Positions 1 to 48,498 of a stretch of DNA of 48,498 bases are shown here, in pieces. How positions within the stretch are numbered: position 1 is the first letter of the stretch; every line of letters starts with the position of its first letter. A model generated the notes under the pieces. That model was not told the origin of the DNA, made no database searches, and was given only the letters and a program-made list of their open reading frames with translations. Made by a program: the position numbers and the translations under genes. This DNA comes from an uncultured Spirochaetaceae bacterium (GTDB taxonomy: Bacteria; Spirochaetota; Spirochaetia; Sphaerochaetales; Sphaerochaetaceae), in NCBI GenBank assembly GCA_944389975.1, contig CALXOH010000048.1, forward strand, positions 1-48,498. Reading direction: 5' to 3'.

Positions 1-1
1 T

Positions 2-91
2 GAGGAATACATTGAGTACTACAACAATGAAAGGATACAGATGAAACTAGGCTACCTTCCTCCATTGATTTTCAGAGAGAAGATAGCCTAA
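2..91 (+). mobile_element. 3' end of an IS3-type transposase (truncated by window edge)
   Basis: The first 29 codons, ending with TAA at 89-91, read as the C-terminal tail typical of IS3/IS150-family OrfB (DDE) transposases: a stretch beginning EEYIEYYNNERIQ, followed by a leucine/proline segment. The YYNxxRIxxKL pattern lies at the end of these enzymes, after the last catalytic Glu. Only the tail is inside the window, so completeness of the element cannot be judged. The element's right terminal repeat would be expected within the next 40 bases; a segment ending in GGTTCA at about 116-121 is a candidate but cannot be verified without the left end. Confidence 0.75.
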
Positions 92-162
92 GCTTATTTC
101 AGGTCCAGCTTTGAGGGTTCACCTCACGTTTTCCCCGGCTTTTTGAATGAGAGGCATTTGTT

Positions 163-1485
163 TTATGCTTCAGTTGATGTTGTATCAGTTTCCGCATTCT
201 TTGATGCATCCTCAGTCACTATGCTGTTGAGCGTAATGTTGAAGATCAGAAGCTTGTTCGGCTCGATTCCGCCGGCTCCGTTTATTCCGTACCCTGCGTT
301 CGGGTGTACGTATGCATTCACGCTGTCGCCTACACTCATGTTCAAAAGTGCGTCCCTGAAGCCGTCTAAGACTCCGCCAAGCGGGAATTCAACCCCTTCT
401 CCCTGGTCAAGTACGTTCCCTTCGAGGTCTTGGAGCGTGTAGTCGACGTTGACTGTATCTTCCAGTACCGGGCGCGTTCCTTCATTATTTGAAAGGCGTT
501 CGAGTATGAGGTAGTCGCCGATTGCCTCCATTCCCTCTTTCGTAGCGTTCTCTTCGAAGAATGTTTCAGCCTCCGAAAGGTTCTCCTCTGATATCACCTT
601 CAGAAGCGCTTCGATCTTCTGGTTGTATGCTTCAACATACTTTCCCGCGGTCTCGTTCCTCTCTTCGAATGTCAGCTTTTCAGGGTGGCCGAAGAGTGCG
701 TCGTTAAGCCCTGTGATGAACTCCTTTGGAGAGAGTTCCACTCCATTGTATACAAGCTGGCTTGAGAGCATGAAACCGTATGAGTACGAGAACTTCTCAT
801 CGACGCTTATCGGGGCGGTGAGCGCGTGGATGGTATCGAAATCGGTAGTCTCTTCTCCCTTGTCGCCGGTTACGTTCTCTTCGCTGTACGCGTTCTCAAA
901 GTAATCGTTCACGCTTGAGATGATCTCGTCGACAGTCAGAAGGATGTCAGTCCTTGCTTCCAGTGCATCGAGTATACCGCGCGAAAAATAATCGGAGCGC
1001 ACCACGAGCCCCTGGTCGAGAAGGGAAAGCATCGTATCGTAGCCATAGCCGTAGCTGAAGCGGGGAATGAGGGATACGAGGTCCAAACCTCCGCTTTCAA
1101 GCTCGCTTATTGTTCCCTTTAAAGCGTCATCATCCTCGGGAAGGGGAGGAAATTCGATCGTCTGGTCTTCCGCGGAGGCAACCCGGATGGCATGTACCTG
1201 CGGAGGAATACTCATCGTCATCATTCCGTTGTCGACGATTGACAGCACCATGCCGTTTTCGATCTGGTCGAACGGTATGTTCATTTCAGTCTCATCGGAG
1301 ATATTGAAAAGGATCGTCATCCCCTCTTCATTCTGACAGAAAATCCTGACAGAGTCTCCGCTCGTGCCCGAAGCAATCACTTTGTAATATCCTTCGTTCG
1401 TGACGTTTACATCCCCGTCCGCTCCAAAGAGTGCAATGGACAAAAGGAGTGTAGTTAGCAGCAAGATTGTTTTTTTCAAAGACAT
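163..1485 (-). CDS. exported FKBP-type peptidyl-prolyl isomerase with two FKBP_N-like segments
   Basis: The 440-residue product starts with a signal peptide (Lys-rich start, then a Leu/Thr/Ile core ending near LFGAD), so it acts in the periplasm or outer envelope, assisting folding at proline bonds. The last 100 residues form an FKBP_C domain, with VNVDYTLQDLEGNVLDQG followed by the FPLGGVLDGFRDALLNMSVGD core and an AYGxxG-like turn (NAGYGINGAG). Ahead of it lie two FKBP_N-like helical segments, each opening with FSYxYGxxL (FSYGYGYDTML and FSYSYGFML), which suggests an internal duplication. The ATG at 1485 was chosen over an upstream in-frame start because AGAGG lies 7-8 bases before it. The gene stands alone with its own promoter. 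Isomerase activity is inferred from the family. Confidence 0.82.
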   Translation of the reverse strand: MSLKKTILLLTTLLLSIALFGADGDVNVTNEGYYKVIASGTSGDSVRIFCQNEEGMTILFNISDETEMNIPFDQIENGMVLSIVDNGMMTMSIPPQVHAIRVASAEDQTIEFPPLPEDDDALKGTISELESGGLDLVSLIPRFSYGYGYDTMLSLLDQGLVVRSDYFSRGILDALEARTDILLTVDEIISSVNDYFENAYSEENVTGDKGEETTDFDTIHALTAPISVDEKFSYSYGFMLSSQLVYNGVELSPKEFITGLNDALFGHPEKLTFEERNETAGKYVEAYNQKIEALLKVISEENLSEAETFFEENATKEGMEAIGDYLILERLSNNEGTRPVLEDTVNVDYTLQDLEGNVLDQGEGVEFPLGGVLDGFRDALLNMSVGDSVNAYVHPNAGYGINGAGGIEPNKLLIFNITLNSIVTEDASKNAETDTTSTEA

Positions 1486-1511
1486 TCTCAACCTCTTGAA
1501 AGTTTTTCTAA

Positions 1512-1540
1512 AATCTAACCAACGCAATTCCTTAGGTCAA
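1512..1540 (-). promoter_or_regulatory. sigma-70-type promoter of the FKBP gene
   Basis: On the minus strand TTGACC (1540-1535) and TAGATT (1517-1512) are separated by exactly 17 bases and point at the FKBP start at 1485. This places the transcript start about 20 bases upstream of the start codon, leaving room for the AGAGG ribosome site. Confidence 0.65.
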
Positions 1541-1645
1541 TCGATTAGTATGTATTTTGGATGGAATGCAACTTGGGCATTCTTTTCATTTTTACACTTA
1601 ATTGCTTTTGTCGAAAACAGATGGAGATATACCGATGATGTTCTA

Positions 1646-1675
1646 TTGACAAGGTGCGATGTTTTTGAAGATCAT
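1646..1675 (+). promoter_or_regulatory. putative promoter of the purine-salvage operon
   Basis: A perfect TTGACA (1646-1651) is followed after 18 bases by GATCAT (1670-1675, four of six matches to the -10 consensus). The predicted start point falls at or next to the ATG at 1683, which would make the message nearly leaderless. Confidence 0.4.
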
Positions 1676-1682
1676 TTTGCCT

Positions 1683-2171
1683 ATGACTGATAACGATATA
1701 GCGTTACTGAAGGAATGCGTGAAGATCGCGCATGAGGCGATGATGGAGGGCAACCACCCGTTCGGGGCACTCCTTGCAGACAAGGACGGGAATATCCTGA
1801 TGAGGCAGAAGAACGACTTCAAAAGCGGTGGAAGCGCATACCACGCCGAGACTCTTCTTGTTTTCCGCGCAGCAAAGACATACCCTGCGGATTTTTTAAA
1901 GGAGTGCACGCTCTATACGAATTTCGAACCATGCTGCATGTGTACAGGGGCAATCTACTGGGCGAACATCGGACGTCTGGTGTTCGGGGCGACGGAGAAG
2001 GATTTATTGAGGTTCACGGGTGCAAACGAGGAGAACCCGACGTTCTCGCTCTCTTCCAGGGAAGTGCTGGCGCACGGGCAGAAGGATATCGTTGTGGAAG
2101 GCCCTGTCGAGGACGAGGAACTTCTTCAATTCATAGTCAAAGATCACATCGATTTTTGGAAAAACAGGTGA
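1683..2171 (+). CDS. nucleoside/guanine deaminase, CDA superfamily
   Basis: The 162-residue protein has the zinc deaminase signature: HPFGALL near the start, HAE (His54, Glu56) and PCCMC (Cys84, Cys87), the two halves of the zinc site plus the proton-shuttling Glu. The GAIYWANI segment after the second motif resembles guanine deaminase and tRNA-adenosine-deaminase-like enzymes. It hydrolytically deaminates a purine or cytosine base or nucleoside in the cytoplasm; the exact substrate cannot be read from sequence. It is the first gene of an operon with a purine nucleoside phosphorylase, whose GTG overlaps this TGA, favouring a purine substrate. An ATG at 1659 would add eight residues, but the family usually starts near 1683. 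No strong ribosome site precedes either. Confidence 0.85.
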   Translation: MTDNDIALLKECVKIAHEAMMEGNHPFGALLADKDGNILMRQKNDFKSGGSAYHAETLLVFRAAKTYPADFLKECTLYTNFEPCCMCTGAIYWANIGRLVFGATEKDLLRFTGANEENPTFSLSSREVLAHGQKDIVVEGPVEDEELLQFIVKDHIDFWKNR

Positions 2172-2884
2172 CCGTGGAAAAAGCTCTGATAGTTGGCAGC
2201 ATGACGGAAGAGTTCTTCTCTTCGATGGAAAGCTCTTCGATTGAAACCGAATACGGGGAAGTTGAGTACCTTACGACCAAGGATGGAATATTTGTCATTC
2301 CCCGGCATAGGATAGGGCATACGCTTTCGCCGAACGCGATAAACTACAGGGCGAACGTGAAGGCCCTTGAAAAGCTGGGCGTGAAATACGTCATCACGAC
2401 CCATGCCGTCGGATCGATAAGCCAGAAACTGGTGCCGACCGAGATCGGGATAATCGGGGATTACATCAATTTCACCTCGTCCCGTCCTTCATCGTTCTTC
2501 GACGGTGAGGGAAATGTGAAACACACCGAGATGGTCTTCCCCTTTTCAAAAGAGATGAGGGCGATGTTCCTGAAGAAAGCGTTCGATGAGAAGATAACTC
2601 CCAGGACGAATCTTGTGTACATAACCACCAACGGTCCGTTCTTCGAGTCTCCTGCGGAGATCAGGGCGTTCAGAAGCTGGGGCGCGGACGTTGTGGGAAT
2701 GACTCTCAACCCCGAGATTAACTTGATACACGAACTTTCGATAAACGCACTCTCTGTTGCTTTTTCAGTAAACTGGGCATCGGGCCTTGACGAAGAGGGG
2801 CTCGGTTTTATCGAGAAAGAGAGCAGGGATAGGTTGATGAGGAGAGTCGTATCCCTTTCCTTGGGTACGTTGGAGGCGATCTGA
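2168..2884 (+). CDS. purine nucleoside phosphorylase / methylthioadenosine phosphorylase family
   Basis: The 238-residue protein shows the MTAP/PNP family core: ALIVGSM near the N terminus, PRHRIGHTLSPNAINYRANV (phosphate and ribose binding), ITTHAVGSI, GPFFESPAEIRAFRSWGADV and VGMTLNPEINLIHEL. It cleaves purine nucleosides or methylthioadenosine with phosphate to the free base plus sugar 1-phosphate. It starts with GTG at 2168 (or 2174), overlapping the deaminase stop, because the GS-containing first strand lies upstream of the first ATG (2201). The downstream ATG at 2884 overlaps its TGA. The pairing with a deaminase indicates purine salvage. MTAP versus PNP specificity is not settled; I lean to MTAP-like by the PRHRxGH motif. 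Confidence 0.87.
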   Translation: MTVEKALIVGSMTEEFFSSMESSSIETEYGEVEYLTTKDGIFVIPRHRIGHTLSPNAINYRANVKALEKLGVKYVITTHAVGSISQKLVPTEIGIIGDYINFTSSRPSSFFDGEGNVKHTEMVFPFSKEMRAMFLKKAFDEKITPRTNLVYITTNGPFFESPAEIRAFRSWGADVVGMTLNPEINLIHELSINALSVAFSVNWASGLDEEGLGFIEKESRDRLMRRVVSLSLGTLEAI

Positions 2885-3456
2885 TGGAGAAGAATGCACT
2901 TGTCGAATGGATGGGGAAAAACGCATCCCTTTTCCGCCACGCGGGGGAAAGCTTCATGCTGTTGGATAAGAAAGACCCGAAGATCCTGTTGTACGGGCGC
3001 TTTGCATCATCCCTTGCATCCTTTTACGACAAGTTGTCCCCGGATGGAAAGATCGACATCATAAACGACGATGAGGACGGCTCGGCAATACCGCTTCTCC
3101 TCGGAATAGGGCGCTTCATCGAAAAGATGGAGGGACCGTACGATTACATCTCCTTTCCCCTTGGAATCTCTTTCATGGATACGCGGATGGCCACAGGATT
3201 CTTCCTCTCAGCCCGCACTTCATTAAAAAAGGGCGGAGTGCTCTACTTTTCGTTCATCGAATCACAGGTCCCGGAACTGGATGGGAAAACGACTACGGGA
3301 CACTTCCTTCCCGAGGGAAGGAGCGTTTTAATGAAGCGCTATACCCTCACGGATATTGCAACTACGCTTTCTGCATTATCTTTCAAAGTAGTAGGGATCG
3401 AGAGGGATGAGTCTTCCTTGGGAAGCATAGTGACTATAATTGCAAAGCTTTCATGA
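2884..3456 (+). CDS. unknown protein with methyltransferase-like layout
   Basis: The 190-residue cytoplasmic protein is translationally coupled (ATGA) to the phosphorylase gene. A strand KILLYG followed by a helix, an acidic strand end (DIINDDED), a mid segment SLKKGGVLYFSF and a C-terminal YTLTDIATTLSALSFKVVGI resemble the strand order of class I SAM-dependent methyltransferases, where a KKGG-then-strand and a late GF-type strand are common. The Gly-rich SAM loop is not clearly present, so it may be a degenerate or non-catalytic relative. Its position suggests a role linked to purine or methylthioadenosine metabolism, but this is inference. Confidence 0.6.
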   Translation: MEKNALVEWMGKNASLFRHAGESFMLLDKKDPKILLYGRFASSLASFYDKLSPDGKIDIINDDEDGSAIPLLLGIGRFIEKMEGPYDYISFPLGISFMDTRMATGFFLSARTSLKKGGVLYFSFIESQVPELDGKTTTGHFLPEGRSVLMKRYTLTDIATTLSALSFKVVGIERDESSLGSIVTIIAKLS

Positions 3457-3530
3457 AGGCCTTGTATTTTAAGTGAAGTTCCTTTTCTTTTCCCTTCTAC
3501 GCTACTAGTCTATAGAGAGGGAGAATTGAA

Positions 3531-3890
3531 ATGAAGAAATACAAGAATGCTTTGTTGGTTCTGAGCATAGTATTTTACGCACTTGCGCTTTTGTCTTTGG
3601 TATTCGCTTTCGTATCTGCATCCGATCCGGTTGAATATTACACTCATAACGGACCGCACTTCAGGTACTACGGATTTTCCTACTCCTTCTCATTCCCGCA
3701 CCATGGCGGACTGGATTTCACGGGGGTGGTTGCAACCGCAACATACCTGATCCTTGGCTCCGTATTCCTGACAGGCCTCTTGATCCTTTCTGCAATCTCC
3801 AAGAAAGATGAGCAGAGGGAGAAGGTTGAGAGAATCAAAGAGAAGAAGAAGGAAAAGGTCGAAGACGTGGATCCCGACAATGTCGGGTGA
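3531..3890 (+). CDS. small membrane protein with charged C-terminal tail
   Basis: The 119-residue protein has two predicted transmembrane helices, at about residues 8-29 and 64-86, separated by a loop rich in His, Tyr and Phe (HNGPHFRYYGFSYSFSFPHHGG). The last 30 residues are almost all Lys, Glu and Arg, a likely helical cytoplasmic tail. A GAGGGAGAA ribosome site precedes the ATG. A terminator follows directly, so it is probably a single-gene unit or the end of the purine operon. I do not recognise the family. Confidence 0.6.
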   Translation: MKKYKNALLVLSIVFYALALLSLVFAFVSASDPVEYYTHNGPHFRYYGFSYSFSFPHHGGLDFTGVVATATYLILGSVFLTGLLILSAISKKDEQREKVERIKEKKKEKVEDVDPDNVG

Positions 3891-3914
3891 AACATCCCTT
3901 TTCATTTTCCGACC

Positions 3915-3939
3915 GGCCTCCCCAGGGAGGTCTTTTTTT
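3915..3939 (+). terminator. rho-independent terminator
   Basis: A G+C-rich hairpin, with a CCTCC arm pairing with GGAGG, is followed by seven consecutive T residues, 25 bases after the stop of the small membrane protein gene. Confidence 0.75.
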
Positions 3940-3980
3940 GCCCGCAACTCCCCTGATGGAAACATTCCCTCTTTCCTATG

Positions 3981-4020
3981 TTGACAATCCTTTCGTAAAT
4001 TATTAGTTCTAATTTAGAAC
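3981..4020 (+). promoter_or_regulatory. promoter with palindromic MarR-type operator
   Basis: TTGACA at 3981-3986 is a consensus -35 box. A perfect 15-base palindrome, arms GTTCTAA and TTAGAAC around one T, occupies 4006-4020, covering the expected -10 and start region directly before the marR-like gene. This is the usual position for an operator of an autoregulated MarR repressor, and it would control the coupled MATE pump too. Confidence 0.7.
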
Positions 4021-4023
4021 AAT

Positions 4024-4467
4024 ATGAACGAGTCTATGAACACGATGATGGATGCAATCAGGATTATGCTCCATCGCTACAAGGAATTGGAAAAGAAGGT
4101 AGGGGAGAGGTACGGGCTCTCAGGCGGAGAGATGGCGGTGCTTGCGTTTTTGATCAACAACCCGGGGAAGGATACGGCAAGCGACGTATGCTACGGCAGG
4201 ATGATGAAGAAAGGCAATGTCTCATTCCTGGTCACATCATTGGAGATGAAGGATTTGATGGGGAAGCGCATCGATGAAAAGGACAAGAGGATCATCCACT
4301 TGTACCTGAAAGAGGAAGCTTCAGCGGTCTCAAAGGAACTCGAACGGATGAGAAACTCTTTCATCGATAAAGTGTTCTCGGGCTTTTCCATTGATGAGAA
4401 AGAAAAACTGATCGATTTCTTTGGCGCAATGAAGTGTAATCTGGAGGTGCTTGATGGAAAACGATAA
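4024..4467 (+). CDS. MarR-family transcriptional regulator
   Basis: The 147-residue protein has the MarR winged-helix arrangement: an N-terminal dimer helix, a GLSGGEMAVLAFLINNPGKDTASDV helix pair, recognition region GNVSFLVTSLEMKDLM and a wing with KRIDEKDKRIIHLYL, the family's basic beta-hairpin. A C-terminal helix completes the dimer interface. It likely represses its own promoter and the following MATE efflux gene, whose ATG lies inside its 3' end (4454). No ribosome site precedes the ATG at 4024 and the operator ends three bases before it, so the message may be leaderless or start at one of the next in-frame ATGs (4039, 4048). The inducing ligand is unknown. Confidence 0.85.
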   Translation: MNESMNTMMDAIRIMLHRYKELEKKVGERYGLSGGEMAVLAFLINNPGKDTASDVCYGRMMKKGNVSFLVTSLEMKDLMGKRIDEKDKRIIHLYLKEEASAVSKELERMRNSFIDKVFSGFSIDEKEKLIDFFGAMKCNLEVLDGKR

Positions 4468-5830
4468 GGAATTCCTGCAGAAGGAACCGCTAGGAAAACT
4501 ACTTTTCAAGCTTGCGCTTCCTACAGTGACCGCCCAGCTTATAAACATGCTCTACAACATCGTGGACAGGATATACATCGGGCATATGCCGGGGGATGGG
4601 GCGTTGGCGCTCACCGGGGTCGGAGTGTGCCTTCCTTTGATCCTGATAGTTTCCGCCTTTGCGGCATTTGTGGGCGCAGGCGGGGCTCCACGGGCAAGCA
4701 TATACATGGGGAGGAAAGAGTACGAGAACGCCGAGAAGACCCTTGGAAATTCGTTCACGATGCAGATAATTATCTCGATCGTGCTGACTGTGGTGCTTCT
4801 CATCTGGAACGACGATCTGTTGATTGCATTCGGTGCAAGCGAAAACACGATCTCCTACGCAACTTCGTACATGGATATATATGCGCTCGGCACTATCTTT
4901 GTAGAGATAACGCTCGGGATGAATTACTTCATTACCGCACAGGGCTTTGCGAAGACCGGGATGATATCGGTAGTCATCGGCGCACTTTCGAACATCATAC
5001 TCGATCCGGTATTCATATTCGGTTTCGACATGGGAGTCAAGGGGGCGGCGCTTGCTACCGTGATAAGCCAGGGGCTTTCTGCAATCTGGGTCTTGGCATT
5101 CTTATTTGGAAAGAAAACGTTTTTGAGAATAAAACGGAGTGCGATGAAGCTTGACAAGAGGATCATCCTTCCTGCGTTGTCACTCGGGGCGGCGACGTTT
5201 GTCATGCAGGCAAGCGAATCCGTGATAAACATATGCTTCAACTCGTCGCTCTTGAAGTATGGCGGGGATATCGCAGTGGGGGCGATGACGATCCTTTCTT
5301 CCGTGATGCAGTTTGCGATGCTTCCCCTTCAGGGGCTCGGGCAGGGTGCGCAGCCCATATTGAGCTACAACTACGGGGCAGGTGACGGGAAGAGGGTGAA
5401 GAGCGCGTTCTTCCTCCTGCTTGAAGTCTGCCTTGCATACTCATTCATTCTCTGGCTTTCAGTGATGCTCTTTCCAAGGGCGTTCGCCCATATGTTCACT
5501 TCCGATGGGGCTTTGATCGATTATGCTTCCCACGCGCTGAGGATATACATGGCTGTATCGGTGTTGTTCGGGATCCAGATGTCGTGTCAGATGACGTTCA
5601 CATCGCTTGGGAACGCAAGAAGCAGCATGATAGTCGCCATAATGCGCAAGTTCGTTCTCTTGATACCTTTGATGTACATCCTTCCCATGCTTTTCAGGGA
5701 AAACCAGGCGATCTCCGTATTCCTCGCAGAGCCCGTTGCAGACTTCATTGCAGTGTCTTTCACTTCCGTGCTTTTCTTCTTTGAGTTCAGAAAATCGCTT
5801 AAGAAGATGGATGTGAAGGGAAACGTCTGA
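4454..5830 (+). CDS. MATE-family multidrug/metabolite efflux transporter
   Basis: The 458-residue membrane protein fits the 12-helix MATE fold with two homologous halves. The N-terminal half begins with EPLGKLLFKLALPTVTAQLI and contains YNIVDRIYIGHMPG and GAGGAPRASIYMGR; the second half contains PLQGLGQGAQPILSYNYGAG, the characteristic MATE signature. Such pumps export cationic compounds in exchange for sodium ions or protons. The ATG at 4454 was chosen over the adjacent TTG because GGAGG at 4443-4447 has ideal spacing to it. The gene overlaps the end of the marR-like gene by 14 bases, so the two are co-transcribed and the pump is probably induced by the regulator's ligand. Confidence 0.93.
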   Translation: MENDKEFLQKEPLGKLLFKLALPTVTAQLINMLYNIVDRIYIGHMPGDGALALTGVGVCLPLILIVSAFAAFVGAGGAPRASIYMGRKEYENAEKTLGNSFTMQIIISIVLTVVLLIWNDDLLIAFGASENTISYATSYMDIYALGTIFVEITLGMNYFITAQGFAKTGMISVVIGALSNIILDPVFIFGFDMGVKGAALATVISQGLSAIWVLAFLFGKKTFLRIKRSAMKLDKRIILPALSLGAATFVMQASESVINICFNSSLLKYGGDIAVGAMTILSSVMQFAMLPLQGLGQGAQPILSYNYGAGDGKRVKSAFFLLLEVCLAYSFILWLSVMLFPRAFAHMFTSDGALIDYASHALRIYMAVSVLFGIQMSCQMTFTSLGNARSSMIVAIMRKFVLLIPLMYILPMLFRENQAISVFLAEPVADFIAVSFTSVLFFFEFRKSLKKMDVKGNV

Positions 5831-5919
5831 TTGGATTTTAAATCAGGATCGATCAAAGATATGGAATTAATTTTCGATCTGATGAGGAATTGGATTGGAA
5901 ATCGAAGGTCTGGGGATTT

Positions 5920-5988
5920 GAAGATGTTAAAAATTTTACACGAACTTAACATCTTCATACAGGTCGTTTAATACGAAAGCACTAGCAT
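5920..5988 (+). promoter_or_regulatory. Pho-box array and -10 box of the pst operon
   Basis: Four hexamers, TTTACA (5935), TTAACA (5946), ATACAG (5957) and TTAATA (5968), occur at exact 11-base spacing, the pattern bound by PhoB/PhoP-type regulators as tandem dimers. A -10-like TAGCAT lies at 5983-5988, with the last repeat in the -35 position, as expected for activator-dependent Pho promoters. The same block also contains a perfect 11-base inverted repeat, GAAGATGTTAA (5920-5930) and its complement (5946-5956). The operon downstream encodes both the transport system and phoB/phoR. Confidence 0.75.
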
Positions 5989-6044
5989 ACCGTTGAGAAA
6001 ACAAAAAACTGACGGGCCATGCCCGGAAAGAAGGAGCATTTCTG

Positions 6045-6854
6045 ATGAAGAAGTTAGTTCTAATCATGCTTGTAATGTCGATCGCTCTCTTCGGTGCTTT
6101 TGCAGGCGGAGAAACCGACAATGGTGCAACTGTATCCACAGACGGATCCACATCGATGGAGAAGGTTATCCTTTCTCTTGCTGAGCAGTACATGGCTGAC
6201 AACGCAGGTGTGAACGTTACATACAATCCTACCGGAAGCGGTACGGGAATCACGGCAGCACTCGAGGGCAGGTGCGATATCGGACTTTCCTCAAGGGCCT
6301 TGAAGGCGGAGGAGAAGGAGTCCGGCCTCACTGAGACGATCGTTGCACTCGATGGAATTGCAATCATCGTAAACGCTGACAATCCGGTTGCCGACCTTTC
6401 GATCGCCGAGATTGCGGATCTTTTCACGGGAAAGATTTCAAACTGGAGCGAGATCGGAGGAGCTGACGCACCTGTCGTTCCCATCGGACGTGAAGCAGGA
6501 AGCGGCACCAGGAGTGGTTTCGAGGAGATCACAGGCGTTGAGGATGCATGCGTATACAGCCAGGAGCTTACATCCACAGGTGCTGTAATCACAGCTGTTT
6601 CCCAGAACCCTGGTGCAATCGGATACGCATCCCTTGCAAGCAACCTTGATTCTGTTAAGGCTGTTACAGTAGAGGGTGTTGTTGCCACTGAGGATACTGT
6701 AAAGAGCGGCGAGTACAAGATCCAGCGCCCGTTCGTGTTCGCAACGAAGTCCGACACTCCGCTTTCAGCTGCTGCTCAGGCATTCTTCGACTACGCAACC
6801 AGTGCTGATGCATCTTCGATCATCGCCGGCGCAGGTGCAGTCCCTGTAGTATGA
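6045..6854 (+). CDS. pstS: phosphate ABC transporter substrate-binding protein
   Basis: The 269-residue exported protein binds phosphate outside the membrane and delivers it to PstCAB. A signal peptide is cut near AFA|GGE. The phosphate site motifs are clear: GSTSMEKV, GSGTGITAALEGRCDIGLSSR and GREAGSGTRSGFEEI, with NPGAIGYASL near the C terminus. There is no lipobox Cys, so it is a soluble periplasmic form. GAAGGAG lies just before the ATG. It is the first gene of the pst operon and sits behind the Pho-box array, so phosphate starvation should induce it. Confidence 0.96.
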   Translation: MKKLVLIMLVMSIALFGAFAGGETDNGATVSTDGSTSMEKVILSLAEQYMADNAGVNVTYNPTGSGTGITAALEGRCDIGLSSRALKAEEKESGLTETIVALDGIAIIVNADNPVADLSIAEIADLFTGKISNWSEIGGADAPVVPIGREAGSGTRSGFEEITGVEDACVYSQELTSTGAVITAVSQNPGAIGYASLASNLDSVKAVTVEGVVATEDTVKSGEYKIQRPFVFATKSDTPLSAAAQAFFDYATSADASSIIAGAGAVPVV

Positions 6855-6876
6855 CGTTCCGGAGGAACAGGAAAAG

Positions 6877-7782
6877 ATGAATATCAAGGAATTTCTCGCC
6901 ACAAGGGGATACAAGGACAACCCCGGAAGGCTGATGGAAGACGTGATCCATTTGATATTCCTGCTCCTCGGACTAGTTGCAGTCGGTTCAGTCCTGGTCA
7001 TCTCGATCTACCTGGTGATCTCGGGACTGCCGGCAATCTTCAAGATAGGCCCGGTTGAGTTCCTCTTCGGAACGCGCTGGGCCTCAACTGCGGCTAATCC
7101 GGAGTTCGGAATCCTTCCATTCATCCTGACAAGCATATACGGAACGGCGGGTGCAATCATCATCGGCGTTCCCGTTGGATTCTTCGCCGCAGTATACCTG
7201 GCCAAGATGGCTCCAAGGAAAGTAAAGGATGTCATGGAACTTTGCATCGGCGTACTTGCCGGAATACCTTCGGTCGTCTACGGCCTCGTAGGTATGACGA
7301 TACTAGTTCCCGGAATAAGGATTTTGTTCGGAGTCCCGGACGGTGCCACGCTGTTTGCTGCAATCATAGTTCTTGCAGTCATGATCCTTCCGTCGGTGAT
7401 TAACGTATCCCTTACAGCCCTGGAAGCCGTACCGCACGAATACGAGGAGGCATCCCTTGCCCTCGGCGCAACGGATATCGAGACATATTTCAAAGTCTCC
7501 GTTCCCGCTGCAAAAAGCGGTATTTTCACAGCCATTGTTCTCGGAATCGGTAGGGCGATCGGGGAAGCGATGGCAATCATGATGGTCGCGGGAAACGTCG
7601 CGAACATGCCATCCCTTTTCAAGTCGGTAAGGTTTCTCACCACTGCTGTCGCATCCGAGATGTCTTATTCATCCGGACTTCAGAGGGAAGCGCTGTTTTC
7701 AATCGCACTGGTATTGTTCCTCTTCATCATGATAATCAATGCGATTCTGAACATGCTCAAGAAGGGAGGATCGTCCAAATGA
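6877..7782 (+). CDS. pstC: phosphate ABC transporter permease PstC
   Basis: The 301-residue inner-membrane protein has about six transmembrane helices and the permease EAA-type loop that contacts PstB (EYEEASLALGATDIETYFKV, then PAAKSGI and GIGRAIGEAMAIMMVAGN). It pairs with PstA to form the phosphate channel. The sequence GIPSVVYGLVG is typical of PstC/PstA. It lies 22 bases after pstS, with a GGAGGAAC ribosome site, and its end overlaps the pstA start by four bases. Confidence 0.95.
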   Translation: MNIKEFLATRGYKDNPGRLMEDVIHLIFLLLGLVAVGSVLVISIYLVISGLPAIFKIGPVEFLFGTRWASTAANPEFGILPFILTSIYGTAGAIIIGVPVGFFAAVYLAKMAPRKVKDVMELCIGVLAGIPSVVYGLVGMTILVPGIRILFGVPDGATLFAAIIVLAVMILPSVINVSLTALEAVPHEYEEASLALGATDIETYFKVSVPAAKSGIFTAIVLGIGRAIGEAMAIMMVAGNVANMPSLFKSVRFLTTAVASEMSYSSGLQREALFSIALVLFLFIMIINAILNMLKKGGSSK

Positions 7783-8639
7783 TAGAAAGAATTTCAGGAT
7801 CAAGGAAAAGCTGGTGCCTCTTGATGAAGGTACTCTGCTACCTCTCCCTTGTAGTGGTGACGTCATTGACGTTCTTCATGCTCTTGTACGTTCTGTTCAG
7901 GGGCCTGCCGAACATCACCCTTGATTTGCTTCTGACGAAACCGAGTACGCTCAGGAACACGATCGGTATCCTTCCTGACATACTCAATACGATATACATA
8001 GTGATCGCGACGTTGATCATAGTACTCCCGCTGGGGGTGGGTGCTGCGATATACCTCAACGAATATGCGACTAACAAGAAGCTTGTTGCGATGATCGAGT
8101 TTGCCGCAGAGACACTTTCGGGAATCCCTTCGATCATATACGGTCTCGTGGGCATGCTTGTCTTCTGCCAGTTCTGTTCCCTCGGAACGTGCCTTCTCGC
8201 CGGGTCTCTTACTTTGGTGATCATGAACCTTCCGACTATAATGCGTACGACGCAGGAGAGTCTGAAGACCGTTCCCGAGAGCTACAGGGAAGGGGCGTTC
8301 GCACTCGGAGCTGGAAAGTGGAGGGTCATCCGCACTGTAGTCCTTCCTACGTGTATCAACGGAATCATCACCGGATGCATCCTTTCCATCGGAAGGATCT
8401 TGAGCGAATCTGCAGCACTTCTCTTCACCGCAGGGTTTGCACACAACATCAACGGCTTTATACAGGGAATGGAGAGCGCGGGTGCAACCCTTACAGTCGC
8501 ACTCTACATGTATGCCAGCGAAAGGGGAGAGTTCGATATTGCGTTTGCAATTGCTGCGATACTGATGATACTTACGGTTATCATCAACTTCCTCACAACC
8601 TACATGGGTAGGATCATGAATAGGAGAAACGGACAGTGA
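7779..8639 (+). CDS. pstA: phosphate ABC transporter permease PstA
   Basis: The 286-residue membrane protein is the second permease half. It contains [15 protein letters not shown], the EAA-like loop [24 protein letters not shown], and [15 protein letters not shown], all conserved in PstA. Its ATG lies inside the pstC stop (ATGA) with GGGAGGA eight bases upstream, and its TGA overlaps the pstB GTG, so the three proteins are translationally coupled. Confidence 0.95.
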
Positions 8640-9391
8640 GTACGATTATAGAAACCAAGGATCTTGACCTCTGGTACGGGCAGATGCAAGCCTTGAAGCA
8701 CATCAACATAAAGGTTGAAGAGAAGAGCATCACGGCTCTCATCGGACCATCTGGATGCGGTAAATCGACGTTCCTCAGGACGCTCAACAGGATGAACGAC
8801 CTCGTGCCTGGCGTGAGGATCGAGGGTAGCGTGCTATACAACGGAGAGGATATCTTCTCCCCCAAAGTCGACGTGAATGGCCTCAGGTACGAGGTGGGCA
8901 TGGTATTCCAGAAGCCGAACCCGTTCATGATGAGCATCTACGACAACATCGCATACGGCCCGAGGACGCACGGGATAAAGAGCAAGGCGAAGCTTGACGA
9001 GATCGTTGAGAAGGCCCTTACCGACGCATCCCTTTTCGACGAAGTCAAGGACAGGCTCAAAAAGAGCGCTTTGGGACTATCGGGGGGACAGCAGCAGAGG
9101 CTTTGCATCGCACGGGCAATCGCAGTCGAGCCGAAGGTTCTCCTGATGGACGAACCGACCAGCGCGCTTGACCCGATCTCGACGGCGAAGATCGAAGAGC
9201 TCGCTATTGAATTGAAGGCCAAATATACTATCATAATAGTCACGCACAACATGCAACAGGCACTGAGAATCGCGGACAACACTGCATTCTTCCTTCTCGG
9301 GGATCTGGTTGAGTACAGCGATACGGAGAGCATGTTCTCTCGTCCGAAGGATTCGAGGACTGAAGATTATATCACAGGGAGATTCGGTTGA
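8636..9391 (+). CDS. pstB: phosphate ABC transporter ATP-binding protein PstB
   Basis: The 251-residue ATPase energises phosphate import. It carries Walker [10 protein letters not shown], the PstB-typical [14 protein letters not shown] just after it, Q-loop VFQKPNPF, signature [14 protein letters not shown], Walker [14 protein letters not shown] and switch HNMQQA. It starts with GTG at 8636 overlapping the pstA stop, with AGGAG nine bases upstream. Its stop overlaps the phoU start. Confidence 0.97.
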
Positions 9392-10029
9392 TGAAAGGTA
9401 TCATAGACGACACGATGTCACAAATGGACAAGTCCTTGCTGAGAATGGCTTCCATGGTGGAGGACTTGCTGAACAAGGTGGAAGCTCATGCGCTTGACAA
9501 GAAGGATTCAAAGCTCGATGAACTGAAAGTCGAGAGTACCGACATCGAGATCGAATCAAGGGATATGGAAGCACTCTGCCTGAGGATAATACTCCGCCGC
9601 CATCCGGTTGCAAAGGACCTCAGGAAGGTCACGGCTGCAACGCATATCGTCAACGACCTCGAAAGGATCGGAAACAACGCATTCGACCTTGCCGAAGTTT
9701 GTTCGTTCGTAGACGAGAAAGGGGTCTTGGAGGATGCCGGCATAAGGTTGATGATCGGGAACGTGAGGAAGATGCTCAAGATGAGCATCGACAGCTACCT
9801 TTCATCCGACGTTTCGAAAAGCCAGGAGGTCGTCGACGCTGATGATGTCCTCGACAAGCTCTTTGTAAAGGCAAAGGACGAGCTTACTGATTCGATCAAG
9901 CGCGGGGCAGAGGGAGTGGAGTTCGCTCCGGACGTGCTCCTTGCTGCAAAATACCTTGAGAGGATGGGCGACCACGCAGTCAACATCGCCCGTCAGATCA
10001 TTTGGGCGGAGACCGGAATCGGGGATTGA
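9391..10029 (+). CDS. phoU: phosphate-specific transport regulator PhoU
   Basis: The 212-residue all-helical protein consists of two PhoU repeats, each with the metal-binding pattern (DLERIGNNAFDLAE and YLERMGDHAVNIAR). PhoU links the transporter to the PhoR kinase and dampens signalling when phosphate is plentiful. The ATG at 9391 overlaps the last base of the pstB stop; an in-frame TTG one codon earlier is less likely. The phoB ATG follows two bases after its stop. Confidence 0.94.
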   Translation: MKGIIDDTMSQMDKSLLRMASMVEDLLNKVEAHALDKKDSKLDELKVESTDIEIESRDMEALCLRIILRRHPVAKDLRKVTAATHIVNDLERIGNNAFDLAEVCSFVDEKGVLEDAGIRLMIGNVRKMLKMSIDSYLSSDVSKSQEVVDADDVLDKLFVKAKDELTDSIKRGAEGVEFAPDVLLAAKYLERMGDHAVNIARQIIWAETGIGD

Positions 10030-10031
10030 GA

Positions 10032-10724
10032 ATGACTAGGATCTACATACTTGAAGACGATGAATCGATTTCCGGGCTTTTGGAATACGCACTCTCTTCA
10101 AGCGGATTTGATGCATCCACGTACTCCAGACCGTCTTTGTTCTGGGATGGGATGGCGAAGGCGATTCCCGATCTGGTGCTTCTTGACATCATGCTTCCGG
10201 AGGAGTCCGGGCTCGATGTATTGAAAAAGATCAGGCGTAGCTCGAAGTGGAAGGATGTTGCAGTGATAATGCTCACTGCAGCCTCCTCTGAGTTCGACAA
10301 AGTCACGGGGCTCGACATGGGTGCGGATGACTACATCACAAAGCCGTTCGGGATGATGGAGCTTCTTTCGAGGATCAAAGCGGTCTTGAGGCGTCGCGGA
10401 CGTGGGATTGACGACGAGAAGAGCCTCAGGTACGGCCCGCTTACACTCGACAGGCGCGCACACTCCGTATTTCTTGGTGAGAAGGAACTAAGCCTTTCCC
10501 TCAAGGAGTACGAGCTCTTGTCCCTCCTGATGGAGAACGAGGGGGCATGCCTTTCTCGCGAACAGATCCTGACATCAGTCTGGGGGTATTCATCCGACAG
10601 CGAGAGCAGGACTGTAGACGTGCATATCAGGCACATCAGGGAGAAGCTTGGCAGCTCCTCAACGATGATAGAGACTGTAACCGGGGTGGGTTACAGATTC
10701 AATGGAAAAGGTTCCCAACTATGA
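10032..10724 (+). CDS. phoB: OmpR/PhoB-type response regulator
   Basis: The 230-residue protein has a receiver domain with acidic pair ED at residues 8-9, phosphoacceptor Asp52 (LLDIMLPEESG) and KPF at about 104, then a winged-helix domain of the OmpR class (LSLKEYELLSLLMENEG, SREQILTSVWGY, SRTVDVHIRHIREKL, GVGYRF). Given its place between phoU and phoR, it is the phosphate-starvation regulator expected to bind the 11-base repeats before pstS. The upstream extension of the open frame into phoU lacks homology, so ATG 10032 was chosen. Confidence 0.93.
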   Translation: MTRIYILEDDESISGLLEYALSSSGFDASTYSRPSLFWDGMAKAIPDLVLLDIMLPEESGLDVLKKIRRSSKWKDVAVIMLTAASSEFDKVTGLDMGADDYITKPFGMMELLSRIKAVLRRRGRGIDDEKSLRYGPLTLDRRAHSVFLGEKELSLSLKEYELLSLLMENEGACLSREQILTSVWGYSSDSESRTVDVHIRHIREKLGSSSTMIETVTGVGYRFNGKGSQL

Positions 10725-12328
10725 AATTAAGCCGCAAGATCTTGCTTTCACTGGTACTGATGGTTGCAGTATCTTTCGTATTGACATTCAGCATTTCTCT
10801 TTACTTCCTCCACTCACGGGTGGTGGATGAGGTTAAAGCGGGAATGTATGACGAACTTGTACTCCTGGAGTCTGCAGACCTCGACAAGGATGTCGATTTC
10901 GGAAGGATGAGGTTCACTTTGATCGATTCCTCCGGAAGCGTACTGTATGACAGCCAAGCCGAGGGGGAGATGGAAAACCATCTTGCAAGGCCGGAGGTGC
11001 AAAATGCACTCAAGAATGGATATGGTGAGGATTTGAGGCATAGCGATACGCTGACGATCGACATGCTTTATGTCGCACTCCGCACCGATGAAGGTAATGT
11101 GATACGCCTTGCTCTTCCGGTGAACAACATCTATGCAGATGTTGCAAACCTCGCTATTCCTTTGACCCTCCTGTTTGTGATTCTCTTCTTGGTTGCGCTC
11201 TTCGGAAGCTACAGGATCACGAAGTGGATTATGCGCCCGATCGATACTCTCGATATCGAGGGCAACGTCGAAACCACGCCGTACGAAGAGCTTCTGCCGC
11301 TTACCGAGAGGCTGAAGAAGCAGAACAGCGAGATCGTAAACCAGCTCAAGTCGATAAAGGAGAGGGAGGAGGAGATCCGTCTCATAATAAAAGAGATGAA
11401 GGATGGGATAATCCTCATGAGGGAGGATGGCACTGTGTTGATGCTCAACAACGGGGCAAAGGCCATCTTCAACCTCGAGGGAAAGGATGATCCGAAGTCC
11501 ATCCTGGAGCTTTCGCGTTCCCCTCTCTTCTTCTCGATAATCGACAACAAAGGTGAAGGGCAGGGGAAACTTCCCGTGGGAGAGAGGATCATAGACGTAA
11601 GGGCGAACAAGGCTGACGGACTAGGCTCCGTTATGTTCCTCTTCGATGTCTCCGAGAAGGTGAGGATGGAAAAAAGGGAGAGGGAGTTCACCGAGAACAT
11701 CTCCCATGAGATCAGGACGCCTCTTACCAGCATCTCCGGGTACTCCGAGCTTTTGGAGTCCGGGAACGTCGATGAGGAGAATGTAAGGAAGTTCTCACAC
11801 CTTATTCATAAGGAAGCCCTGAGATTGAAGCGCCTTTCTGACGACATACTTCTCCTTTCAGCCCTCGACGGGAAAGTCCAGATCGACCTGTCTGAGAACG
11901 TTGATATGGGAAGCCTCTCTGATTCAGTTGTGGAGTACTTTGAGGGTAAAGCGGACGTGAAGGTCGAGAAGGATGCGCCACTGACCGTAAAAGGAAACTC
12001 TTCGCTTCTTTCTGAAGCTTTGATGAACCTCATAGGAAACAGCATCAAGTACAACAGGGACGGCAATCCGATCAAAGTCATCGTTTCTTCCGACAGGGTG
12101 ACTGTCAAAGACGAAGGGATCGGGATAAGCGAGAACGACAAGGAGAGGGTGTTCCAGCGCTTCTACCGCGTCGACAAGTCCCGTTCAAGGGAAACGGGTG
12201 GCACCGGGCTCGGGCTTTCGATCGTGAAGGAGATTGCACAGCTGCACGATGCAAACGTGGTCCTTGACTCGGTGCTTGGAGTCGGAACGAGCATTTCGAT
12301 AGTCTTCCCAAGGTCATCGATTGCTTGA
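10721..12328 (+). CDS. phoR: phosphate-sensing histidine kinase PhoR
   Basis: The 535-residue membrane kinase has helix 1 (about 8-30), an extracytoplasmic segment of about 110 residues, helix 2 (about 144-165), a linker and PAS-like region (about 215-315), then HisKA with SHEIRTPLTSISGY (phospho-His329) and a HATPase with N box NSIKYN, G1 DEGIGI and G2 GGTGLGLSIVKEI. It phosphorylates PhoB when phosphate is scarce, under PhoU/Pst control. Its ATG overlaps the phoB stop (ATGA). The sizeable extracytoplasmic domain resembles Gram-positive PhoR more than the E. coli form. No strong terminator follows. Confidence 0.92.
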   Translation: MKLSRKILLSLVLMVAVSFVLTFSISLYFLHSRVVDEVKAGMYDELVLLESADLDKDVDFGRMRFTLIDSSGSVLYDSQAEGEMENHLARPEVQNALKNGYGEDLRHSDTLTIDMLYVALRTDEGNVIRLALPVNNIYADVANLAIPLTLLFVILFLVALFGSYRITKWIMRPIDTLDIEGNVETTPYEELLPLTERLKKQNSEIVNQLKSIKEREEEIRLIIKEMKDGIILMREDGTVLMLNNGAKAIFNLEGKDDPKSILELSRSPLFFSIIDNKGEGQGKLPVGERIIDVRANKADGLGSVMFLFDVSEKVRMEKREREFTENISHEIRTPLTSISGYSELLESGNVDEENVRKFSHLIHKEALRLKRLSDDILLLSALDGKVQIDLSENVDMGSLSDSVVEYFEGKADVKVEKDAPLTVKGNSSLLSEALMNLIGNSIKYNRDGNPIKVIVSSDRVTVKDEGIGISENDKERVFQRFYRVDKSRSRETGGTGLGLSIVKEIAQLHDANVVLDSVLGVGTSISIVFPRSSIA

Positions 12329-12362
12329 AATAGAGTGTAAAGGATTGTAGACTCTTCCAAGT

Positions 12363-12659
12363 ATGATCGAACTGACTAGCAAGGAAAGGGCCAAGCTCAG
12401 AAGCTATGGCGTAGGGCTTGACCCGATAGTATACGTAGGAAAGGACGGGGTGACGGATAGCGTTGCCTCCTTCCTTTCCGAGGCACTCGGGAAACATGAA
12501 CTTGTTAAAGTGCGTTTCACTTCGTTCAAGGATGAAGTGAAGGAGCTTTCATTCAAGCTTCAGGAACTTACCGGATCGACATTCGTCGCATCCACAGGCT
12601 TCTCATCCCTTTTCTATCTGCAGAACCCGGACAAGGACAAAAGGATCTACACGCTCTGA
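12363..12659 (+). CDS. yhbY: CRS1/YhbY-type RNA-binding protein
   Basis: The 98-residue single-domain protein matches the CRM (CRS1-YhbY) fold: LTSKERAKLRSYGVGLDPIV, the YVGKDGVTDSV loop carrying the GxxG-like RNA-binding turn, and ELVKVRF. YhbY associates with pre-50S ribosomal subunits in E. coli and acts in ribosome assembly. There is no ribosome site; a TTGCTT/TAGACT promoter-like pair just upstream would make the message nearly leaderless. Its 3' end overlaps the convergent GNAT gene by 13 bases. Confidence 0.88.
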   Translation: MIELTSKERAKLRSYGVGLDPIVYVGKDGVTDSVASFLSEALGKHELVKVRFTSFKDEVKELSFKLQELTGSTFVASTGFSSLFYLQNPDKDKRIYTL

Positions 12660-13183
12660 GGAAGCTCTTTCTCAAGAAGCACCAGATTCACGCCATCAAT
12701 TCCGTTGAAGACGACCGGAACCATTCCCACTTCCTTGTATCCAAGGGATGCGTACATCTTACGCGCCCTTGTATTTTTAGCGTTTGTATCGAGTCTCAGA
12801 TCTATGATCCCCGAGCCTCCGGCAAGCTCTTCGTAGAAGCGGACGAAGGATTTTCCATATCCCTTTCCGCTCTCTGACGGGTCTACGGTCAGGGTATGCA
12901 GAACGAGCACCTCGCTTTCCTTAGCACCTCTTTTCCAAGAGCCTTTTTCGTATCCGTCAGGTTGCCTGTTGTTGATGATCCCCGATGCAACCACCTTCTT
13001 CTCATCGTTTTCAAGGACGTAGAGCTCATCGCCATCAAAAGCGTTCGAAGCTGTGGCTTCTGTTGGATATACTCCCCGTTTCCAACCAATCGAGACGTTC
13101 CCTTTCTCTTCCTCGTCGAGGATCTTTTCGTAGATCCCAAAAGCCTTGGGGACATCAGACTTCACAGCTTTGCGGAAGATCAT
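12647..13183 (-). CDS. GNAT-family N-acetyltransferase
   Basis: The 178-residue protein has the GNAT fold: an N-terminal IFRKAVKSDVPKAFGIYEKI, central strand VLVLHTLTVDPSESGKGYGKSF (motif A, acetyl-CoA pyrophosphate loop), and LRLDTNAKNTRARKMYASLGYKEVG (motif B, typical of RimI-like enzymes). It would transfer an acetyl group from acetyl-CoA to an unidentified amine. Its ATG overlaps the galK stop (ATGA), so both are one transcript, though no functional link to galactose is evident. Confidence 0.86.
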   Translation of the reverse strand: MIFRKAVKSDVPKAFGIYEKILDEEEKGNVSIGWKRGVYPTEATASNAFDGDELYVLENDEKKVVASGIINNRQPDGYEKGSWKRGAKESEVLVLHTLTVDPSESGKGYGKSFVRFYEELAGGSGIIDLRLDTNAKNTRARKMYASLGYKEVGMVPVVFNGIDGVNLVLLEKELPQSV

Positions 13184-14430
13184 CAGCCGATCCTTCCCAC
13201 CGGGCGCTTACGGATCGAAATGTGCGTCGAACAACCTTCGCCGAATGCGCTCTCCATCCTCTTTATGTACTTTTTCTCCATATAGGGCGGAACGTATGCC
13301 TGTATGGTCCCTGCAAACCCGCCGCCATGAACCCTGACAGCTCCTTCCCCGGACAAGACGTCTTCGCTAAGCGCGAGTGCAATCGAGAGACCCTGGGAGT
13401 ACGGATCGGATGCGGGGAATACATTCTGAAGGTATTTGAAGGATGATGAGCCTGAGTCGTTGACGAGCATAAGGAATGTCTCTATGTCTCCATCCAGAAG
13501 CTCTTTTTTCATCATCTCGACCCTTTCGTTCTCCTTGAAGTAGTGGTATGCGCGTAGGATGGCCCTGTCGTTTCCTAGTTTTTCCCTGATTTTCCCAATC
13601 GATGACAAGAATTCTTCGTAGCTTACCTCAGACAAATATTCTTTGCCGAAGTAAGAGGCAACGCTTCGCATCTCAGGAGGAACCGATGCGTACTCGGCAG
13701 TTAGATCCGCGTGGCTTCCCTTGGTGTCTGTTATGATCATGCCGTAGCCAAGTTCATCGAAATCCACGTCGATTTTATCAATTTCCGGGTTGTCTTTATC
13801 CTTGAAGTCGATTGCAACTACGCCTCCTGTGGATGAGCATATCTGGTCAAGCAGCCCCGACGGCTTTCCGAAGTAGACGTTCTCAGCGTACTTCCCGATC
13901 TTCGATAGCTCGAGAGGGGTGAACTTGTCGCCGTTGTAGATGTAGTTGAATATCTCGGCCACGAGCACTTCAATTGCAGCGGAGCTTGAGAGCCCAGAAC
14001 CCTTGAGGACATTGGTTGTGGTATTTGCCTCCCAACCTCCGACTTCGATGCCCTTTTCGGAAAATGCATTGGCAATCCCCCTCAACAAAGAGTGGGTGGT
14101 GTTCTCTTCCTCTTTCCTCTTTCCAAGGTCGGAGATGTCGATGTCCACGACAGGAAATCCTTCGCTTTTCAAAACAACGCGCTTGTCACTTCGCTTCGTG
14201 ACAGCTCCGATCGTATCGAGGTTTATACTCCCTCCGATCGTCTTTCCGAGGTTGTGGTCGGTATGGTTTCCCGCTATCTCGGTACGCCCGGATGAGGAGA
14301 AGATCATAACATCATCGCTTTTGCCGAAAAGTTCTTCATGGTCTTTCAGCAAGGTGGAGAACCTTTCGTTCATCTTCCTTTCGTCGTACTCTTTCCCGTA
14401 TAGATCCGGATAAACATCGCTGAGAGGCAT
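13183..14430 (-). CDS. galK: galactokinase
   Basis: The 415-residue cytoplasmic GHMP kinase phosphorylates galactose at C1, the entry step of the Leloir pathway. It has the galactokinase N-terminal signature in the GRTEIAGNHTDHN variant, phosphate loop KGSGLSSSAAIEV, catalytic Asp region KPSGLLDQICSSTGG and the C-terminal GGGFAGTIQAYV. AAGGAG lies ahead of the ATG. No galT or galE is nearby. Other GHMP sugar kinases are possible, but the overall motif set fits galactokinase best. Confidence 0.88.
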   Translation of the reverse strand: MPLSDVYPDLYGKEYDERKMNERFSTLLKDHEELFGKSDDVMIFSSSGRTEIAGNHTDHNLGKTIGGSINLDTIGAVTKRSDKRVVLKSEGFPVVDIDISDLGKRKEEENTTHSLLRGIANAFSEKGIEVGGWEANTTTNVLKGSGLSSSAAIEVLVAEIFNYIYNGDKFTPLELSKIGKYAENVYFGKPSGLLDQICSSTGGVVAIDFKDKDNPEIDKIDVDFDELGYGMIITDTKGSHADLTAEYASVPPEMRSVASYFGKEYLSEVSYEEFLSSIGKIREKLGNDRAILRAYHYFKENERVEMMKKELLDGDIETFLMLVNDSGSSSFKYLQNVFPASDPYSQGLSIALALSEDVLSGEGAVRVHGGGFAGTIQAYVPPYMEKKYIKRMESAFGEGCSTHISIRKRPVGRIG

Positions 14431-14456
14431 TTTAACTCCTTTTTATCTAACAACAG

Positions 14457-14485
14457 ATTCTACTATATAAGCATTCTTTGGGCAA
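14457..14485 (-). promoter_or_regulatory. sigma-70-type promoter of galK
   Basis: On the minus strand TTGCCC (14485-14480) and TAGAAT (14462-14457) are 17 bases apart, 27 bases ahead of the galK start. Confidence 0.55.
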
Positions 14486-14540
14486 AGAAGATCTGAATGC
14501 GAATGGATATTGACGTTGAAGTGGATTGGAATGATGATAG

Positions 14541-15914
14541 TTGTATGTTAACCAAGTTTTTGAGGAGAAACAAAATGGTGAAAAAAAAATCAGGATATTA
14601 CTATTCCTCCTGATAGCTCTGTCGCTGCTTGCTTGTCAGAATGAAACATCGGAAAGCAAGGAAAGTGCGTTCGTATCTTCATTCCGTCCGGATGTGTTTG
14701 TCTCCGATACCCTGTCCAAGTATCTCTCGAATGAAAAGGTAACAAATCTGACGTTCGATGCAACTACATCGCCAGTTGCCCGGGCGACAGGGGATGAAAC
14801 ATTGAGCGTTGTCGCGAATTTCACCGGGTATGAATATGATGGGAAGTACACGGTCGATGGCAAACTGAATTACACACTTCCCGTAGCAAACGGGGAAATA
14901 CAGGGCTATAGCGTTTCTTCAGATCAGAATGATGTTCCAAAGATCAAGGAAGGGGAAGCGGAAAATGAGATTCCATTCGCCGTATCGATGAGTGAAGACG
15001 AGCTTCTTCCTGCATATGGAACGGTAACGAGTGATGGTTCATCAGTTTCCGTGGAAGGTGAAGCATTCCCGCCGCTTCCGGGTAACAACGTCAGTTTCCA
15101 AATCGGTGATGAAACATTCACTCCGGATGATCTGGTGGTGGAAGAACCATATACGAAGAACATGATTGCGGAGGATCTTTACAGCATGACACTTGCCCAG
15201 GGGCCGCTTTCAAAGCTGATCATGAATAATGCAACACCTGATGAGAGTGGAAACATTTCATACACGCTCCCGGGGAAAGGTAATACTTTCTCTCAGACTG
15301 GAGGAAATTCAGGTAAGTTTACTGCAACTACGAACCTTGAGATAAAAAGCCCAACGCATTTTACGACTCAAATCGGAGATGCAACATATAGCGTCAATAC
15401 AAGTGGAACGGTCAGTCTCAACACATCCGTGTATGTCGACATGGATGCACAAAGCTCTCAAATCATATCATATTCCGGAGAGTACAACGATTTCATCGCA
15501 TCCATTATCATCACTGAAAACGGGAAGTCTACATATCTGCAGAGCAAACCACTCAATGGAACATTTGGCATGACCAGCCAGGAAATCGGGATTGGCAGTC
15601 ACACATACAAAGGTAGTGAGGTATATGATCTGAGTGCATTGAACGTTGCATCCAATTTCAATCTGTACATCTCCGAAGTCGATGAGGCAGGGGATGTAAA
15701 TTTGAACTATCCGCAGTATCAACTAACTGGAAAGCTTACGTCTGGAAACTTCAAAGGATCACTGACCATTATGAACAATCACTATCCTTTCGATATTTCC
15801 TTTGATGAAAGCACGGATGAGATAACTCGGATGACATTCGATGGAATTACATTTGATGAAGAAGCTATCAAGTACTTGAATGCGAACGCTAAGATTTACG
15901 CGGATCTGATGTAG
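14541..15914 (+). CDS. putative lipoprotein with out-of-frame A9 tract at its start
   Basis: The long open frame encodes a lipoprotein: a hydrophobic core ending LLAC (lipobox), then about 420 Ser/Thr/Asn/Gly-rich residues rich in predicted beta strands, with no family I recognise. The only in-frame start is a TTG at 14541 without a ribosome site, and it lies at or before the start point predicted from TTGACG at 14510. An ATG with a good GAGGAG site lies at 14575, but in that frame the run of nine A residues (14581-14589) leads to a stop after 12 codons. One extra A would join this ATG to the lipoprotein frame and give a perfect lysine-rich signal peptide. The gene is thus phase-variable, slippage-dependent, or carries a sequencing error. 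An imperfect terminator follows. Confidence 0.7.
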   Translation: MYVNQVFEEKQNGEKKIRILLFLLIALSLLACQNETSESKESAFVSSFRPDVFVSDTLSKYLSNEKVTNLTFDATTSPVARATGDETLSVVANFTGYEYDGKYTVDGKLNYTLPVANGEIQGYSVSSDQNDVPKIKEGEAENEIPFAVSMSEDELLPAYGTVTSDGSSVSVEGEAFPPLPGNNVSFQIGDETFTPDDLVVEEPYTKNMIAEDLYSMTLAQGPLSKLIMNNATPDESGNISYTLPGKGNTFSQTGGNSGKFTATTNLEIKSPTHFTTQIGDATYSVNTSGTVSLNTSVYVDMDAQSSQIISYSGEYNDFIASIIITENGKSTYLQSKPLNGTFGMTSQEIGIGSHTYKGSEVYDLSALNVASNFNLYISEVDEAGDVNLNYPQYQLTGKLTSGNFKGSLTIMNNHYPFDISFDESTDEITRMTFDGITFDEEAIKYLNANAKIYADLM

Positions 15915-15937
15915 TAGTTTGCGATTATTTTAGATGA

Positions 15938-15969
15938 GGACGGATTTGAATTAGTCTGCCCTTTTTTTG
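15938..15969 (+). terminator. putative rho-independent terminator
   Basis: An arm around GGACGGA pairs, with one bulge, with TCTGCC at 15955-15960, followed by C and seven T residues. It lies 25 bases after the lipoprotein stop. Confidence 0.5.
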
Positions 15970-15970
15970 T

Positions 15971-16223
15971 TTTGATCAAAATTATTCCATTGAATGCATT
16001 ATCTTTCTTGTAGAAAAAAAATTAGGATGTGCTCAGCTGGGAACAGCAGACGATGCTATTCTGTTGACGACGGTCAGCAGAAACGGTAGTACGACAGGGG
16101 TTTTTTGTGAATGAGTGCAATTGGATTGCAACTACGTCTGTAAAAAATATAGTCGACTGCCGTTCATCGATTACCTAATTCATGGGGGCTGTCGGCACTG
16201 AGAACTTGCTGGACAATAATTGA
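15971..16223. other. intergenic stretch with possible decayed reading frame
   Basis: No intact gene is visible. A palindrome, TTTGATCAAA, lies at 15971-15980. A plus-strand frame without start codon runs from about 15971 to 16110 and reads like protein (LGTADDAILLTTVSRNGSTT) until a T6 run near 16102, after which a neighbouring frame continues plausibly to about 16177. This looks like a decayed fragment, but no family is recognised. Confidence 0.3.
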
Positions 16224-17588
16224 TCACTTAGGGCCTCTTTCCTTCATTATCCTTGAGAAAACAACCTTTATAACTTTAAACTTCTCCGCGCTGTCGATCG
16301 CTTTTGATATCTCTCCAATATTCCAATCCCTGAGCTTCCGCATTTTCAAGTACAAGGAAAGGGAACGTTTCGTATGGAGAAACGGAATTCTTACCGCTTG
16401 TGTGATCTCGGCCCAGCCTCTGCCTCTCTCATCTTCATTCAGGCACTTCGAGCAGCCAAGACAGCCACCTGTTGATACGTTTTCTCCCATGAGGGATAAA
16501 AGCGAGTTCCGGATGCACTCCTTTGACGTAAATACACTCAATAGTTTCCCTTTCTCCCCGGGGGCTATGAGTATATATGAATCCATACGCTTTCTGTCCC
16601 TTCCTCCTCTTCCCGATTCCTGCAAAAACGAAAGTGCGTCATCGGGTACGCTGTAGTGTATTACAGTGCGTATGTTCTTTTTATCAACGCCCATTCCGTA
16701 TGCGGATGTTGCAACCATCACGGCGTCACCGGAAGCGTAAAACCCACTCTCGATCCTTTTCTTCTCATCTTTATCAAGACCGGCATGGTAGTGGTATGTC
16801 CTGAATCTGTTTGACAGCTTCATCGAAAGTTCTCTGGTCTGGCTTCTATAGCGGGTGAATATGAGGGCGGGACGGCTTTCTGGAGGGTTGAGTATGTTTA
16901 CGATATCCATCAGTTTCGAAAGTGAATAAATTGCGTGATAGTGGATGTTCTCCCTGTCCGATGACAAGCGGAGTACAACCGGAGAACGGTCTTTGTATAT
17001 CGTTTCCCTCAGCCTTGTTTCAATCCGCTCGTCGATCGTGGCGCTGAATGAAAGCCGTTGATGAGGTTTTATCTCATCGAGCACAAGTGATAAGTTCTCG
17101 TAGCTTTTCCTGAAGGTCTCTCCCCAGGTGACTATGGTATGTGCCTCGTCAAGGACGAACAACTCCGTCTTTTCCCTGAAGATCAGTGTCTCCTCCCGAA
17201 GGAACATGTACCAAAGACTCTCCATGTTTGTAATGAGTATATGGCTTTTGAAACTTTTGAGGTTTTCAATCGCTTTTGATCTCTCATCTTTTTCCATTCC
17301 ACCGCGGATCAAAGTGGATTCGACTTCAAGCTCGTCAAAACGCCTCTTCTGGTCATTCATAAGCGAAAGCAGGGGATAGAGAAGTATCGTATACCTGTCC
17401 TTTTTAAGAAGAGCAGGGAGCATGAAGCATAAACTCTTGCCCGCTCCAGTCGGAAATATAGTTATCGAGTTCTTCTCATCGCCATCGTCTTCTACATCGT
17501 CCATTATTCGTTTTACTACAAGCTCCTGGAACGGCATCATGTATGGTATTTTGAAAACTTCCTTCAACAAGCGTTCTGGTTCTTCCAT
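16224..17588 (-). CDS. RecQ-family ATP-dependent DNA helicase (short form)
   Basis: The 454-residue superfamily 2 helicase carries Walker A PTGAGKS (46-52), DEAH (147-150), motif III FSAT (181-184), motif V ATSAYGMGVDK and motif VI QESGRGGRDR, the set typical of RecQ. A four-Cys zinc-binding module follows (KECIRN, then CLGCSKC). There is no HRDC domain and the C-terminal part is short compared with E. coli RecQ (about 610 residues). It would unwind DNA 3' to 5' in repair or recombination. ATG 17588 was preferred over an upstream in-frame TTG; neither has a clear ribosome site. The gene stands alone, divergent from the next. Confidence 0.88.
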   Translation of the reverse strand: MEEPERLLKEVFKIPYMMPFQELVVKRIMDDVEDDGDEKNSITIFPTGAGKSLCFMLPALLKKDRYTILLYPLLSLMNDQKRRFDELEVESTLIRGGMEKDERSKAIENLKSFKSHILITNMESLWYMFLREETLIFREKTELFVLDEAHTIVTWGETFRKSYENLSLVLDEIKPHQRLSFSATIDERIETRLRETIYKDRSPVVLRLSSDRENIHYHAIYSLSKLMDIVNILNPPESRPALIFTRYRSQTRELSMKLSNRFRTYHYHAGLDKDEKKRIESGFYASGDAVMVATSAYGMGVDKKNIRTVIHYSVPDDALSFLQESGRGGRDRKRMDSYILIAPGEKGKLLSVFTSKECIRNSLLSLMGENVSTGGCLGCSKCLNEDERGRGWAEITQAVRIPFLHTKRSLSLYLKMRKLRDWNIGEISKAIDSAEKFKVIKVVFSRIMKERGPK

Positions 17589-17635
17589 ATCGTGTAAGTG
17601 CAGCAAGATAAAGGAATGAACAAAAGGATTGAATC

Positions 17636-17703
17636 TAAGAATACAATATTCTTAAATCGGAATTAAAATAATCAAATAAAAATAAAATTTTTTAGATATA
17701 TCT
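17636..17703. promoter_or_regulatory. AT-rich divergent control region with inverted repeats
   Basis: Between the divergent helicase gene and the next plus-strand gene lies a very AT-rich segment. It holds an 8-base perfect inverted repeat with 3-base spacer (TAAGAATA...TATTCTTA, 17636-17654) and a 10-base palindrome AGATATATCT (17694-17703), both candidate protein-binding sites. Confidence 0.4.
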
Positions 17704-17819
17704 ACATTATCTTTTCAAATCTATAGAGATAAATATGCAAGTTTTAAAGAATTTAAAATAAATAATTGATCGCTATTTGTCATCTTTTACTTTTTCGTTT
17801 GTCTCTGATCATTTCAAGT

Positions 17820-18296
17820 ATGGCAGAAGATATCGCAATCGTAGTAGTGAACGGGAACAGGTATTTCATACAAAACTATACCAAGGACGGGAAGAAGGGT
17901 AAGAGCCTCAGGGGGCGGATCGATACGCCGAACGGGCAGAGGAAGGCAAGCGAGGGGATAGTGAACGGATCTGACGTGTTGATATCCAGATCGGTGCTGT
18001 TCGATTACCTTGACGAGGAGAGGGAAGACCTTCACGCATACGTATACCCCGATGAGATTCTGGAGCATCTGGAAGAGATGAGTGACAAGGACCTTGCAGA
18101 GAGGATACACGGGGAATTCACAGGGAAAGGGGAGTCGGCATTTGGAAGAAAGCTATCTTCCCTCGGAGAGAAGATTGAGACGCTTCTTTCTTCATCGAAA
18201 CTTTTCAAGAAGGCGCTTGATGCGCTCTTTGAACGTGATGAAATAACAAAAAGCGATGTGGAAGAGGGCGAGAAGTTGGCAAAAAGCGGGCTTTGA
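17820..18296 (+). CDS. unknown protein
   Basis: The 158-residue cytoplasmic protein is not recognised. The N-terminal half (AIVVVNGNRYFIQNYTKDGKK) looks like a small beta-rich domain; the C-terminal half is helical and charged. No signal peptide or membrane segment is seen. The ATG has no ribosome site, but a GATCAT hexamer ends seven bases before it, the same arrangement as at the deaminase gene, so the message may be leaderless. The last codons contain a hairpin that serves as terminator for the convergent acetate kinase gene. Confidence 0.6.
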   Translation: MAEDIAIVVVNGNRYFIQNYTKDGKKGKSLRGRIDTPNGQRKASEGIVNGSDVLISRSVLFDYLDEEREDLHAYVYPDEILEHLEEMSDKDLAERIHGEFTGKGESAFGRKLSSLGEKIETLLSSSKLFKKALDALFERDEITKSDVEEGEKLAKSGL

Positions 18297-18304
18297 AAGC
18301 CCGC
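18281..18304 (-). terminator. rho-independent terminator of ackA
   Basis: A perfect 9-base hairpin (GCGGGCTTT pairing with AAAGCCCGC, 18286-18304) is followed on the minus strand by five T residues. It lies inside the 3' end of the opposite gene and contains that gene's stop codon; the plus strand lacks a T tract, so it terminates in one direction only. Confidence 0.85.
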
Positions 18305-18315
18305 CGATTGTCTGC

Positions 18316-19659
18316 TTAGTTCTTCTTGGGAGGAACTGCAATGATTTTTTCAAGCTCAGGATGCTTTTTCAGGTTTTCCTTCAAGCCCCTTGCACGTGCC
18401 TTGTTCACATACTCCGGGTCTTCGAAAGTGTAGTGGAAGTTGGTATGTACATCGTACGTGCCTTGCATGAGCGCATATGCATCCTCTGTCATCACCAGCT
18501 CTTCATCCGTCGGGATTACAAAGATCTTGACCTTTGAAGAGTCCTTGCTGATCACAGTCTCTGCGTTCCTCGTGTGGCTCATGAGGTTCTTTTCCTCATC
18601 AAGCTCTATTCCAAGGCCCTCAAGTCCTTCAGTGCTGTAGTACCTGATGTGGTCGCCCATCTCGCCGACGCCGGCTGTGAATACGATCGCATCCACGCGT
18701 CCGAGGAGCGCGGCATAGGCACCGATGTACTTCTTGATCCTGTGGCATTCCATCTTGATTCCAAGATCTGCCTTCTTGTCGCCTTTGAGCGCAGCTTCGT
18801 GCACGTCGCGCCTGTCGCTCTTGCCGCAGATTCCCAAGAGTCCGGATTTCTTGTTCAGGTATGTATCCATCTCCTGGACCGTAAGGCCTGTGTTGTTGCA
18901 GATGTAGGGAACGATTGCAGGGTCAATGTCGCCGCTACGGGTTCCCATGACGAGTCCTTCAAGAGGTGTAAGTCCCATCGACGTGTCGATGCAAACCCCG
19001 TTTTTGACCGCACATGCTGACGCGCCGTTTCCGATGTGGAGCACGATCACGTTCGTGTCTTTGTTCTCTTTGCCGAGCAATACCGCGGCACGCTTTGCAC
19101 AGTACAGGTGGCTTGTTCCGTGGAAGCCGTATCTTCTGACGTTGTACTTCTCATACCACTCGTACGGAAGAGCGTACATGAAGCTTTCCTCGGGCATCGT
19201 CTGGTGCCATGCAGTGTCCATGATGATTGCATGCGGTACATCGGGCATCAACTTCCTTGCAGCTTCGATTCCCATGATGTTTGCAGGCATATGCAGCGGT
19301 CCGAGCGGAATGATCTTCTTCAGATCCTCTACGACTTCGTCGGTGACGAGCGTCGACTTCTTGAACATCTCGCCGCCATGGAGTACGCGGTGTCCTACCG
19401 CTCCGATCTCTGAAAGGGACTTGATGCATCCGTATTTTTCATCCACAAGCATCTTCAATACAAGTTCGATTGCTTCCTTGTGCGTGGGGCTTGAGAACTT
19501 CGCCTCATAGGTCTCTTTTCCAGTCGTCTTGTGCTCTATGGTAGAGTACTCAAGTCCGATCCTCTCAACAACTCCCACTGAGAGGACATCCTTATTATCC
19601 CAGTCATATACTTGGTATTTTGCGGAGGAACTTCCGCAATTGAGCGTAAGAATAACCAT
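18316..19659 (-). CDS. ackA: acetate kinase
   Basis: The 447-residue enzyme interconverts acetyl phosphate plus ADP and acetate plus ATP, the energy-yielding step of acetate fermentation. Clear family motifs are [17 protein letters not shown] at the N terminus, [20 protein letters not shown] (catalytic His region), [11 protein letters not shown] and FTAGVGE. It is about 45 residues longer than the usual 400, with a Lys-rich C-terminal tail after the [11 protein letters not shown] segment. AAGGAG precedes the ATG. A TAGAAT -10 box lies at 19695-19690. No phosphotransacetylase gene is in the window. Confidence 0.96.
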
Positions 19660-19750
19660 TACCCAACTCCTTTGATGATCAACGGGGAAATTCTACCACA
19701 TATGTTTTGGATTTTGTAGACAAGAACGAGGGCTTGATGACTAGTAAAGT

Positions 19751-20770
19751 ATGAGGAAATCGGTGATATTGGTCATTTTGCTCATCATTGCCATCCCGTC
19801 GGCCTTCCCCTCTGCTGCGTTCACTTTCTCGAATCGCAGGGTGATATTGGATAGCGGCGGCTTGAAATACATCTTCCCTGACAACATATTCTCATACCAG
19901 GGGAAATATATCTCATACGGCAGGCTCGACAAGAACACGTTCATAAACACACTTGAGAATCCTTATCGGAAGAGAATAAGTCACACCCTCTCGTCCAAGC
20001 ACTCGAAAGTGCGCGGCATCAGGGGTTTTGAAGTGAAGTACAAGGGGTTGTCCGCGGTAATGTCACTCGATGGAAGAGCCCTGATCGGTGCATCGTACGA
20101 CGGAAAGCACCTGGATTTTGCAGCGCTGTATTACTCTGAACAGAGGGAAAAGGATGACGCTGTGTTCGACTACAGGAGAAAGCTTGGAAAGGATGTGTTC
20201 TCATTCGGCCTCGGATTTGAATTTGAAAAGATGTTTGAAGGGGGCGCGATACTCTCCTACAGCCCGCACCTTGGCTTTGCATACTTTTTCCACTCCAGGT
20301 TCTTCTGGGGGCCGCTGAGGTTGGGAATCAAGGGAGGTACGACTCTTTTGAGCGATAACGATGGGAAATTGGAGTTCAGGCTTGACTACGTAGAGGATGG
20401 TTTTTCCTTCTCCTATGGAATCAAGTACGGGGATGACCCTGTGTTCACCGGGAGTTTCAGGGAGTACGAAAGTCTTTACAGAGTGAGGATCGGGCTATAT
20501 GAAGACCTCTGTTTCGAGACAAGGTGGGATTTTGAGTTTGACAAGGAGGGTGAGAGAAAGAAGTCCGGAAGGTTTTCCCTGATGTACAAGGATGTAAAGG
20601 TAGGTCTCGACACTTCCCTTGTGCCGAACGTGAGGGTACGCGACGGGGATTTTGAGATCGGAACGGGGAAGAAGGGGGTGTACGCAAAAGTGTTCCTGAT
20701 GGACGGGAACTTCTCGATCAAACTCAGAAAAGAGGAGTTAGTACTTGAGTTTCGCGTCGAATTTACCTAA
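19751..20770 (+). CDS. exported beta-rich protein, possible outer-membrane barrel
   Basis: The 339-residue protein has a signal peptide (RKSVILVILLIIAIPSAFPSAA). The rest alternates hydrophobic and polar residues with many Tyr, Phe and Gly, and ends in a Phe-containing strand (LVLEFRVEFT), features of outer-membrane barrels. No family is recognised. There is no ribosome site upstream of the ATG. Its last 33 bases overlap the convergent murB-like gene. Confidence 0.65.
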   Translation: MRKSVILVILLIIAIPSAFPSAAFTFSNRRVILDSGGLKYIFPDNIFSYQGKYISYGRLDKNTFINTLENPYRKRISHTLSSKHSKVRGIRGFEVKYKGLSAVMSLDGRALIGASYDGKHLDFAALYYSEQREKDDAVFDYRRKLGKDVFSFGLGFEFEKMFEGGAILSYSPHLGFAYFFHSRFFWGPLRLGIKGGTTLLSDNDGKLEFRLDYVEDGFSFSYGIKYGDDPVFTGSFREYESLYRVRIGLYEDLCFETRWDFEFDKEGERKKSGRFSLMYKDVKVGLDTSLVPNVRVRDGDFEIGTGKKGVYAKVFLMDGNFSIKLRKEELVLEFRVEFT

Positions 20771-21646
20771 GAGCGAAACAGAAAGTTCCAGCCTTATTCC
20801 CGTCAGTTTCTCAACTTCATCACGCACAAGCGCGATGAGGCTTGTTACATCATCGCTTGTCGCGCTCCTTTGGGAGAATATGCAATTGCTCTGGAATGAT
20901 GAGAACTCCGCCTTGAAGCCAAGGTCCTTGTCGAGGTGGCATGCTTTGATTATATCCTTCGCCCTCATCCCCTGGGGGTCCTTGAAGACCTGCCCGATGA
21001 AGTTCGCAGTCGGGGGTATGAACATCAGTTCGACGTACTTTTCCTTTTTTATGCGGGCTTCCGCGCTTCTCTTCGACGGCTCGAGGCGGAGAGTGACGGA
21101 TAACACTATCTCGTCGTCTGCTATCGGACTCGTCTGATGCCCGAACAGGTCGAAGTAATCGGGGCGACGGTGTATCTTGCCTTCCTTGGTCATGAAATCC
21201 GAATAGTAGTGGTAATCGGAGAGGCTTTTCCCGTTCGCGCTTGCGTTCACCTTCAGTGCAGCTGCGATCGTCCCGGGGATTCCCCCGAGCTCCTCCAGGC
21301 CGATTAGGTTGTGTTCGATTGCAGTGTTTATTATCCCGTCGAGGCTCTCCCCGGAGTAGGCTGTGATCAAATTCCCCTTGATTGTTATCCCCCTCATCTT
21401 CTTGGTGGATATCAACAACCCCTCGATCCCTTCGTCAGAGATAATCACGTGCGTTCCGCTTCCAAGCACCCTCGTCTCAAGATTCATCTTGTACGCTTTT
21501 TCGAGTGCAAGTTGCATCATCAAAGGGTTCTCCGGCTCATAGAAGTATTCAGCCTTCCCCTTTGTCTTGAAGAACGTAAGCCCCGAGAGGTCCTTGTTCT
21601 CTTCAAACTCCACCTCACGCTTTTCAACTCTGACAAGTATTTCCAT
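20738..21646 (-). CDS. MurB-like FAD-binding protein lacking the catalytic triad
   Basis: The 302-residue protein aligns along its length with UDP-N-acetylenolpyruvoylglucosamine reductase (MurB): FAD-binding segment VLGSGTHVII, LEELGGIPGTIAAALKVNASANG and the third-domain motifs. However, FGYRDS of E. coli MurB is FGHQTS (Arg159 to Gln171), GSFFKNP is GQVFKDP (Ser229 to Gln219) and LEPEV is LELSV (Glu325 to Ser289). All three residues needed for catalysis are replaced while the FAD part is kept, so it may be an inactive or repurposed paralogue. ATG 21646 was preferred over an upstream TTG; a TATAGT box ends four bases before it. Confidence 0.8.
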   Translation of the reverse strand: MEILVRVEKREVEFEENKDLSGLTFFKTKGKAEYFYEPENPLMMQLALEKAYKMNLETRVLGSGTHVIISDEGIEGLLISTKKMRGITIKGNLITAYSGESLDGIINTAIEHNLIGLEELGGIPGTIAAALKVNASANGKSLSDYHYYSDFMTKEGKIHRRPDYFDLFGHQTSPIADDEIVLSVTLRLEPSKRSAEARIKKEKYVELMFIPPTANFIGQVFKDPQGMRAKDIIKACHLDKDLGFKAEFSSFQSNCIFSQRSATSDDVTSLIALVRDEVEKLTGIRLELSVSLLGKFDAKLKY

Positions 21647-21751
21647 GGATACTATAGTAGATGTCAAAAGGCAAAAACGCAAAGCAAAGTGACATTGGGC
21701 CGAATAAATGGTAACTTATTACAAGAAGTTTTGATATTACAGGGGGTCAAG

Positions 21752-23152
21752 ATGAGAATCTACAACACGATGAGCCGCAGCGTAGAGGATTTCGTTCCGA
21801 TTGAAGAAGGCAAGGTCGGGATGTATTGCTGCGGGCCGACAGTGTATAACTATGCCCACATCGGAAACCTCAGGACATACATATTCGAAGATATTTTGAG
21901 GCGTACCCTTGAAAAAGAAGGGTATAGGGTAAGGCACGTGATGAACATAACCGACGTCGGGCACCTCACCGGCGACGGGGATGACGGGGAAGACAAGCTT
22001 GAGAAGAGGGGCAGGGAGACCGGGAAGAGCGTCTGGGAGATCGCCGAGTTCTACACGAAGGCGTTCTTCAAAGACGAGGAGAGACTCAACATAAAGCGCC
22101 CGGTGGTGGTTTGCAAGGCGACAGAGCACATAAACGACATGATCGAGATGATCAAAGTGCTCGAAGAGAAGGGGCATACGTATACTGCGAACGGAAACGT
22201 ATACTTCTCGATCGACACGATCGACGACTACGGAAAGCTTGCACGCCTGAACTTGGATGAACTCAAGGAAGGTGCGAGGATAGAGGTCGACAGCGGAAAG
22301 AAGAATCCCAAGGACTTCGTGCTTTGGTTTACGAACAGCAAGTTCAAGAACCAGGCGATGGTATGGCCGAGCCCGTGGGGTGTCGGTTACCCGGGCTGGC
22401 ATATAGAATGCAGCGCGATGAGCATGAAATACCTCGGGAAGAGGTTTGACATCCACTGCGGCGGAATCGATGCAATCCCGGTGCACCACACGAATGAGAT
22501 TGCACAGAGCGAAGCGTACAGCGGGGAGAAACCCTGGGTTGATTACTGGTGCCACGGCGAGTTCCTGCTCAACGACAGCGGGAAGATGAGCAAGAGCAGC
22601 GGGGAGTTCCTGACCCTTGAAAGCTTGATCGAAAAGGGTTTCGATCCACTCGATTGGCGTTACTTCTGCCTCACCGGGCACTACAGGAGCCAGTTGAAAT
22701 TCAGTTTCGAAGCGCTTGAGAGTGCAAAGAGCGCAAGGGGACAGCTTGTAAAGAAGATCAGTTCGATGCTCTCCTCATCCGATGTGGCAAAAGAGCTTTC
22801 AGAAAAGGCATTGGTCAAGGAGAACGAGTTTTTCGCATACATGTCGGACGATCTGCGCTCCCCCCAGGCATTGGCAACCCTCTGGTCGCTTTTGAAGGAC
22901 GACGGGATTACCGACGGGGAGAAGTTGAAAGTTCTCTACGATGTCGATTCGATACTCGGCTTGAGGCTTTCTGAAGTCAAGGCTGAGGAGGCTCTTTCGT
23001 ACGGGAAAGAGGAAGAGGAACTCTTGAAGGAAAGAACGGAAGCCAAGAAGATGAAGAACTTCAAGAGGGCTGACGAGATCCGTGACATCCTCTCATCCAG
23101 AGGCTTCAAAGTCATCGACACTCCTTCCGGAGCGAAGCTTGAAAGGCTGTAA
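21752..23152 (+). CDS. cysS: cysteinyl-tRNA synthetase
   Basis: The 466-residue class I synthetase charges tRNA-Cys. The HIGH motif appears as YAHIGN (36-39) and KMSKS as GKMSKSSG (278-282). The zinc site is intact: Cys27 in YCCGPT, Cys220 in HIECSAM, His245 and Glu249 in [17 protein letters not shown] precedes ATG 21752; the longer upstream frame is antisense to the murB-like gene and was rejected. The ECF sigma gene follows after 27 bases, suggesting co-transcription. Confidence 0.97.
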
Positions 23153-23179
23153 CCATCAAAGCTTGGTAAGGTTTACTAG

Positions 23180-23707
23180 ATGGACATAAGAAGCACTGAC
23201 AAGGATGACTTCAGGTTTGTCTTCGACAGGGATTACCCTCTCTTGGTCGATGTCGCGTACCACATAGTATGGGACTTGGACACGGCAGAGGATCTTGCCG
23301 AGGAGGCGTTCGAACGCTTTTTTATGCGCTCGATGTCTTTTCCGTCCGCAGATGATGCGCGCTATTGGCTTCTTCGGGTAGTCAAGAACCTCGCTCTCAA
23401 TTTCCTGCGGCGGAACAAAAGGGAACTTGAGGTCGTTTCAAGCGTAGGGAAAGAGGAGCTTTCATACAACGAAAGCGGGGAGTCGAACCTTATAAGAAAC
23501 GAGGAGCGGAGGCTTGTGAGGAATGCAATCGAGAGCCTTCCCGAGAACCTCAGGCTTGTCATCCAGCTCAAGGAGTTCACATCCCTTGACTACAAGGCGA
23601 TAGGGCGGGTCCTTGGCATCAGTGAAACGAATGTCAAAGTCAGGGTCCACAGAGCCAGGAAGAAGCTTGAGGAGATCCTTGGCAAGGAGTATCGAGATGT
23701 GTATTGA
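23180..23707 (+). CDS. ECF-type RNA polymerase sigma factor
   Basis: The 175-residue protein has sigma region 2 (about 15-85, with VAYHIVWDLDTAEDLAEEAFERFF and WLLRVVKNLALNFLRR) and region 4 (about 112-165, with LPENLRLVIQLKEFTSLDYKAIGRVLGISETNVKVRVHRARKKL split across its helix-turn-helix). Regions 1 and 3 are absent, as in RpoE-type ECF factors. It would redirect RNA polymerase to stress or envelope genes once released by the anti-sigma factor encoded by the next, overlapping gene. Confidence 0.9.
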   Translation: MDIRSTDKDDFRFVFDRDYPLLVDVAYHIVWDLDTAEDLAEEAFERFFMRSMSFPSADDARYWLLRVVKNLALNFLRRNKRELEVVSSVGKEELSYNESGESNLIRNEERRLVRNAIESLPENLRLVIQLKEFTSLDYKAIGRVLGISETNVKVRVHRARKKLEEILGKEYRDVY

Positions 23708-24227
23708 CGACCAGTTGATTTCAGCATACTTGGATGGGGAATTGAAGGAGCCGTACCTGACGGAGGTCAAGGAGCATTTGTCGTACTGTCAGGCATGCCG
23801 CGACCGCCTCAAGGACTTCAAGGCACTTGACGGGAAGATAAAAGAGGCTTTGGCCCTCAGGGAAGAGGAGAGGGACAGGCACAAGGCCAAGATAGCGGAG
23901 ATGCTCGAGAAGAAGTACTTCGAGGGGGGGAGAAAGAGCATATTCAGGCGTAAAGTCGAACTATCGCTCTCGTCATTGGTAACGGCTGCGGCAGCGCTCG
24001 TATTCGTATTCGTCGGCGGTTTCGCGTTCTTCGGAGAGGACGGAGGACAGACCGGGGAGATACTCCCTTCGTATCCTTTGCGTGCGGAAGTGGAGAGCGC
24101 TTCGTTCGTCTCGGATGAGAAAGTGACCCTCGATGATTTCTCCCTTGAGGAGATTCTCTCATACCTCGATAAGAAGGGGTATGTGGTCGATGTGACGCTG
24201 AAAGGCATCAGGCCGATCAACGAGTGA
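23697..24227 (+). CDS. zinc-binding membrane anti-sigma factor
   Basis: The 176-residue protein begins with an anti-sigma zinc domain, with His27-x3-Cys31-x2-Cys34 (HLSYCQAC), followed by a charged linker, one transmembrane helix (about 85-105, LVTAAAALVFVFVGGFAFF) and an outside domain of about 70 residues. It would hold the ECF factor at the membrane and release it on an unknown signal. The ATG has AAGGAG seven bases upstream and overlaps the sigma gene by 11 bases. A terminator follows. Confidence 0.87.
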   Translation: MCIDDQLISAYLDGELKEPYLTEVKEHLSYCQACRDRLKDFKALDGKIKEALALREEERDRHKAKIAEMLEKKYFEGGRKSIFRRKVELSLSSLVTAAAALVFVFVGGFAFFGEDGGQTGEILPSYPLRAEVESASFVSDEKVTLDDFSLEEILSYLDKKGYVVDVTLKGIRPINE

Positions 24228-24232
24228 TTGAC

Positions 24233-24256
24233 GGCACCTCGGACGGGGTGCTTTTA
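24233..24256 (+). terminator. rho-independent terminator of the cysS-sigma-anti-sigma unit
   Basis: GCACC (24234-24238) pairs with GGTGC (24247-24251), followed by TTTT, six bases after the anti-sigma stop. Confidence 0.6.
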
Positions 24257-24423
24257 CTTTTTCAGTCATTTCCGCCCCATTTTGCACAATAAAATCTATC
24301 AAAATAAATTTTTCGTAAGAAATGTCGGAAAAATAAATATTTATAATGCTATTTTCTTGATTTTCGCAAATTTTTTGTTAAACTTTTTAATAGAGACCGG
24401 GACAATCCGGGAAAAGAGGTATG

Positions 24424-24612
24424 ATGAGCGTCAATGATGAGCTGGTATCAGCATTCAAAACCTATATTGAAGAGAACGAGAAGTTCTCGACAAAAGGAGT
24501 CAAGGCGGCAGCCCCGAGGGCGAGGAAAGCCCTGAGGGATATAATAAGCCTTGCCCAGAAAAGGCGGATGGAGATACAGGAAGAGAAAAAAGACCTTTCA
24601 ATAGGTGATTAA
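24424..24612 (+). CDS. small Hc1-like histone/nucleoid protein
   Basis: The 62-residue basic protein contains KFSTKGVKAAAPRARKALRD followed by ISLAQKRRMEIQEEKK. The spacing of KGxKAAxxRARKxLxxIxxLxxxxRxE matches the histone H1-like Hc1 family known from chlamydiae and Bacteroidetes, which binds and compacts DNA. Start ATG 24424 is preferred to the adjacent ATG 24421 because GAGG is too close to the latter. An AT-rich stretch of 150 bases, with TTGATT and TAAACT boxes 16 bases apart near 24357-24384, lies upstream, and a very strong terminator follows. Confidence 0.62.
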   Translation: MSVNDELVSAFKTYIEENEKFSTKGVKAAAPRARKALRDIISLAQKRRMEIQEEKKDLSIGD

Positions 24613-24632
24613 AGTAAAGGGGTTTTACTTTT

Positions 24633-24658
24633 GGCAGGGTTCACGCCCTGCCTTTTTT
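24633..24658 (+). terminator. strong rho-independent terminator
   Basis: GGCAGGG (24633-24639) pairs perfectly with CCCTGCC (24646-24652), followed by six T residues, 20 bases after the Hc1-like gene. Confidence 0.92.
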
Positions 24659-24809
24659 CTTTGAAGTGTGGAAATACACAGGGAACGGCGCGTCGTTGCC
24701 ATTTTCCCCTTATCGGATTCGATGAGTTCCTCCATTCGTGTTTTCAGATTAAATTACTTGCCCTATACGAAATACCCATGATAATTTTTTAGTTGAGGGG
24801 GAGCCCCGT

Positions 24810-24852
24810 AAGAAGGAAACACGTAACGGTTCCTCCTTGCTTTGAAAGGAGG
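24810..24852 (+). promoter_or_regulatory. 5' leader hairpin covering the ribosome site of the GLUG lipoprotein
   Basis: The ribosome site AAGGAGG (24846-24852) is perfectly complementary to CCTCCTT (24832-24838) just upstream, giving a 7-base-pair hairpin with a 7-base loop. The same CCTCCTT can instead pair with 24810-24820 (nine of eleven pairs, loop 24821-24827), which would free the ribosome site. The two folds exclude each other, as in translational switches. Confidence 0.5.
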
Positions 24853-24860
24853 GATACGTC

Positions 24861-26495
24861 ATGAAGAAACAAACTCTATTTCTATCAATAGTCTTGATAC
24901 TCTTTGCATTCACCTCCTGTGAGGTTGATACGAAGCAGCCACCGGAAGAAATGCCGGAAAAAAAAATAACCCATACCGTCACTTTCCTGGTTGATGGCAA
25001 TGAATACGTCGAAGAGATTGTCGAAAGCGGTGATACGGTCGCACCTCCTCTGGATCCGGAAATTGAAAGTTCGAGGTTCACCGGTTGGCTTTTGGGGAAC
25101 AAGCCATTTGATTTTTCTACGCCGATTGATTGTGATATCACATTGGATGCATGCTGGGATCTGGTGTTTGTTACATTTGAAATTGCCGAAGCTTTAACCC
25201 AGGCAGGTAGTGTGGCATTGTTGGAAAAGAGTATTGTCGTACATCCTGGAGTCAAACTTGATCCTTCAGGTATTCTGACCATCGGAGGAAATCCTGCCGA
25301 TGTTCTTCTCCTTTTCGATGAGGATGAAGTGATTCTGACTTTGGAAAACCATACCATTACGGAGAATACGACACTTACTATCACGGATATCAAGACAGAG
25401 GATACCTTCTATATAAGCACATTTAAAGGTCTTCATGAGTGGGTAAAATCATCTTCAGGTTGGGATGGTGGAAATTGTGTTCTTTTATCAGATATTTATA
25501 TGCCTGAACCTGAAGAAGGTGGAAGCAACTGGACGACTCCTGATGGTACATTTCATGCTACCTTTGATGGAAAAGGACACACGATAAGTGGATTAACCAT
25601 AAATAGCTCCTCCGGGGATTGTGGTTTCCTCTCCTCCAACGAAGGAATTATACAGAATATAAACTTTAAGGATGTTGCCATTACATCTAATGAAAGTTGT
25701 GGAGTGATTACAGGAGAAAACAATGGCACAATACAATCCTGTGCAGTATACATTGTTACGATATCCAACACTTACACAGACGCAACAATATACGAAGGTA
25801 TAGGGGGTATTGCAGGATATAATATTGGAACAATTACTGATTGCCACACAATTGTTGAAGGAAATATCTCTACGAGTGGCGGCTTGCCTGCTGGAGGAAT
25901 TGCAGGTAGTAATGGTACGGGAGGCACTATCTCCGATTGTTATTCAATAATACAAGATGAGGGAAAAATTCATAGTGAAAATGAGCGCTCAGGAGGCATT
26001 GCCGGTTATAGCAATGGGGTAATTATTGGATCCCATTCAATTGTAAATGGAAACATATCAAATCTTTTTCAGGCCGGGGGAATTGCCGGCGGTTCTTATG
26101 GAGAGATTAAAGGATGCTATTCCATCATTAACGGAAGTATCTCCGGAAGTGAATATGTTGGTGGAATTACAGGTCAATACGGTTCAGATACAAAGGTGAC
26201 TGCATGTTATTCGATCATAAACGGTTCTTTTGACGGCGATACTGTAAATGTCGGGGGAGTGTGTGGAGGATCTCTGTCGAGCGGGAACATCTCCGCATGC
26301 TACTGGACGGGAAATGCAGAAAAAGGTGTTGGGACTGGAGATGATTCTGGAAAGACAATAAAAGTTGAAGAGAATGGCTGGACCGACGCGATGAATGCAA
26401 TGAACACTGCTCTTGCTGGTTCTGGTTATAAGTATGAACTCAATGCTTTCGCAGATAAGGATACTATACCCTTGGTTCTTGTACATGCGGAATGA
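24861..26495 (+). CDS. surface lipoprotein with InlB-type and GLUG repeats
   Basis: The 544-residue protein has a lipoprotein signal ending FTSC. Residues about 38-95 form an InlB B-repeat-like domain (HTVTFLVDGNEYVEEIVESG then FTGWLLGNKPF). From about 295 to 465 there are five or more GLUG-type repeats, each GGIAGxxxGxIxxCxSI (for example GGIAGYNIGTITDCHT and GGIAGGSYGEIKGCYS), which form beta-helix rungs. Such proteins are usually displayed on the cell surface and used in adhesion. Its codon use is more AT-rich than the neighbours, hinting at transfer or relaxed selection. The ribosome site lies in a hairpin, and hairpin-rich non-coding segments flank the gene on both sides. Confidence 0.82.
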   Translation: MKKQTLFLSIVLILFAFTSCEVDTKQPPEEMPEKKITHTVTFLVDGNEYVEEIVESGDTVAPPLDPEIESSRFTGWLLGNKPFDFSTPIDCDITLDACWDLVFVTFEIAEALTQAGSVALLEKSIVVHPGVKLDPSGILTIGGNPADVLLLFDEDEVILTLENHTITENTTLTITDIKTEDTFYISTFKGLHEWVKSSSGWDGGNCVLLSDIYMPEPEEGGSNWTTPDGTFHATFDGKGHTISGLTINSSSGDCGFLSSNEGIIQNINFKDVAITSNESCGVITGENNGTIQSCAVYIVTISNTYTDATIYEGIGGIAGYNIGTITDCHTIVEGNISTSGGLPAGGIAGSNGTGGTISDCYSIIQDEGKIHSENERSGGIAGYSNGVIIGSHSIVNGNISNLFQAGGIAGGSYGEIKGCYSIINGSISGSEYVGGITGQYGSDTKVTACYSIINGSFDGDTVNVGGVCGGSLSSGNISACYWTGNAEKGVGTGDDSGKTIKVEENGWTDAMNAMNTALAGSGYKYELNAFADKDTIPLVLVHAE

Positions 26496-26592
26496 CAGTC
26501 GCTCTAGGTCAGCCCGGGAAAGTAGTGCAGAAGGCATATTTTCCAGGGACGTGTCAGCGCTTGCCGGTATTAACTTTTTATAGGGTGGAGCA

Positions 26593-26697
26593 AACCACTG
26601 GAGCCAGTGGTTCTGATTCTTATCATGAGGGTAGGTAAATGGAAACAACCCCCGTCGAAGAGGGTGGATGGTTCCTCTAGTCAGGGAGTTGTTTTTA
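26593..26697. repeat. hairpin-rich segment, possible IS200/IS605-type end
   Basis: A 9-base perfect inverted repeat with a 2-base centre (AACCACTGG and CCAGTGGTT, 26593-26612) is followed by interleaved hairpins: GGAAAC near 26641 against GGTTCC near 26670, and AAACAAC near 26643 against GTTGTTT at 26688-26694, then T5. The subterminal palindrome style resembles ends of IS200/IS605 elements, but no transposase is present. The outer hairpin might also end transcription of the lipoprotein gene or of valS. Confidence 0.4.
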
Positions 26698-26712
26698 TTG
26701 ATTATAAGCCGA

Positions 26713-29367
26713 TTAAATCCGTTTTAAAAGCTCAATATGCGCTTTACTTTTAAGAATTTTCTCTTCAAACTCGGCTTTTTTTCCTTTTTCCTTCTCAATT
26801 GCTTCTTTTTTTGCGTTCTTGATGAAGTTTTCGTTCGAGAGTTTTGAGTTGGTCTTCCTCAGGTCGTCCTCGGCCTTCGAAATCTCTTTCTCAAGCTTCT
26901 TGATCTCCTCGGGAACGTTTATCGCATCGCGGACGAAAGTAAAGCACTCGTATCCCGTTCCGCTCTCGGGTAGGGCCCCTTCGACGCTCTCCTTACCGTC
27001 CTTGTCGATCACGAGTTCGGATGCGCCGACGAGTGTGGAGATGAATTTCTTCTCTTCCTCGAGAAGAGTTGATGCGGCAAAGTCCTTTGTAAAGCGCACG
27101 ACTACCTTGAGTTTCTTCTCAGGTGGGATCTGCAGGCTGCTGCGGGATGCCCTTACGCTCTTTACGACATCCTGAAGTGCCATCACTTTCTTCTTCTCCT
27201 CGGGGTATGAATACTTCTCGTCGTACTCCGGGTACTTCGCTACGATCACATCACCCTTGTGGTTCGGAAGCTTCTGGTAGATTTCCTCTGTGACGAAAGA
27301 GAGGAAGGGGTGCATCAGGCGCATCGACTTTTCGAGTATGTCCATCAATATCGATACGACGAGGTCCTTCTCCTCATCGCTACCGGAGAAGAGGCGTGCC
27401 TTGCTCTCCTCGATGTACCAGTCGCAGAAGTCATTCCAGAAGAACGAATACACTGCGTTTGCAGCATCGTTGAAGCGGTAGTTCTTCATCGCTTTCCCGA
27501 TTTCGAGCGCGGCATCGTTGAACTGGCTGTATATCCACTTGTCGAATGTCGACAGGCTCTCCTCCTTGATCTCCACAAGGTTCCTTCCCTCGATGTTCTG
27601 CAAGAGGTAGCGGGTTGCGTTCCAGATCTTGTTCGCAAAGCGCGAACCCATCTTGAACGAGTTCATGTCGATCAATACGTCCTGTCCCTGCGCCGCCATG
27701 TAGCAGAGTGTGAACTTCATCGCATCAGCACCGTACTGGTCGATCACCGCGATCGGGTCTATGCCGTTTCCAAGGCTCTTGCTCATCTTCCTTCCCTGGA
27801 TATCACGAACAAGCCCTGTGATCACTATGTCCTTGAAAGGTGCCTTTGAAAGGAATTCCTCGCTCGACATGACCATTCTTGAAATCCAGAAGAATATGAT
27901 GTCGTATGCGCTTACGAGCGTGCTTGTGGGGAAGAACTTCTCCATATCCTCTGTCTTGTCAGGCCAGCCGAGTGTCGAGAACGGCCAGAGCCATGAGCTG
28001 AACCAAGTGTCAAGCACGTCGTCTTCCTGCTTTACATCCTTGCTCTTGCAATCAGGGCACTCGGTGACATCCTCACGCGATACGATCTCTTTTCCGCATG
28101 ATGCGCAGTGCCATACGGGGATCCTGTGCCCCCACCAGAGCTGTCGGGAGATGCACCAGTCCTTGATCGTCTCCATCCAGTGCACGTAGGTGTTCTCCCA
28201 CCTCTTTGGATAGAAGACAACATCTCCCTTCTTGAGCGCATCGAGTGCAAGCCTCGCCATATCCTTCATCCTGACGAACCACTGGTCCGAAAGGTACGGC
28301 TCGATGATCGAATGGCAGCGGTAGCAATGCCCGACGTCGTGGTTGTAAGCCTCCTCCTTGACAAGGTATCCTTCCTTCTCCAGGTCGTCGCGTACGAGCT
28401 TACGCGCCTCCACGGCCTCAAGCCCCCTGTACTTCTCCGGGCAGTTCTCGTTGAGCGTGCCGTCGGGGTTGAGTATGTTTATCACTTCCAGGTTGTGCCT
28501 CTTTCCGCATTCCCAGTCGTTCGGGTCGTGCGCGGGTGTGATCTTGACCATTCCCGTTCCGAACTCCTTGTCTACGAACTGGTCGGTGATGATGGGGATC
28601 CTTCTATCTGTGAGAGGAAGCAGAAGTTCCTTTCCGACTACGTCCTTGTACCTCTCGTCATCCGGGTTCACTGCAACTGCAGTGTCTCCAAACATCGTCT
28701 CCGGCCTTGTCGTTGCAATGATGATGTATCCGCTTCCGTCTGCGTACGGGTATTTCACGTGATAGAACTTACCCGGGGTGTTCTCGTATTCAACTTCATC
28801 GTCAGAGAGTGCGGTGCCGCACTTCGGGCAATAGTTTACAAGGTACTTTCCCTTGTAGATCATTCCCTTCTCATATAACGATACGAACGCTTCCCTTACA
28901 GCGCGGGAAAGCCCTTCGTCCATCGTGAACCTCTCGTGGTCCCAGTCGCATGAGCATCCCATCTTCTCAAGCTGCCGCTTGATTATGTCGTGGTGCTTTT
29001 CCTTGACGCGCCATGTGCGCTCGAGGAATTTCTCACGCCCCAGATCCTGCCTTCTGAGGCCCTCTTTCTTCAGTTCCCTCTCTACGACGTTCTGGGTTGC
29101 GATCCCTGCGTGGTCGGTACCGGGCACCCAGAGTGTCGGGCGTCCGGTCATCCTGTAGTATCTGATGATAATGTCTTGCAGGCTGTTGTTGAGTGCATGA
29201 CCCATGTGAAGGATGCCTGTGACGTTCGGTGGGGGCATTACGATTGAAAAATGTTCGCCCTTTGCATCCTTTCGGGGAGCGAATTCCCCCTTTTCCTTCC
29301 ATTCCTGATAGATACGGTCTTCAAATTCCTTGGGGTTGTAGGCTTTCTCTAATTCGACGGCTTTCAC
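26713..29367 (-). CDS. valS: valyl-tRNA synthetase
   Basis: The 884-residue class I enzyme charges tRNA-Val. HIGH is HMGH (54-57) in PPPNVTGILHMGHALN; KMSKS is at 527-531 in GRKMSKSLGNGIDP. The editing domain has ATTRPETMFGDTAVAV and DPNDWECG. Zinc-type Cys pairs are at 180-183 and 421-440. The C-terminal 65 residues form the tRNA-binding coiled coil. It starts with GTG, with GGAGGG six bases upstream. Length and motifs match the usual bacterial enzyme. Confidence 0.98.
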   Translation of the reverse strand: MKAVELEKAYNPKEFEDRIYQEWKEKGEFAPRKDAKGEHFSIVMPPPNVTGILHMGHALNNSLQDIIIRYYRMTGRPTLWVPGTDHAGIATQNVVERELKKEGLRRQDLGREKFLERTWRVKEKHHDIIKRQLEKMGCSCDWDHERFTMDEGLSRAVREAFVSLYEKGMIYKGKYLVNYCPKCGTALSDDEVEYENTPGKFYHVKYPYADGSGYIIIATTRPETMFGDTAVAVNPDDERYKDVVGKELLLPLTDRRIPIITDQFVDKEFGTGMVKITPAHDPNDWECGKRHNLEVINILNPDGTLNENCPEKYRGLEAVEARKLVRDDLEKEGYLVKEEAYNHDVGHCYRCHSIIEPYLSDQWFVRMKDMARLALDALKKGDVVFYPKRWENTYVHWMETIKDWCISRQLWWGHRIPVWHCASCGKEIVSREDVTECPDCKSKDVKQEDDVLDTWFSSWLWPFSTLGWPDKTEDMEKFFPTSTLVSAYDIIFFWISRMVMSSEEFLSKAPFKDIVITGLVRDIQGRKMSKSLGNGIDPIAVIDQYGADAMKFTLCYMAAQGQDVLIDMNSFKMGSRFANKIWNATRYLLQNIEGRNLVEIKEESLSTFDKWIYSQFNDAALEIGKAMKNYRFNDAANAVYSFFWNDFCDWYIEESKARLFSGSDEEKDLVVSILMDILEKSMRLMHPFLSFVTEEIYQKLPNHKGDVIVAKYPEYDEKYSYPEEKKKVMALQDVVKSVRASRSSLQIPPEKKLKVVVRFTKDFAASTLLEEEKKFISTLVGASELVIDKDGKESVEGALPESGTGYECFTFVRDAINVPEEIKKLEKEISKAEDDLRKTNSKLSNENFIKNAKKEAIEKEKGKKAEFEEKILKSKAHIELLKRI

Positions 29368-29394
29368 TATAGTCCCTCCGTATAATCGGATAAG

Positions 29395-29423
29395 ACTATA
29401 GCAAAGTTGTTGAAAACCCTCAA
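29395..29423 (-). promoter_or_regulatory. sigma-70-type promoter of valS
   Basis: On the minus strand TTGAGG (29423-29418) and TATAGT (29400-29395) are 17 bases apart, in the 56-base gap between the two minus-strand genes and 27 bases before the valS GTG. Confidence 0.6.
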
Positions 29424-30326
29424 TCAGATGAGAGAGTACCTTGATGATCCGTCGACGGCGGCAGGGTTTCTGACCACAAGCTCGTCAGAGCTCATCGCAG
29501 GAAGGAGTATGAGGTTCAGAAAAGTCCCTTCATCCATCCCGAATAGCTTCGAAAGCTCCTCTTCGCTGTACTCCCTTCCCCTCTCCATCCTCGTCTTGAG
29601 GTATTCCATCGCGTGGTGCGATACCGCGTCGTAGATGCTTTTGGTGTCGAACGCAGTATAGAGTGCCATCACGAGGCATTCGAAGAGGAATTTGGTCATC
29701 TGGTAGACGTCTTTGGATTGTACGATCCTGTTGTGGTCCTCCCTGCGTACCAGAAACGCTTCCTCGATGTTCACCCCTGCATACCTCGTGTCAAGGAGCA
29801 TCAGATCATGGTAAAGCTCCAGGCGCGCTGCGATCGAAGAGAAGGGGAAATCGAATTCCTTCCTGTCCATCAGCCTGAGGTATTTGTAAGCCATTATGAA
29901 ATAGCTTTTGTTCTCAGATTCATCTGCAAAGAGGATCTTCGCGTCCTTTGCAACCTGCATCCTCTTTTTTAGGATATCCTTGTATTCAGCTTCGCTCAAG
30001 GCAGAGCATTCCTTTATGAAATCCCTGTACGTCGTGTACTTCTTTCCGTCCAGCACCTGGTCTTCCGTATCGTGTATCTTGTGCACGAGCGCAAATTGAA
30101 GCGGCCCCATCCCCCCGTCTTTGGAAGGGGAGAGGATCATCGTGCCAAGCGAGTCATAGCCCCTGTGCTGGTAAAGCCTGATGCTCGCACTTGCCTTTCC
30201 TTCGGTGTTTATGAAAACCAGGGTTTCGTTGTCATAGACTTCGCCGATGGTATTCTTCATCGTCTCGCGCACCCTCAGCCTGAGGTTGTCGAGTTCGGTT
30301 GTGTTCAGTGTTTTCATCCTTTCCAT
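29424..30326 (-). CDS. unknown protein
   Basis: The 300-residue cytoplasmic protein is not recognised. It is rich in charged helices, with an early beta segment (NETLVFINTEGKASASIRLYQHRGYDSLGTMILS split by turns) and a later long helical part. No signal peptide, membrane helix or nucleotide-binding loop is visible. It lies upstream of valS in the same direction but valS has its own promoter. In-frame starts at 30326 and 30317 are both possible; neither has a good ribosome site. Confidence 0.6.
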   Translation of the reverse strand: MERMKTLNTTELDNLRLRVRETMKNTIGEVYDNETLVFINTEGKASASIRLYQHRGYDSLGTMILSPSKDGGMGPLQFALVHKIHDTEDQVLDGKKYTTYRDFIKECSALSEAEYKDILKKRMQVAKDAKILFADESENKSYFIMAYKYLRLMDRKEFDFPFSSIAARLELYHDLMLLDTRYAGVNIEEAFLVRREDHNRIVQSKDVYQMTKFLFECLVMALYTAFDTKSIYDAVSHHAMEYLKTRMERGREYSEEELSKLFGMDEGTFLNLILLPAMSSDELVVRNPAAVDGSSRYSLI

Positions 30327-30435
30327 CAAAGAAAAAGATAATCAAAGGAGTCCGATAGGGCAAGGTATCGTTATTTGTCACTTTGAAAATATCCGTACTG
30401 CATTAAAGTCGATTTCAAATGGAGGACATGACAAA

Positions 30436-30765
30436 ATGAAAAAGTTTTTCGTATTATCAATCGTGGTATTGGCGCTAACTGCATGTTCGATGGGCACCGG
30501 GGATGAAAACGGGGTTGAGAAGTTGATCGGGACGAAGTGGATCAGCGAGAATGCGACCTTGTCGACGGGCATGACCATCCAGTCGATAACGTTCACGGAG
30601 GGTAAAGTTTCCATTTATGATGGAAGAAAGCCTATTTCCGGAACCTATGACAACGAGAGTTTGTTCCTTCCCGAAGTAACGCTCAAATACTCAACCGACT
30701 ACGAGAAGGAACTTGTGATCATCGACGGATCGAATGACATCGTCTTTATAAGGGATTACAACTAA
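30436..30765 (+). CDS. small lipoprotein
   Basis: The 109-residue protein has a lipoprotein signal peptide ending LTAC. The mature part (LIGTKWISENATLSTG, then TFTEGKVSIYDG and GTYDNESLFLP) resembles the small beta-barrel of META/lipocalin-like lipoproteins that begin with a W-containing strand, but no family can be named. GGAGG lies 10 bases upstream of the ATG. Its stop codon interlocks with that of the convergent gene (shared bases 30762-30765). Confidence 0.72.
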   Translation: MKKFFVLSIVVLALTACSMGTGDENGVEKLIGTKWISENATLSTGMTIQSITFTEGKVSIYDGRKPISGTYDNESLFLPEVTLKYSTDYEKELVIIDGSNDIVFIRDYN

Positions 30766-31241
30766 CGCTCGATGAAACGGAGGAGATCCGAAAGCTTGAG
30801 GTCCGCCCTTGATAGAAGCTCCACGATAGTCCTCAGGTTGTGATCCCTTCCGTTTCCACTTCTTTTCAAGAGCTTCAGCAACACGTCTTTCTCCATATCC
30901 AGGGCGTTTGCAAGCCTTCCGATGCCTTTCGTATTCAGCGATTCTTCCAAGAACGCCCTGATGTATGCGGCTATTTTCTCTTTTGAGATGTACGTTCCTT
31001 CCAAATGCAAATACGTGCAATTCGATATACCTTCCCCGTTCTCCCAGCACGCTATAAAGGAACTAGGCTGTATCCCAAGCCGGCTTATGAGGTTCAGGTA
31101 GTCGCAAAGCCGTACGTTGAAAACACCTTTCGGCCCGATCTTCATCATTTGCGTTGCACCAGCTTCCTTTCTCGTCATACCGCAAATCCTGATGCGTTCA
31201 TCAGTCATGAGCCTCAGCCTGTTTAAATCGTGGAGCATCAT
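30762..31241 (-). CDS. putative regulator with two XRE-like helix-turn-helix segments
   Basis: The 159-residue protein seems to hold two similar helical units. The first (RICGMTRKEAGATQMMKIGP, then VRLCDYLNLISRLGIQPSSF) and the second (GIGRLANALDMEKDVLLKLL, then LRTIVELLSRADLKLSDLL) each follow the Cro/C1 pattern, with the closing helix and LGIxxSSF/LKLSDL motif typical of XRE domains. It would bind DNA, possibly the 366-base divergent region it shares with yqeC. AAGGAGGT with good spacing precedes the ATG. Confidence 0.55.
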   Translation of the reverse strand: MMLHDLNRLRLMTDERIRICGMTRKEAGATQMMKIGPKGVFNVRLCDYLNLISRLGIQPSSFIACWENGEGISNCTYLHLEGTYISKEKIAAYIRAFLEESLNTKGIGRLANALDMEKDVLLKLLKRSGNGRDHNLRTIVELLSRADLKLSDLLRFIER

Positions 31242-31607
31242 ATTCCACCTCCTTGTGAGTTTGAGATGGAAAACCCATGGCCCCTCTGATAACCGGATAT
31301 TAACATGAATGTTTTTAGTTATAAAGAGAAAATTTTATCAACTTATAAAAATAACTATTTAAATTTTAAATAATTGTGTTGTATTATGAATAACTATAAT
31401 ATGCGCTAAAAGTAGACAAATACTACAAGATGTAAACTTTAAAGGAACATTGTTATATGGATGGTTGCATATTTGTAGTCGAAGGAAGGCGAAAAAGGCG
31501 ACAAGGCGATTGCCGTGAATATGAATATTGGTTTTTCATCCAGCGAAATATGTATTGTTCACTTTCCCTTTATGGAATTTTTATACCTGCTTTTATAGAA
31601 TGATGCC
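31242..31607. other. AT-rich divergent intergenic region
   Basis: No gene is seen. The region separates the XRE-like gene and yqeC and should hold both promoters. It contains an inverted repeat TATTTAA-ATT-TTAAATA near 31358-31374, and three direct copies of AAGGCGA at 31486, 31495 and 31503. A TAGAAT hexamer ends six bases before the yqeC ATG, which would make that message leaderless. Confidence 0.4.
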
Positions 31608-32318
31608 ATGGATAAGTTCCTTTCATCTTTGTTTGATCATCTTTCATCTTCCTCATCTGGTGTTGTTGCAATCACTGGAGGGGGTGGAAAGACTACGCTG
31701 ATGGTCTCTTTTGCATCTTTTCTCAAGAGTTCGGGGTATAGCGTGCTGATGAGTACAAGCACCAAGATCGAAAGCCCGAGGTATTTCGATTACAAAGCGG
31801 ACAAGGTATTCACCTCTGATCCCGAAGCGCTCGGGTATATGCCGGAAAAGGGGGAGAGTGTTCTCTTTGCTTTGGGAAATGATCTGGATGTAAAGAAAGC
31901 GTTCGCTCCTGATGATGAAGTTCTTCATATCTTGTCAAAGCGATATGACTATCTTTTGATCGAAGCTGACGGCTCGAGGCACCTTCCGATGAAAATACAC
32001 ACCATGAGGGACCCTGTGGTACCGGAGTATGCAAGTGACGTGGTGAACGTATTCGGAGTAGAGGGGATAGGTGATAAAGCGTATTCATACGTATTCGGGG
32101 AGGATCGGGATGTCTTGATAGATGAAAGCTACCTTTCGTGGTACTTTTCAACACCTGAAGGGGCTGGAAAGGGGACGGATGGGATAAACGCGATGTTTGT
32201 AGCGTCTTTCAAAGGGGCGTGGTCGGAAGAGAAGGCAGCGGTTGTAAAAGCGTCGAAGCATCCATCCCCCTTGTTTCTTTCATCGATAAAGGAGGATGAG
32301 CTCTATGGCATTTGCTGA
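31608..32318 (+). CDS. yqeC: selenium-dependent hydroxylase accessory protein YqeC
   Basis: The 236-residue protein has an N-terminal P-loop of the YqeC type (AITGGGGKTTLMVSFA), STSTKIESP, and the EADGSRHLPMKIH motif. In genomes with selenium-dependent molybdenum hydroxylases (xanthine dehydrogenase-like), YqeC and YqeB occur together and are thought to help make or insert the labile selenium-containing cofactor. yqeB follows, overlapping by 14 bases, which supports the call. No such hydroxylase or selenium gene is in the window. There is no ribosome site before the ATG. Confidence 0.83.
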   Translation: MDKFLSSLFDHLSSSSSGVVAITGGGGKTTLMVSFASFLKSSGYSVLMSTSTKIESPRYFDYKADKVFTSDPEALGYMPEKGESVLFALGNDLDVKKAFAPDDEVLHILSKRYDYLLIEADGSRHLPMKIHTMRDPVVPEYASDVVNVFGVEGIGDKAYSYVFGEDRDVLIDESYLSWYFSTPEGAGKGTDGINAMFVASFKGAWSEEKAAVVKASKHPSPLFLSSIKEDELYGIC

Positions 32319-33123
32319 TAAACCTTTGGTTCTTTTCCGGGGTGCTGGGGATCTTGCAACCGGATCGATTGCAAGATTACACAACGCGGGGTACCGGGTG
32401 ATCGCACTGGAAGTTGAAAAACCATTGGTGATAAGGCGCACGGTAGCGCTTGCTGATGCCGTATTTGACGGGGAGAAGGAGGTGGAGGGAGTCAAGGCTG
32501 TACTTTTTTCCTCCGCTTTGGCTGCACTTGATGCGGCAAGCGAGGGGATTGTGCCTGTCCTCATCGATCCCGAGTGCTCGTCGCTTGAAGTATTGAAGCC
32601 GGATGTTGTGGTGGACGCAACGCTGGCAAAGAGGAACATAGGAACGAACAAAGCGATGGCTTCGCTTACCATCGCGCTGGGCCCGGGGTATGAAGCGGGT
32701 GTGGATGTGGACGTAGTTATAGAGACAAAGCGCGGGCATGACCTGGGGCGTTTGATCCGTTCAGGCTTCGCAGAAGAGAACACCGGAATCCCGGGGCTTG
32801 TGATGGGATACGGAAAAGAGCGGGTGATACACTCCCCGGCAGAGGGGGTATTCCAATCCGAAATGGAAATAGGGGATATCGTCAAAAAAGGGGATGCGAT
32901 CGGGTATGTGGACGGAAAGCCGGTTGTTACGGCTCTTTCAGGAAAACTCAGGGGGCTGATAAGGCCGGGAATGTACGTATCGAAAGGGCTTAAGATAGCG
33001 GACGTAGATCCCCGGGGCGGGAGCGTCGACCACATGAGCATAAGCGACAAGGCACGTGCAGTTGCAGGCGGAGTGCTTGAAGCTGTGGATAATCATTTCG
33101 CATTCTGCGATAATCAACTCTAA
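32305..33123 (+). CDS. yqeB: selenium-dependent molybdenum cofactor protein YqeB
   Basis: The 272-residue protein matches the YqeB (EF2563) family: an N-terminal FRGAGDLATGSIARLHNAG, a VIALEVEKPLVIRR segment, VVDATLAKRNIGTN, and a C-terminal domain with GLVMGYGKERVIHSPAEG and DPRGG. It acts with YqeC on selenium-dependent molybdenum hydroxylases. ATG 32305 was chosen because GGAGG (32291-32295) is nine bases away; an ATG at 32296 abuts it. It overlaps yqeC and is 13 bases from proA. Confidence 0.85.
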   Translation: MAFADKPLVLFRGAGDLATGSIARLHNAGYRVIALEVEKPLVIRRTVALADAVFDGEKEVEGVKAVLFSSALAALDAASEGIVPVLIDPECSSLEVLKPDVVVDATLAKRNIGTNKAMASLTIALGPGYEAGVDVDVVIETKRGHDLGRLIRSGFAEENTGIPGLVMGYGKERVIHSPAEGVFQSEMEIGDIVKKGDAIGYVDGKPVVTALSGKLRGLIRPGMYVSKGLKIADVDPRGGSVDHMSISDKARAVAGGVLEAVDNHFAFCDNQL

Positions 33124-33136
33124 GCGAGGAACAGTT

Positions 33137-34423
33137 ATGGACGAAAAGGAGTTTTTCTCAGAGCTTGAAGCCCTAAGGGAAGGGAGGATGAGGCTCTCTT
33201 CCTCCACTTTGAAGGAGCGTAACGATGCTTTGAACCTTGTATCCGATGCCTTGGAGAAGAACAAGGATTGGATTTTCTCAGAAAACAGGAAAGATATCGA
33301 GAAGTGGAAAGATAAACTCTCTGAAAGCGTCCTGAAAAGACTTTTGTTCGATGAGAAGAAACTAGCCGGGGTTCGCCTGGGGATAAGCGATGTTGTGAAA
33401 TTACCCGATCCCGTGGGAAAAGTGACTGAAAAAAGGGAGCTTGACGAGGGCTTGGTACTCCAGCGCGTAACAGTTCCGATAGGGACGATCGGAATGATTT
33501 TTGAAAGCCGGCCGGACGCGTTGGTGCAGATAGTTGCGCTTGCGATCAAAAGCGGTAATGCGCTCATCCTGAAAGGGGGGAAGGAAGCCGAGAGGACCAA
33601 CAGGGCGCTGTTTGAAAGCATCCGCGAGGGGCTTTCATCATCCCCGCTCGGTTCGTCATTCCTTATACAGATCGAAAGCCATGAGGATGTCGACAGGATC
33701 CTGAAGCTCGACGGGGACATAGACCTATTGATCCCACGGGGGTCGAACGAGTTTGTACGGAAAGTGATGGCGAACACGAACATCCCCGTGCTCGGGCATG
33801 CGGACGGAGTGTGTTCTGTGTACGTCGATGAGTTTGCAAACCTCGAAATGGCGCTTGAGATCGTAATCGACTCCAAGTGCGACTACCCTGCAGCGTGCAA
33901 TGCAGTAGAGTGCGTGATAGTCAACGGGAAGGTAAAGGATGCGTTTCTGCCGATGCTCGGGGAAAAAGCAAGGGAAATGGGGATTGTACTCCACCTCGAT
34001 GAGAGTGCGCGGGACGTTATCGACGGGGCTCCATTGAAAGATTCAGACGTAGGGAGGGAGTATCTTTCGCTTGAGATGAACGTGGTTGTTGCAAAGAGCG
34101 TTGAAGATGCAGTTCTATACATTCAGAAGCACGGATCGAAACACACCGATGCGATCGTTACAGACAGCATCGAGAGCTGGAGGTACTTTTCATCCCATGT
34201 CGATAGCGCTGACGTGTTTTGGAACGCATCAACAAGGTTTGCTGACGGTTTCAGGTTCGGCCTTGGCGCAGAAGTCGGGATCGCAACTGGAAAGATACAC
34301 GCCAGGGGACCTGTCGGACTTGAAGGGCTTACCACCTACAAATGGCTTTTGTCAGGGCATGGGGATGTGGTATCCCCGTACACTTCGGGCGTGAAGAAAT
34401 TCCATCATAGGGAGATCAAATGA
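33137..34423 (+). CDS. proA: gamma-glutamyl phosphate reductase
   Basis: The 428-residue aldehyde dehydrogenase-superfamily enzyme makes glutamate 5-semialdehyde, the second step of proline synthesis. It shows VPIGTIGMIFESRPDALVQI, GGKEAERTN, LIPRGSNEFVRKV, the catalytic Cys254 in CDYPAACNAVE and GPVGLEGLTTYKW. AGGA precedes ATG 33137. proB follows with a four-base overlap; the order proA-proB is the reverse of the common one. Confidence 0.96.
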   Translation: MDEKEFFSELEALREGRMRLSSSTLKERNDALNLVSDALEKNKDWIFSENRKDIEKWKDKLSESVLKRLLFDEKKLAGVRLGISDVVKLPDPVGKVTEKRELDEGLVLQRVTVPIGTIGMIFESRPDALVQIVALAIKSGNALILKGGKEAERTNRALFESIREGLSSSPLGSSFLIQIESHEDVDRILKLDGDIDLLIPRGSNEFVRKVMANTNIPVLGHADGVCSVYVDEFANLEMALEIVIDSKCDYPAACNAVECVIVNGKVKDAFLPMLGEKAREMGIVLHLDESARDVIDGAPLKDSDVGREYLSLEMNVVVAKSVEDAVLYIQKHGSKHTDAIVTDSIESWRYFSSHVDSADVFWNASTRFADGFRFGLGAEVGIATGKIHARGPVGLEGLTTYKWLLSGHGDVVSPYTSGVKKFHHREIK

Positions 34424-35514
34424 TGAGAGATTTCAAAAAGCCCAGGAAGGTCGTGGTAAAAGTCGGCACGAACCTGCTTTCTTCGAAAGACGGGATCGAT
34501 GAGAAAAGAATCGGCGACCTTGTCCGTCAGATCGCTCATTTAAAGGAGATGGGGATCCAAGTGCTTCTCGTGTCATCGGGAGCGGTGGGAATGGGTGCAA
34601 AGAAGATGGGGCACGTGAACCCGGTTGTGCACATTCCACTCAGGCAGGCGTACGCTGCGATCGGAATGCCTTTGCTGATGAGTGTCTATGAACGTGAGTT
34701 TTTGAAGTACAACATCATCACAGCCCAGGTCTTGATAACCCGCACGGTCCTTGAGAACAGAAAGAGCTACATAAACCTCCGCTCAAGCGTATCCACGCTC
34801 CTTGCATTGGGGGTTGTTCCCGTATTCAACGAAAACGACGTTGTCTCGACATCCGAGATAAACAACAACTTCGGAGACAACGACAGATTGAGCGCGTACA
34901 TCGCATCCAAGATCGATGCAGACCTCCTGGTTCTCCTGACTGACATCGACGGGCTTTATACGAAGAACCCGAAGACTGATGCTGATGCAGAACTCATAAA
35001 GACGATCGACGTAGTCGACCAGAAGATATTCTCCTATGCGAAGGGAAAGGGGAGTGTATACAGCACGGGTGGGATGAAGACCAAGCTTCTTGCTGCAAAG
35101 ATCGCGCAGGAAGGGGGGTGCGGGACCGTGATCGCATCGGGCTTTGACGATGATGTGCTCATCAAGATCGTAGGCGGAGAGGACGTTGGCACGTACATAC
35201 TCCCCCAGAGAAGGCTCAGTCAGAAGGCACGATGGATCAAGAATGCAAGCGCCGAAGGGACGATAGTGGTTGACGAAGGTGCGAAGAAAGCACTCCTGAT
35301 GCACTCATCCCTTCTGTCAAACGGAATATTGCGACTCGATGGTGTTTTTGAGAAAGGGAGCGTTGTGAATGTCGCGACAGCCGACGGAAACGTGTTTTTG
35401 AAAGCTGTCCCGAGGTACAACTCGACCGAGCTTGAAGGTATTCTGAAGGAAAAGAAGAGGCTCGTGGTATTCCGGCCCGAGGAGAGCTACGGGGAGGGTG
35501 ACGGGAATGAGTGA
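34420..35514 (+). CDS. proB: glutamate 5-kinase with PUA domain
   Basis: The 364-residue enzyme phosphorylates glutamate, the first step of proline synthesis. The kinase domain has VVVKVGTNLL, LLVSSGAVGMGAKKMG, NENDVVST, GDNDRLSAYIASKI, LLTDIDGLY and YSTGGMKTKLLAAKIA. Residues about 275-350 form the C-terminal PUA domain (GTIVVDEGAKKAL, NGILRLDGVFEKGSVVNV). The ATG overlaps the proA stop. proC, the third pathway gene, is not in the window. Confidence 0.96.
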   Translation: MMRDFKKPRKVVVKVGTNLLSSKDGIDEKRIGDLVRQIAHLKEMGIQVLLVSSGAVGMGAKKMGHVNPVVHIPLRQAYAAIGMPLLMSVYEREFLKYNIITAQVLITRTVLENRKSYINLRSSVSTLLALGVVPVFNENDVVSTSEINNNFGDNDRLSAYIASKIDADLLVLLTDIDGLYTKNPKTDADAELIKTIDVVDQKIFSYAKGKGSVYSTGGMKTKLLAAKIAQEGGCGTVIASGFDDDVLIKIVGGEDVGTYILPQRRLSQKARWIKNASAEGTIVVDEGAKKALLMHSSLLSNGILRLDGVFEKGSVVNVATADGNVFLKAVPRYNSTELEGILKEKKRLVVFRPEESYGEGDGNE

Positions 35515-36427
35515 CTACCGCGTGATTCATAGAAAGCAGGATCTGGGGATGAAGATCTCATCCCTATACAGGCAGGAGCAGCTTGCTGTCGGGATAATCG
35601 ATGTCTCCAGCGGGAGCGACCTTGAATCAACGCTGAAGTGGTTTGTCTCCTCATTCGATTTCTCCCTTCATGTGATAACCACTGAGGAGAGGGCCGATGA
35701 GATGGCGCTTTCAGATCTATATCCCGAGGTCACCTTCATACTCTTCAAAAGCAAGATGACCATAGGCGACTACATAAACGCGCTTGCCGACGTATGCTAC
35801 ACGACATACTTCCTTGTGTTCAGAAGCGATGCGGTTCTCATAGAGTACGACGGAAGCTTTTTGATGAACGCGCTCCAGGATAGAAACCATCCGTCTGTAA
35901 TCACACCGCTGATGCTCTCGGAGGACGGGGAGGTTATGCCTACTCTCCGCGCGCCGTTCCTGAGGGGAAGGGAGTTCGATCCCTTGTCGTTCACTCCAAC
36001 GGTGGATGAAACTACTTTGGAGGCGAACCTCTATCCCCAGATGGGGCTCGGACTGTACGACAGGGCGCTCTTCCAACGTCTAAGGGCATACGACACGCAA
36101 ATCGGAGGGGACTACTATCAGGCGGCCGATTTCGGGGTGCGCTCCCACCTTCTCGGCCATCCTATATTCACATCGCGTGCACTCTCCATACAGTTTCCAT
36201 CCAAAAGGTCGCTTGTGGAGGACAGGAGCGAATGCGAAGGAATGGCGAGGTTCTACACAAAAGCGCTGAGCATAAGGCGCATTGCGGGGAAGAACGTAGT
36301 GGAGAAGTGGAAGCCGTACGTGGACAAGGAGCTTTTGAACTCTGAAGTGAAGAAAAAACAGGTTATAATACAGAAAACGGATTTCTTTTCGCTGATGAAG
36401 AATTGGAAGGGCGTTGAAGCGACGTGA
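35507..36427 (+). CDS. unknown protein, glycosyltransferase-like layout
   Basis: The 306-residue cytoplasmic protein is coupled to proB by an 8-base overlap, with GGAGG nine bases before the ATG. An early [16 protein letters not shown] and a mid segment [20 protein letters not shown], followed by [21 protein letters not shown], recall the nucleotide-sugar fold of family 2 glycosyltransferases (strand, acidic pair, later Asp), but the match is weak. It sits between proline synthesis and a sigma-54 activator, which gives no clear hint. Treat as unknown. Confidence 0.55.
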
Positions 36428-38205
36428 AGAAGATAGTTTTCTCATCCCCGTACCCGGGATTCAAGAAGTTTGCAGAGAAGGAGATCGTGAAGTACGGCGA
36501 CATCGAGTTTTGTTTCGACAGGGAGATAAAAAGCGGGGATGACGATGTGTTATACATCGGAAGGGAGAGGCGTGGCAGCGGGGCTTTCCTGTTCCTCGAA
36601 GTCTCGGGCATCGACCTTGCCCGTTCTTTTTCAAGGTGCGTTGAAAAGGGCTTTGTCAAAGTTGCAGTGGTCTTGCCTGAAGGGCGGCTTGAATCCCTTG
36701 ACGATGTTCTTCCTTTCTTTCCATCACTATCGATCGAATGCTTTACGCTTTCTGGAAGTGATGAGGAAAGTGTATTGGAAGGCGTCAGGGAAAAGGGGTT
36801 TGATGCATTACTATCATTCTTGAGACTTGAAAAGACGGCAAAAGAGCTCTCTCTTCCGTTTGTTTTGATCGAAGTTGGAAAGGAGTCGCTGTCGTCGACC
36901 CTCGGGAAAGCCCAAGTGATCTTGAACGAGATGGAGAGAAAGCGGGATGCTCGCCTCATACTCAAATACTCACGGGAGGGGGTGCTGATCGCAGACGGCA
37001 CGGGATTGGTAAGTTTTTCAAACGACAACGCAGAGAAGATGATAGGCTTCCATCCGGTTGGCAGGAAACTGCAGGAGGTATTCTCCTCGCTCGACTTTGA
37101 AAGGATACTCTCCCTTGACGAGAGCCTTTTGGGCGACGTCTTCTTCCTTTATGACAAACTGATGAGCCTCAATGTGATAAGGCGCGGGAAAGAGAAGGTG
37201 ATAGTCACGTTCGATCCGATCGATACCTTGAAGGAGATGAGGGAGAAGATAACGAAGAAAGCGGGCGCGAAGGGTTTTTCAGTCCGATACAAGTTCTCCG
37301 ACATCATCGGATCCTCGGAGAAGATAAAGCGCACGATACGCCTTGCTAAGAGGTTTGCAAAAGCTGACGAGGATGTTCTTATCGAGGCGGAGACTGGCTC
37401 CGGAAAGGAGCTGTTTGCACAGAGTATCCACAGGGAGAGCAAGAGGAAGAACGGCCCGTTCGTTGCCGTAAACTGCGCATCGATTCCTGAGAACCTCCTC
37501 GAGTCCGAGTTATTCGGGTATGTCGAGGGGGCCTTCACCGGTGCACGCCGCGGGGGGAAGGTGGGGCTGTTTGAACTGGCGGACGGGGGGACGATATTCC
37601 TTGACGAAGTAGGGGATCTCCCGATTTCCCTCCAGGCGCGTCTTCTGCGGGTTCTCCAGGAACGCACGATAATGCGCCTTGGAAGCGATAATGTGACGAA
37701 TCTGGATGTCCGCGTGATCTCAGCTACGAACAAAGACCTGTCGAAGGAGGTTGCGAGGGGCTTTTTCAGAAGCGACCTGATGTACCGCCTCGAGGTTTTG
37801 AAGATATACATTCCGCCTTTGCGGGAAAGAAAGGAGGACATAAAACTCCTTCTTGACTACTTTCTCCGTAGAAGCCACGAAGAGAAGGGGACTTCCGTCT
37901 TGTCTCTTGATAAGAAAGCGCTTGAGCATGTACTCTCCCTTCCCTGGCTTGGCAACGTAAGGGAACTTGAGAACTATGCCGTGCGCCTCTCGGTGCTGAC
38001 CGACGGGTTTGTCGCACATCTGTCCGATTCCGTTGAAGCGCTCGGCGGGGTTAAGGAGGGGATAAGCGAAGGGCAGTTTGATGAGAGGAAGATGATCGAG
38101 CTGCTCTTGGAAAAACACAAAGGCTCGAGGAAGGATGTTGCATCCGAGATGGGGGTCGATGTGTCTACCCTCTGGCGCAAGATGAAGAAGTTAGGGCTTT
38201 GTTGA
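36424..38205 (+). CDS. sigma-54-dependent transcriptional activator with PrpR-like sensor (activator 1)
   Basis: The 593-residue enhancer-binding protein has an N-terminal PrpR-type sensor region (about 1-170), a PAS-like segment (about 175-260), an AAA+ domain with Walker A ETGSGKE (323-329), the sigma-54 contact loop GAFTGA (369-374), Walker [12 protein letters not shown] (388-398) and a Fis-type helix-turn-helix at the end ([20 protein letters not shown]). It uses ATP to open sigma-54 promoters. It starts with GTG overlapping the previous stop, the last gene of a six-gene overlapping cluster. Directly after its stop come tandem repeats and a sigma-54 promoter, its likely targets. It resembles activator 2 at 42721 in layout. 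Confidence 0.9.
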
Positions 38206-38230
38206 TGCATTGCACTGCATTGCATGCGCA
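38206..38230. repeat. tandem TGCATTGCA repeats, candidate enhancer of activator 1
   Basis: Two TGCATTGCA copies (38206-38214 and 38216-38224), ten bases apart, followed by TGCGCA, start at the base after the activator stop. They lie about 110 bases upstream of the sigma-54 promoter, in the usual enhancer range, on one face of the helix. Confidence 0.5.
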
Positions 38231-38330
38231 ATAAGTTATCCGAACTATTGATCACCCTATTTTCGTTCCAAACGCGATTATCGGTCGCTTTATGGGCATT
38301 TTTACTTTGATTTTTGGTTTTTGGCGAAGT

Positions 38331-38347
38331 TGGCATTCAATTTGCAT
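38331..38347 (+). promoter_or_regulatory. sigma-54 (-24/-12) promoter
   Basis: TTGGCAT (38330-38336) and TTGCAT (38342-38347) give the invariant GG (38332-38333) and GC (38344-38345) with exactly 10 bases between, matching the YTGGCAYNNNNNTTGCW consensus. The predicted start is near 38357. It follows the gene for a sigma-54 activator. Confidence 0.75.
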
Positions 38348-38356
38348 TTAGCAAGC

Positions 38357-38572
38357 AAGGGAGGATTAGATCTGCAAATCTTGATGACCACAGGGAAAGC
38401 GTAGTGCTTTTTCTTGCTTCCCTATCGCCAACCTACCCCGGAAAGCGATTTACTTGTATTTTTCTCCTTTGGAAGGTGCCCCCCGGAAAGAGGAGAACAA
38501 ACAATCCACCATGAGGGCTTGTCCTTCATAGATTTTCACTCCCTTGCCTTCCGTAGATCCGGAAGGCTTTTT
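38357..38572 (+). ncRNA. candidate sigma-54-dependent small RNA
   Basis: Between the sigma-54 promoter and a perfect terminator lie about 215 bases with no convincing gene. The RNA would begin with a GGGAGG segment; AGGGAA-A-GC (38392-38400) can pair with GCTTCCCT (38416-38423); a 6-base TCTCCT/AGGAGA stem lies near 38462-38495. A GTG at 38404 opens a 36-codon frame (hydrophobic start, basic end) with only a weak ribosome site, so a small peptide is the alternative. The product is unknown. Confidence 0.5.
38546..38572 (+). terminator. strong rho-independent terminator
   Basis: GCCTTCCG (38546-38553) pairs perfectly with CGGAAGGC (38560-38567) around a six-base loop, followed by five T residues. 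Confidence 0.9.
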
Positions 38573-38604
38573 AATGCATGATATGTATTTTTGTTTATAG
38601 ATAA

Positions 38605-39177
38605 AATGAGAATACTTTCAAGAATTGGGCTGACCAAGGGTTGTTGCGATATGTAGACGATATGAATAACTCAGAGGTGGCAGTCGCTGCTCGGCTCCAA
38701 TTGCCGAGGGGAGTTGTCACCTCTTCTAGTTCCAATATATTGCGCAAATCAGATCTCGTCAAGGATAGAATCAGATACCAGGAATACCTGCCACCCGAAG
38801 ACAAGATCGAGATCCGATATCAATCCTATTCTAGTGACGACCTTACCGAAAGGGAAAAGACACGTAGCGGCATGAAGATGTATCAGCGCATCTCGCATGA
38901 AGAGCTGTCTTCCCTCATTGACGACAACGTGTACGTTCCTTCCTACGTGCTCCAGTACAAGGCATCGGAAACAAGAGCTGATTGAACTAATCCGAATGCA
39001 GAACTCAATCAGAAGATCAGACAGGAAATCGCCGCAAGGGAGATGATGGCTACCCTTCCCAAATACATGAGGAAGATGGCTATCGATGCGGAAAATGCCG
39101 AGGCGTTCGTCTCTGCCGTAGAGGAAAAGAACAGGAAGGATCGAAAAAGCCCCCTGACGAAGAGGAAAAGTACGTAA
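38605..39177 (+). pseudogene. gene remnant interrupted by an in-frame UGA
   Basis: A single frame reads through 190 codons with one TGA at 38983. The first part (KNWADQGLLRYVDD, then NNSEVAVAARLQLPRG) and the second (AELNQKIRQEIAAREMMATL, then YMRKMAIDAENAEAFVSAVE) both look like genuine protein, the latter a charged helix. No ATG lies near the 5' end; the first is at 38662, without ribosome site. The simplest reading is a 5'-truncated gene with a nonsense change (TGG to TGA). The family is not recognised. Confidence 0.55.
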
Positions 39178-39204
39178 AATAGATGATTTCCCGGAAACAA
39201 GAAA

Positions 39205-39220
39205 TGCCCCGGGTGGGGCA
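39205..39220 (-). terminator. putative terminator of the DUF362 gene
   Basis: TGCCCC (39205-39210) and GGGGCA (39215-39220) form a 6-base hairpin, followed on the minus strand by a short T-rich stretch, four bases after the stop of the minus-strand gene. Confidence 0.55.
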
Positions 39221-39224
39221 CTTC

Positions 39225-40328
39225 TCAGAGGTTTTCAAGCATCTCCATCATCTCGCTTGCCATCGGAGGGCACTTCACGACTTTGTGCTTTGCTTTTGCA
39301 CAGCATGCACCGACTCCGATCTCGACCTCCTTTCCCTTGTAGCCCTGGCCGATCGCAACCTTCTTGCCCCTGAGCTTGTGGATCGTGCCGTTCTCCTCCA
39401 TCCTCTTCAATGCATGAATCAAGTTCGCATAGCAGCAAGAGCATGCCGAGTCTGGTGCCGTGTATGCGCTGAGGCGCTTTGAGAACCTCGTGGGTATTGC
39501 ATTTGAGCTTTTTTCAGGCTTGTTGAGTTCGATGACTTCTGCTTCCACTATGTCCGCAGAGCCCACTCCGTACTCTTCTGCAAGAGGTATGTACTCCACG
39601 TCGTCAAGAGAGAAGCCCAAAAGGTGCGCACCGTACGCATCGAGTAGTACCGGGTCTTCGGCAAGTAGAAGCCTTCCCGTGTCGACAGGGTTTCCACCTT
39701 CTTCGAAGTCAAGGTCCCCGGAGATGCTGTCTGCAAGCGTCAGATCGGGTCTGACGATCTCATTCAAAGCTGCAATCGGGCGCATCAGGCCCAATGAATG
39801 GAAGAGCCTCTTCGAACGATCGCTGAGACACCCCTTCATGTTCTTCAGGGCACATGTCATCGAGGTCTGGCAGTGACCTTTCAATACCGGGAGGTTGATC
39901 ATGTAGTCAAGGTCCAGAATCCTCTTTGAAATCTCCATCGTGATCCCCTCTGCAGTCTTTTTCACGTACTGGTCCTCTTTCGTGTCGTATAGGGGAACGC
40001 CATATCGCTCCGTGAACCTCTCGTATCCGTTTACCCTGAAACCGCGCTTCGTGCTGTCTCCGACCCACGCTCCTTCGATTATCGAGATGTTGCTGAATCC
40101 ATGCTTCTGAAGGTATTCGATTATCCCTTCGATTATCTCCGTGTGCGTCGTTGCCCCCGTCTCGGGACGTACCGCGACTACGAGGTTCGGCTTCAGTCCG
40201 ATCTTCGCATCCTTTGAAGGTATCTTCTCTTCGATTCTGTAATCTTCAAGAAGTTTTATTGTCATGTTCTTTATGTCGTGTCCGTAGATGAGCCTTATCT
40301 CTTTCGAGGCCTTTTCTGGTGTTCTCAA
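39225..40328 (-). CDS. DUF362 family protein with Cys-rich C terminus
   Basis: The 367-residue protein matches the DUF362 family: KIGLKPNLVVAVRPETGATTHTEIIEGIIEYL, the IIEGAWVGDSTKRGFRVNGY segment and INLPVLKGHCQTSMTCALKNMKGCL. Two Cys clusters near the C terminus (SACSCCYANL and GVGACCAKAKHKVVKC) may bind metal or an iron-sulfur cluster; the ferredoxin CxxCxxC pattern is absent. The reaction is unknown. A TTG at 40328 with AGAGAGG eight bases upstream is the best start; an earlier in-frame TTG at 40361 has none. Confidence 0.75.
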   Translation of the reverse strand: MRTPEKASKEIRLIYGHDIKNMTIKLLEDYRIEEKIPSKDAKIGLKPNLVVAVRPETGATTHTEIIEGIIEYLQKHGFSNISIIEGAWVGDSTKRGFRVNGYERFTERYGVPLYDTKEDQYVKKTAEGITMEISKRILDLDYMINLPVLKGHCQTSMTCALKNMKGCLSDRSKRLFHSLGLMRPIAALNEIVRPDLTLADSISGDLDFEEGGNPVDTGRLLLAEDPVLLDAYGAHLLGFSLDDVEYIPLAEEYGVGSADIVEAEVIELNKPEKSSNAIPTRFSKRLSAYTAPDSACSCCYANLIHALKRMEENGTIHKLRGKKVAIGQGYKGKEVEIGVGACCAKAKHKVVKCPPMASEMMEMLENL

Positions 40329-40412
40329 TTCAAAATCCTCTCTTTTTCTCAGGTTATTCAAATTCTACTTCTTTGATTGGATTACCTCAAGTGATGAATA
40401 TTAAATCATTAG

Positions 40413-40544
40413 CAAATTCAAGATGCCGAGAACGGATTGATAAAAAGAATTACTAATGAAAAATCAAAAATAGAGTTGGATATAGCGGAATATGCAACCT
40501 TTACAAACAAAATCATGGAAATCATAATTGTTGGATATAAGTGA
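40413..40544 (+). pseudogene. possible gene remnant before glycerate kinase
   Basis: After TAG at 40410 a plus-strand frame runs to TGA at 40542-40544 and reads like protein (LIKRITNEKSKIELDIAEYA, then FTNKIMEIIIVGYK). There is no ATG; a TTG at 40437 would give 35 residues. The AT-rich composition differs from the neighbours. It may be a 5'-deleted gene or chance. Confidence 0.3.
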
Positions 40545-40559
40545 AAAGGAGAATTGGAA

Positions 40560-41693
40560 ATGAAGAAACTCATACTCATACCTGACTCGTTCAAGGGAAC
40601 GATGTCTTCAGGAGAGGTCTGTTCGATAATGAAGGGCGTAGTGCTCAAGTACTATCCGGAATGCAAGGTGATCTCAATCCCTGTCGCTGACGGAGGTGAG
40701 GGCTCTGTGGACGCGTTCATCGAAGCACTTGGCGGGGAGAAGAAGTTCAAGGAAGTCACGGGCCCGTTCTTCGGCGAGAAGGTAAGCGGATATTATGGTG
40801 TTCTTCCTGATGGAACGGCTGTCGTTGAGACGGCTGCAGCGGCAGCCCTTCCGATGGTCGAAGACAGGAAGAACCCGTTGAAGACAACAACCTACGGAGT
40901 AGGCGAACTGATGGTCGAAGCAGCCAGGAACGGCGCCAAGAAGATAATCCTCGGACTCGGCGGAAGCGCGACGAATGACGGCGGAAGCGGAATTGCAGCG
41001 GCAATGGGCGTGACCTTCTATAACAAGAAAGGGGAAGCGTTCGTTCCGACGGGCGGAAACATCGATGAAGTTGATAAGATCGACACTTCCACGATCAACG
41101 AGTGCTTCAAGGGTGTTGAGATCGTGACGATGTGTGACATCGACAACCCGTTCTACGGAAAGGAAGGGGCGTCGTACGTGTACGGGCCCCAGAAGGGCGC
41201 TGACGAGAAGATGGTGGAACTCCTTGATGGAAAGATGATCAAGCTTGCAGGGAAGATCAAGGAAGCAACGGGAGTTGACGTGCAGGCGATCCCGGGATCC
41301 GGGGCTGCAGGCGGAATGGGCGGCGCGATGGCTGCATACTTCAAGTCCGAACTCCAGATGGGAATCGAGACGGTTCTCAATACAGTGCATTTTGATGATC
41401 TCCTGGATGGTGCTGACTACGTATACACGGGCGAAGGCAGGATCGACGGACAGAGCCTGAGGGGCAAGGTCGTCATCGGAGTTGCAAGGAAGGCAAAGAA
41501 GAAGAACGTTCCTGTTGTTGCGTTCGTAGGGGATATCAAGGATCCTGTGGAAGGGGCATACGGAGAGGGCGTTGTCGGAATATTCTCGATCAACCGCGTC
41601 GCAGTTCCATACCTAGAGGCACGCCCGAGGGCAAAGAAGGATCTGGAGCTTACGGTCGACAACCTCATAAGGTTCCAGATGGCTACAAACTGA
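40560..41693 (+). CDS. glycerate kinase
   Basis: The 377-residue enzyme belongs to the GarK/GlxK glycerate kinase family: LILIPDSFKGTMSSGEV at the N terminus, PVADGGEGSVDAF, VETAAAAALPMV, LGLGGSATNDGGSGIAAAMG, VYGPQKGA, PGSGAAGGMGGAM and YTGEGRIDGQSLRGKV. It phosphorylates glycerate (to 2- or 3-phosphoglycerate), feeding sugar acids into glycolysis. AAAAGGAG precedes the ATG. A perfect terminator follows, so it is a single-gene unit. Confidence 0.94.
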   Translation: MKKLILIPDSFKGTMSSGEVCSIMKGVVLKYYPECKVISIPVADGGEGSVDAFIEALGGEKKFKEVTGPFFGEKVSGYYGVLPDGTAVVETAAAAALPMVEDRKNPLKTTTYGVGELMVEAARNGAKKIILGLGGSATNDGGSGIAAAMGVTFYNKKGEAFVPTGGNIDEVDKIDTSTINECFKGVEIVTMCDIDNPFYGKEGASYVYGPQKGADEKMVELLDGKMIKLAGKIKEATGVDVQAIPGSGAAGGMGGAMAAYFKSELQMGIETVLNTVHFDDLLDGADYVYTGEGRIDGQSLRGKVVIGVARKAKKKNVPVVAFVGDIKDPVEGAYGEGVVGIFSINRVAVPYLEARPRAKKDLELTVDNLIRFQMATN

Positions 41694-41720
41694 TTTTTCC
41701 TCATCGTCATGTTTCGGATT

Positions 41721-41752
41721 GCCTTGGCCGAAGATTACGGCCAAGGCTTTTT
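41721..41752 (+). terminator. strong rho-independent terminator
   Basis: GCCTTGGCCG (41721-41730) pairs perfectly with CGGCCAAGGC (41738-41747) around a seven-base loop, followed by five T residues. Confidence 0.95.
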
Positions 41753-41847
41753 CTTTTCCATTCCGGCACGGAAAATATTTGACAGGCCGTAGTTTTCCCC
41801 CAAAGAATGATGGAAGTAGATGCTTCATATTCCAGGGAGGAAAGTAC

Positions 41848-42636
41848 ATGAAGGTAAAAACAGGAATCCTGATCCTCGCATTATTTTCAGTCCTTGCATT
41901 ATCATCCTGTAAGGCGGTAATCGATGAATTTGTCGAGAAAGGAAACGTGTATTCAGTCAGCTTCAATCCTGGAAATGGCTCTTGGGTTGATGACGGAAGT
42001 CAAACAATAAGGACCGGGCATGTAAGGCATGGCGGCTACGCCACAGATCCCGGGGCTGTCGAAAGGTGGGGTTATTCCTTTGTCGGCTGGAAGATAAACT
42101 CTTCTACATCTTATTATAATTTTGAAAATCCTTCTCCAGTGACTCGCAACATCACATGCACGGCAGAGTGGAGTCCCTTGACCATATACAGTGATGGTCT
42201 GGGTGGATTCAAGCTCCAATATGATTTTGAGAACAACGGCCTGATGATTACAGGTTACGAATCCTATGACGGCTTTTCAGGTGATATCAAGGGGGAATAC
42301 TACTTCATTGATGGAAACCATCATGTCGTATCGATCGGAAGTGAGGCATTCAAATACGATTACAAAACAAAGTTCGAGAGCATCGCGCTTCCTGATACGA
42401 TCCGTGAGGTGGAAGACCGCGCGTTTTATGAGTGCCATGCAAAGGAAATCCACATTCCCGAATCCGTATTGGTTATGGGTAGGGAAGTCTTCTTTCCTGC
42501 AGCTGGCGTGGAAAATATGACCGTATATCTTCCATGGAAGAAGGATGAGATTCCTTCCAGGTGGGTCTCTGGCTGGAATTTCTTTGAAAACGTTGAGTAT
42601 GTATATAAGGGAGATGATCCAAGTTCGCTTCGCTGA
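41848..42636 (+). CDS. lipoprotein with InlB-type and leucine-rich BspA-like domains
   Basis: The 262-residue protein has a lipoprotein signal ending LSSC. Residues about 35-110 form an InlB B-repeat-like domain (YSVSFNPGNGSWVDDGSQT, then GYSFVGWKIN and NITCTAEW). The second part has LRR_5/BspA-like pieces (VVSIGSEAFKYD, FESIALPDTIREVEDRAFYE, EIHIPESVLVMGREVFF). Such proteins are surface-anchored. GGGAGGAA lies before the ATG at 41848; the longer upstream frame runs through the glycerate kinase terminator and was rejected. Confidence 0.82.
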   Translation: MKVKTGILILALFSVLALSSCKAVIDEFVEKGNVYSVSFNPGNGSWVDDGSQTIRTGHVRHGGYATDPGAVERWGYSFVGWKINSSTSYYNFENPSPVTRNITCTAEWSPLTIYSDGLGGFKLQYDFENNGLMITGYESYDGFSGDIKGEYYFIDGNHHVVSIGSEAFKYDYKTKFESIALPDTIREVEDRAFYECHAKEIHIPESVLVMGREVFFPAAGVENMTVYLPWKKDEIPSRWVSGWNFFENVEYVYKGDDPSSLR

Positions 42637-42720
42637 GATCCGTCCTTTCTTTTCCATCTGAATCTTTTTCTCCACTTTCTTCTTGTATTGCTCCTTGGAA
42701 TACTGGGATAATCAGGAAAT

Positions 42721-44616
42721 ATGATAAACGTCCTGGTCGTCATTCCTTATCCCGAGATCGCATCCAATTTCGAAAGGGTGATTTCCCGACTCAACGTCAG
42801 GGAAGTCAGCTTCTCCACCACATTCTCGTACGGCACAAGCGACAGCTCGATCGAATCGTTCGGGTCGTACGACATTGTAGTGGTAAGGGGAATGACGTAC
42901 TACGCAGTTAGAAGGAAGTTTCCCGAACTTCATGCCATCGAGATAATGATGAGCAACACCGACGTATTGAACGCTTTGTACGAAGTGAAGATGAAACACC
43001 CGGTTGCGAAGGTTGGGATAATACTTCCCGATCTGACGATAAGCGGGCACGACGTGTTGAAGGAGCTTACGGGGTTTGATGTCGAAGCGCTCCAGGTCGA
43101 TGACGAGGAGATGATCGACGGTGCGATAGACGAACTTATTGGAAAGGGCTGCAAGATAATAATAGGGGGCCTCACGGTCTCCCGGATATGCCAGAAGAGG
43201 GGGATCGACTACGAGCACATACAAACAAGCGACGTGACTATCGAAAGGGCGATCAAGGATACTTTGAACATGGCCCGGAGCCTCGACAGGGAAAGAACCC
43301 GCTTCATGCTCACCCGTACGATATTCGACAGCATGCCGGGGGTGATGATCGCGACAAACAGGTTCAAGACGATAATCGATGCAAACGACGCAGCCGAGAT
43401 ATTCTTCAATGAGAAAAAACTCGAGGGTCACAAGCTCGACGACTTCTATCCGGGGAATGCCGCCGACATGACTATAAAAGGACATGAGAGCCTGGAGATC
43501 GTCCATAAGATCATGGGCACCGAGATGCTCGTGTCCCAAGCCCCGTTCTCAGGCTCGGATGGAGAGGACGGCGTGTTGATCACGATGCAGAAAGTCGAAC
43601 AGTTCTTCAAGACTGAAAAGAAAGTCAGGGGAAAGATAGGGGAGAAGGGGCTTTCTGCGCGCTATCACTTTTCCGACATCGTCGCCGACAACATCGCGAT
43701 GCGGCAGCTCATTGCAAAAGCGATAAGGTATGCACAAGCCGACGGAAACGTACTGCTGACAGGTGAGACGGGAACCGGAAAGGAGCTTTTCGTCCAGTCC
43801 ATGCATAACGCAAGCCAGAGGGCATCCCGTCCGTTCGTCGCCATAAACTGTGCGGCGATCTCCGAGCAGCTGTTGGAATCCGAACTCTTCGGATACGCAG
43901 ACGGTGCCTTCACCGGTGCGCGGAAGGGTGGAAAGAGCGGACTGTTTGAGATAGCGGACGGCGGCACGATATTTTTGGACGAGATCGGGGAGATGCCGAT
44001 CAACCTACAGGCAAAGCTGCTAAGGGTTCTTCAGGAGAAGGAGATAAGGAAAGTCGGAGGGGACGAGGTGGTGCCGGTTGACGTACGCATAATGAGTGCG
44101 ACAAACCAGAACATCCCCGAACTTGTGGAGAAAGGGCTTTTCAGGCGGGACTTGTACTACAGGATAAACCTTCTAGCGTTGCACATTCCTCCCTTGAGGG
44201 ACAGGGGCAGGGACGTTGATTTATTGTTCAGCCACTTCATAAGGCTCAACGCGGATTCGATGAGCATACAGGTTCCGGAGATCAGGGCCGACGCCTTCGC
44301 CGCCCTCCACAAGTACAAGTGGGACGGGAACATCAGGGAACTGAGGAATGTTGCGGAGAGGATAATGGTCCTGAACGGAAGCCTTCCCGTGACGGCTGAA
44401 ATAATTAATTCCATCGACATTCCGAAAAACGAAGTGATCGAGAGTGAAGAGGAGAAGAAGCCCTTGGGAAAAAAGGATTACAAGTACATGAACCCCAAGG
44501 ATCTCTACGAAAGGTACCTTTCAAGCGGATTGTCGCTTGCCGATTTCTCAAAGAGGATCGGGCTTTCGCGCACTACGATATGGAGAAGGTTCAAGGATGC
44601 TGGATTTCAAAAATGA
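42721..44616 (+). CDS. sigma-54-dependent transcriptional activator with PrpR_N sensor (activator 2)
   Basis: The 631-residue enhancer-binding protein has a PrpR_N domain (about 1-185), a PAS domain (about 195-295), an AAA+ domain with Walker A GETGTGKE (348-355), GAFTGA (395-400) and Walker [12 protein letters not shown] (414-424), then a Fis-type helix-turn-helix at the C terminus (LSLADFSKRIGLSRTTIWRR). PrpR_N senses small metabolites. The next operon starts with a sigma-54 promoter and paired inverted repeats, one overlapping this gene's stop, so it most likely activates the cyclase-TRAP genes when their substrate is present. Confidence 0.93.
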   Translation: MINVLVVIPYPEIASNFERVISRLNVREVSFSTTFSYGTSDSSIESFGSYDIVVVRGMTYYAVRRKFPELHAIEIMMSNTDVLNALYEVKMKHPVAKVGIILPDLTISGHDVLKELTGFDVEALQVDDEEMIDGAIDELIGKGCKIIIGGLTVSRICQKRGIDYEHIQTSDVTIERAIKDTLNMARSLDRERTRFMLTRTIFDSMPGVMIATNRFKTIIDANDAAEIFFNEKKLEGHKLDDFYPGNAADMTIKGHESLEIVHKIMGTEMLVSQAPFSGSDGEDGVLITMQKVEQFFKTEKKVRGKIGEKGLSARYHFSDIVADNIAMRQLIAKAIRYAQADGNVLLTGETGTGKELFVQSMHNASQRASRPFVAINCAAISEQLLESELFGYADGAFTGARKGGKSGLFEIADGGTIFLDEIGEMPINLQAKLLRVLQEKEIRKVGGDEVVPVDVRIMSATNQNIPELVEKGLFRRDLYYRINLLALHIPPLRDRGRDVDLLFSHFIRLNADSMSIQVPEIRADAFAALHKYKWDGNIRELRNVAERIMVLNGSLPVTAEIINSIDIPKNEVIESEEEKKPLGKKDYKYMNPKDLYERYLSSGLSLADFSKRIGLSRTTIWRRFKDAGFQK

Positions 44617-44650
44617 AACATGCTTTGTTTTAAAATTTCACGAATGAAAC
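44604..44650. promoter_or_regulatory. paired enhancer-like inverted repeats (upstream activator sites)
   Basis: Two copies of ATTTCA-N4-TGAAAC occur at 44604-44619 and 44635-44650, exactly 31 bases apart (three helix turns) and 100-150 bases upstream of the sigma-54 promoter. This is the expected form for dimeric Fis-type activator sites. Confidence 0.7.
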
Positions 44651-44751
44651 GCATTCTACAGGTTTTGATTTTTTGATAAATGGTGATGATTGTACAATAA
44701 ATCGTTTTTTGCTAAATAATTTCATAACATGATCTTCAAGAGATCTACACA

Positions 44752-44768
44752 TTGGCACGCATTGTGCT
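44752..44768 (+). promoter_or_regulatory. sigma-54 (-24/-12) promoter of the cyclase-TRAP operon
   Basis: TTGGCAC (44752-44758) and GTGCT (44764-44768) give GG (44754-44755) and GC (44766-44767) with 10 bases between. The -24 element is perfect; the -12 element has one mismatch (GTGC for TTGC). The predicted start, near 44779, lies 30 bases before the cyclase gene. Confidence 0.82.
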
Positions 44769-44809
44769 ATAGTGCAGATAGGTTTGGAAAAATAAAAAAG
44801 GAGAATGGA

Positions 44810-45478
44810 ATGGCAAGGTATATTGACCTCACGTGGCCAATCGAGGAGCATTGGCGTTATCCTGGATTCAAAAGAGAGATCATTTCATCGTTCGATGATG
44901 GAAAACTCTGGCAGATCACGAAGTTCACTCTTGGCTCACACTGGTTTTCCCATATGGATTTCCCGCTTCATTCAGGAAAGGGTCTCGAGGACAGCAATTG
45001 CTATCCGCTTGAGCACTACAACGGACCGGCATCGGTTGTTGACATCCGCACGGGTTCGTCGTTGAAGAACCATGCTTTCACCGCTGAAGAGCTCAAGAAA
45101 GCAATAGGGGACAGGAAGCTCGAGAAGATCGTGCTGTTGAGAAGCGACTGGGACAAGGAAGTTTCGCACATGACGCGCGAGTTCTGGCTCGATGCCCCGT
45201 ACCTTGCCGATGACGCGATCGATTACCTTGCGACATTGGAGCTGAACATGATCGCATTCGATTTCCCGCAGGATTACGCCATCAGGCCCATTTTCGACCA
45301 TCCGGTCAGCCCGGAGGAGCAGAAGACCCACGTTGCTCTTTTGAGGAAAGGCACCCTCCTTGTCGAATACGTATGGAACTTCGACCAGATCGGACAGGAC
45401 ACATGTGAGATAATCTGCATGCCGCTTAGGCTCGAGCACATCGACGGAGGCCCCGTCAGGTTCGTCGCCAAAGTTTGA
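44810..45478 (+). CDS. cyclase-family metal-dependent hydrolase
   Basis: The 222-residue protein belongs to the cyclase/kynurenine formamidase family (PF04199). The metal-binding motif appears as GSHWFSHMDFPLHSG, a variant of HxGTHxDxPxH, with YIDLTWPIEEHW at the N terminus and EKIVLLRSDW centrally. The family hydrolyses amide or ester bonds of small acids; the substrate here is unknown but is likely taken up by the TRAP transporter in the same operon. AAGGAG lies before the ATG; the longer upstream frame covers the promoter and was rejected. Confidence 0.87.
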   Translation: MARYIDLTWPIEEHWRYPGFKREIISSFDDGKLWQITKFTLGSHWFSHMDFPLHSGKGLEDSNCYPLEHYNGPASVVDIRTGSSLKNHAFTAEELKKAIGDRKLEKIVLLRSDWDKEVSHMTREFWLDAPYLADDAIDYLATLELNMIAFDFPQDYAIRPIFDHPVSPEEQKTHVALLRKGTLLVEYVWNFDQIGQDTCEIICMPLRLEHIDGGPVRFVAKV

Positions 45479-45503
45479 GTATAAATAGAATTGGAGGAGT
45501 ATA

Positions 45504-45995
45504 GTGAACAATCCCACACTTGAAAAGATCAACAAGATCTTCAAGTATGCAATGGCGTTGATTGTCTTCTTGTGGATAATCCTCGAGAACTTCGTCGTGT
45601 TCTCGCGCTTTGCATCACTTTCGTTTCCCTGGTCCGAAGAGGTCTTCAAGATGGTATTCATCTGGCTTATCTTCATCGGCTGTGCACTCGCTGCCGTTGA
45701 CAACAAGCACATCGAGATCTCGGTCCTTACCGATGCTTTGCACGGGAGAGCGAAGATAATCCTGAAGATAGTACAGAACGTCTTCATGCTGATCTTCATC
45801 GCAGTTCTGCTCGTTCAGAGCTACAACATCTGCAAGATTCAGCTTACGCTCGGCCAGATTTCAGATATCCTTCGTCTGCCGTTGTATTTCACATCCGGTG
45901 CGATGATCGTAGGTGCTGCAGCTTGGTTGATCGTTACGATCTGGAAGATAGCTGTATATACCAAGGAAGCAATCAACTATAAGGAGGCCGCCTGA
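45504..45995 (+). CDS. TRAP transporter small membrane subunit (DctQ type)
   Basis: The 163-residue protein has four predicted transmembrane helices and the DctQ hallmark WSEEVFKMVFIWLIFIGCA with KHIEISVL. It joins the large DctM subunit to form the importer. It starts with GTG, with GGAGGAG five bases upstream, and its stop overlaps the dctM-like start. Confidence 0.93.
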   Translation: MNNPTLEKINKIFKYAMALIVFLWIILENFVVFSRFASLSFPWSEEVFKMVFIWLIFIGCALAAVDNKHIEISVLTDALHGRAKIILKIVQNVFMLIFIAVLLVQSYNICKIQLTLGQISDILRLPLYFTSGAMIVGAAAWLIVTIWKIAVYTKEAINYKEAA

Positions 45996-47281
45996 TGTCC
46001 AGTGCATTGATGCTGATATTCTTCATACTACTCCTGTTCCTCGGCGTTCCTGTCGTAGGCGCAATGGGCTTGGGGGCGATCTTCTACGTCGCTATCTTCA
46101 TGGACATTCCGATGAACATCATCGCAAGCCAGATGTTCGCAGGAGTCAACTCGGTACCTTTGATGGCAATCCCGTTCTTCATCATCGCAGGTGCATTGAT
46201 GGAAAACGGCGGTATCTCAAAGCGTATCGTTGCATTCGCAAACTCACTCGTAGGACACTTCCCCGGTGGATTCGGACTGGCGGTCGTAGTTGCATCCGCA
46301 TTCTTTGCTGCAATGACCGGCTCGGGAGCTGCTTGTGTTGCAGCTATCGGCGGAATGATGATCCCCGCCATGGTCGACAACGGATATGACAAGGATTTCG
46401 CGTGCGCACTCCAGGCAGCCGGTGGTTCACTCGGACCGATCATTCCTCCTTCGATCCTGATGGTTCTCTTCAGCTGCTGTACTGCAAACAGCGTTGGCGA
46501 CATGCTCCTTGCGGGCGTAATCCCCGGAATCATGATCGCAGTTGCGTTTGCAATCGTAACACTCTGGATTTCCAAAAAGCGCGGATACAAGGGAACGAGC
46601 AAGTTCAGCCTCAGGAACGTCTGGAACACGTTCAAGACGTCTATCTGGGCTCTCCTGACCCCGATGATCATCCTCGGCGGCATCTACTCAGGTCTCTTCA
46701 CTCCGACTGAAGCATCCGCAGTAAGCTGCCTTTATGCAATCATCATTGGTTTCTTCGTGTACAAGGAATTGACTGTACAGGCACTCATCAAGAGCCTTTA
46801 CAACTCGATCAAGCTCATCGGACAGATCCTTGGAATCGTTGCAACAACCCAGATCTTCAGCTGGATTCTGGCATACGCAGGTCTTCCGCAGGCAATCGCA
46901 GCAGCATGTGCGACCTTCAGCGACAACCCGTCGTTGTTCCTGATCCTTTCCATGCTCGTACTGCTTGTCGTCGGATGCTTCCTCGACCCGGTTCCTGCGG
47001 TATTGATCTTCGCACCGATTCTTACGCCTGTTGCACTCTCGCTCGGCCTTGACCCGATCCACTTCGGAACGCTCATGGTCATCACGTTCTGCATCGGCCT
47101 CATCACACCTCCGGTAGGAATGACGCTTTTCGTTGCAGCTGGAATCGGCGAGCGCCCTGTAATGAAAGTTGCAGCCAAAATCTGGCCGTTCGTAATTGCA
47201 ATGTGTGTTTGTGTTCTTATAATGATTTTCGTACCACAGATCGTAACGTTCCTTCCGAACGCTGGAAACGTGGCAGCATGA
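45995..47281 (+). CDS. TRAP transporter large permease subunit (DctM type)
   Basis: The 428-residue membrane protein has about 12 helices and DctM motifs: LMAIPFFIIAGALMENGGIS, AAMTGSGAACVAAIGGMMIP, LQAAGGSLGPIIPPSILMVL, and LITPPVGMTLFVAAGI. It moves a carboxylate-type substrate with sodium ions. The ATG overlaps the dctQ-like stop, with AAGGAGG upstream. Confidence 0.96.
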   Translation: MSSALMLIFFILLLFLGVPVVGAMGLGAIFYVAIFMDIPMNIIASQMFAGVNSVPLMAIPFFIIAGALMENGGISKRIVAFANSLVGHFPGGFGLAVVVASAFFAAMTGSGAACVAAIGGMMIPAMVDNGYDKDFACALQAAGGSLGPIIPPSILMVLFSCCTANSVGDMLLAGVIPGIMIAVAFAIVTLWISKKRGYKGTSKFSLRNVWNTFKTSIWALLTPMIILGGIYSGLFTPTEASAVSCLYAIIIGFFVYKELTVQALIKSLYNSIKLIGQILGIVATTQIFSWILAYAGLPQAIAAACATFSDNPSLFLILSMLVLLVVGCFLDPVPAVLIFAPILTPVALSLGLDPIHFGTLMVITFCIGLITPPVGMTLFVAAGIGERPVMKVAAKIWPFVIAMCVCVLIMIFVPQIVTFLPNAGNVAA

Positions 47282-47303
47282 TTAAAAACATAAGGAGTTT
47301 AAA

Positions 47304-48296
47304 ATGAAGAAAGTATTGGTAATTCTTCTTGTTCTCGCTTGTGCATTCGGCACTCTCTATGCAGGTGGCGGTTCTGATTCCTCCAAGGGACTCACCCTTT
47401 CTGCAACATCCGGTGGAATGAGCGCATCAAGCCCAGCAGGTCGCGGACTTGCTAAGTTTGCAGAGCTCGTAAACCAGTATTCCGAAGGTGCAATCACAGT
47501 TAAGGTCTTCTATGATACGACGCTTGGAAACGCAACGAGCGCAGTATCCGGAATGGTACAGGGAACTGTCGACCTCGTAGTATGCGGCGACAGCTACTAC
47601 TCAGGCCTTGTTCCTGAGATCCAGGCTTTCGAGCTTCCGTTCATGTTCAGCGACAAGGAAGATGCACGTTCTGCTGTAAACGGTGAACCCGGACAGTATA
47701 TCTTCGACAAGCTCGACCAGAAGGGCATCCATGGCCTCGCATTCTGGGAGATCGGATTCAGGCAGCTTACAAACAACGTCCGCGTTGTAAAGACTCCTGC
47801 AGACCTCAAGGGAATCAAACTCCGCTGTCTCCCTGCAACTTATCAGGTAACGGCATGGGATGCAGCTGGTGCAATGCCTGTTCCGATGGACGTATCGGAG
47901 CTCTACTCATCACTCCAGCAGGGTGTTGTAGACGGTCAGGAGAACCCTGTAAGCGAAATCTACGCACAGAGGTTCTACGAAGTCCAGAAGTACATCTCGA
48001 TGACGAACCACGTCTATACTCCGATGCTCTTCTCGATCTCCGGCATCCGCTGGGCTCAGCTTGACGATGCTCAGAAGGATATCATCCTCCGCGCAGCAAA
48101 GGATGCACAGCAGGAAGTCTACAACATCAATGACAGCGAGGAAGCTTCCCTTCTTGACGAGATGGTTTCTTCCGGAAACCTCGAACTCAACACTGAAGTT
48201 GACAGCGAAGCATTCAAGAGCGCAATGCAGCCTGCATACGACCTCTTTGAGAAGGACTACGGTTCAGAGTTCATCGATCTTCTTCAGTCCAACTGA
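47304..48296 (+). CDS. TRAP transporter substrate-binding protein (DctP type)
   Basis: The 330-residue exported protein captures the substrate. The signal peptide is cut near LYA|GGG. DctP features include GTVDLVVCGDSYYSGLVPEI, FELPFMFSD, FRQLTNNVRVVKTPADLKGI and the conserved Arg in KLRCLPA that binds the substrate carboxylate, then SELYSSLQQGVVDGQENPVS. AAGGAG precedes the ATG. It ends the operon, with a strong terminator after it. The ligand is unknown; DctP proteins commonly bind C4-dicarboxylates or sugar acids. Confidence 0.95.
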   Translation: MKKVLVILLVLACAFGTLYAGGGSDSSKGLTLSATSGGMSASSPAGRGLAKFAELVNQYSEGAITVKVFYDTTLGNATSAVSGMVQGTVDLVVCGDSYYSGLVPEIQAFELPFMFSDKEDARSAVNGEPGQYIFDKLDQKGIHGLAFWEIGFRQLTNNVRVVKTPADLKGIKLRCLPATYQVTAWDAAGAMPVPMDVSELYSSLQQGVVDGQENPVSEIYAQRFYEVQKYISMTNHVYTPMLFSISGIRWAQLDDAQKDIILRAAKDAQQEVYNINDSEEASLLDEMVSSGNLELNTEVDSEAFKSAMQPAYDLFEKDYGSEFIDLLQSN

Positions 48297-48318
48297 GTTT
48301 GATTTGTTTATCGATTCG

Positions 48319-48347
48319 ACGGGCGGGATGATTCCCGTCCGTTTTTT
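48319..48347 (+). terminator. strong rho-independent terminator of the TRAP operon
   Basis: A 10-base stem (ACGGGCGGGA with TCCCGTCCGT, one G-U pair) around a four-base loop is followed by T residues, 22 bases after the dctP-like stop. Confidence 0.92.
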
Positions 48348-48382
48348 ATCGCTTGGATAGAATGATATGATGTCAACGACCT

Positions 48383-48498
48383 TCAGGACAAGCCTGAAGG
48401 CTTGGACGTGAGCGTTTTATCCACAGGCTCCGTTTCCGGTTTACCTGTGGCACTCCATCCATACGGCTGATTGACTGCAGCCTGCCCGGATTGCATGA
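48383..48498 (-). CDS. possible C-terminal end of a minus-strand gene running out of the window
   Basis: A minus-strand frame is open from the window edge to TGA at 48385-48383 and reads plausibly (SGQAAVNQPYGWSATG, then KPETEPVDKTLTSKPSGLS). An 8-base inverted repeat (CCTTCAGG and CCTGAAGG, 48380-48400) overlaps the stop. No family is recognised and the opposite strand also has an open frame here, so the call is weak. Confidence 0.25.
   Translation of the reverse strand, partial: MQSGQAAVNQPYGWSATGKPETEPVDKTLTSKPSGLS

Follow-up and report, generated by a model that had tools for sequence, protein, structure and literature searches.

The lipoprotein gene and its start

The window, i.e. the whole stretch of 48,498 nucleotides that was analysed, is contig C48 in the draft genome (G000; 51 contigs, 1.95 Mb) of an uncultured Spirochaetaceae bacterium. 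Neighboured by a divergent galactokinase gene (13183-14430, minus strand) and a DEAD-box/RecQ-like helicase gene (16224-17606, minus strand), an open frame on the plus strand codes for a putative lipoprotein, 457 aa long when read from TTG 14541 to position 15914. Past its end, a plus-strand segment (15990-16220) with A8 at 16014-16021 is coding-like in pieces and has no long ORF, and is possibly a gene remnant. Another lipoprotein gene of the window (24861-26495) has an in-frame A9 at 24958-24966, about codon 33.

The elements that should direct the start of the first lipoprotein gene follow one another on the plus strand: a Shine-Dalgarno sequence AGGAG (14563-14567) lying 7 nt 5' of ATG 14575, this ATG, a GTG codon, and a run of nine A (14581-14589) which contains, in the ATG frame, the heptamer A_AAA_AAA. 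As assembled, the frame opened by the ATG (14575-14613, plus strand) holds only 12 codons, MVKKKSGYYYSS, before TGA 14611-14613, exactly as an earlier note on this DNA had read it. It terminates so early because the tract would need one more base, or two fewer, to lead into the lipoprotein frame. Given A10 instead of A9, the same ATG opens 446 codons, MVKKKIRILLFLLIALSLLAC..., and not the 440 counted in the earlier note, which was right as to the joining of the frames and the quality of the signal. This signal, read in the shifted frame (14583-14636, plus strand; KKIRILLFLLIALSLLAC), combines a basic N-region, a hydrophobic stretch and the lipobox LLAC, whose Cys is encoded at 14634-14636; the predicted mature lipoprotein (14634-15914, plus strand) has 426 aa. 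Tract length thus sets the choice of frame, 12 codons with A9 and 446 aa with A10, and the lipoprotein frame is without damage across 440 codons. Its earliest ATG is codon 150, and the only strong ribosome site of the gene directs to ATG 14575. The out-of-frame layout of the lipoprotein gene is a confirmed, real observation.

One way around the break would be translation from TTG 14541, making the ATG irrelevant and giving the lipoprotein a 17-residue longer N-region. The frame is indeed open from this TTG, and a TTG (AAA TTG TGG) is also the sole in-frame upstream start in the relative from genome G013 discussed below. However, no clear Shine-Dalgarno sequence precedes TTG 14541, as the earlier note had seen, and the acidic extension (EEKQNGE) does not resemble the N-region of a signal. 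The only promoter match, a possible sigma-70-type TTGACG-17-GATGAT (14510-14538, plus strand), places the RNA start near or past this TTG, in agreement with what had been proposed; it is a weak consensus match, 9 of 12, from a scan that gave 7 promoter-like matches in the region versus 3.7 in shuffles. Moreover the relatives of the lipoprotein begin at the position of ATG 14575, 2-4 codons ahead of the hydrophobic stretch. We therefore regard a TTG start as quite improbable.

Relatives of the lipoprotein

Six relatives from the genus align over their length with the lipoprotein, at 31-35% identity, and the lipobox Cys is invariant in the seven sequences. The family is present in about 10 of 48 genus genomes, in several as fragments only; in one of them (G008:C8, L117:18972-19307) a broken partial second copy, with stops in the adjoining piece, lies near an intact one. 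The lipoprotein found no match in Pfam or NCBIfam, and its single sequence none in the named genomes, while the family alignment found there four MAG contigs, all from uncultured Spirochaetaceae or Spirochaetales. An AlphaFold2 model based on the seven sequences is mostly beta, with a mean pLDDT of 86; compared with the PDB it gave no match at E<=0.001, the best Z being 5.8 with a poor rmsd. Judging from the aligned sequences, the lipoprotein is a real protein.

Five of the relatives start normally in frame, with MNKISFL, MRKTALV, MKKISFL, MKKTIYL and MRKISKC—the last of them where contig C15 of G017 ends, its sequence going on in C49. In the alignment these starts correspond to MVKKKIRIL of the lipoprotein and not to the extension from TTG 14541. 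The sixth relative, in G013, reads ATGCACACAAAAAAATTACTTTTATTAAATACCTGA, i.e. an ATG, a run of seven A and a stop after 11 codons, and its lipoprotein frame, MHTKKITFIKYLITVLLIVFIFSSC, requires one additional A, as in G000. Judged by dnaX (72% identity), G013 is the closest of the genomes. A shared locus for the two genes found no support, as their neighbours differ; the G013 gene sits elsewhere and is thus a second member of the family in which this layout is seen, rather than a positional ortholog. None of the relatives has A9 at this place.

A recent loss of function, or an assembly error, in a tract that was or is A10 would require a single base, and the species is represented by a single genome. 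In the same direction points an SLFN_AlbA_2/HATPase_c_4 gene of G000 (L049, contig C6), split at an A9 (117596-117604) into 177 + 380 aa by the lack of one A, while its relatives are mostly in a single frame of 420-565 aa. Except for this gene and the lipoprotein gene itself, however, the coding tracts of this kind are in frame in the genome. Nine starts in G000 combine a Shine-Dalgarno sequence, an ATG and at least seven A within 12 nt and open a plausible gene—additional off-frame ATG+A7 matches, judged by eye to be internal ATGs of larger genes, were left out—and eight are in frame, the lipoprotein gene being the only one off. Likewise, six of the eight coding tracts of nine or more A/T keep the frame, namely those in the genes of three lipoproteins, of dnaX, of an outer-membrane-like protein and of a BspA-like surface protein; the lipoprotein gene (14581-14589) and the SLFN_AlbA_2/HATPase_c_4 gene are the two off. 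In G011 (C18:13171-13205, minus strand; L096) a gene for 381 aa starts with ATGAAATAC followed by a run of 16 A, in frame, so that longer runs do survive assembly in the genus. As all comparable starts but one are in frame, the assembly is unlikely to mishandle homopolymers in general, and on these grounds a systematic loss of As was set aside as unlikely. The lipoprotein gene is otherwise undamaged, and the gene of G013 shows a matching layout. A plain assembly error at this A9 thus appears unlikely from the sequences compared, and loss and error taken together make a doubtful explanation, with little probability.

A9 tracts in dnaX and in the genome

In G000, dnaX (L065, G000:C44:60592-62271) contains an in-frame A9 at C44:61823-61831, and the readings with A8 or A10 stop immediately. 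We compared this gene with its relatives (L066-L094) in the variable linker that follows the ATPase part: exactly nine A are found in 17 of the 30 genus loci, eight in two, and no A run in the remaining 11. In three further loci (G012, G030 and G061) an A9 falls inside the dnaX match by coordinates. At the 17 A9 loci, counted without weighting for kinship, both other frames stop on average 3.7 codons past the tract versus 15.5 at random linker positions, and 0 of 5000 random samples were as low. The position of the run varies among the loci and all three codon phases are represented, which argues against the simple inheritance of a single tract. Since the length of the tract matters and its codon phase does not, the polymerase is indicated rather than the ribosome.

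This recalls dnaX of Thermus thermophilus, where, according to PMC1088944, transcriptional slippage on A9 yields about 50% of short product: the genus dnaX has likewise a sense-strand A9 with nearby stops in both other frames. Comparison of the loci thus suggests that slippage at the dnaX A9 is probably programmed and serves to make a gamma form. The literature searched contains no report of the dnaX A9 in these spirochaetes, which is no proof of absence.

Nine-long runs are also commoner in G000 than expected. Pattern searches and sequence stretches gave 22 A8, 17 A9 and 1 A10, next to an estimated 157 A7, among the A/T runs of its 1.95 Mb; only 18 runs thus reach nine or more, and the 17 A9 stand against about 4 predicted by run-length decay. 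By such counts, few other genus genomes have a share of nine-long A/T runs as high.

Possible slippage, switching and frameshifting at the lipoprotein gene

We propose, with a confidence that falls slightly short of even, that the lipoprotein gene is intact and expressed through slippage of RNA polymerase on its A9. The polymerase, copying the tract just after the start codon, would add an A in a share of the transcripts; from ATG 14575, ribosomes would then translate A9 messages into a dead-end peptide of 12 residues and A10 messages into the full lipoprotein, so that the tract would serve as a dimmer for a surface protein of this class. From the sequences we infer that the organism's polymerase slips on A9 and does so at this gene, as well as the direction and the rate of this slippage. 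Two features by which slippage genes are recognised in PMC1088944 are found here: a run of nine A lies in the gene, and slippage on it would join two frames (12 codons becoming 446 aa) that are a single one in five relatives. Support for polymerase slippage comes from the dnaX A9, from the second off-frame family member in G013, from the SLFN_AlbA_2 gene that is one A short, and from the excess of A9 tracts. Certainly the A7 of G013 is below the usual slippage length and belongs to another locus, no relative has A9 at the place of the present tract, slippage in dnaX is itself a probable event, and a recent inactivating deletion would give an identical sequence picture.

Frame restoration of this kind has precedents. 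In Citrobacter rodentium the tssM1 gene is put back in frame by transcriptional slippage on A11, as shown by protein, RNA and mutation (PMC4256274), and Shigella mxiE is another case of frame-restoring transcriptional slippage, as described in PMC1088944. The likeness is a gene interrupted in the DNA and an extra A or U in part of its mRNA, which in our case would be an inferred step. The lipoprotein gene differs from tssM1 by having A9 rather than A11, and by having it at the start of a lipoprotein. It also differs from Thermus thermophilus dnaX as depicted in PMC1088944: there slippage leads to a shorter product, whereas the lipoprotein gene would need slippage for its longer and only useful one, and its tract stands at the start codon.

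The main competitor is a heritable phase variation, in which replication slippage would convert A9 (off) into A10 (on) and back among the cells, the off allele having been assembled; it may coexist with transcriptional slippage, and we consider it possible, if on the whole unlikely. As in phase-variable genes, a homopolymer whose length decides the frame does stand here, near the 5' end of the coding sequence for a surface protein. A/T tracts of at least nine moreover cluster at, or just 5' of, lipoprotein genes: this is the case for 4 of 18 tracts by a strict lipobox rule, for 5 with the present gene and for 7 by eye, while among 321 genes sampled 15 satisfy the strict rule. The association of a Shine-Dalgarno sequence, ATG and A9 occurs at 14 distinct places genus-wide, some of which are no starts of genes. 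Five of the 14 belong to G000 and G013, and all five are lipoprotein genes, four in frame and one, the present gene, off. Two of these starts, MSTKKKWTL in G000 and MSKKKKWIL in G013, are apparently homologous by eye and have kept the A9. All these counts, made after the data had been seen, are suggestive only.

There is also the precedent of p78 in Mycoplasma fermentans (Theiss and Wise 1997, as described in PMC2831843 and PMC3711429), which has a 5' A7 and in which changes of tract length in the DNA were observed. Like our gene, p78 codes for a surface lipoprotein and carries at its 5' end a short poly-A in which one A sets the frame; the present case differs in that a single allele is known, the lipoprotein is unrelated and the phylum is another. 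On the other hand, the single genome of the species gives a single tract length for the lipoprotein gene, nine A are few for a tract that switches fast, and it would take a coincidence for G000 and G013 both to show the off state. Of the two mechanisms, the earlier note had preferred phase variation in the DNA to transcriptional slippage. Its account of the layout and its proposal of a slippage site are upheld, whereas its ranking tends to be reversed: in our comparative analysis the balance inclines to transcriptional slippage through the A9 of dnaX, present in G000 and in most of the relatives examined.

Runs of A also lie further 5' of lipoprotein genes in G000: an A10 (L046, G000:C2:6001-6010) and an A9 (L057, G000:C18:30407-30415) are found about 60 nt upstream of two of them, MELMKKHLLLAG... 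and MLKKITSLLCLL..., where their lengths could alter promoter spacing.

A slip of the ribosome is the last possibility: a -1 frameshift on A_AAA_AAA early in translation would produce the lipoprotein from unslipped mRNA. The heptamer lies in the ATG frame in both G000 and G013, -1 is in both the direction needed, and the A7 of G013 is better accounted for in this way than by a slip of the polymerase. Ribosomes are known to slip on A_AAA_AAA (PMC3711429) and to slide along consecutive AAA codons (PMC4363877), and the initiation Shine-Dalgarno sequence, 13 nt upstream, might be stimulatory. By contrast, folding gave no support for a stable RNA structure downstream (z -0.2 to -0.8), and in dnaX the length of nine and the indifference to codon phase indicate the polymerase, at least for that gene. 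Ribosomal frameshifting at the lipoprotein start is thus improbable.

Transcriptional slippage, which remains our preferred reading, could have a wider extension. The lineage might keep A9 tracts as slippage dimmers in dnaX and at several surface-lipoprotein starts, levels being set or scattered without any change of the DNA, and some genes—the present one and that of G013—being made only from slipped messages; in this generality the proposal is a speculative one, to which we attach a rather low probability. The elements of the case are already known: slippage on A9 (PMC1088944), restoration of a frame by slippage (PMC4256274) and a phase-variable lipoprotein with poly-A (PMC2831843). What is new is the lipoprotein gene, the dnaX A9 across these spirochaetes, and the pairing of both.

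A gene that loses its frame by one base at an A9 is readily dismissed as a pseudogene or an error. As dnaX of the genus indicates a working slippage site in A9, a surface gene that seems broken at such a tract is likely expressed; the sequences suggest that a share of the messages probably still yields the lipoprotein, or that the length of the tract switches it. The A9 of this gene thus offers, in an uncultured spirochaete, a simple test of variation at the RNA level versus switching at the DNA level.
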